DNA of 32,623 nt from a virus. Made by a program: the position numbers and the translations under genes. The stretch covers positions 1 to 32,623 of the IMG/VR virus record IMGVR_UViG_3300042914_002581; one strand, given 5' to 3'. This document shows positions 1 to 32,623 of this stretch, piece after piece (position 1 is the first letter of the stretch; every line of letters starts with the position of its first letter). The notes beneath the pieces were generated by a model, which searched no databases, was not told the DNA's origin, and saw nothing but the letters and a program-made list of their open reading frames with translations.

Positions 1-470
1 TCCAAGTTAATATGGATAGTGCCTCCATATCCGCCAATCTGCACATTTCCTTTATGCTTATAATTGAAGATGGCTTGGAACTGCTGAAGTGCGTCAAACT
101 CCATGTGCCGTAATACTCCTGTTTCGTGGTTGCCATAGCCGATTAAAGCAAGGTTGTCCTTGTATGGTGCGAACCAATCCACCGCATCCTCGACCACTGC
201 TTGCAGGTAGTTGCCTTTGTTGTGTTCGGGTCGGATGTCATCCTTGCTTCTCCTTGGGTCGCCCTTTCCTTGCATTAGACAAAAGAAGTCTCCGTTCACG
301 ATAATGAGTGCGTTACGTTCAACCGCCTCATCCAAGTCCTTTTTTAGCAACGCTCTATCGCATTTTGGATTATCCCAATGTAGGTCAGAAATCAACAAAA
401 AATCACAAGATTTGCCTTTTATAGTAATTAGGTGAATGTTTGGCTGCATCTGCTGAATTGAGTGTATCAT
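1..470 (-). CDS. Calcineurin-like metallophosphoesterase, partial (C-terminus beyond left edge)
   Basis: About 156 residues are present, reading leftward from the ATG at 470; the gene runs off the window. Three metallophosphoesterase signatures appear in order: SDLHWDN near residue 27 (DxH metal ligands), NGDFF near residue 57 (GD motif), and GYGNHETG near residue 104 (GNH(D/E) motif). These residues bind the dinuclear metal centre in the family, so a phosphodiesterase or phosphatase acting on nucleic acid or nucleotides is expected; the exact substrate cannot be read. The ATG at 470 lies about 15-20 nt downstream of the predicted start point of a strong leftward promoter (492-525); an ATG at 449 is an alternative start. 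If the genome is circular this would be the first gene of the leftward early block. Confidence 0.85.
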   Translation of the reverse strand, partial: MIHSIQQMQPNIHLITIKGKSCDFLLISDLHWDNPKCDRALLKKDLDEAVERNALIIVNGDFFCLMQGKGDPRRSKDDIRPEHNKGNYLQAVVEDAVDWFAPYKDNLALIGYGNHETGVLRHMEFDALQQFQAIFNYKHKGNVQIGGYGGTIHINL

Positions 471-473
471 TAA

Positions 474-492
474 GTGGCTTGGTTAATGCCAC
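474..492. promoter_or_regulatory. Inverted repeat over the leftward start point (candidate operator)
   Basis: GTGGC (474-478) and GCCAC (488-492) form a perfect 5-bp inverted repeat with a 9-nt spacer. It touches the last base of the leftward -7 box and covers the expected start of transcription, a typical operator position. The binding protein is unknown. Confidence 0.35.
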
Positions 493-525
493 AAAGATAG
501 TAACCCTAATTAAGTCAGTTTTTTC
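492..525 (-). promoter_or_regulatory. Leftward promoter: GAAAAAAC box plus -7 box TATCTTTG
   Basis: On the minus strand TATCTTTG (499 down to 492) matches the Bacteroidota -7 consensus TAnnTTTG exactly. GAAAAAAC (525 down to 518) sits 18 nt upstream, the same arrangement as at three rightward promoters in this window. It drives the metallophosphoesterase gene. Confidence 0.7.
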
Positions 526-537
526 ATAAAAATCTAC

Positions 538-545
538 CATATTTG
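538..545 (+). promoter_or_regulatory. Rightward late promoter, imperfect -7 box CATATTTG
   Basis: CATATTTG differs from TAnnTTTG only at the first base. It ends 5 nt before the ATG at 551, so the transcript would have almost no leader. No GAAAAAAC box is present on this strand. It would start the rightward packaging and tail block. Confidence 0.4.
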
Positions 546-550
546 CACAC

Positions 551-982
551 ATGGAAGAAAGTCCATTAGAAAAAAAAGAGAAAAGGAGGGCTAATCTTGT
601 AGAGTTAAGCAAGAATACAAGAATAGTTAATGGCGTTCCGCATGGTAGTATTGTCGGAGCTGCTGAACTTAAGAAGAAAGACCTCCGTAAAATGATTGAG
701 GCTGAACTCTCTAAAAAAATTAGCGGTACTACTCGTGCAGAAGGATTAGTTGCTCGCTTGATAACTATGGGAATCCAAGGAAACATGAGAGCGATAGAGC
801 TTATATTGGCCTATCTATACGGAAAACCACAATCCCAAGTTATAGAAGCAGACAATAAACCCTTTGTTTTAGAGCTTACTGAGCCAGAAAAAGAAGAAGC
901 TTCTATTATGGCTGAAACATATACACAAGTTATTAACAATCAATCTGATGAAACTAACGGCGAAGCAGACGTTAGCTTATAA
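551..982 (+). CDS. Candidate terminase small subunit / DNA-packaging protein
   Basis: A 143-residue protein, first gene of the rightward block and overlapping TerL by 35 nt. The N-terminal 40 residues are highly charged (KKEKRR), followed by a short helical region containing a GNMRAIELILAYLYGKP segment near residues 77-93, a pattern common in small phage and mobile-element proteins encoded next to TerL. The C-terminal 40 residues are acidic. Small terminase subunits recognise the packaging site and deliver DNA to TerL. The assignment comes mainly from position, size and the tight overlap; no clear helix-turn-helix is visible by eye. An alternative is an unrelated DNA-binding protein of the DUF5681 type. 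The ATG lies 5 nt after a promoter-like -7 box, supporting this start. Confidence 0.55.
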   Translation: MEESPLEKKEKRRANLVELSKNTRIVNGVPHGSIVGAAELKKKDLRKMIEAELSKKISGTTRAEGLVARLITMGIQGNMRAIELILAYLYGKPQSQVIEADNKPFVLELTEPEKEEASIMAETYTQVINNQSDETNGEADVSL

Positions 983-2291
983 ACTTGCTCTTTCCGGGGA
1001 AAAGCAGTTCATTCTATTTGGCGGGGCAATTCGAGGCGGGAAAACTTACTGGCTTCTTCTCACCTTCATATCTCTTTGCTCTAAGTATCCTAAGTCTCGG
1101 TGGCTAATAGTGCGTTCTTCAAGACCTACCCTTGAGCGAACCACTATGGTTACATTTAATATGATACTGAGTGAAGGGCTTAAACATTACATATCTGGCT
1201 ACGATAAGCAGTCCTTAACCGTTACATTCAGTAACGGCAGTGAGCTTATCTTTATGGGCGAGAACTACGATACCGATAAAGACCTTGACCGCTTCAAAGG
1301 GCTTGAAATCAACGGAGGTGGGATTGACGAGATTAACGAGTGCCAAGAGGCTACTTTGTATAAAATGTTAGAGAGGGCAGGTTCTTGGAACAACGCTGAG
1401 GGCAGGCCTCCTATTGTCGTCTTGGCTACTTGCAACCCGGCAAGTAATTGGGTGAAGGAGGAGGTTTACGATAAGTGGGTGAAGGGAACTCTGCCTGACA
1501 CTTGGGCGTACATTCCATCCAAGATAACGGATAATCCGTATATCCCGGAGGACTACCTCAATTCTTTGAAGGCCAATATGCCGGAGTACGAGTACCTTCG
1601 TTTCGTTGAGGGCGACTGGGAGGTTCAAGAGAAGCCTGAAAATCCATTCTTCACCGCATTTGAGCCGAAGCAGCACGAAAGCCAAGAGACGTTTTTCAAT
1701 CCGAACTTGCCGATTTTGTTCTCCTTTGACTTCAACTTACAGCCCTTCGCAGGTATTGTATGCCAAAAGTGGAAGGACGATGAAGGCGAGCACTTCCATA
1801 TCGTTGATGAGTTCTCCGTTGCTGATGGCTCTATCCCTAAGATGATAGACGTTATAAAAGAACGCTATGAGCCATACCTTCCTATGTGCTTGGTTACTGG
1901 CGATGCTATGGGCAAACGAGGTGATTTATCTCAGAGGGATAATGCCAACTACTATGAGCAGTTAGCAAGGGGCTTAAAGCTAAGCGGAAAGCAAATCCGC
2001 GTTCAAGATAACCCCAAGCACGAGAACTCTCGAGCCGAGTGTAACTATATTTTGAGGCACTTCCCTGATTTTAAGGTTAATCCAAAGACTTGCCCCAATA
2101 CGGCAAGAGACCTTCGAATGCTCAAATGTGATGCCATGGGAAGCATAATTAAGCGAAATAGAAATATAATAACACAACTCGCAGACCACGGAGATTGCCT
2201 CCGTTATGGATTCCACACATATCTTGGAGAGTGGTATATTTACCACTTGAAAAAGAGTGGTTATAAACACATGCCCTATGAGCTGTATTGA
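948..2291 (+). CDS. terL: Terminase large subunit (packaging ATPase and nuclease)
   Basis: A complete 447-residue TerL. The ATPase domain shows a Walker A motif GGAIRGGKT at residues 25-33, a Walker B stretch GGGIDEINE at 123-131 and a coupling motif ATCNPAS at 160-166. The C-terminal RNase H-like nuclease domain has its acidic residues in the expected order: FSFDFN (D261), TGDAMG (D319) and ADHGDCLRY (D413 and D416). The protein powers translocation of DNA into the prohead and cuts the concatemer. Its start overlaps the candidate small subunit by 35 nt and its end overlaps the next gene, so translation is probably coupled. Length is normal for the family and no key residue is missing. Confidence 0.96.
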   Translation: MKLTAKQTLAYKLALSGEKQFILFGGAIRGGKTYWLLLTFISLCSKYPKSRWLIVRSSRPTLERTTMVTFNMILSEGLKHYISGYDKQSLTVTFSNGSELIFMGENYDTDKDLDRFKGLEINGGGIDEINECQEATLYKMLERAGSWNNAEGRPPIVVLATCNPASNWVKEEVYDKWVKGTLPDTWAYIPSKITDNPYIPEDYLNSLKANMPEYEYLRFVEGDWEVQEKPENPFFTAFEPKQHESQETFFNPNLPILFSFDFNLQPFAGIVCQKWKDDEGEHFHIVDEFSVADGSIPKMIDVIKERYEPYLPMCLVTGDAMGKRGDLSQRDNANYYEQLARGLKLSGKQIRVQDNPKHENSRAECNYILRHFPDFKVNPKTCPNTARDLRMLKCDAMGSIIKRNRNIITQLADHGDCLRYGFHTYLGEWYIYHLKKSGYKHMPYELY

Positions 2292-2616
2292 GTGTACCGA
2301 TTGTCCTTCCATTGGGACTTATGACATTTGTTGCGATGAAATACTCGTGGCTACTAACTTAACCGCATCTACCGACTATTTGGTTAGGATACTTGACTTA
2401 ACCTTGAATAGATACATTAACGAAACGGTAACGAGTGATGCCTCTGGGAATGTTTCTATTTCTATAAGTCAGGCTGTCTATGCGCCAAACAGAACTTATG
2501 AGGTGAAGGTTTATGCAGATGCAACTTGTTCTTTGGATGACCCCATTGAGTTTGAGATGCCTAATACTTCCGAGGCTGCTGATTGTGTTTCATTTGAACT
2601 ATTTTATGCTGATTGA
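2278..2616 (+). CDS. Small cysteine-rich protein of unknown function, probable virion component
   Basis: I do not recognise the family. From the ATG at 2278 the product is 112 residues; an in-frame ATG at 2257 would add seven. The N-terminus is packed with cysteines (MSCIECTDC, then a CC pair within the first 25 residues), which could bind metal or form disulfides. The rest alternates hydrophobic and polar residues like a beta-sandwich (STDYLVRILDL, NVSISISQAVY, YEVKVYAD). It overlaps TerL by 14 nt and the next gene by 11 nt. I prefer 2278 because the ten bases TGCCCTATGA around it also surround the starts at 12116 and 19437. Cysteine-rich beta proteins recur among the late structural genes here. 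Confidence 0.6.
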   Translation: MSCIECTDCPSIGTYDICCDEILVATNLTASTDYLVRILDLTLNRYINETVTSDASGNVSISISQAVYAPNRTYEVKVYADATCSLDDPIEFEMPNTSEAADCVSFELFYAD

Positions 2617-2899
2617 AAGAGCTATTGTGGTTAGCCTCATGATTGTGGCTACCCATATTTCTATGGAGGTGGATATGTGGCTTGAATGGCTAAGACGTAT
2701 TCTTTCCAAGCTTGTTCCTGAGTCAAGTGTATGGAGCAAGCCGTTATACAACTGCGTTGGCTGTATGGCTTCCGTTTGGGGTGTTTTCTACTATTGTATT
2801 ACTGCTTTAACCCCTTACTTTGGGTTTAGTCTTATAGAAATGGCTATCGTGTGCGTTATCTGCATACCTTTGAACTTCATTTTTATAAAACTATCGTGA
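2606..2899 (+). CDS. Small two-span membrane protein with CxxC motif
   Basis: A 97-residue protein from the ATG at 2606, overlapping the preceding gene by 11 nt; a longer reading from 2513 would run through that gene and is less likely. The sequence opens with a hydrophobic stretch (AIVVSLMIVATHI), then an amphipathic segment, then YNCVGCMASVWG near residues 49-60, followed by two hydrophobic stretches (VFYYCITALTPYFGF and MAIVCVICIPLNFIF). The CxxCMASxWG motif next to a membrane span resembles small phage membrane proteins of the DUF1360 kind, but the function is unknown. It ends in a GTGA overlap with the next gene. It lies between TerL and the tail-assembly genes. Confidence 0.6.
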   Translation: MLIERAIVVSLMIVATHISMEVDMWLEWLRRILSKLVPESSVWSKPLYNCVGCMASVWGVFYYCITALTPYFGFSLIEMAIVCVICIPLNFIFIKLS

Positions 2900-3555
2900 T
2901 AGCCGAATTACTTTACAAATGGTTTCCCAAGCAGTTCAATCAACTTGTTTGGGATGCTACCTATAAGCCAGACAAGATGCGCGGATTGAAGTTCGCATTT
3001 GTCTGCGAGGGGCACAGGTTCTATGTGTTTGACTCTCTCTTTGAGATGCCATTGGAGCGTCTTGGGAGGGCTCAGGACTTCGTAATGCAGCTTCAGAGGA
3101 TGGTGAGCGACCAAGAGCTAACGCGGTTTCTCGATTCTATGGAGTCTGCTTTATTCGAGTCCACTAATGCTGAAAAGCTAAAGTCTATATCGAGGATTGG
3201 TTTTCTGATAGGGGAGATGAAGGAGCGCAAGAAGATTTTGATTCACCCTGAAATTATGATGGAACTTGCAAGCTGTATGCTTGTAAGGGAAGACCAAGAC
3301 CCTGCTGATTGGAATGATGAGTTTGAGCAGAAGAAGGTCGAGATGTTCCGAAGGAACTACAAAGGCAAGGGGTTATATGATTTTTTCGTTTCCGGCGGGT
3401 TGAAACAGTTCTTTCCCAACTTAGATTCTTTCGAACAAGATTGGGAAACATATTTAGAGATGTCTCAGTCCCGCCTCAAAGCCCTCGAGGAGTTGATGAA
3501 ATCACCTCGCTTGGTAGGCAGCTCTACGACCAAGACAAAGAGTACCGTGAATTAG
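2896..3555 (+). CDS. Candidate tail assembly chaperone, upstream (G-like) product
   Basis: A 219-residue protein if started at the GTG at 2896, which overlaps the upstream stop as GTGA; an in-frame ATG at 2851 would lie deep inside the previous gene. I do not recognise the family by sequence. It is mostly helical, with several Met/Leu-rich amphipathic helices (residues 60-130) and a charged C-terminal half. Its place just before the tape measure gene, and the 175-nt region where a second frame is open in the -1 phase, match the layout of lambda G/T-type tail assembly chaperones, which coat the tape measure during tail-tube polymerisation. A T TTT TTC heptamer sits in the correct phase at 3381. 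The role is inferred from context. Confidence 0.5.
   Translation: MIAELLYKWFPKQFNQLVWDATYKPDKMRGLKFAFVCEGHRFYVFDSLFEMPLERLGRAQDFVMQLQRMVSDQELTRFLDSMESALFESTNAEKLKSISRIGFLIGEMKERKKILIHPEIMMELASCMLVREDQDPADWNDEFEQKKVEMFRRNYKGKGLYDFFVSGGLKQFFPNLDSFEQDWETYLEMSQSRLKALEELMKSPRLVGSSTTKTKSTVN
3381..3387 (+). other. Candidate -1 ribosomal frameshift site T TTT TTC
   Basis: The heptamer fits X XXY YYZ in the frame of the 2896 gene (codons TTT at 3382, TTC at 3385). The -1 frame is closed by TGA at 3378-3380 and open from 3381 to 3722, so the heptamer sits exactly where the new frame opens. Slippage would give a fusion of 164 residues from the first frame plus about 111 from the second. No strong downstream hairpin was found. 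Confidence 0.45.
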
Positions 3556-3722
3556 TTATTTATCTATCTGAGGGGGATGTCCTTCGCTACAACGCTTACA
3601 TGAAAGTGTCCGTTGAAAAAGCCTTAACTTTGCTTGAGTTTAATCGAGAGAGGCAGAAACGGGAAATGGAAAGTCTAAAAAGCGATGGCAAGAATACAGA
3701 TAGAATATACGGCAAGCGTTGA
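3441..3722 (+). CDS. Candidate tail assembly chaperone, downstream -1 frame (T-like) extension
   Basis: This frame is open from 3381 to 3722 but has no ATG or GTG before an ATG at 3600; the only early start is a TTG at 3441. That, and the -1 phase relative to the preceding gene, suggest it is reached by frameshifting and not by independent initiation. Up to about 93 residues follow the TTG. The convincing protein-like part begins near residue 19 (DEITSLGRQLYDQDKEYREL) and is helical and charged, ending in GKR. It overlaps the tape measure start by 38 nt. In lambda the equivalent T domain recruits tail-tube subunits to the tape measure. If frameshifting is wrong, it is a short unknown protein with a weak start. 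Confidence 0.5.
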   Translation: MGNIFRDVSVPPQSPRGVDEITSLGRQLYDQDKEYRELVIYLSEGDVLRYNAYMKVSVEKALTLLEFNRERQKREMESLKSDGKNTDRIYGKR

Positions 3723-6700
3723 GGCTTACAAAGCTAAGTTACAAGAGTTAATAGCTCTTAATGAAACCTTGATGCGAGCTTCGAATAGTGCTAATGTATC
3801 TATTCAAAACTTAAACAAGAGCGCGTCTCAAGCTGGGGGCACATCAAAGATTGCCTCTCAAGCCAATACTGCTCAGAAGGAAGCTGAAAAAGCTCAAAAG
3901 GCAGCCGAAGCCGCTGAGAAGGCTAAGGCAAAAGCTGCGGAAGCTGCGGAAGCTGCCAAAGTAAAAGCAGCTGAAAAAGCTCAAAAAGTTGCCGAGGCAT
4001 TGGCAAAAAAATCTCAAAAAGAGGCGGAAGCAGCAGAAAAGGCTAAAGTAAAAGCAGCCGAAGCGTCTGAAAACGCCAAAGTCAGAGCTGCGGAAGCAGC
4101 CGCAAAAAAAAGAGAGGCGGCAGAATTTAGAATTTTACTTGCTCAAGAAAGAAAAGAAAAGGCTGCTGTTAAGGCTACCGAAGCTGCGGAAAATGCAAGA
4201 GTAAAAGCAGCCGAGAAAGCGGCAAAAGAAAGGGAGCGGATTGAAAAGCAAGCAATTCGTGCCACTGAAATGGCCGAGAAACAAAGGGTAAGGGTAGCAC
4301 AAAGAGAGGCCAAAGAAAGGGAAAGGCTTGAAAAACAAGCTGTTCGCGCTGCTGAAATGGCTGAAAAACAAAGAGTAAGAGCCACTCAGCAAGCAGAAAA
4401 GGAAAGAGTAAGGGCAACGCAACAAGCTGAGAGGGAAAGGGCGAGGGCATCTCAAGAGCGAATAAGAGCTGAACAAAACTTTGCAAGACCGCTTCAAGGA
4501 ATAACAAGCTATGTGTCTGCTGCATTTGCCATTGGTTCTATTGTAAACTTTACAAAAGAGTTAGTTCAACTTATAGCTCAACTTGAGATTGTTCAATCAA
4601 GGTTTAATTTCATATACAACGGACAAGAAGAAGGGGAAAAAGGATTTTTAAGACTTTCAGAAAGAATAAGAACGCTTGGTCTTGACTACCAATCCACTAT
4701 TGAGCAGTTTTCTTCATTTTCTATTGCTGCTCAGCAAGCAAACTTCACGGTTCTTCAGACTGAGGATATGTTTGTTCGATTTGCCTCATCTTTAAGAGCG
4801 GTGGGTGCGAGCAACCTTCAAGTTCAAAGGTCTTTCTATGCCTTACAGCAGATGATGTCTAAGGGTGTAGTTGCTGCTGAGGAGTTACGCAGACAGATGG
4901 GTGAGTCGTTGCCTGGTGCGGCATCTCTTATGTATCAAGCGTATAAGAAGCTTCATCCGGAATCGGTTCAAACCGAAAGGGACTTTATGAAGCTTCAAGA
5001 GGAGGGCAAGATTCTTTCAAGAGAGGTCTTACCAGAGTTTATCAATATGCTTGAAAAGACTTTTGCCCCAGCTCTTGAGTCTAAGATGAATTCATTGACT
5101 GCAACGATAGAGAGAACGGAACAAGCTTGGCTTGATTTTAAGTTCACCCTACTTGATGTGCAGCCAATAAAAAATGCCCTAAATACGATAACTGAAAAGT
5201 TAAGGGATTTTACAAATGTTTCAAAAGCACGGAATTTAACAGCTGCGGAAAAGGATGCTTATGATAGAGGTGTTATAGGAGATGTTATTATTGGTGCAGG
5301 GGTAGGTGCAACTCTATTAAAACTAATCCCAACTCTTGTTAATGGTTTTTTCACATTTTTAATACAAAAAGCACCTCAAATTGGCTTCAATCTTGCCAAG
5401 GCCTTTACTGCTGCCTTGTCCACGATAAAAGTTTCTGGGCCTGCATTCCTTCTTTCGCTTCAAGGGGATACGGCAGAAGGTTCAAGTGCTCTTGGCAATA
5501 GGGCAAAAAGTAGGATGGATTATGAGGAGAGGAGAAGAATTTTTGCGGCAGAAGTAGAGGCTAAGAAAAGAACTCAAATTGAAAATGATTTGCGTAAGAG
5601 ATACCCGGAGTTAAACGGAGAGGCTTTTGCTAAAAGGGTTCAGCAAGCATTAGCCATAGAAATGGCTAAAATTAGCAGCTTAAAAATAGGCATTGACGTT
5701 AAAAATCTAAACACAGGATTGGTTCAAGCGAGAGGTCAAGTTTCCGCAAAAGACCTGTTTTCTTCAGCGGAACTTGCAAGGTTAGACTATGAGGCTCGAG
5801 TTGCCGAAGCCGAAAAAGCCGCATCTGAACGTCAAGAAGCTTCTCAAAGGTTTAGAGGCCTTGACCAAGAGGGTAGGGAAAGTTTTATCCAAACATTGAC
5901 TAAGGAGTTAGATTTTTATGGAAAAAAGGTAGAAGAAATAGAACAAAAGTTTAAGGATTTTCCAGAAAAAGCAGAGGAAGAAATTAAAAAACTAAATGAA
6001 CGGCTAAGAGAAACAGGTACGTTAAGTGCTAATGCCTTGAATTTACCAGTTGGCACTCGACTTACGACAGGGGATTTGCGTGAAATGTTGCAAGCATATC
6101 TTGCCGACTATCTAAAAATCCATCAGTCTTTATCGGAAACTGACCTAAAAAGAGAGGAAGAGGATAAAAATGCTCTTGAAGCAAGGCAAAAATATCTTCA
6201 AGGGCTTGTTGACTTGGCTAAAATAGCGGTAGAAAAAGAAAAGTTTCAACTACAAAAGAGGGGCAAAGATGAACTTGGGATGGAAACCACAAACTCTAAA
6301 AACTTATTAGAGTTGCAAAAAAAGCTTTCTAAAGCCGAGTTAGATTTAGCCAATCACAATGACCGAGAAAGCTCACAAAAACTGTTGGCTAACAAGCAAG
6401 AGTATCAACTCAAAGTAGAAAAACTTGATTATGAGTTTAGTGAGTATGAAAAGAAGGTGGCTTATGAAAGGGGAGTTAGAACGATAAATGAACAAAAAGC
6501 AGTTCTTGAAAAGAACTTAATAAACCTTAAGGAATACCAAAAAGAATCGCTTCAAAACACATTAGATGCCCTCGATAAAGATGAGCAGCTTCTTAAGATT
6601 GCATTTGAGAACGAAGAATTTCTTGAGCAAGAATATTCCAAGAGATTAGAAGATATCAATAAAAAGAGATTTGATGCGACTAAAAAGTACAATGTAGCCA

Positions 6701-8016
6701 TTTTAGACTTAGAGCTTGCTTCGGTAGAAAAGAAGATTTCATTAGTTCAGCAAGAATTTGCCTCTTTTGAAATGATGACAAGCGATGAAATGAGGCTTAA
6801 GGAGGAGGCTATGAGGATAGAGATGGAAAGAGAGATAAAGCAAAACGAATTACTTGGAGAGCTTGCCGAAGCAAGAAGGGAGAAGTTCAATGCTGAGGTT
6901 AAAAAGATGTATGCTGATGCCAGAAAAGAAGATAAAGAATATTTTCAAGACCTTAAAGACTATATAGAAGAGCCATTTTTAAGTAGTGGCACAAAAGAAA
7001 TAAAAGACATTGACAAGGAGGTTCAAGATAGGATTGTTGAATATACTCAAAGGGTTATGGCAGGTAGGGTTAGAGGAACTGGTGCGGTGGAAGGTTTTGA
7101 CCCGACTACTGGCTTGCCTCAAGTTTCTCAAGGTGCTTTGGTAACAGTTGGCAGTAAAGAATACAACGATACCGTTGATAAGATACGTCAGTCTGGAGAG
7201 AAAAGAAAAGAAGGAATAACTGAAAACCCATTCGGACTTAATGATGAGCAATTACGGCAGATAAAAGATGCCCTCAATATTGTGGGCAACGCCTTTAAGG
7301 ACTTATACGACTTGCGTATGGAGTTAGCTCGTAGGGCAAATGAAGCTGAGTTAGAGATGCTCGAAAAGAGGTTCAATGCAGGTCTTATGCGTGAGAACGA
7401 GTACAATGAGAAGGTAGCCGAAATTAAGAAGAGGCAAGCCCTTGCCGAGCGTGATGCCGCTAAGTTTGGTATTGTCTTAAACACCGCCCAGGGTATTGCC
7501 AATGTATGGTCTAAATTCGGTGCTGTACCTCCTGTTGCCGCTGCCCTTACTGCACTTCTTTTAGGCGTTTCTGCGGCTCAGTTGAATGCGGTAAACTCTG
7601 CTCCTTTGCCCACCTTCCACGAAGGGGGATTGGATATCCGTAAGAACTCGAAGAAGAAGCCTGATAACGGCTTAAAGAGTGATGAGTTCTACGCAAAACT
7701 CCAAGAAGGTGAGTCGGTGATGACTCGTGAGGAAACGAGGAAGTATAAGGATGTCTTAAAGGCCATTAGGGAGGACGCTATGCCCATAGAATTGATGAAG
7801 GCATACAAACTACCTGCCTATCCTCGTTCTATCGACAAGCCCTCTCTTATGGCTTCTAACAACACCTCCCTTGAACTTGCCTACCAGAATGCTGAATTGG
7901 TGGATGCTGTTAAGAGGAATGGTGCTGTAACCATACGGAATGCTAACGATATTGCGGAGGCAATCGTGTCCAAGAGTTCTTTTATGAAAATCGCTAACCG
8001 AAGGAGAATTAAATGA
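3685..8016 (+). CDS. Tail tape measure protein
   Basis: 1,443 residues. After 60 N-terminal residues there is a very long Ala/Lys/Glu/Arg coiled coil (about 62-268). A tape-measure N-terminal-type domain follows at about 272-460, with the diagnostic SKGVVAAEELRRQMGESLPG around residue 400. Then come a hydrophobic segment (about 532-562), a long central coiled coil, a second hydrophobic region (about 1260-1305, GIVLNTAQGIANVW) and the usual C-terminal segment with FHEGG and GESVMT. The protein sets tail length and is ejected ahead of DNA; at roughly 1.5 angstrom per residue the tail would be about 200 nm. The ATG at 3685 overlaps the preceding frame by 38 nt. It ends in an ATGA overlap with the next tail gene. 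Confidence 0.95.
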   Translation: MARIQIEYTASVEAYKAKLQELIALNETLMRASNSANVSIQNLNKSASQAGGTSKIASQANTAQKEAEKAQKAAEAAEKAKAKAAEAAEAAKVKAAEKAQKVAEALAKKSQKEAEAAEKAKVKAAEASENAKVRAAEAAAKKREAAEFRILLAQERKEKAAVKATEAAENARVKAAEKAAKERERIEKQAIRATEMAEKQRVRVAQREAKERERLEKQAVRAAEMAEKQRVRATQQAEKERVRATQQAERERARASQERIRAEQNFARPLQGITSYVSAAFAIGSIVNFTKELVQLIAQLEIVQSRFNFIYNGQEEGEKGFLRLSERIRTLGLDYQSTIEQFSSFSIAAQQANFTVLQTEDMFVRFASSLRAVGASNLQVQRSFYALQQMMSKGVVAAEELRRQMGESLPGAASLMYQAYKKLHPESVQTERDFMKLQEEGKILSREVLPEFINMLEKTFAPALESKMNSLTATIERTEQAWLDFKFTLLDVQPIKNALNTITEKLRDFTNVSKARNLTAAEKDAYDRGVIGDVIIGAGVGATLLKLIPTLVNGFFTFLIQKAPQIGFNLAKAFTAALSTIKVSGPAFLLSLQGDTAEGSSALGNRAKSRMDYEERRRIFAAEVEAKKRTQIENDLRKRYPELNGEAFAKRVQQALAIEMAKISSLKIGIDVKNLNTGLVQARGQVSAKDLFSSAELARLDYEARVAEAEKAASERQEASQRFRGLDQEGRESFIQTLTKELDFYGKKVEEIEQKFKDFPEKAEEEIKKLNERLRETGTLSANALNLPVGTRLTTGDLREMLQAYLADYLKIHQSLSETDLKREEEDKNALEARQKYLQGLVDLAKIAVEKEKFQLQKRGKDELGMETTNSKNLLELQKKLSKAELDLANHNDRESSQKLLANKQEYQLKVEKLDYEFSEYEKKVAYERGVRTINEQKAVLEKNLINLKEYQKESLQNTLDALDKDEQLLKIAFENEEFLEQEYSKRLEDINKKRFDATKKYNVAILDLELASVEKKISLVQQEFASFEMMTSDEMRLKEEAMRIEMEREIKQNELLGELAEARREKFNAEVKKMYADARKEDKEYFQDLKDYIEEPFLSSGTKEIKDIDKEVQDRIVEYTQRVMAGRVRGTGAVEGFDPTTGLPQVSQGALVTVGSKEYNDTVDKIRQSGEKRKEGITENPFGLNDEQLRQIKDALNIVGNAFKDLYDLRMELARRANEAELEMLEKRFNAGLMRENEYNEKVAEIKKRQALAERDAAKFGIVLNTAQGIANVWSKFGAVPPVAAALTALLLGVSAAQLNAVNSAPLPTFHEGGLDIRKNSKKKPDNGLKSDEFYAKLQEGESVMTREETRKYKDVLKAIREDAMPIELMKAYKLPAYPRSIDKPSLMASNNTSLELAYQNAELVDAVKRNGAVTIRNANDIAEAIVSKSSFMKIANRRRIK
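4225..4398 (+). repeat. Two tandem 87-bp imperfect repeats inside the tape measure gene
   Basis: Copies start at 4225 and 4312, each encoding 29 residues beginning KERER(I/L)EKQA(I/V)RA and containing EMAEKQRVR. Shorter RVRATQQAE units follow to about 4450. The reading frame is kept, so copy-number change would lengthen or shorten the coiled coil. Confidence 0.7.
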
Positions 8017-9980
8017 GTTTTCAGGTATCTATAAATGATGGCACGTCTTGGATAGCCTTATCCGATGAGCCTATGGGCTTGGTTGATGCGAATATTAAGA
8101 TTTATCGTGATGAGCAGTTTAGTGGGATAGTGAGTAACATTGTTTCCGACCTTTCCTTTTGGGGTGATGGTTGGGACGTTATCTACCGTTTGTTTACGGA
8201 CTCTACTCAATGCTTGGAGATACCTGTTCGTATTGAGCAGAATGACTGCACCGGTTTTTTCTTTGAGGGGATTATCTTCCTTGCTGATATTGAGCTTGAT
8301 ATTAGCAGGTGTATAGCCAAGTGCACGATTTCGGATAATTCCTTATCCTCTCTACTGGCACGAAACTACGATGTTAAAGTTCCTATAAACAGCGAGAAGA
8401 GTATTGATGGAACTGCCTTATCCCCTATTGGGGAGATATTGTATAATCCGTTTTATGCAGGCGTTCCTTCGGTAAACTATTGGCCTAATGAAGGGGCGTT
8501 TGTTGATGGTCCGTTTCGTTGGTATGGCCTTATGGAGTTGTATCCATACGTTATGAGGTACTTTACGAACAACGCGCCACTTACTTTTCAAGATGACCCT
8601 ATAAATCCTTATTTTTCTGAATCCTCAAAGTATTTTAATCCTGACCACTGGAGGATAAGGATAAATAGCCCTTGTAATACAACGGGCGCAAATCCCGCTT
8701 GCCAAGTAAAGTTTAATGATGCCTATGGGGTAGAGCAAACAATAAGCGTGAATCTTATTGATTGTATAGTTACGGCATTCACTCCACAAAGAGTTTTGTT
8801 GATGATAGGTGAGGTCATAGGAAGTCATTTTACTATGACAAGCATAAATCCATTTGATGGCGAGTGGATAGAGAACTATTGTGATAGGGCTATGTTTGTT
8901 ACAGAGCCCGAAGTAGCCCCTGCTCCAAACCCTGGCGGCTTCGATAGGTATATAGACGTTTACTTCCCTTGGGATGCCGGTACGCTACAAGTAGTGAATT
9001 TGGTTGATTGCACCTTTGGAGGCCTTACAATAACGCAAGAGGGAACGTATAGCTACGGCCCGTATAATACGAGGATAACTTCCGGCAAGACCTTAAAGAA
9101 TTTCGTTAATCCTGCGGCAGCAACTCCAGAGGATGATGCCATAGCCAATGCAGCTAAGATTAACGTTTCATTTGCCGACCTACAACAAGGGTTTGGGGTG
9201 CTGTTTAATACGGCGTTAAAGTTCACCAAGGATGGGGCAGGGAATGACGTGGTTACGATAGGGCAAGAGAAGAACTTCTACGAGACAACCGAGGCTTTTT
9301 CCATTGGCGATATTTATGAGATAAAGCTTATTAAGGATAATGTTTTTGGCATATCGGCACTCAAGATAGGGCAGTCCAATACGAATCCTTCCTTCGAGGC
9401 AGGGATTCAGGAGGAAGCGGATTATGTGAGTAATGTGTGCAATAACCAAAGCTATGACGCAACTACTGGGTTTATAATACCTACCGTTGATTCGTTAGTT
9501 GAGCTCGATGGCGTTCCAACTTTGGATGACGAAACCTTGTATATAGCCGAGAAAGACCCTGATGAGCAGAGTACAACTGGGTATGTTACGAATTTCTACA
9601 AGATAGCTGCTCATGGCGTGAGTTACTACAAGAGAGATGACTGGGGTGTAGTGGCAGGTGCTCCGTACTGCCCATATCGTTTCCAAGCCGAGATACTTGC
9701 AGGGGTTGTAAACCATCCTGAAATAGTAAAGGCATACGCTCATCGTGGCGGAGATGGGTTTTATTGGAATGGTAACTTTGTGCCCAACACTACCGGGGTG
9801 AACATCAAGAACAAGATATCCTTTGAAGCACCTATATCGGTTGATAATTTCAATGCGATAAGGGCTAATCCATATCAGAAGATTCGCTATGGAAGCGGAT
9901 TGAATGACGTTGGTTGGGTGTTCAGCCTTGAATACAGCATTACTACTGGAATGACTAAATTTGAACTTTTAACGGAATGA
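8013..9980 (+). CDS. Large tail protein, probable tail-tip / distal tail component
   Basis: A 655-residue protein directly downstream of the tape measure (ATGA overlap), the usual place for distal-tail or baseplate-hub proteins. The N-terminus looks like a compact beta domain (residues 1-115: IKIYRDEQFSGIV, SFWGDGWDVIYRLF, ELDISRCIAKCTISDNS). The middle is rich in Tyr, Pro and Asn (YNPFYAG, NYWPNEG), typical of surface-exposed tail-tip domains, and the C-terminus ends in beta-like SLEYSITTGMTKFELL. Cysteines are moderately frequent. I recognise it only as a Bacteroidota-phage-type tail protein; the specific role (distal tail, hub or receptor binding) is not proven by a catalytic or structural motif. 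The next gene starts in a four-base overlap. Confidence 0.65.
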   Translation: MSFQVSINDGTSWIALSDEPMGLVDANIKIYRDEQFSGIVSNIVSDLSFWGDGWDVIYRLFTDSTQCLEIPVRIEQNDCTGFFFEGIIFLADIELDISRCIAKCTISDNSLSSLLARNYDVKVPINSEKSIDGTALSPIGEILYNPFYAGVPSVNYWPNEGAFVDGPFRWYGLMELYPYVMRYFTNNAPLTFQDDPINPYFSESSKYFNPDHWRIRINSPCNTTGANPACQVKFNDAYGVEQTISVNLIDCIVTAFTPQRVLLMIGEVIGSHFTMTSINPFDGEWIENYCDRAMFVTEPEVAPAPNPGGFDRYIDVYFPWDAGTLQVVNLVDCTFGGLTITQEGTYSYGPYNTRITSGKTLKNFVNPAAATPEDDAIANAAKINVSFADLQQGFGVLFNTALKFTKDGAGNDVVTIGQEKNFYETTEAFSIGDIYEIKLIKDNVFGISALKIGQSNTNPSFEAGIQEEADYVSNVCNNQSYDATTGFIIPTVDSLVELDGVPTLDDETLYIAEKDPDEQSTTGYVTNFYKIAAHGVSYYKRDDWGVVAGAPYCPYRFQAEILAGVVNHPEIVKAYAHRGGDGFYWNGNFVPNTTGVNIKNKISFEAPISVDNFNAIRANPYQKIRYGSGLNDVGWVFSLEYSITTGMTKFELLTE

Positions 9981-11383
9981 GTTTACAAGCTACACCGAAT
10001 CAGCCCCTTGACTGGCAGTTACTTCCTTTGGGGGAAGCTGAATGCCCTGACTGCCCTCCTTCGGACTACTGCTCTCCGATGTTATTCGAGCGGTACGCTG
10101 ATGGCATTGGAGATAAGTATTATCGTTCCGTTGATTATTTCAGCTTCTCGATAGAGGGAAGTTTGGATGAGGGCGATATGTGTCAGATTGAGCAAAATGA
10201 TGCCACAAACGTTAATGTAAATGCAGATGGCAGTATTTCAAGCGGGGGCTTTGATATAGCTTTCGGGCCAACCAGTATTGGTACTCCTGCATCGCTTATA
10301 ACTTTTCAAAAGGTAGTAGCTATTCAAGGATGTCCTCTCGTTGTTTTTTATTGTTTAGATTGGGATACATCATGCGAGGGGTGTGAATCATCTCGTGATT
10401 ACCCTATAACCGTTACGGTTCAAGTTCAAGGGAGCAGCACTCCAATCCAAACGCAAGATATAATAGTTCAAAGTCCTTCTGAATTACAAAAGTGCAGTAA
10501 GATAATTTTCTCAGACATCCAAGATAGTTTAATTTCATTAACCATAACGGCTACCGAAGCAGTGCCAGCAACGAGATGTGAGCCAGAAGGAGCACCGTGT
10601 ACGGCTGCAATGAGGGTCGAAACATTTAGCATTTGTAATATATTCCCATCTGAGTTAGTAACCGCTAACGGAACTCCTAACGAGTGGGGAGGTGCTTTTA
10701 ACTTAATCCACTACAACTTCGGAACGATAGATGGCGAGACCTATTACATTACAGGGGTTTATCAGATAGATGGGATACCGGAAGAGGCTGTTATAGGTAA
10801 TTCAGCGTTCTCTACTTATGTAGATAACTGCATGAAGATAAAACTTCAAAATGGAGATTGTTGTGGAATTGATACTTGTATCGCCACCTTCGAGTCCGTG
10901 TGCATAAAGCCCATCCTCGACCCTTGTGGAACGGTTGGGGTTGAATACTATCAAGATACTACGCCTCCTGTTGGAGCAAAACCAGGAGAGGATGCCTTCG
11001 GATTCGGATTCTACTACCCTGCTACAAGTCCTACGTTCACTCAGCACATGAGGCTTCCTGGGAATGTTCGAGATGCCAAGTACGATGGCACGATGATTTC
11101 CTATCAAGATTCGCTTGGCAGAAAGAGGGTTGTGTATGCTGAAAGGAGGAAGGCTCTTTCCTTCAATACCGGTAGAGTTCCAGAGTACGTTCACGATGCC
11201 CTGAGCCTTGCTTGTAGGCACGATAACTTCTTATTGGAAGATGCCCTTTACAGCGTGGATGATAATTTCTTTACGAGAACTACCGAATACACTCCAACAT
11301 ACATTCGTATGAGCCGCCTTGCTCCTGTGAGCTTGGAGGTGGAGGCTAAGACCCAAGACCTAAAAAAGAATATGTGTATTTAG
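9977..11383 (+). CDS. Cysteine-rich tail protein
   Basis: 468 residues, ATGA overlap with the preceding tail gene. About 20 cysteines are visible, many in CxxC pairs: CPDC near residue 23, CEGC near residue 135, and a CC pair followed by C near residue 295. The C-terminal 130 residues contain an apparently structured region with GTMISYQDSLGRKRVVYAE and PEYVHDALSLACRHDNFLL. No enzymatic motif is evident. Position between the tape measure and tube genes and operon coupling make it a structural tail-tip protein; the cysteines may bind metal or form stabilising disulfides after release from the cell. A new promoter (11362-11393) lies at its 3' end, so this gene ends the tail-tip transcription unit without a clear terminator. 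Confidence 0.6.
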   Translation: MSLQATPNQPLDWQLLPLGEAECPDCPPSDYCSPMLFERYADGIGDKYYRSVDYFSFSIEGSLDEGDMCQIEQNDATNVNVNADGSISSGGFDIAFGPTSIGTPASLITFQKVVAIQGCPLVVFYCLDWDTSCEGCESSRDYPITVTVQVQGSSTPIQTQDIIVQSPSELQKCSKIIFSDIQDSLISLTITATEAVPATRCEPEGAPCTAAMRVETFSICNIFPSELVTANGTPNEWGGAFNLIHYNFGTIDGETYYITGVYQIDGIPEEAVIGNSAFSTYVDNCMKIKLQNGDCCGIDTCIATFESVCIKPILDPCGTVGVEYYQDTTPPVGAKPGEDAFGFGFYYPATSPTFTQHMRLPGNVRDAKYDGTMISYQDSLGRKRVVYAERRKALSFNTGRVPEYVHDALSLACRHDNFLLEDALYSVDDNFFTRTTEYTPTYIRMSRLAPVSLEVEAKTQDLKKNMCI

Positions 11384-11393
11384 CGTATATTTG
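11362..11393 (+). promoter_or_regulatory. Promoter for the candidate tail-tube gene: A6 tract plus -7 box TATATTTG
   Basis: TATATTTG (11386-11393) matches TAnnTTTG exactly. An A6 tract starts at 11362, 24 nt upstream, at the spacing of the GAAAAAAC boxes elsewhere, although here it is flanked differently (TAAAAAAG). It gives a leader of about 65 nt before 11463. Confidence 0.6.
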
Positions 11394-11404
11394 CGTGTCG
11401 TTGT

Positions 11405-11423
11405 TGTGGTAGAGGCTACCATA
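11405..11423 (+). promoter_or_regulatory. Hairpin in the 5' leader of the candidate tail-tube gene
   Basis: TGGTAG (11407-11412) pairs with CTACCA (11416-11421) around a 3-nt loop, extended by a wobble and a T-A pair. No U-run follows, so it is not a terminator; near the 5' end of the transcript it could protect the mRNA or affect translation. Confidence 0.45.
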
Positions 11424-11462
11424 TAAAGTTCCTCGAAACCAAACTTCTTAAACTTAAAAAAA

Positions 11463-12050
11463 ATGGCTTTTTGCTCTTATGATTGTTCCGAACTCCCAGA
11501 CCACGAGATAGTAGTCTGTGGAGATTATAAACTTGGCGGTATTTCCGCTGCCGCTATCTTGAATTGTGATTTAGATTTAGATGGAACTCCAAACCTATCC
11601 TTGGATGCTACTTGGGAAAGTTGGGTTACTGCTGGTAGCGTAAAACCTATCCGGCAGATTAAAGGCACTGTTGCAAGTCCTGCTGCTGTTGAAGTTCCCA
11701 ATCCGATTGCTTGTGGACCTGAAAACATCCTTGTGGGCTTCAACTGGACTTGTACTTGGCAGGATGCCAATGCTACTGGTGCTTCTTCTGGAAGTTCATT
11801 TACAGGTGGCAACACGGACTTCTATTGCGACCTTAACACTCGTACTACCTATTTGGCTTTGTACTTGTGTGGTAGCGATGAGGTTATGTTGATTAACTTC
11901 CCTACGAACTACCGTGCTGCCTTGATGATTCCGGACAATGACCGTGCCTTGCAAATGTTCGAGGTTTCGGCTACTGCCTACATCCCTGTTGGTGCTTGTA
12001 TTCAGAAGTTTCCTGCTCCTCCTAATTTCTTCGACACAGTTCCTGCTTAA
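11463..12050 (+). CDS. Candidate major tail tube protein
   Basis: 195 residues, all beta-like, with several cysteines (CSYDCSEL at the N-terminus) and Gly/Ser/Thr-rich strands. It contains GGISAAAILNCDL early, and the second half (TRTTYLALYLCGSDEVMLINF, RALQMFEVSATAYIPVG) resembles tail-tube or other virion beta-barrel proteins. It is the only gene in the late block enclosed by its own strong promoter (11386), a hairpin leader and a strong terminator (12075-12104), the pattern expected for an abundant structural protein. It follows the tail-tip genes. The tube call is inference; a head decoration protein is the main alternative. An A-rich sequence just before the ATG is typical of well-expressed Bacteroidota genes. 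Confidence 0.55.
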   Translation: MAFCSYDCSELPDHEIVVCGDYKLGGISAAAILNCDLDLDGTPNLSLDATWESWVTAGSVKPIRQIKGTVASPAAVEVPNPIACGPENILVGFNWTCTWQDANATGASSGSSFTGGNTDFYCDLNTRTTYLALYLCGSDEVMLINFPTNYRAALMIPDNDRALQMFEVSATAYIPVGACIQKFPAPPNFFDTVPA

Positions 12051-12074
12051 TCGTTCATCCTCATCTTTCAAATT

Positions 12075-12104
12075 AGAGCCACAAATGCGTGGCTCTTTTT
12101 TTTT
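12075..12104 (+). terminator. Rho-independent terminator after the candidate tail-tube gene
   Basis: GAGCCAC (12076-12082) pairs perfectly with GTGGCTC (12089-12095) around a 6-nt loop, extended by an A-T pair, and is followed by a nine-T run (12096-12104). Confidence 0.92.
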
Positions 12105-12111
12105 ACTTTTG
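12104..12111 (+). promoter_or_regulatory. Promoter -7 box TACTTTTG driving the glycan module
   Basis: An exact TAnnTTTG match that begins in the last T of the terminator. Only CCCT separates it from the ATG at 12116, so the start of transcription should fall at or next to the start codon, giving a leaderless mRNA. The same junction occurs at 19425-19437. Confidence 0.65.
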
Positions 12112-12115
12112 CCCT

Positions 12116-12982
12116 ATGAATACGCCAATAGTCCTTCTTGCCTTAAACAAAAAGGAATACTATCAGATGGCTTTCAATGCAGCGGCATCTATCAAGCACT
12201 TTAACCAAGGCGTTCAGATAACGCTCCTACATGATGGGAAGCATAAGCTACCTGAATCTAAGTCTTGGATTTTCGATAAGAGCATTTGTATGGATGCTGA
12301 TGATACTACCCACAATGGGGTATTTCATCCTGGGAAGGCTAAGCTCAATATTTACAAGTACCTCGACAAAGGTGCTTACCTATACCTCGATGTAGATGTT
12401 ATCTGTATAGCTCCATTTGGAGATATAGTAGAGAACTGCGAGAAGGCTAAGGGGTATTACTACATTTTACAGAGTGGGCACTTATGGGCATCTGAATCCG
12501 ATATACGGCACTACAACGGCTTGCCTGCCGATGCTGTTATCTACGGAATGAACTCTTCGTTTATGTTTATGAGGACTGGCAAGGAGCTGAACAAGTTCTT
12601 TGAGAGGGCTATGAAGGCTATGTTTGATGGACTTCCTACTTCCAATCTTTCGATGCCTTGGGGGCAGTCCTACCCAGACGAACTTGCGATGACCGTTGCT
12701 TGTGCCGACTTGAAGGTAAATCCATACCTTGACTTTGGAGACCCGATTAGGTTCTTTGGGAGAACTTCGAACTATGACCAAGAGATAGGTGGGGCAAGAA
12801 TGGTTGCTTTATTTGGCCCGAAGGGGATGATTCCATTAAAAGCCATTGATAGGTGCGACAAGGTTATGAGGAATGTCTGCGCTACTTTCTCTATGGCTCA
12901 TGAGTACAAAATACTTCCTCTTATGAAAGGCAAGTACGCCAACAAACATCGCCTTGTTGAAGGTGGTATAAATCGTGGGTAA
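12116..12982 (+). CDS. Glycosyltransferase with DxD motif (GT-A fold, GT8-like)
   Basis: 288 residues from the ATG at 12116. Hallmarks of a nucleotide-sugar transferase are visible: an N-terminal strand TPIVLLALNKKEYY, an HPGKAKLNIYKYLDKG segment before the metal site, and a DxD motif in AYLYLDVDVICIAP (residues 88-99; D92 and D94) that would hold the divalent metal and sugar nucleotide. A later YPDELAMTVA may be the second acidic region. It should transfer a sugar to a polysaccharide, lipid or protein acceptor; donor and acceptor cannot be read. The promoter box 4 nt upstream decides this start; an ATG at 12089 lies inside the terminator stem. It overlaps the next glycan gene by 8 nt. Confidence 0.75.
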   Translation: MNTPIVLLALNKKEYYQMAFNAAASIKHFNQGVQITLLHDGKHKLPESKSWIFDKSICMDADDTTHNGVFHPGKAKLNIYKYLDKGAYLYLDVDVICIAPFGDIVENCEKAKGYYYILQSGHLWASESDIRHYNGLPADAVIYGMNSSFMFMRTGKELNKFFERAMKAMFDGLPTSNLSMPWGQSYPDELAMTVACADLKVNPYLDFGDPIRFFGRTSNYDQEIGGARMVALFGPKGMIPLKAIDRCDKVMRNVCATFSMAHEYKILPLMKGKYANKHRLVEGGINRG

Positions 12983-13850
12983 GCAAATTAAGATACGCGC
13001 CTTTTCTGATTGGGCAACTTCCTTTGCCCTCCACGATAAGATTATCGACCAATTTATGGGGGTGAAGCAACTTCGAGATACGATGATGTTCGTAACCGAT
13101 GATTCCTATGACTATGCGGTAGTCTTTGACCACAAGGGAGACAATGAGATACTTACCCCGAAAGAACGCACTCTTGGCTTTATAACTGAGCCGCCTGATA
13201 GTACGCATTTTGATAGGCTTTTAAGCGATTATTGCCTTAGGGTGTACACTTGTGGCTCTGCCGAGAGTTATGGCCTTAGAGGCGATGTTAGACACTTTCC
13301 TATGGGTGTTTTCTACCACTTGGAAGGTGAGATAGAAGATTATATGGTTTTGCCTCCCAAAACGCATAAGTTGGGGATGGTTTTGAGTGCTACGAGTGGT
13401 GGCTTTTACGATTATCGAATGAACATTGCCAAGGCGATAGCAACGAGTGGCATAGGTTCTGTGTATGGTAGGGGGTTGAACTTTAAGGGTGTGAAGGGGG
13501 AGTTGTCCAACAAGGCTAATGGTTTGATTCCTTTTGAGTTCTCGGTTTGTATGGAAGGTGGGATATGGGATGGATATATGTCTGATGAGGTCTTGGATGC
13601 TGTTTTATGCTCTTGCATACCGATTTATGTGGGTTGTTCTACGATTACTACCTATGTTCCCTTTGCGATACCGCTTGTTCGGTATGACAATCCGAAGGCG
13701 GCTATTAAGGAGATAGAAGATATTTTGGCGAGTGTAAAGTACGAGGAGGTTTATCCTCTAATTTTGTCTTGGAAGAAGAAGTATCTTACCAACTACAACC
13801 TATACGAAAAGATAAGAGAGTTTATATGCAGCAAGCAATCGACATTGTAA
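12975..13850 (+). CDS. Fucosyltransferase-like glycosyltransferase (GT10-type C-terminal motif)
   Basis: 291 residues from a GTG at 12975 that overlaps the previous stop. The C-terminal half carries the layout of GT10 alpha-1,3-fucosyltransferases: PFEFSVCMEGG (residues 186-196), then GYMSDEVLDAVLCSCIPIYVG (residues 200-220), corresponding to the family's F-S-x-x-x-E...G-Y-x-(T/S)-E-K/V-x-x-D-A...G-x-(I/V)-P-I-Y-x-G pattern that binds the GDP-sugar. YGRG at 164-167 also fits. The expected Lys after the second Glu is replaced by Val, so donor specificity may differ from fucose. It sits between another glycosyltransferase and a methyltransferase. Substrate could be a virion protein or host surface glycan. 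Confidence 0.72.
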   Translation: MGKQIKIRAFSDWATSFALHDKIIDQFMGVKQLRDTMMFVTDDSYDYAVVFDHKGDNEILTPKERTLGFITEPPDSTHFDRLLSDYCLRVYTCGSAESYGLRGDVRHFPMGVFYHLEGEIEDYMVLPPKTHKLGMVLSATSGGFYDYRMNIAKAIATSGIGSVYGRGLNFKGVKGELSNKANGLIPFEFSVCMEGGIWDGYMSDEVLDAVLCSCIPIYVGCSTITTYVPFAIPLVRYDNPKAAIKEIEDILASVKYEEVYPLILSWKKKYLTNYNLYEKIREFICSKQSTL

Positions 13851-14440
13851 CCAAATCATTCAAGGACATTGAGGACATTCTGATAGTCGAAATAAACGCG
13901 AGGGATGGCTCGGTTACTAAGAAGTTGGCTGAGATACCGAGTTCAACTGTTCATTCTTTTGAGCCTTACGCGAGTAAGGTGATACCTAACTTACCGAGTA
14001 ATGTGATTATGAATTACAGCGCGGTTATGGAAAGGGATGGTGTTACGAATCTGTGGATTCCGATGGAGGGTGAGCGGTATGCATATAACAGGACTACAAC
14101 TTATACGGAGGGGATGCCTCCTTCGGTTACTTACCGAAAGATGATAGAGGTGAAAACTGTTTCTCTTGAATCATATCTTAGAGGGTATGGGCATACTTAC
14201 ATTGACTTGCTGTGGATTGATTGGTATGAATCCGAGTTGGGTGTTGTAAGGAACTGCCTTGCTTCGGTGGGTTCTACGAGTTTTATGTTCGTTAAGTGGG
14301 GCAATTTAACCGATATGTTTGGCCGGCCGAGAATTGAACTTATCTTAAATTTGATAGGTGATGATTGGGATGTTATTGCCGCATGGGATAGCGATGTACT
14401 GCTGGCTAATAGCCGTTTTGTGGAAAAAACAACAAATTGA
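13826..14440 (+). CDS. FkbM-family SAM-dependent methyltransferase
   Basis: 204 residues from the ATG at 13826, overlapping the preceding gene by 25 nt; a TTG at 13769 would extend it further into that gene and is not favoured. FkbM features are present in order: a SAM-binding VEINARDGSV (residues 21-30), HSFEP (43-47, ribose-binding acidic residue), VKTVSLESYL (109-118) and IDLLWIDWYESE (126-137). The family O-methylates sugars and other small acceptors, so it may cap or modify the glycan made by the two upstream enzymes. A promoter for the head genes (14423-14456) begins inside or just after its 3' end. There is no terminator, so read-through into the portal gene is possible. Confidence 0.78.
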   Translation: MQQAIDIVTKSFKDIEDILIVEINARDGSVTKKLAEIPSSTVHSFEPYASKVIPNLPSNVIMNYSAVMERDGVTNLWIPMEGERYAYNRTTTYTEGMPPSVTYRKMIEVKTVSLESYLRGYGHTYIDLLWIDWYESELGVVRNCLASVGSTSFMFVKWGNLTDMFGRPRIELILNLIGDDWDVIAAWDSDVLLANSRFVEKTTN

Positions 14441-14456
14441 GTTATTATTACCTTTG
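14423..14456 (+). promoter_or_regulatory. Head-module promoter: GAAAAAAC box plus -7 box TACCTTTG
   Basis: GAAAAAAC at 14423-14430 and the exact -7 box TACCTTTG at 14449-14456, separated by 18 nt. Expected transcription start near 14460-14463, upstream of the micro-ORF and portal gene. Confidence 0.68.
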
Positions 14457-14474
14457 TAGCATAAACTTTACGAT

Positions 14475-14516
14475 ATGTGTAAATGTAGAGGAGGAAGAAG
14501 GGGAGGTTCAAGATGA
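14475..14516 (+). CDS. Possible 13-codon leader peptide before the portal gene
   Basis: ATG at 14475 opens a frame encoding MCKCRGGRRGGSR whose TGA overlaps the portal ATG as ATGA. It is the first ATG after the promoter at 14449. Its purine-rich codons also create a Shine-Dalgarno-like GGGGAGG just upstream of the portal start, so the peptide could be a by-product of that leader. Translational coupling to the portal gene is plausible; expression is unproven. Confidence 0.3.
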   Translation: MCKCRGGRRGGSR

Positions 14517-16375
14517 CTCTTGAACAAGCCTCTGAGCTTCTTGAAAAGATTTCTAAGGAATACGCTACCTACGAGACGAAGAAGCGGTCGGACAAGTATT
14601 ACATCCCGAACTTCTATCCTACCTATCGTGAGTGTGTAGAAATGGCTTCGAGGCTTAGGGTTCACTCGGACTATGATGCCTTCCCGGAAAAGTTATTCCG
14701 TGAGAAAGCTCCCAATGAGTTGCCCCACGAGTTCAACTACCGAAAGAATATCTACAAGCCGATAACCGTTCCTTATTTCCATAAGGCGGTTAATGTGGCT
14801 GGTCGTGTTTGGAATAGGCAGAACTACGAGATTAGGTATGCTAATGTTGAGCAAGAGCGGTATTTCAATCAAGAGTATCCGAGGTTTGGCAGTATTGAAA
14901 CCTACTTTCAGCAGATAGTAACCTTCGTTACCTTGACTGACCCCAATGCTGTTTTGGGGATTATGCCAGTGAACTTACAGTATTTGGAGGATGGTACTTT
15001 CAATGATACGATTGAGGTAACTCCAACGGCACATTGTTTTAAGAGCAAGAGGGTATGGGCTTGGAAGGATGAGGAGTATGCCATTATCCGCGCTGATTAC
15101 AGCAGTAAGGTTACGCTTGGCTCTGATGGCTCGAAGGAGGTTGAGGATGGATTGGTCTTTTTCATATTTGACCGCAACGAGATTCAAGTTGCCACGCAAG
15201 TAGGCAGAAAGAGTGATTACATATTTGATATAGAATTATACTACCGCCATAACCTCAACCAACTTCCTTGTGTTCGCTTGGGAGGGATTAGCGTTCAAGA
15301 GGATGGCGATTACTACTATCAATCGTTTTATACGCCTGCTATCCCTGCCCTTGACCAGGCGGTTAATGACTTCTCTACTTTACAAATGAGCAAGTTTTCC
15401 CATGCTTTTTTGCAGAAGTGGGAGTATGTCGATGAGTGCGATAAGTGTAATGGAAGTGGGCAGATTGAAGAGGCTTTGGGCTTTGAGGATAAAGTGGCGA
15501 TTGCTTGTTCGAATTGTGGCGGCACAGGAACGAGGCGAATGTTCGGGCCACTTTCTGTCTATCAAATTCAAGCACCCAATAGGTTTACAACCGAAACCGA
15601 GACCAAGATACAAGTCCCCCCGGCTGGCTTCATAGACGTTAAGCACGAAATTCTTGACTTCTTAAACAAGCAAGTGATAACCAATATTCAGATGGCTTTC
15701 GAGCTTTTGTCTATTGACGTTATGAACAACGAGAAGATTAGCGGAAGGGAAACAGCAACTGGTAAGGCTATTGACCGAGAGGAGTTATACAGCTTCCTTT
15801 TGAGTTTCTCTGCTGTGGTCTTTTCGGACTTTGAGTTCGCTATCAATATGATAGGTCGGATGCGCTTTGGTGATTCTTGGCAGTCCCCTGCTATCCGTTA
15901 CCCTCAGAACTTCGAGATGAGGACTGATGCCGAGCTTACTGCCGAGATTAAGGGTGCGCCATCGTTCTCTAAGGCTATGTTGGCTCAGCAGTACTTGGAC
16001 ACGAGGTTTCCAATTGAGGAAACAAAGAGTGCCATTATGAAGCTATCTGTTAAGGTTGACCCATACTTTAATTTGGATGCTAAGGAGGTTATGTTGCTTG
16101 TGGCTGGTGGTATGATTGAGAAGTGGGAAGGCTTGATGCACTTTAAGGTAGAGTCGATTATTAGGGATTTGGTTTATGAGGATGAGGGATTTTTGGCTTT
16201 GGACTACTTAGAACAAAAGAAAAAGATTGAAGAGGTGGCTAAAAGGCTTGTTCCCAAGAAAAATACACTACCTTTGAGCGACAATATGTCTGCTTATGGC
16301 TTACGACAAAATAATAGAGCTTCTGGACGAAGTACCGCAGGAGATAGCTCAGAGGAACAAGGAGACGGAGAATAG
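14513..16375 (+). CDS. Portal protein with a DnaJ-like zinc-binding insertion
   Basis: 620 residues at the start of the head module, followed by MuF-type, scaffold and capsid genes, the standard portal position. The N-terminal third has portal-like segments (YKPITVPYFHKAVNVAGRVW at 81-100; IVTFVTLTDPNAVLGIMP at 135-152). A conspicuous feature is two CxxCxGxG motifs, CDKCNGSG at 309-316 and CSNCGGTG at 332-339, the zinc-binding pattern of the DnaJ cysteine-rich domain; one pair of such motifs would make one Zn site. Downstream, PPAGFIDVKHEILDFL and a long helical region match the portal stem/crown part. The portal dodecamer is the DNA gate at the capsid vertex. The start is set by ATGA overlap with a tiny leader frame. 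The C-terminus overlaps the next gene by 80 nt. Confidence 0.8.
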   Translation: MTLEQASELLEKISKEYATYETKKRSDKYYIPNFYPTYRECVEMASRLRVHSDYDAFPEKLFREKAPNELPHEFNYRKNIYKPITVPYFHKAVNVAGRVWNRQNYEIRYANVEQERYFNQEYPRFGSIETYFQQIVTFVTLTDPNAVLGIMPVNLQYLEDGTFNDTIEVTPTAHCFKSKRVWAWKDEEYAIIRADYSSKVTLGSDGSKEVEDGLVFFIFDRNEIQVATQVGRKSDYIFDIELYYRHNLNQLPCVRLGGISVQEDGDYYYQSFYTPAIPALDQAVNDFSTLQMSKFSHAFLQKWEYVDECDKCNGSGQIEEALGFEDKVAIACSNCGGTGTRRMFGPLSVYQIQAPNRFTTETETKIQVPPAGFIDVKHEILDFLNKQVITNIQMAFELLSIDVMNNEKISGRETATGKAIDREELYSFLLSFSAVVFSDFEFAINMIGRMRFGDSWQSPAIRYPQNFEMRTDAELTAEIKGAPSFSKAMLAQQYLDTRFPIEETKSAIMKLSVKVDPYFNLDAKEVMLLVAGGMIEKWEGLMHFKVESIIRDLVYEDEGFLALDYLEQKKKIEEVAKRLVPKKNTLPLSDNMSAYGLRQNNRASGRSTAGDSSEEQGDGE

Positions 16376-17117
16376 GTTTTTTGAGCTTATCATTCTTTTG
16401 CTTTCTCAATTTAGCTTCGATGATGAGGGGAATGTAGAGCAAACTGATGCCAACTACGCTCGATTTAATGGGATGGTAGATGACATTGAGGAGGCTTTAT
16501 ACGATAGTGGGTTTTCCGATACGATAGCCTATTTTCAGCAGAGTGTTGATAGGGTAAAGGAGCTTATTGAGGGTGAGTTTAACTTATCCGCTGAAAGCGA
16601 GATGCTTCGTAATACTTTGAATGCTGGGCAAGTGGAGGTTGAGGGGATTGCCGCAGAGGACATTCGGAGTGCTTCAAGGGATATTTCTACCGAGATAGCG
16701 AGCCTTATCGTGTTTTTAATTGTTGCTGGCTCAAGTCGTTCTGCCATTGAGGATTCTTTGGAGGAGTTGATAGTCGGCAATAGCTCTAAACTTGGTGTTG
16801 TTTCCCACAATACGAACACGAGGTTTGATTCTGTTTTCTCTGCTGTGGTTCGCTCGTATGCCTATTCGATATATACGCTATTGGGCTTTAATGAGTTTAG
16901 GTATGAGGGTGGCTTGATACAAGATTCAAGGCCTTTCTGCGTTGAGCGCAACGGAAACACCTACACTACCGAGCAAGTTAAGTCTTGGGCTGATTTGCCT
17001 CAATGGAGGGGTAGAATGCCAGGGACTACCAAGGAAACGATATTCTTCTATTTGGGCGGATATCGTTGCCGCCACTGGCTTGTTCCGATTAAGAATGCTG
17101 ACCAACAAAACGCTTAA
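16296..17117 (+). CDS. MuF-like minor head protein
   Basis: 273 residues. The C-terminus matches the phage Mu gpF-like head morphogenesis domain: FRYEGGLIQDSRPFCVERNG (about 208-227), YTTEQVKSW, WRGRMPGTT and FFYLGGYRCRHWLVPI near residues 252-267, with the conserved cysteines and His. The N-terminal half is helical and acidic. Family members sit inside or at the portal vertex of the prohead and are often ejected or aid DNA packaging. The gene starts 80 nt before the portal stop in another frame, a long overlap, but the ATG is the only one that gives the full N-terminal helix region. It lies in the conserved portal-MuF-scaffold-capsid order. Confidence 0.85.
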   Translation: MAYDKIIELLDEVPQEIAQRNKETENRFFELIILLLSQFSFDDEGNVEQTDANYARFNGMVDDIEEALYDSGFSDTIAYFQQSVDRVKELIEGEFNLSAESEMLRNTLNAGQVEVEGIAAEDIRSASRDISTEIASLIVFLIVAGSSRSAIEDSLEELIVGNSSKLGVVSHNTNTRFDSVFSAVVRSYAYSIYTLLGFNEFRYEGGLIQDSRPFCVERNGNTYTTEQVKSWADLPQWRGRMPGTTKETIFFYLGGYRCRHWLVPIKNADQQNA

Positions 17118-17128
17118 ACCTTAAAACT

Positions 17129-17410
17129 ATGCAAACAAAAAAGATTAGAGCCATATCTCGCGGAAGTGTGATATGGATTTCGGAGGCTACGGCTAAGAAT
17201 GCCGATTTTCTGAAGAAGTACAAGATTACCATTGATGATGCTTCGTTTCAGCCTGTTGAGGCTACTGTGGTTCAGAGGGAGGTAATTCATGCTGAGCTTC
17301 CAGAGGTTGAGGATATGATTGAGGAGAGGGAAGAAACGGATGTAGAGTCTTTGGATGAAACTTCCGAAGAAAAACCAAAGAGAACGAGAAAACCTAAAAC
17401 AGAAGAATAA
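17129..17410 (+). CDS. Small head-module protein of unknown function
   Basis: 93 residues; family not recognised. The N-terminal 45 residues look like a small folded domain (KIRAISRGSVIWISEATAKN, KYKITIDDASFQP). The C-terminal half is strongly acidic, ending in a Lys/Arg patch (KPKRTRKPK). It lies 11 nt after the MuF-like gene and shares one base with the scaffold gene (TAATG), so it belongs to the head operon. Short acidic proteins here often assist prohead assembly, but that is inference only. Confidence 0.6.
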   Translation: MQTKKIRAISRGSVIWISEATAKNADFLKKYKITIDDASFQPVEATVVQREVIHAELPEVEDMIEEREETDVESLDETSEEKPKRTRKPKTEE

Positions 17411-18225
17411 TGGCTATTGACCACAAAGAAATGTCGAAGTGGCTCTTTGACAAAGAGCAAGAGTTTGAAACCTTGGATGAGTTCAAGGATTTATTGGCTA
17501 AGAAGTATGTTAGCCGCGAGGTAGCTGCGGATGATGAGGATATCCGCAACAAGGTTACTGGCAAGACGCTCGGTGCTTTGGAGACTAAGTTCAAGCGTTC
17601 ATTTGGCTTGACTGAGGATGATGTTAAGGGCAAGAAGTTATCCGAGTTGTTTGAGCTTGCCGAGGCTAAGAACAAGACCTTGATTGATGACCTTCAAAAG
17701 CAGATTAAGAACGCTGATACTCCGCAAGAGTTAAAGGAGCTTCGTGAGCAGTTGGATATGGCCAAAAGACGTGCTACTGAGCAGGAGGATTTATCGAAGA
17801 GCTTGACTGAAAAGTTAGCTGAAACCGAGGCTTCTTCTGCTACTCGTTTTCAAGAGTATGTAACCAATATGAACGTGGAGAGGGTTAAAAATTCTATTCC
17901 TTGGAGCGACTTAGCCAATCAATATGCGCGTAGGGGCTTTGAAATGGATATTAAAGAAAAGTATATCTTTGCGATGTCTGATGACAAGTTGATTGTAACG
18001 GACAAAAACGGCAATCAGATTAAGAACGATAAGGGGACAGGGTATTTGACTGCGGAGGAACTTTATCGTTTGGAGGCTGATAAAGCTGGGTTGATAAAGA
18101 AAGCAGGGGATGCTGGAGGCAGGGCTACCACGTCAAGTGTTAGAACTCCTTCACCAGAAGCCCCAAAAAGATATGCTCACCCAAGGCTTTCGGGACACCT
18201 CGAGGCTTTGAAGCAAGAGAAATAA
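17410..18225 (+). CDS. Prohead scaffolding protein
   Basis: 271 residues immediately upstream of the capsid gene. The middle (about 75-150) is a charged coiled coil (LFELAEAKNKTLIDDLQKQI, ELREQLDMAKRRATEQEDL), as in scaffold proteins that template capsid assembly. The N-terminus is acidic and the C-terminus is basic with prolines (KRYAHPRLSGHLEALKQEK), typical of the capsid-binding tail of scaffolds. No protease motif is visible in the head module, so it may leave the prohead intact or be cut by an unrecognised enzyme. The start shares a base with the upstream stop (TAATG). It is separated from the capsid ATG by a 90-nt leader rich in hairpins. Confidence 0.78.
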   Translation: MAIDHKEMSKWLFDKEQEFETLDEFKDLLAKKYVSREVAADDEDIRNKVTGKTLGALETKFKRSFGLTEDDVKGKKLSELFELAEAKNKTLIDDLQKQIKNADTPQELKELREQLDMAKRRATEQEDLSKSLTEKLAETEASSATRFQEYVTNMNVERVKNSIPWSDLANQYARRGFEMDIKEKYIFAMSDDKLIVTDKNGNQIKNDKGTGYLTAEELYRLEADKAGLIKKAGDAGGRATTSSVRTPSPEAPKRYAHPRLSGHLEALKQEK

Positions 18226-18226
18226 C

Positions 18227-18289
18227 GACACGCTGTGTCTGGCAGACATTAAGTGCCAAATGTGCTCTGAGGTTAGGCATTAAGTAACC
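18227..18289 (+). promoter_or_regulatory. Three small hairpins in the capsid gene leader, two with matching loops
   Basis: GACAC/GTGTC with a 3-nt loop (18227-18239), TGGCA/TGCCA with loop GACATTAAG (18240-18258), and GGTTA/TAACC with loop GGCATTAAG (18271-18289). The last two have 5-bp stems, 9-nt loops differing at one base, and centres 31 nt apart. No U-run follows, so they are not terminators. They could be an RNA-binding site controlling capsid translation, an mRNA stabiliser, or a DNA operator. No -7 box was found in this leader. Confidence 0.5.
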
Positions 18290-18315
18290 GAAAAACCTTT
18301 TTAATATCTAACAAA

Positions 18316-19368
18316 ATGTCTTATTCTTTTAGTGATTTTATTTCTTGTCCAGACCTTCAAGGTCGTCTTGAGGAGGGCTACTTCAAAGGAGACCCTCAAA
18401 TGTTCCCAGGGCACATTAACACCCTTCGTGCTGTTACCTCGCCCATGAATGAGCAGGGAATCCTGCAACGTCAGATTGACACCGGAAACGGCCACTATCG
18501 CGCTGTTGAGGTTGTGTATCAGCCTCGTATGACCGACACCGGTACTTCAACTTCTGCTGAGTTGAATTGTGCTGCTGGCCCTGTTTACGGAGAGACCTCT
18601 AAGCTTTACAACATTGACCCTACGGTTGGTGCTTCTCGCAGATGGTCTTTTTCTTTGGATGAGCTTGCTCCTCGTTGTGAGTCTGACGAGAACTATGTTG
18701 CTCGGCAGTTGGCTTACCACTTGCAAGCACTTAAGCGGAAGATGAACACCGAAGCTGTTAGCTTTATTGACACTAACTTCGGTAATTACTCCGTGGGTCA
18801 TGGCAGCACGGTTGTCGGAAACTTGCTTACCACAAGCACTAAAAACAACACTACTGGTGTGTACTTGGATGAGTACCTTTCCGATGTAACCTACCAATAT
18901 CAGTTGGCAGAGGGTTGGGATAGGCCTATCGTTGTGGGTGGTGAGTTGTCTCATAAGTACATGACTGCTGTTCGTAACAGCTGTTGCGCTACTTTGAACG
19001 TTGACCTTCAGTCGATGATGAGTTCGGATGCTCAGATGTACTTCTTCTTCGAGCCAAAGGCTGATTCTGTTTTCGGTGCTGGTGAGTTCGCGTTCTTCGC
19101 CCCAGGTGCTATTCAGCTTATCCGCTACAATGCGTTCAAGGGTGCTAATGGTATCCGTGTAATTAACGACCAAGCCATCAAGAAGGGCACTATCGTTGAC
19201 CCTGAAACTGGTTTGGAGTTTGATTACTACGCTCAACTTGACTGTAACCAATGGAAGTTCTTCCTTGGCTTAGCATTCGAGTATGTTGGAATGCCTGATG
19301 ATATGTTCTTCGCTACCGATGCATTGAGTGGTGTGAACTACATCTTCAATGGTCTGGTGAGCAACTAA
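18316..19368 (+). CDS. Major capsid protein
   Basis: 350 residues directly after the scaffold gene and closed by a strong terminator. The sequence alternates helix and strand without catalytic motifs and shows several MCP-like features: a long helix with paired charged residues (ENYVARQLAYHLQALKRKMN near 122-141), a TIVDPETGLEFDYYAQLD segment near residue 294, and a conserved-looking C-terminus FAFFAPGAIQLIRYNAF ... EYVGMPDDMFF. It is most likely an HK97-like fold shell subunit, though the class cannot be proved without structure. The ATG is preceded by the A-rich sequence typical of strong Bacteroidota starts. Two or three leader hairpins may regulate it. Confidence 0.85.
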   Translation: MSYSFSDFISCPDLQGRLEEGYFKGDPQMFPGHINTLRAVTSPMNEQGILQRQIDTGNGHYRAVEVVYQPRMTDTGTSTSAELNCAAGPVYGETSKLYNIDPTVGASRRWSFSLDELAPRCESDENYVARQLAYHLQALKRKMNTEAVSFIDTNFGNYSVGHGSTVVGNLLTTSTKNNTTGVYLDEYLSDVTYQYQLAEGWDRPIVVGGELSHKYMTAVRNSCCATLNVDLQSMMSSDAQMYFFFEPKADSVFGAGEFAFFAPGAIQLIRYNAFKGANGIRVINDQAIKKGTIVDPETGLEFDYYAQLDCNQWKFFLGLAFEYVGMPDDMFFATDALSGVNYIFNGLVSN

Positions 19369-19391
19369 GAAGGCTTAGTATGTGATGACGA

Positions 19392-19420
19392 GGGGGTGCT
19401 GAAAAGCATCCCCTTTTTTT
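19392..19420 (+). terminator. Rho-independent terminator after the capsid gene
   Basis: GGGGGTGCT (19392-19400) pairs with AGCATCCCC (19405-19413), one G-U wobble, around a GAAA tetraloop, then a seven-T run (19414-19420). Confidence 0.93.
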
Positions 19421-19424
19421 ATGT

Positions 19425-19432
19425 TAAATTTG
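19425..19432 (+). promoter_or_regulatory. Promoter -7 box TAAATTTG for the connector genes
   Basis: Exact TAnnTTTG match four bases after the terminator T-run. CCCT separates it from the ATG at 19437, as at 12104-12116, predicting a leaderless transcript. Confidence 0.65.
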
Positions 19433-19436
19433 CCCT

Positions 19437-20438
19437 ATGAACTGTTGGAATAACGTAATTGGTATTAGGGGTTTGTGCGACCCTGAAACTCCTTCAAGCG
19501 GTCTATACATCAATGACTTGACAGGCATCTCTATGAGCGACCTTGATTCAGGCGTTAATGAGGAAGATAAGACCGCCTACACGCTCATTCAGAGAAAGAT
19601 AGACCAAGCCGCGAATATGATTCAGGCGGAGTCTTTGGCTTACCTATACAATCGTTGGAACTACCTAACGAGCAGTTGGGATGGCCAAGTTGGTTTTTGG
19701 CCTCAGCAACTTGAAGCATTAGGCTCTTCTGCTGTTTGGAGGGGCATCGGTGTTCGCTACCGACAAGCCGACTACATAGCCGTTACCCTTACTGCCGTTA
19801 ATCTCTTGGTGAACTACACTGGAACGGTGAACGTCTTGGTTTACGATTTGATTACTGGGAATGTTTTAGAGACCATCCCTGTAACTACTGTGGCAGGAAC
19901 TCCATCACGGCTTGTGGTGAACAAGAAGTTCACGAGTAATGGGCAGATGCTTAACCTTGCTTTCTTGTATAACGCTACTGCGGTGAACTCCTACCAAACT
20001 GGGCTTTACCCTGTCTATGGTTGTGGGGGTTGTTCAAGGGGTTCGAGGTGGCAGAACAACGTATTGGAGAGGACTATTGAGATACCTACCACTGGTGCGG
20101 TTATCGAGCAGAATATATCTGGTGGCTCTTGGACTGGCGGTCTTTCCGTTGAGTACCAAGTGGCTTGTTCCTTTGAGAGTTTGCTGTGTGCTCATATAGG
20201 GCAGTTGGGCTATCCTTTGCTTTACAAGGCAGGGATGCTGATTATGAAGGAAATGGAGTTCTCCAAAAGGCTGAATGGCATTATTTCCTACAATCGTGAG
20301 CGGAATGCTCAGCTTGTAGAGTATTACCAACAGCAGTATGATGCCTATATGTCGAGGTATTTTGAACAAGCCTATATGCCTGATACTGGTTGTTTTTCTT
20401 GCAGACAAAGGGTTAGACAAGTGAGCCGAATCCCATGA
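19437..20438 (+). CDS. Cysteine-containing virion protein, possible head-tail connector
   Basis: 333 residues beginning MNCWNNVIGIRGLCD, then GLYINDLTGISMSDL (about 22-36), a pattern I associate with conserved structural proteins of Bacteroidota phages located after the capsid gene. An N-terminal helical domain (to about residue 75) is followed by a beta-rich middle with CGGC near 196-199 and a C-terminal helix with CFSC near residue 322. Position directly downstream of the capsid and before tail-completion-type genes suggests a neck or adaptor role; this is inference. It is the first gene of a new transcript with a leaderless start and overlaps the next gene by four bases (ATGA). Confidence 0.6.
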   Translation: MNCWNNVIGIRGLCDPETPSSGLYINDLTGISMSDLDSGVNEEDKTAYTLIQRKIDQAANMIQAESLAYLYNRWNYLTSSWDGQVGFWPQQLEALGSSAVWRGIGVRYRQADYIAVTLTAVNLLVNYTGTVNVLVYDLITGNVLETIPVTTVAGTPSRLVVNKKFTSNGQMLNLAFLYNATAVNSYQTGLYPVYGCGGCSRGSRWQNNVLERTIEIPTTGAVIEQNISGGSWTGGLSVEYQVACSFESLLCAHIGQLGYPLLYKAGMLIMKEMEFSKRLNGIISYNRERNAQLVEYYQQQYDAYMSRYFEQAYMPDTGCFSCRQRVRQVSRIP

Positions 20439-21094
20439 AGATAGAGGACTTCATATCAATTTTGAAGAGGCAAGAGGCTTCTATGAAGCAATCTTCGGAG
20501 CAAGCTTTGAAAAGCTCTGCTCAAATGGTGCATAAGCAATATGTGGAGAGGATATTTGATACTGGCCTTGACCATAATGAGCAACCTATTGGTAAGTATA
20601 GCACGAGGAGAACCACTTTTTATCGTTGGAATTTCTTGCCGAGCAAGTTAAATAAGTTTAAGCCTACCGGGTATTATACGAGCAAAGGCAAGGTAGTGCC
20701 TTATATGGTGTTGAATGGATATAAGGAGTTAAAGTCTATTCAAGGGCTTAATTCTTCTTTCGTTGATTTGACTTATACCGGTTCTTTGAAGAAAGATTTC
20801 AGTCAAGTTCCTAAGAGGTTAAATTCAAGAACTTACCAAGGTTATTCCTTTTTTGCTTATGGAATAAAAATTGAGGACAACAACCCAACAAGTCCTGGTT
20901 GGGATACTCCTTCTAAGCCAAAAGCGATAGGAAATGCCTCTAAGGTTGTTAAAAACACAAGTCGGTTTAGGACTCCGATTGGCAAGCATTCAGTACGAGA
21001 GGAGTATGCTTTTATAAGCAGTTTTAATAGGATTCTGAATAGATTGGTTTTTAGGGATACTCCAATATCTCAGATTGAAGGCTTTGGCGGATAA
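20435..21094 (+). CDS. Virion morphogenesis / tail completion-like protein
   Basis: 219 residues. An N-terminal helix (KRQEASMKQSSEQALKSSAQ) is followed by GLDHNEQPIGKYSTRR and then GYKELKSIQGLNSSFVDLTY ending in TGSL. That order (G-x-x-x-G-K-Y-S, then Y-K-x-L/R, then V-D-L-T-x-(S/T)-G) is typical of phage virion morphogenesis or HK97 gp10-like tail-completion proteins that join head and tail. The remainder is Lys/Ser-rich. Position among connector genes supports the call. The start overlaps the upstream stop as ATGA. Confidence 0.65.
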   Translation: MKIEDFISILKRQEASMKQSSEQALKSSAQMVHKQYVERIFDTGLDHNEQPIGKYSTRRTTFYRWNFLPSKLNKFKPTGYYTSKGKVVPYMVLNGYKELKSIQGLNSSFVDLTYTGSLKKDFSQVPKRLNSRTYQGYSFFAYGIKIEDNNPTSPGWDTPSKPKAIGNASKVVKNTSRFRTPIGKHSVREEYAFISSFNRILNRLVFRDTPISQIEGFGG

Positions 21095-21105
21095 TTTAAG
21101 AATAT

Positions 21106-21729
21106 ATGATTATAACTATCGTAAACGGCATTTTAGATAGACTTCGTGATTACGATGTAGCTCGGCACTATGGATTTGCTGAGATGCTTCCGGATGGCGA
21201 GAGTATCATCCCTGCTATCTACTGCAACAATGGAGAGTATCGGCACGTTGTAAACGACTATGAGTGGAGTGAGGGTATCGCCTACATTCGTTTGAGTGGT
21301 GCTGATACGAGTGAGCCTATTTTCGATGAGGCGTTTGTTGGATGCCAAGACCTCATTTCTATTCGGCAGCCTATGACTTTGGTTGTTATTGGCAAGAGGA
21401 AGAAGTATCGTAACTTCGAGATGGGTGAGTTGATTAGGGCTAAGGTTACAGGCACTTATCCTTCAATTTCTGCCACTATCGGTGCTGTCTATGTAGATAT
21501 AGATGTTCGTTCTATTGACTACGATATATCAACTGTTTTGCGCTCTGAGTTTGAGGGGGCTTCTATCTCTTGGGATACTGCCAACTATATTATTTCCTTG
21601 TCTATTGATGTTACCATTCGTATTGATAGCAAGTGTTTGAATCAAGCGGCTGCTTGTGATTTGAATGCGATAGCCGTTAATTTGGATGATGACTTAGCTT
21701 CGAATGGTAGTACAACTTTAACATACTAA
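21106..21729 (+). CDS. Probable neck / tail terminator-type protein
   Basis: 207 residues, alpha/beta N-terminal half and beta-rich C-terminal half. The opening MIITIVNGILDRLRDYDVAR followed by a strand-rich central part (YIRLSGADTSEPIFDEAF, PMTLVVIGKRKKYRNFEMGE, VYVDIDVRSIDYDIS) and a final SLSIDVTIRIDSKCL resemble small tail-terminator or completion proteins. I do not recognise a named family. Genomic position after a virion-morphogenesis-like gene supports a head-tail joining role. It follows the preceding gene by 11 nt and the next gene starts two bases after its stop. Confidence 0.5.
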   Translation: MIITIVNGILDRLRDYDVARHYGFAEMLPDGESIIPAIYCNNGEYRHVVNDYEWSEGIAYIRLSGADTSEPIFDEAFVGCQDLISIRQPMTLVVIGKRKKYRNFEMGELIRAKVTGTYPSISATIGAVYVDIDVRSIDYDISTVLRSEFEGASISWDTANYIISLSIDVTIRIDSKCLNQAAACDLNAIAVNLDDDLASNGSTTLTY

Positions 21730-21731
21730 AA

Positions 21732-22298
21732 ATGGCACGAAAAAGAATTAAGGATTTAGATTTGGCCTCTTCGACTACTGGCTCGGAGTTTTTGGCTATT
21801 GATGCCCAAGGGTTTAGTTCGGCTAAGAAGGTGGCTTTAAGCTCTATTGTGGGCTCGGCATCTTCTTACTGCTCTTGGGGGCTTACCGATGAGAGTGGTA
21901 CTTTTGAAACGAGCTTTCCAGGGGCGAACACATATACGAACTTAATTGTAGGAAGCTCGATTGCTTTTGCTGTTAATACTTCGGACTTTTCGGTTTCTTC
22001 TGTTGGGGTTGTAACCTACACTGGCACTGCTACCAAGCCCTTCCTTATTTTGGTTGGTGCGGATGTTTTCGGCAATAACAACGAGGATATTCGATTTGCG
22101 GTTACCAAGGTCAGTACGATATTGGCAGGAGGGATTGCCTCTTGTGTCTTACCTTCTGGTAGCAAAAGTGAGTCCGTGTTCTTGGCTGCGGCTACCACTC
22201 TATCCACGAATAATACTATCCGCATAAGGGTTAAGAACGTAGCGGCTACAAACAACATCCATACGGTAGCTGCTTCTTTGAGCATTGTGTCTTTGTAG
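21732..22298 (+). CDS. Fibre-like virion protein with short N-terminal anchor
   Basis: 188 residues. The N-terminus RIKDLDLASSTTGSEFLAID followed by KKVALSSIV is the short motif found at the start of many phage fibres and appendages (K-I-x-D-L ... G-x-E ... K-x-x-L-x-x-I). The remaining 130 residues are all-beta, Thr/Ser-rich, ending in repeated strands (TIRIRVKNVAATNNIHTVA), like a small trimeric C1q/TNF-like head domain. It may be a short tail or head fibre contacting the host surface. Evidence is pattern-level only. A second, weaker promoter lies just after its stop (22301-22333). Confidence 0.5.
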   Translation: MARKRIKDLDLASSTTGSEFLAIDAQGFSSAKKVALSSIVGSASSYCSWGLTDESGTFETSFPGANTYTNLIVGSSIAFAVNTSDFSVSSVGVVTYTGTATKPFLILVGADVFGNNNEDIRFAVTKVSTILAGGIASCVLPSGSKSESVFLAAATTLSTNNTIRIRVKNVAATNNIHTVAASLSIVSL

Positions 22299-22300
22299 CC

Positions 22301-22333
22301 GAAAAAACAACAATTTAGAATATCGTAATTTAG
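22301..22333 (+). promoter_or_regulatory. Promoter with GAAAAAAC box and imperfect -7 box TAATTTAG
   Basis: GAAAAAAC at 22301-22308, 17-nt spacer, then TAATTTAG at 22326-22333 (one mismatch to TAnnTTTG). The GAAAAAACAACAA stretch is identical to that upstream of the portal unit at 14423. The gene starts at 22353. Confidence 0.5.
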
Positions 22334-22352
22334 CACCCATAAACACAATAAG

Positions 22353-22871
22353 ATGCCTGCATTACCAAGATTAACTGCTTTCAGCCTTGGAACTTCACAG
22401 CTTGTCCTTACCTACGCTGATGGGAGGATTTTCTATGTGAACTATGCTGATATTATCACCGTTGAACTTGACCCTACCTCTGGGGAAACGTTAGTCCGTA
22501 TTTATGCCGAGGGGGAGGTTAGCGTTACCTTAACGGCTTCCAATACTGATTTGGTGGCATTAGGAACTACGGCTACTGCCTTCATTACCAACTTAAACCT
22601 TAAACTCGCATACTCCGCTTCTGCCCCTACCCTTGGCTCTAAAATGGAGTTGGTTACAGGCTCGGTTACTGGAAAGGTTTACACCGCCATTATGGTGAAT
22701 GCCTCTACTTCTTTCACGACTTTAACCGATAGTGGTGGCGTTCCTATGCTCACCGCTATGAATTTAACGGGCATTACCGTTTATACCGGAATGATTATCC
22801 GTGCTAATGAGGGCAAGACTATCGCTTCGGTAACTGTTTCAGGGGGTAATGTATTTGGATATTTCAACTAA
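22353..22871 (+). CDS. Structural protein of unknown fold, tail-associated
   Basis: 172 residues, all-beta, Thr/Ala/Val-rich, without cysteines. The N-terminal half has strands resembling a beta-barrel (SQLVLTYADGRIFYVNYADI). The C-terminal half (TSFTTLTDSGGVPMLTAMNL, then GITVYTGMIIRANEGKTIAS and VSGGNVFGYFN) is a pattern often seen in phage structural proteins beside fibre genes. It lies between two fibre-type genes and is transcribed from its own promoter. A role in fibre attachment or as a minor fibre is plausible but not shown. Confidence 0.5.
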   Translation: MPALPRLTAFSLGTSQLVLTYADGRIFYVNYADIITVELDPTSGETLVRIYAEGEVSVTLTASNTDLVALGTTATAFITNLNLKLAYSASAPTLGSKMELVTGSVTGKVYTAIMVNASTSFTTLTDSGGVPMLTAMNLTGITVYTGMIIRANEGKTIASVTVSGGNVFGYFN

Positions 22872-22873
22872 CT

Positions 22874-24952
22874 ATGGCTTTAATACCTGGTTTCTCCATA
22901 AATGGGAATGCTCTTCATGTTACTCGGAACTATTCCGAGGATGATGCCGATGCTTTTGCAAGGGCGCAAGTTGATGCTGGCTCTCGTGAGTTTTCAGGTG
23001 GCTGTTTAGATGGAAGGGTATTTGATTTAAGGGGTAGGACTACGGTTCAGCCTTCCATATTGATTGTCCCTCAATTAACGAGGAATGGGGTGGCTTACAA
23101 TCAACTCCCCAATACGCGCACCAACTTCATTCAAAACAACACGATGACAGGTGCGACTGGTTCGGTAGCACCTACAACTTGGAGTGTTGTCGCGCCACCT
23201 TCTGGGATTACTATTGGCTATTCAGCGAGCGGCCAGACGACTGCGGCTGATGGCACGTTGGTGGACTACATTGACGTAACGGTAAGCGGCACGGCATTGG
23301 CTTCGGGTAATTTTAATTTGCGGCCTGAACCTGTGACTTCAACTGTCAGCGGTAATTTGTTATTTGCCTCAGGGATGACGTACACGGCCAGTTTCTATAT
23401 GTCTTTATTGTCTGGGTCGGTTTCGGGAGTTAGTCCTAACTATCAAATTCAAGAGGTTTCAGGAACAACATTTGTGGCTGGCACTTCATTAGATTTATCG
23501 GCGATTACATCAAATCTTACAAGGTATAGTCTTACGAGAACGCTTGTAGGCACAGGCGGTGCTGATAGAATTAGAACGCGTTATGGACACGCCATAGCAA
23601 GCGGTCAGGTGTTGAACTACACGATTCGCATAGCATCTCCGCAGTTGGAAAAGGGTAGTGTTGCTACGCCTGTCATCCGAACGGCAAGTGGATTTGTGAG
23701 CGTTGATATGCTTGGAGTGGCGAGAGATGGCGCACCGCCTGACTTCACCTTCACGCGAGCGACCACCGCCACGCGGGTGAATGCGAGTGGCTTGATTGAA
23801 AGTGTGGCTTCGGGATTGCTTCGCTTGGATTACCCAGTTACAGGCGGTTGCCCAGCCGCGTTGATTGAGGCGAGTGGGACGAATGTTGTTGTGCAAAGTC
23901 AAAACTGGCTTGCGAGTGGGTGGAGGTCTGATGCATCATCAAACGTCACAACGGCAACAGGAACAACTGGAACGCTTGACCCGCTTGGCACGAATACGGC
24001 TAATGCAATTAGTCCTACAAGTGGGAATGTAGGTCACTTGAAAGTCAGTAATGATGGCTTGATAAATTTTACAAGCGGCACGATTCACACGTTTTCGGGA
24101 TTCTTCAAACAAGGCACAGGAAGTGCAGGAAGGTATGTGCAAGTAACACCACCTATTGCAACATTTACGCAAGGATTCTATGCAAATTTTGATTTACAAT
24201 TAGGAACGATTGCGGCCACAGGTTCGGTTAGTGCTGATAGCAACAGGGCTGCAAGCATTGAAAATTACGGCAATGGATGGTATAGATGCAGGGTTACAGC
24301 AACTTGCAATGTTACTACTACAAGCGTTGGATTTGTTGCTAATTTAATTACCGCAAGCGGAGATACTCGTGGCCCTTCTTTTGCAGGTACAACTACTGAC
24401 ATTCTCTACGGCTGGGGCGCACAACTCGAAACAGGCGCAATCCCTACTTCGTACATCCCCACGACTGCGGCATCCGCAACCCGCGCCGCGGAGGTTTGCA
24501 CAGTGTCGGGGGTGAGTGGGTATATCGGGCAGACACAAGGAACGCTGTATGCGGAGTTTGAAATGCGAACTGATACAAGTACGAGGCGAATTTTGGCGGT
24601 TAGCGATGGAAATCAATCAAATAGAATAATGCTTGTTTATTCAGGTAATGCGTTAAGAGCGCAAATTCAAAGTACAACTATTTCTTTGGGCAACCCTGCC
24701 GATGGATTTCATAAAGTTGCATTTGCCTACGAACAAAATGGCGCAAGCGGAACAATGACGGCAAGTTTAGATGGTGGGGCGGTAGTTTCAGGAACATCGG
24801 CGGCATACCCGACCACATTAAATACCGTTAATGTAGGCAAGATTGAAGATACGACAACAACAAGCCTAATCAATTCACGCCTCCGCGCCGCCGCAATTTA
24901 CACCACAAGGCTATCGAATGACCAACTCGCCAATATAACCCGACTAACGTAA
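22874..24952 (+). CDS. Tail fibre with tandem carbohydrate-binding-like modules and a LamG-like C-terminus
   Basis: 692 residues. After an N-terminal head (1-75) there are two related beta-sandwich modules: residues about 80-270, opening NTRTNFIQNN and closing with IASPQLEKGSVATPVIRTA, and about 330-540, opening GTNVVVQSQNW and closing with YGWGAQLETGAIPTSYIPTT. Both resemble carbohydrate-binding domains of phage fibres. The last 140 residues (GTLYAEFEMRTDTSTRRILA, FHKVAFAYEQNG, then LRAAAIYTTRLSNDQL) look like a concanavalin A/LamG-like domain. The protein probably binds host glycans. Codon and base composition become visibly more G+C-rich (GCG, CGC codons) from about 23660, suggesting domain exchange. 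It shares one base with the next gene (TAATG). Confidence 0.7.
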   Translation: MALIPGFSINGNALHVTRNYSEDDADAFARAQVDAGSREFSGGCLDGRVFDLRGRTTVQPSILIVPQLTRNGVAYNQLPNTRTNFIQNNTMTGATGSVAPTTWSVVAPPSGITIGYSASGQTTAADGTLVDYIDVTVSGTALASGNFNLRPEPVTSTVSGNLLFASGMTYTASFYMSLLSGSVSGVSPNYQIQEVSGTTFVAGTSLDLSAITSNLTRYSLTRTLVGTGGADRIRTRYGHAIASGQVLNYTIRIASPQLEKGSVATPVIRTASGFVSVDMLGVARDGAPPDFTFTRATTATRVNASGLIESVASGLLRLDYPVTGGCPAALIEASGTNVVVQSQNWLASGWRSDASSNVTTATGTTGTLDPLGTNTANAISPTSGNVGHLKVSNDGLINFTSGTIHTFSGFFKQGTGSAGRYVQVTPPIATFTQGFYANFDLQLGTIAATGSVSADSNRAASIENYGNGWYRCRVTATCNVTTTSVGFVANLITASGDTRGPSFAGTTTDILYGWGAQLETGAIPTSYIPTTAASATRAAEVCTVSGVSGYIGQTQGTLYAEFEMRTDTSTRRILAVSDGNQSNRIMLVYSGNALRAQIQSTTISLGNPADGFHKVAFAYEQNGASGTMTASLDGGAVVSGTSAAYPTTLNTVNVGKIEDTTTTSLINSRLRAAAIYTTRLSNDQLANITRLT

Positions 24953-25209
24953 TGGCCACATTCCGCAAATACGCTTTCCCAACCCAAGCCGAATTTGAGG
25001 CTTTCTATCAACTATCGCAACCCGATGCCACCTGCGTTGAGTTGGGCGAAATAGACAACACCTACTGCGTGGACTTGCTGTGGGATGACCAACCCGCACC
25101 CGATTGGGAGCAGTTTGAAACGTGGCCACCTCCCGTGGGCGTGCATACCTTCCTTGGTTGGGACGAGGCCTATACAAACGACTATAACGAGCGAAAAAAC
25201 GCTAATTAG
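24952..25209 (+). CDS. Small protein downstream of the tail fibre, unknown
   Basis: 85 residues, acidic and rich in aromatic residues and proline (DDQPAPDWEQFETWPPPVGV, HTFLGWDEAY). It is coupled to the fibre gene by TAATG and shares its raised G+C content, so the two probably moved together. Possible roles are fibre chaperone or fibre accessory protein; nothing in the sequence proves either. Its last codons contain the GAAAAAAC box of the following promoter. Confidence 0.5.
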   Translation: MATFRKYAFPTQAEFEAFYQLSQPDATCVELGEIDNTYCVDLLWDDQPAPDWEQFETWPPPVGVHTFLGWDEAYTNDYNERKNAN

Positions 25210-25225
25210 AGGCTTATTATATTTG
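25193..25225 (+). promoter_or_regulatory. Lysis-cassette promoter: GAAAAAAC box plus -7 box TATATTTG
   Basis: GAAAAAAC at 25193-25200 and the exact -7 box TATATTTG at 25218-25225, with a 17-nt spacer. The leader before the ATG at 25246 is about 15 nt. Confidence 0.68.
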
Positions 25226-25245
25226 TGCCGTTAAAAAGATAGACA

Positions 25246-25575
25246 ATGAACTCTTTTGAAGAAATACGGCAACATCTAATGTCTTTAGGGATAAACTTAG
25301 GCTTAGCCATAAGTGGTTTCTTCGGCTCTCTTTTAATACTCGGAAGGGCTAAGGATTGGAGGCAGAGGTTACTCGCTGTATGTGCAGGTACTCTATCTGC
25401 TACCTACCTCACTCCGATTGCTATGGACATAGTAGAACTCGGGATTGATGGAGCAGAACACGGATTTGCCTTTATACTCGGCTACTCTGGACTTACCGTA
25501 GTTGAGTACATTGAGAAAAAATACATCGACAAAATTAAATCTAAGACAGATGCCACTAACGAAAGCCAAGGGTAA
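25246..25575 (+). CDS. Candidate holin (small membrane protein)
   Basis: 109 residues with three candidate hydrophobic segments: LGINLGLAISGFFGSLLILG (about 14-33), LLAVCAGTLSATYLTPIAMD (about 43-62) and HGFAFILGYSGLTVVEYI (about 72-89), then a charged, Lys-rich C-terminus. Size, topology and position at the end of the late block beside a spanin-like gene fit a holin that permeabilises the inner membrane at lysis. A pinholin or another small membrane protein is possible. It has its own promoter at 25193-25225. The downstream gene starts within its last 26 nt. Confidence 0.6.
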   Translation: MNSFEEIRQHLMSLGINLGLAISGFFGSLLILGRAKDWRQRLLAVCAGTLSATYLTPIAMDIVELGIDGAEHGFAFILGYSGLTVVEYIEKKYIDKIKSKTDATNESQG

Positions 25576-25711
25576 GGGGGGAATGCGTAAGGCGGTAGCC
25601 GCCAATATCTCCGAACTAACGAAAGCCAACAAGGAAAAGCCTATGGGCAAGAAAAGGAGTAGGAAGCAGATAGCTGCTATCGCCTACTCCGCTGCTCGTA
25701 AACGGAAATGA
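25550..25711 (+). CDS. Small, very basic protein (DUF6496-like), unknown
   Basis: 53 residues from the ATG at 25550; an earlier in-frame start at 25502 would lie further inside the holin gene and is not favoured. More than a quarter of residues are Lys or Arg, ending in KKRSRKQIAAIAYSAARKRK. A phage family of such short basic proteins with a K-Q-x-x-A-I-A motif is known, with no settled function; nucleic-acid binding is likely from charge. It overlaps the holin gene by 26 nt and the next gene by four. It contains a 15-bp direct repeat 60 bp apart, suggesting an internal duplication. Confidence 0.6.
   Translation: MPLTKAKGKGGMRKAVAANISELTKANKEKPMGKKRSRKQIAAIAYSAARKRK
25555..25629 (+). repeat. 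15-bp direct repeat, 60 bp apart, inside the small basic gene
   Basis: ACTAACGAAAGCCAA occurs at 25555-25569 and 25615-25629. The spacing is exactly 20 codons in the same frame, encoding LTKA both times. The first copy also overlaps the end of the holin gene. Confidence 0.8.
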
Positions 25712-26226
25712 AAGACCAAGCCTATCGGATTATCCTTGCCTTAGCCATCTTGCTTTGGGTGTACTGGCTATATTCCGACTACACAAAAAAGACCGAAGAG
25801 AAAGTTCGCTCCGAAGAAGCCTCTGCCTACCAAGAAGAGGTCAAAAAGAAGGATATTCAAATTAAGCATTTAGAGGCTCGTAGAGACACGATTAGGGATA
25901 CGATGGTAGTAGTACAGCAGAGATGGAGAGAACGCATCGTAGAAGTGCTAAAAACGGCTAAAAACGACACGATAGAAGTTCCTGTTTACCTGCCCATGCA
26001 ATTAGACTCGTGTAGGGAGGTTGGTTTATTGGCTATGGAGCGTTTGGAGCTTGCTGAAATTCAGATACGGACTTATAGGGATTCGGATACTTTGGCTTCT
26101 ATGCGGATAGCGACTTTGGAGGAGCAGTTGAGTGAGTGTGCTCGTAGGAGTGAGCGTAGGAGGAAGGTTTTGAATACGGCACTCAAAGTGGGTGCTGGGG
26201 CGGCTTTAATTATAGCCATCCAATAA
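25708..26226 (+). CDS. Spanin-like membrane-anchored coiled-coil protein
   Basis: 172 residues. An N-terminal transmembrane segment (IILALAILLWVYWLY, residues 8-22) is followed by a long charged periplasmic-type coiled coil (about 25-155) and a second short hydrophobic segment at the C-terminus (LKVGAGAALIIAI). A membrane-anchored coiled coil next to a holin is the plan of an inner-membrane spanin (Rz) that helps disrupt the outer membrane. The extra C-terminal hydrophobic end is unusual for classical Rz and could allow a unimolecular spanin-like action. No separate lipoprotein partner (Rz1) was seen in another frame. It overlaps the small basic gene by four bases and converges directly on a minus-strand gene. 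Confidence 0.6.
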   Translation: MKDQAYRIILALAILLWVYWLYSDYTKKTEEKVRSEEASAYQEEVKKKDIQIKHLEARRDTIRDTMVVVQQRWRERIVEVLKTAKNDTIEVPVYLPMQLDSCREVGLLAMERLELAEIQIRTYRDSDTLASMRIATLEEQLSECARRSERRRKVLNTALKVGAGAALIIAIQ

Positions 26227-26433
26227 TCATAGGAACAGAATATCGTTTATATCTATCCCATTCGACTCTATAATTGAGCGGATGTTATCCCTCCATTCTA
26301 TGTCTTGGTTGCCTTCTGCGAGGCTATAAAGCTCTTGTAGGGCTGTTGCCAATGCATCTGCCTTGATAGCCCTTCGGAAGATTAGGGATTCCCCTAAATC
26401 GCTCAAATCGAACTCTAATGTGGCTTTAGCCAT
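26227..26433 (-). CDS. Small leftward protein of unknown function
   Basis: 68 residues, acidic, mostly helical (FRRAIKADALATALQELYSL); family not recognised. It has its own promoter 25 nt upstream (26458-26465). Its stop codon directly abuts the stop of the rightward spanin-like gene, with no base between, so the two mRNAs must overlap or terminate inside genes. It is the last gene of the leftward block. Confidence 0.6.
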   Translation of the reverse strand: MAKATLEFDLSDLGESLIFRRAIKADALATALQELYSLAEGNQDIEWRDNIRSIIESNGIDINDILFL

Positions 26434-26457
26434 AATGTTTATTTAGTAGTGCTGATA

Positions 26458-26465
26458 CAAATCTA
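26458..26465 (-). promoter_or_regulatory. Leftward promoter -7 box TAGATTTG
   Basis: Exact TAnnTTTG match on the minus strand upstream of the 68-residue gene, giving a leader of roughly 20 nt. It lies at the stop of the upstream leftward gene and lacks the GAAAAAAC box. Confidence 0.55.
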
Positions 26466-26466
26466 C

Positions 26467-26649
26467 CTACTTTTCAGCCTTAATCTTCTCGATATATACC
26501 ACGGCATCCATCAACTCCTCTTGCAGATGCTGAATCCACTCGATGAAGGTAAGGTCATCGCGCTCCATCGTTGTGCCGTACTTGCGTTTGCCCGCCTCGG
26601 CTCTTGTCCGAAATTGGTCAATAACTGACTCGACTATCTTATCGCTCAT
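26467..26649 (-). CDS. Small phage protein with RTxAGxxKYGTTMxRDDL signature, MazG-like helix
   Basis: 60 residues from the ATG at 26649, which overlaps the upstream stop as ATGA; a longer reading from 26769 would sit inside the neighbouring gene. The segment RTRAEAGKRKYGTTMERDDL followed by EWIQHLQEELMDAVVYIEK is a recurrent phage signature. The E-E-L-x-D spacing recalls all-alpha NTP pyrophosphohydrolases, and a MazG-like gene lies two genes upstream, so a nucleotide-related role is possible. At 60 residues it would be only part of such a fold. Function is otherwise unknown. Confidence 0.6.
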   Translation of the reverse strand: MSDKIVESVIDQFRTRAEAGKRKYGTTMERDDLTFIEWIQHLQEELMDAVVYIEKIKAEK

Positions 26650-26933
26650 GCAAACAAAAATTGATGCAGTTCTTCCACCGTGCGGCAAATCTCTTTCCCA
26701 TCCTTGTCCCACATCTTCAAATCCGCACGTCTCCCAAAATCCTTCTCGTACATCCACCAAGTCAAGCACTCGTACTGCTCTTCATTAAATACGTGCTTCA
26801 ACAGAAGTTCGATGACTTCTTGTGCGCTTTCTCTAAATTCGGTCAGGTCGATTCCGAGTTTGTAAGCCTCCCGCGTTCTTTTGTTATCCGCATCCATCAG
26901 GTTCAGCAGGTGCGTTAGTTCTTCAATGGTCAT
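26646..26933 (-). CDS. Conserved-type small phage protein, unknown
   Basis: 95 residues: helical N-terminus with an IDLTEFRESAQEVIELLLKH segment, then NEEQYECLTWWMYEKDFG and a C-terminal domain MWDKDGKEICRTVEELHQFL. This order is common in small phage early proteins of unknown function. It starts in an ATGA overlap with the MazG-like gene and ends in one with the 60-residue gene, so the three are co-translated. No catalytic motif is visible. Confidence 0.6.
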   Translation of the reverse strand: MTIEELTHLLNLMDADNKRTREAYKLGIDLTEFRESAQEVIELLLKHVFNEEQYECLTWWMYEKDFGRRADLKMWDKDGKEICRTVEELHQFLFA

Positions 26934-27235
26934 AGGTTGTCTTTTATAAAAACGCCATCTACTTTTTTGCCAGTACGACCTTTAATCTCATCATAGGCTA
27001 CTTCAAGGGCATCCACCAATGAAACATTCCTTTGCTCGGCAAGGATGATTAGGGTTACTAAAACATCTCCGAAGGCATCAATCTCCTCTGCTCTTTTGCC
27101 CTTGGCGATAGCGCCGCATAGCTCTCCAAGTTCTTCCACCACTTTAAGCATTTGCTTGGGGGCGTTTTCGTAGTCGAGCAGTCCTTTATCGTCTGCCCAT
27201 TGAACTACATTTTCTTTTAGTTGTTCGAAGTTCAT
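26930..27235 (-). CDS. MazG-like nucleotide pyrophosphohydrolase
   Basis: 101 residues, a single MazG-type domain. KVVEELGELCGAIAKG (residues 31-46) supplies the first acidic cluster (E34, E35, E38) and EEIDAFGDVLVTLIILAE (50-67) the second (E51, D54, D58), the metal-binding arrangement of all-alpha NTP pyrophosphohydrolases. The C-terminal SLVDALEVAYDEIKGRTGK is typical of the family. Such enzymes hydrolyse NTPs or dNTPs, or lower (p)ppGpp signalling, in phage-infected cells. It lies one base after the ParB-like gene and overlaps the next by four. Confidence 0.85.
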   Translation of the reverse strand: MNFEQLKENVVQWADDKGLLDYENAPKQMLKVVEELGELCGAIAKGKRAEEIDAFGDVLVTLIILAEQRNVSLVDALEVAYDEIKGRTGKKVDGVFIKDNL

Positions 27236-27236
27236 A

Positions 27237-27863
27237 TTATTGGTTTTTAATGATTTCCATTACTGATAGCATCCCCACTTCTAAACTCTCCCCATCCCCT
27301 TGATTGAGAAGGAAGTCGGTTATTTCCGCATGTTGAGCCGAGGTTACTTTTAAGATTATCTTCTTGTTGGGCTTGTCGTTCTCGTTTGGCTCATCCTCCC
27401 CAGAGTTGTAGTTCAAGTCCTCAAACTTCTCCAAGGTGTTCCATAAGTCTAATCCCATAGCCTCGAGCATCTCTTGCTCCCAATCGTTTGCTAATAGGTC
27501 ATAGTCGTATGAGCCGAAGGAGGCGTTATCGAGAATGACTATCTTTTTAAGCGTTTCTACGCTCGTAGAGGCATCCAAAATCTTACAAGGTACACTTGCT
27601 ATCCCCAAGTCTTTGAGTGCGTATAAGCGCATATTTCCGCCTATTACGATATACATCTGCTGAGAGGGGTTATCGCCTTTCTCCTTGAATGGGAATACAA
27701 CGAGTTCCTTGATTTTAAGCATTTCAGGGTTGTCCTCTATGCTCTTTTTGAGCTTATCGAACTTCTCATCTTTGATGTGCCTTGGGTTCTTGGGCAGTCC
27801 CTCGATTTGTCCGAGGTTGTTTCTGAGTTGATAGACCATTAAGGTCTTAGTTTCTTTGAGCAT
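27237..27863 (-). CDS. ParB/Srx-like nuclease domain protein (IbrB-like partner)
   Basis: 208 residues. The N-terminal half has the ParB/sulfiredoxin fold signature: GLPKNPRHIKDEKFDKLKKS (22-41), a strand ELVVFPF, then IGGNMRLYALKDLGIASVPC (74-93), where GGNxRLxAL matches the nucleotide-binding G-(E/G)-x-R-x-x-A motif. The C-terminal half is acidic, without an obvious helix-turn-helix, so it is not a classical partition protein. It is encoded 3 nt after a PAPS-reductase-family gene; this pairing matches IbrA/IbrB and similar phage pairs, whose role is thought to be regulation or DNA/nucleotide modification. A second in-frame ATG lies at residue 9. Confidence 0.75.
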   Translation of the reverse strand: MLKETKTLMVYQLRNNLGQIEGLPKNPRHIKDEKFDKLKKSIEDNPEMLKIKELVVFPFKEKGDNPSQQMYIVIGGNMRLYALKDLGIASVPCKILDASTSVETLKKIVILDNASFGSYDYDLLANDWEQEMLEAMGLDLWNTLEKFEDLNYNSGEDEPNENDKPNKKIILKVTSAQHAEITDFLLNQGDGESLEVGMLSVMEIIKNQ

Positions 27864-27866
27864 AGC

Positions 27867-28781
27867 TTAATATATTTCACAAGATTCGTTACAACCAAAG
27901 CCCTCGTCTATATCAAGGCCGTTTATTTGAGTTCCAACGTATTCAATAGCATTATTTATGGGCTCTCCTAACTCCTTGCTTTTAGCGATTTCTCTTACCC
28001 CTTCAACTCCTATTCCTTTATTAAAAAACTTCATGTGAATGTTTCTTTTTAAGAACTCTCTCTTGCTTACAAGCGGAGCTTTATCATAATACTCATTTTC
28101 CCATCTCTCAAAGTTGTTAAAATGCTGTGGATTCTCTTTCATAATCCAAGCAAGAGTTCGAAAACTTTTCTTCCAACAAGTCTTACAATTCCCTTGATAG
28201 CTTTTTAGGTTTAGTCTAAAAGGCATATCTCTCCAAAATGTATTGACCATAGGCTTTGTTACTTCCAATTTCACAAGCGGATAAACAAGCCCCTTGCCTT
28301 TGGCGATAGATGACATTCTATCTATTTCATCAACCCTTATGCCGATTGCAGTAAAATATGTGTTACGCTTCCACCCAGTAAAATTGGTATAATTAGCGAT
28401 TGTATTTGCTTTTAGTACCCTTGAACAACTTGGACTTCCAAAAGTAGGAATACCAAAGTCTTGAATCAATCTTTCAAATGGCTCTCCATTCCTTGAAGCA
28501 TTATTAAAGTTTTTAAGAACAAACTTTCTGTGTTTATACTCAACCCATTTTAAGTTTAAGCCGAACTCTTTATCACATTTGTCTGCAAATACAAGAGTTT
28601 CTTCATTTTCTTCCCCTGTATTAGCAAAAACGCATCGTATTTCGTGTGTTTTGGAGTAGTTTTCAATAATCCATGCAGCCATAAAACCGGATGTTTCTCC
28701 TCCACTAAAAGAAACCAAAATCCTTTTCCGCTCCTTAAACTGAGGAATATCTGCCTTTAATGATAAAAATGGATGTTTCAT
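27867..28781 (-). CDS. PAPS reductase-family / N-type ATP pyrophosphatase (IbrA- or DndC-like)
   Basis: 304 residues. The PP-loop is SFSGGETSG (24-32), with SGGxTS of PAPS-reductase-type enzymes. GIRVDEIDRM (147-156) and PSCSRVLK (117-124) match the adenylate-binding and Cys motifs of the IbrA/DndC branch. Further cysteines in CKTC (199-202) and GCNESC at the C-terminus (297-301) could hold an iron-sulfur cluster. The family activates a substrate by adenylation and transfers or reduces sulfur; in this branch the substrate may be DNA or a nucleotide. It starts as ATGA with the upstream small gene and is followed 3 nt later by a ParB-like gene. Confidence 0.8.
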   Translation of the reverse strand: MKHPFLSLKADIPQFKERKRILVSFSGGETSGFMAAWIIENYSKTHEIRCVFANTGEENEETLVFADKCDKEFGLNLKWVEYKHRKFVLKNFNNASRNGEPFERLIQDFGIPTFGSPSCSRVLKANTIANYTNFTGWKRNTYFTAIGIRVDEIDRMSSIAKGKGLVYPLVKLEVTKPMVNTFWRDMPFRLNLKSYQGNCKTCWKKSFRTLAWIMKENPQHFNNFERWENEYYDKAPLVSKREFLKRNIHMKFFNKGIGVEGVREIAKSKELGEPINNAIEYVGTQINGLDIDEGFGCNESCEIY

Positions 28782-29047
28782 GGCAAACTTATCTCTCCGT
28801 AAAATGGCCTCTTATCCGCGCTCTTATCGCCACGACAAGACCATAGGGCACGAGCAAACCAATTGGGGGAATGTGTTTCGCTCTTAATACCTGCACTACG
28901 AGCGCAGTAGTTATCGCCCTTGGGTGTTCCTGGGGCTATCGTGTACCCTTGTGCTCCAAAGTGAACGGTCTTATCCCCTTTGGTAGCTGTGTACTTCTTC
29001 CCTTTGGCAGTTGAACGGGTTATCTGCCACCCTCTGAACTCAGGCAT
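28778..29047 (-). CDS. Small protein with HFGxxGYTIAPGTxKGDxYCARS motif, unknown
   Basis: 89 residues, basic. It contains GDKTVHFGAQGYTIAPGTPK, then YCARSAGIK and PNWFARALWSC, a pattern shared with small phage proteins (DUF5754-like) of unknown function. The Cys/Arg/His spacing might bind metal or nucleic acid. It overlaps the PAPS-reductase gene by four bases and may be translated with it. No catalytic site can be assigned. Confidence 0.6.
   Translation of the reverse strand: MPEFRGWQITRSTAKGKKYTATKGDKTVHFGAQGYTIAPGTPKGDNYCARSAGIKSETHSPNWFARALWSCRGDKSADKRPFYGEISLP
28784..28791 (-). promoter_or_regulatory. Possible leftward -7 box TAAGTTTG before the PAPS-reductase gene
   Basis: Exact TAnnTTTG match on the minus strand, two bases before the ATG at 28781. 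It lies inside the final codons of the upstream gene, so it may be chance. Confidence 0.25.
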
Positions 29048-29058
29048 ATCGGTTAGTT

Positions 29059-29571
29059 TTATTTGAGCAAATATCGAGAAACAAACTCATCACACTGCTT
29101 TTGGTTTCGAAGGATAAGGCATCCCTCAAATCTATCTCCGTACTGGTGAAGAAAAAGCTTCCACTTAATCTTCCCATCGGCAGTAAAAAACCCCTTCGTT
29201 TCCACCGCGTACCGCCCATCCACTACAAAGTCAAGTTTGTAGGCTATCTGCCTAATCAAATCTCCCTTGTAGCGGAAGGAGGGCATAAGTACATGGCTCA
29301 CCTGCTGATGATACGAGATGTTAAGCATATCGAGCCTCCTCTTCAAATAAGACTCAAGTTTGCTGTCCGACCTCGTACCATCGGCTTCGAGGATTTTCTT
29401 GTTCCCGAATTTAGAACGGGAGGTCGTTTGATTGAGGAGCTTGATAGCCTCCGCTTGGGTTATTTTCTCCGTAACCGGTCGGTCTCCAATCGTTAAGGAT
29501 TGCGTTGTGGCTGCCGAACTTGTCCGGCTCGGTCTTCGGCCATAAATTGATTTTGACGTACCCTTTGACAT
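29059..29571 (-). CDS. DUF1064-type PD-(D/E)xK nuclease
   Basis: 170 residues if started at the ATG at 29571. The core begins at residue 54: KFGNKKILEADGTRSDSKLE (E73), then IAYKLDFVVDGRYAVETKG with D114 and E124-x-K126, the PD-(D/E)xK metal-binding triad. Phage DUF1064 proteins are thought to act as Holliday-junction-type or repair nucleases. The first 53 residues lie in the 161-nt overlap with the SSB-like gene, in a different frame, and the only later in-frame ATG is residue 82, past the core start. The N-terminus is therefore uncertain. Confidence 0.75.
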   Translation of the reverse strand: MSKGTSKSIYGRRPSRTSSAATTQSLTIGDRPVTEKITQAEAIKLLNQTTSRSKFGNKKILEADGTRSDSKLESYLKRRLDMLNISYHQQVSHVLMPSFRYKGDLIRQIAYKLDFVVDGRYAVETKGFFTADGKIKWKLFLHQYGDRFEGCLILRNQKQCDEFVSRYLLK

Positions 29572-29698
29572 CCGTGTTTTCTTTAATAAACTCGATAAAC
29601 TTATCGGCTTTAATGTTCAAGTCGACAATTTTTAGGTTCTTAACGTACTTTTCATTGACATAAAGACCTTGGGCGTAAACAATCGGTTTTTTACTCAT
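29411..29698 (-). CDS. SSB-like protein with acidic DLPF tail
   Basis: 95 residues. The body has strand-rich segments (KPIVYAQGLYVNEKYVKNLK, VKGYVKINLWPKTEPDKFG), followed by a flexible Gly/Asn/Pro-rich linker and the C-terminus SNDLPF. That ending mimics the DDxPF tip of bacterial SSB proteins, which recruits DNA-processing partners. It lies upstream of a nuclease gene that it overlaps by 161 nt. Together these suggest a single-strand DNA-binding protein of the phage replication/recombination set; an aberrantly short OB-fold or an unrelated protein with a similar tail is the alternative. Confidence 0.55.
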   Translation of the reverse strand: MSKKPIVYAQGLYVNEKYVKNLKIVDLNIKADKFIEFIKENTDVKGYVKINLWPKTEPDKFGSHNAILNDWRPTGYGENNPSGGYQAPQSNDLPF

Positions 29699-30035
29699 CT
29701 GTTTTTTGTTTATATGATTTAGTGTATGGGTTGAATCTTTTTGGTTCTATTTTCGAAATAAGCTTTCTTACTGCCATATTTCCTTTTCCTTTTCCGCTTA
29801 GGTCTATATCTCCGTATTTGACCATGAAATACTTCTCGCCAGTCCAAAAACATCTTCTTGGTATTACATAGTTCTCATATCCGGAGGTATATGCCCTCAT
29901 GATTTGACTCTTAAAGATTTTTTGGCACTTTCTGAGCTGCATGATGATATCATTCTTCTTAATCTCGTCTGGTTGAGAAACTATAAATTCATAGAAAAGC
30001 TCAAAGGCAGACTTAGCGACTACTTTCTCTTTCAT
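29691..30035 (-). CDS. Unknown replication-region protein
   Basis: 114 residues, basic. It begins with a helix (SAFELFYEFIVSQPDEIKKN), has a short central segment YVIPRRCFWTGEKYFMVKYG and a Lys/Arg-rich C-terminus (FNPYTKSYKQKTDE). No family is recognised. It overlaps the DnaA-domain gene by 23 nt and the SSB-like gene by eight, so it is part of the replication operon; base composition is more AT-rich than the late genes. Confidence 0.55.
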   Translation of the reverse strand: MKEKVVAKSAFELFYEFIVSQPDEIKKNDIIMQLRKCQKIFKSQIMRAYTSGYENYVIPRRCFWTGEKYFMVKYGDIDLSGKGKGNMAVRKLISKIEPKRFNPYTKSYKQKTDE

Positions 30036-30486
30036 AAGTGTTCATAGAATTTATTTCAACGACTTCTGCTAAAATTTCTTCTGCAATTTTAACGGCTTTC
30101 TTGTATTGATTGAATATTCCGAATAACTTATCTCCCTTTTTCAAGGTATAGGCTTCCGCCATTCTCGTTTTCTTTTGTAGTGTTTTATTAAATAATTCCT
30201 TTAACTCTTCGCAAATCTCGGAATATTTTTTATCATAATCTAATAAATATCTATGATTATCTACCGCGTGGATAACCGTTGAATGGTCTTTTTTGTTGTA
30301 GAATTTAGCAATATCCTTCAAGGTAGCCCTTGTGTACTCCCTTGAAAAAGCCATACAAAGAGTCCTTGGGGTAACTATGGTTCTCTTTTTGCTCTTTTCA
30401 AAGACAAATTCCTTAGGAATGCCAATGTAGTTGGTAACAACATCCGTAATGTAAACCATTGTTTCTATGTCTTTCTTGCTTGTCAT
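30013..30486 (-). CDS. Stand-alone DnaA domain IV-like DNA-binding protein
   Basis: 157 residues. The central part matches the C-terminal DNA-binding domain of DnaA: RTLCMAFSREYTRATLKDIA (41-60), then KFYNKKDHSTVIHAVDNH (61-78), with the DHSTV(I/V)HA signature that contacts the DnaA box. The AAA+ ATPase domain is absent, so it cannot open an origin alone; it could mark an origin, compete with host DnaA or recruit the helicase. The last 60 residues are Lys/Glu-rich and unrecognised. It shares one base with the DnaB-like gene (stop and start in contact at 30486). Confidence 0.82.
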   Translation of the reverse strand: MTSKKDIETMVYITDVVTNYIGIPKEFVFEKSKKRTIVTPRTLCMAFSREYTRATLKDIAKFYNKKDHSTVIHAVDNHRYLLDYDKKYSEICEELKELFNKTLQKKTRMAEAYTLKKGDKLFGIFNQYKKAVKIAEEILAEVVEINSMNTYERESSR

Positions 30487-31793
30487 TAGAATGGGTTTAC
30501 ATCGGTTGACTGAAATTCCGTTATCCTCGTGTACCGCAAATCGGTGTTGGCTATTGCCGTTCCTGTTTCGCCAGCTCTGTTCTTTCGGACTATTATCTCC
30601 ATTAGATTATCGAGCTTCTGAAACTCTGGGTCATCCTCCGCTAAGTAAGCCGAAGGCCTGTGAACGAAGATAATTTTGTCTGCATCATACTCAAGCTGAC
30701 CGCTCTCCCTCAAATCACTCGTGTAGGGGCGTTTATCTATCCTTTTCTCGCTATCTCTGCTCAAAGAGGATATAACACATACCCAAATGTTTTGCCTTTT
30801 ACTTAGTGCCTTAAATTGCTTCGAGATATTGGTTATCTGTTCTACCTTTTGCTTGGTAGCATCTTCCTTTATAGGGCTCACGAGTTGAAGGTAGTCCACG
30901 AATATCCCTTCGATTTGGTGTTGGCGTTTTAGGCGCACCACTTCTGCCTCTATGGATTGGGTGGTAGCTTGTGGCAAATCGGAGATGTAGAGTTTGAGTT
31001 TCTTAATGCGGTCGATATGCCTCCCAATGGTATTGACTTCCTCTATGCTCATATCCTTATCCACGTTATTGAACTTTTGTCCGTTGATGCTTGATATGTT
31101 CGACACGAGCCTTGATACAAGTTGTTGCCTACTCATTTCGAGGGTAACGAAGCCAATGGAATGTCCATTGAAAGCCATATTGAAGGCTAACTGAAGGCCG
31201 AGGGTTGTCTTTCCGTGTGCTGGTCTGCCACCAAGCAGGATAAGGTCTGGGGTTGTGAATCCGCTAATAATCTTATCGAGTGGTCTGAGGTAGGTAGGGC
31301 TTAGGGTAATCTTCTCCTTGCCATCCTTAATGCGAATCAGCTTTTGGGTAAGTTCGATAGCTGCTGAATAGGCATCCATTGAAGCGGATACTTCCTTCTC
31401 GCCATTGAGCTCGGTAAAGTCATCGAAAGCCTTTTGGATATCGAAGTTCTTGGCTAAGTCTTTCTTAATTTCTTCGAGCCTTCTCATTTTGTAGGCTTCG
31501 AACAAATCTGCCTTGTAGGTTTTCCAATGCATCACCGCCATGGGTGATTCACCGAGCCATACAGCGTAACTCGGAAGGTCAGGGGTAAACCCCAGCTCTT
31601 TCATCTTCTTGCTTACAGAGATAGGGTCTATCGGTCTCTGCTCGTGGTAGAGTGTCTTAATCGCTCGGAAGCAATTAGCGTACTCTCCTGTGAACAGCTC
31701 ATCGCGCATGTTCACTATCCCGGCCTCTCCCCTCATATCCTTGTTCATTAGGATTCCGAGGACAAGCCCTTGCACTTGGTCAATATACTGCAT
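30486..31793 (-). CDS. dnaB: DnaB-type replicative helicase
   Basis: 435 residues. The N-terminal half is helical, as in the DnaB N-terminal/linker region. The RecA-like domain carries Walker A GGRPAHGKTT (188-197), Walker B IFVDYLQL (297-304) and the later motif SSLSRDSEKRIDKRPYTSDL (342-361) followed by RESGQLEYDADKIIFVHR, all in the DnaB order. The hexamer unwinds the phage replication fork. It follows the initiator-like gene (14-nt overlap), the O-P type pairing of many phages. No fusion to a primase (TOPRIM) is visible, so it would use the host primase. Confidence 0.95.
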   Translation of the reverse strand: MQYIDQVQGLVLGILMNKDMRGEAGIVNMRDELFTGEYANCFRAIKTLYHEQRPIDPISVSKKMKELGFTPDLPSYAVWLGESPMAVMHWKTYKADLFEAYKMRRLEEIKKDLAKNFDIQKAFDDFTELNGEKEVSASMDAYSAAIELTQKLIRIKDGKEKITLSPTYLRPLDKIISGFTTPDLILLGGRPAHGKTTLGLQLAFNMAFNGHSIGFVTLEMSRQQLVSRLVSNISSINGQKFNNVDKDMSIEEVNTIGRHIDRIKKLKLYISDLPQATTQSIEAEVVRLKRQHQIEGIFVDYLQLVSPIKEDATKQKVEQITNISKQFKALSKRQNIWVCVISSLSRDSEKRIDKRPYTSDLRESGQLEYDADKIIFVHRPSAYLAEDDPEFQKLDNLMEIIVRKNRAGETGTAIANTDLRYTRITEFQSTDVNPF

Positions 31794-32427
31794 CTTTTGG
31801 GGGTTGGTATGTGGTTACTTGGTTTGGTTGCTCGGTAAATTCATTTGGTATGTCATCCTCCCAACATCTCTGCCGTAGGTATGTCGCTGGCATCTTCCTA
31901 TACTTCACATCGGACTTCCAACGAACATACAAAGGTACGGTTTTAATTATCATATCCACATCTTCTTCACATAATTTTTCCCAAAGCTGTTCGCACATCT
32001 TCTTACCCTCTTTTCTATCGTAGATTTTCCAAAACAAATCAAACTTCTCTTGCTTGTCCGAATCGAGTTCCTTTTCTTTTTTCTTTTTATATATTTTTCT
32101 TTTTTCTTTATTAGTAATATCTTTATATATATTATCTATATTAGATATATAGTCCGAATCATGTTCGAACTTGTTCGAAGTATGTTCGAAGTTGTCTAAA
32201 TCGATTTTGCCTTCAACCATTCCAACTGCCAGTCTGCCTATTGAGCCTTCTTGTGGCATTCTTTCTTGGAATGAGTAGTCCATAATCGCGTCATAGGCTT
32301 CGAGCCTTAAATCGTTTGGGAGCAGTCTTATGGCTATGTAGAAGTCTCTACAAAACGCCATGCAGTCTCTTTTGTGGTCGAGTGGGGTCATAGCCTTGAT
32401 GACCCAACTTGGTATGGTTTCTTCCAT
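31780..32427 (-). CDS. Replication initiator-like protein (lambda O-like position)
   Basis: 215 residues. The N-terminal 75 residues form a helical domain (KAMTPLDHKRDCMAFCRDFY, LPNDLRLEAYDAIMDYSFQE). A low-complexity linker rich in Lys/Asn/Asp follows (about 80-125, NKEKRKIYKKKKEK). The C-terminus, KFDLFWKIYDRKEGKKMCEQ, then YVRWKSDVKYRKMPATYLRQ, is the common C-terminal module of phage replication proteins. The helicase gene follows with a 14-nt overlap. The linker DNA contains phased TTCGAA repeats and an AT-rich run, like the origin inside the lambda O gene. The start ATG lies 13 nt after the preceding gene's stop. Confidence 0.7.
   Translation of the reverse strand: MEETIPSWVIKAMTPLDHKRDCMAFCRDFYIAIRLLPNDLRLEAYDAIMDYSFQERMPQEGSIGRLAVGMVEGKIDLDNFEHTSNKFEHDSDYISNIDNIYKDITNKEKRKIYKKKKEKELDSDKQEKFDLFWKIYDRKEGKKMCEQLWEKLCEEDVDMIIKTVPLYVRWKSDVKYRKMPATYLRQRCWEDDIPNEFTEQPNQVTTYQPPKDAVY
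32056..32190. other. Candidate replication origin: phased iterons and AT-rich run inside the initiator gene
   Basis: On the minus strand four iterons begin at 32190, 32179, 32169 and 32158 (TTCGAA three times, then TTCGGA), spaced 11, 10 and 11 bp. An AT-rich run of about 85 bp (32065-32151) follows, bounded on both sides by the same 9-mer GTCCGAATC (32056-32064 and 32152-32160). Iterons beside a DNA-unwinding region within the initiator gene mirror lambda ori. Confidence 0.5.
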
Positions 32428-32440
32428 TTGGTTTTTTTGG

Positions 32441-32623
32441 TTAAGATATTCCTACAAATCCTTCTCTGCGTTGAATCTCCTGCAAGACGCACTGAACTTT
32501 CTCCTTGGCTGTTCTCTTCACCTCATCATTTGAGCCGAAGGATGCCACCCATTCCATTGAGTCTCTTTCGAACTGCAAGTCGAGAGTTCGAATCCCTTTG
32601 AGCCATTTTCTGTATTCTTTCAT
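32441..32623 (-). CDS. Small unknown protein at the right edge
   Basis: 60 residues, start ATG exactly at the right edge (32621-32623); a longer N-terminus beyond the window cannot be excluded. Sequence: basic/acidic helix (EYRKWLKGIRTLDLQFERDS, VKRTAKEKVQCVLQEIQRRE). No family is recognised. It lies directly upstream of the initiator-like gene in the leftward block. Confidence 0.5.
   Translation of the reverse strand: MKEYRKWLKGIRTLDLQFERDSMEWVASFGSNDEVKRTAKEKVQCVLQEIQRREGFVGIS

Follow-up and report, generated by a model that had tools for sequence, protein, structure and literature searches.

A probable replication origin inside the DUF6291 initiator gene of a phage

Here we report a probable lambda/SPP1-style replication origin (probability about 0.8) embedded in the linker of a phage's own initiator gene. 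It was located in the virus record IMGVR_UViG_3300042914_002581 (IMG/VR), of which positions 1 to 32,623, the whole stretch analysed, are referred to as the window. Repeats lie within the initiator gene, an AT-rich tract is adjacent to them, and a helicase gene adjoins. An in-gene origin, as originally predicted, is favoured because an unrelated DUF6291 gene adjacent to dnaB has the same array in its linker, because in-gene repeats are the rule among related initiators (62 of 75 genes), and because the cores of the repeats survive changes in the protein. New here are the initiator family, the spacing of the iterons by single helical turns, and the recurrence of the array.

Results

The structural genes of the virus record are located on the plus strand and the replication block on the minus strand, from about 26.2 kb. 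The order of genes on the minus strand is the initiator-like gene (31780..32427; 215 aa), a DnaB-like replicative helicase (30486..31793; Pfam DnaB_C, 1.4e-67), and a small protein with DnaA domain IV (30013..30486; Bac_DnaA_C, Pfam PF08299, 3.7e-19). At its 3' end, the initiator gene overlaps the start of the helicase gene, which bears out the claim that a helicase is encoded next. The DnaA-domain-IV protein is a possible regulator or alternative initiator; its relatives were recovered by tblastn in every clade tested except the unrelated phage L074 (described below). The copy in one close relative (L005) is distant (28% identical), yet the helicase of the same relative is 96% identical. GC skew was uninformative as evidence of an origin, as it follows gene strand and switches near 26.2 kb. 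A circular join of the window ends was considered and dropped; relatives have several kb more early genes upstream of the window end, so the window looks incomplete there. At 27237-28781, a PAPS-reductase-like protein is encoded beside a weak ParB_N-like protein, a pair that we take to be reminiscent of IbrA/IbrB.

The initiator comprises a DUF6291 N-domain, a lysine-rich linker predicted to be disordered (residues 79-98 and 108-121, pLDDT < 50), and an initiator-like C-domain. The N-domain (aa 25-79) matched Pfam PF19808 with E = 9.1e-8 and 32.6 bits (curated cut-off 27.2), covering only positions 4-58 of the 79 profile positions, and the C-domain matched PHROG 9327 (primosomal protein, 1.1e-12) and PHROG 270 (replication initiation, 2.4e-11). 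These matches and the position of the repeats confirm that origin-like DNA lies inside the flexible linker of an initiator-like gene. AlphaFold2 modelled the DUF6291 domain as a small helical bundle (helices 27-34, 38-54, and 63-75; mean pLDDT 77.7). Fold searches with models of the full-length protein and of the N-domain returned nothing at E <= 0.001 or Z >= 2, and a sequence search of the PDB matched nothing, so that the fold lends no support to DNA binding by this domain. A lambda O-type N-terminal domain was not found in the initiator by Pfam, which assigned DUF6291, or by PHROG, whose matches were not to O-like families; judged by its sequence, the protein is not a member of the lambda O family. 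No paper on DUF6291 was found, and its name was absent from the PubMed Central texts searched, which also contained nothing on DUF4373 together with replication.

Five TTCG(A/G)AC sites are present on the coding (minus) strand of the initiator gene. Iterons 1 to 3 read TTCGAAC and are located at 32184..32190, 32173..32179, and 32163..32169 (gene positions 238, 249, and 259), the second being TTCGGAC in L004-L006; iterons 4 and 5 read TTCGGAC and are located at 32152..32158 (gene position 270) and, past the AT-rich tract, at 32056..32062 (gene position 366). The original prediction comprised four TTCG(A/G)A iterons at 11/10/11 bp on one helix face and two identical copies of GTCCGAATC bounding the AT-rich DNA. 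The four iterons and their spacing were confirmed, and both copies of GTCCGAATC are present, but the first (32152-32160) is iteron 4 and the second (32056-32064) has iteron 5 as its core; the bounding repeats are thus not separate elements, and one site is present in five copies. A spacing of about 10.7 bp per copy means that iterons 1 to 4 face one side of the helix. Since these intervals are not whole numbers of codons, the copies fall into alternating reading frames (F-E, T-S-N, F-E, and D-S-D), and the array is therefore not a protein repeat.

TTCGRAC occurs 20 times in the window (6.9 expected), a count reached in none of 100 shuffles. With the protein fixed, a run of four sites at 9-12 bp was obtained in 17 of 100,000 synonymous recodings that followed the codon use of the whole window and in 3 of 100,000 that followed that of the minus strand. 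As the motif in this test was picked post hoc, with the data already seen, motif-free figures are fairer: any 6-mer occurred three times at 10-11 bp in 16 of 5000 recodings, and the repeat score of the initiator gene had a p value of 0.010 in a codon-permutation test. The gene that precedes the initiator has two more TTCGAAC sites (32567-32592), oppositely oriented and about 20 bp apart, which were also found in L002, L005, and L006.

The proposed DNA unwinding element (about 32067..32151; 87% AT) is situated between iterons 4 and 5 and is the most AT-rich 85-bp stretch of the window. The 80-step stretch from 32072 onward is also the least stable, with a nearest-neighbour energy of -75.6 (window mean -106.7, standard deviation 5.7), a departure of 5.5 standard deviations towards lower stability. 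The claim of about 85 bp of AT-rich DNA beside the iterons thus holds, and the tract is kept in all relatives.

The close relatives (L001-L019) differ in what they retain of the array. All five sites are kept in L001-L004 (97-100% identical), and iteron 5 was found in L001-L006. The substitutions in the array of L003/L004 (gene positions 248, 253, and 268) are all non-synonymous and fall in spacers or at the A/G position; residues change from T to I or N, N to D, and D to N, and every core is intact. That cores survive amino-acid changes agrees with the proposed conservation of iterons despite protein change; the few substitutions suggest constraint on the cores, although alone they are no proof. 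In L005 and L006, iteron 1 is lost through a synonymous change and four sites remain. The first 235 bases of their gene are identical and the C-half has diverged, with the breakpoint inside the AT-rich tract; L005 is thus a mosaic: its N-half is the same and most of the iterons are kept, but its C-half is different. In L007-L015, the N-domain is 73-76% identical and the AT-rich tract is kept, but a deletion has removed the array except for two degenerate relics, TTTGAAC and ATCGGAT, spaced by 11 bp. Other strong repeat clusters were not found in these loci. Conservation of the iterons across the clade therefore holds for L001-L004 in full, for L005/L006 with one site lost, and not for L007-L015. 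The initiators of L016-L019 are without DUF6291, and those of L017 and L018 have AT-rich 21-bp repeats at the equivalent place. This pattern fits N-domain and sites changing together, but the iteron-free clade is a real gap, and it and the synonymous loss of iteron 1 count against an in-gene origin. A search of phage records with the origin region (blastn) gave no match.

Two further repeats were observed in these relatives. A perfect 15-bp inverted repeat, TAAAAAAAAACTCTC / GAGAGTTTTTTTTTA, is located at L017:686-722 (also in L016, L018, and L019) in the initiator that is without DUF6291, within its AT-rich linker frame, and resembles a bidirectional terminator placed within an open reading frame. 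In a single relative (L004:423-700), long GCTGACGCTGAC / GCTGCCGATGTC tandem repeats precede the initiator.

In-gene repeats were assessed across related initiators with the codon-permutation test, which keeps the protein and the codon counts and scores the excess of short direct repeats. Repeats beyond this null were present in 62 of 75 distinct initiator-like genes, with peaks nearly all near mid-gene (mostly at 0.4-0.6 of gene length) and, in many cases, a GATAATGTAAATG- or GATATAGATATAG-like tract after the repeats; the corresponding figure for 130 other ORFs of the same loci was 2.3%. Among the repeat clusters of several whole loci, that of the linker ranks first or nearly so. Because the 75 genes had partly been found via linker or C-domain peptides, DUF6291 genes were also drawn by Pfam family alone (291 genomes), and 10 of 20 genes in this sample passed: 10 of the 15 that bear a linker, and none of the five short linkerless ones, which make up half of all failures. 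Built-in origins thus look common in the DUF6291 initiator family. Bacterial genomes (L264-L268) were seen to encode short DUF6291 proteins of 89-116 aa that stand alone, with neither linker nor repeats.

All IMG/VR contigs were searched for the exact array (TTCGRAC-4-TTCGRAC-3-TTCGRAC-4-TTCGRAC), with no protein information used. Six stretches were recovered, all in DUF6291 genes adjoining dnaB. Four belong to the clade of the window (L090, L259, L260, and L261), and two, which share one locus type, represent an unrelated phage type (L074, with 65% GC, and L099). L074 has its array at positions 330, 341, 351, and 362 of a DUF6291 gene (173 aa; E = 1.6e-7), within the linker, and the end of this gene overlaps a DnaB_C gene (8.5e-25). 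The L074 gene differs from the window gene in that the extra conserved base is on the opposite side of the palindromic TTCGAA, in that the array is followed by GGAATGG repeats rather than a strongly AT-rich tract, and in that the known C-domain is absent. Among the matches listed in a three-copy TTCGRAC scan of IMG/VR, many were other repeats, and several matches lay in initiator-like genes. Many isolate prophage records (L021, L023, L024, L027, and others) have a triplet of the type TTCGGAC-N4-TTCGGAC-ATTTTCGGAC close to their ends, at about 630 bp from the end of the locus; it is perhaps an attachment site.

Discussion

Plasmid iterons often act as both operator and origin, and binding of the protein to the array alone would not separate the two. 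The array might accordingly be an operator through which the protein represses the initiator-helicase operon or regulates copy number, with replication starting elsewhere. We consider this improbable: the array is situated about 235 bp into the coding sequence, where there is no promoter-like enrichment, it adjoins the least stable DNA of the window, and the order of repeats and tract recurs in many initiators. A slightly smaller chance is given to the DnaA-domain-IV protein (30013-30486) or host DnaA being the real initiator and using DnaA boxes elsewhere. That protein is encoded beside dnaB, and relatives of it occur in the related clades tested, iteron-free ones included; however, it is without an AAA+ domain, and the cluster of DnaA boxes sought as a sign of a DnaA/oriC-type origin was absent (26 near-matches, 29.2 expected).

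The repeats could also be a by-product of a low-complexity linker, without function as DNA. The linker does evolve fast, with deletions, and one clade is without repeats. This explanation is nonetheless rated the most doubtful of the three, as the copies alternate in reading frame, protein-preserving recoding seldom yields such an array, an unrelated DUF6291 linker contains exactly this array, and the effect is absent from the control ORFs.

If the array is an origin embedded in the initiator gene, the DUF6291 N-domain of the initiator would bind the TTCG(A/G)AC iterons, stacked one turn apart on one helix face. The composition of the tract and the examples of lambda and SPP1 suggest that the complex would strain and melt the adjacent DNA (87% AT), and gene order and the relatives of the C-domain point to this domain as the part that may recruit or load the phage DnaB encoded directly downstream. 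We also lean towards the broader view that DUF6291 is the DNA-binding domain of widespread phage initiators, each with a matching iteron-plus-AT origin in its linker, and that domain and sites move as a cassette, which would account for TTCGAAC sites at 11/10/11 bp recurring in unrelated phages. If so, DUF6291 would gain a function, and the origins of many uncultivated phages could be placed from sequence alone, read directly off the gene. Each gene would hold both a protein and its target, and such natural pairs could reveal the specificity code of DNA reading.

The designation lambda-like is appropriate for architecture only, because the initiator is a DUF6291 protein with no match to a lambda O domain and the sites recur with every helical turn. 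In lambda and the Stx phages (P27, 933W), ori is located in the middle of gene O, with iterons followed by an AT-rich tract and the helicase-loading gene adjoining (PMC7466680). The window differs in having sites every 10-11 bp, with one copy on each side of the AT-rich tract, and its phage encodes its own DnaB next door; no P-like loader was found. Similarly, oriL of SPP1 lies in gene 38, which encodes the origin-binding protein, with repeats and an AT-rich unwinding element, and SPP1 has a phage DnaB-type helicase (PMC6316719). SPP1 differs in its additional dependence on a separate loader (gp39) and in having oriR as a second origin; gene 38 and the window initiator were compared by architecture, no sequence relation having been shown. 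The Lin1244_N/DUF4373 initiators of Vibrio phages have a related C-domain directly upstream of dnaB but a different N-domain, and the single one tested (L167) shows no repeats. Most DUF6291 proteins differ in having a GGRP motif and AACC(C)-type repeats, whereas the window gene has TTCG(A/G)AC sites and no GGRP; the DUF6291 (PF19808) phage proteins nevertheless share the N-domain of the window initiator, and the relatives sampled mostly carry in-gene repeats.
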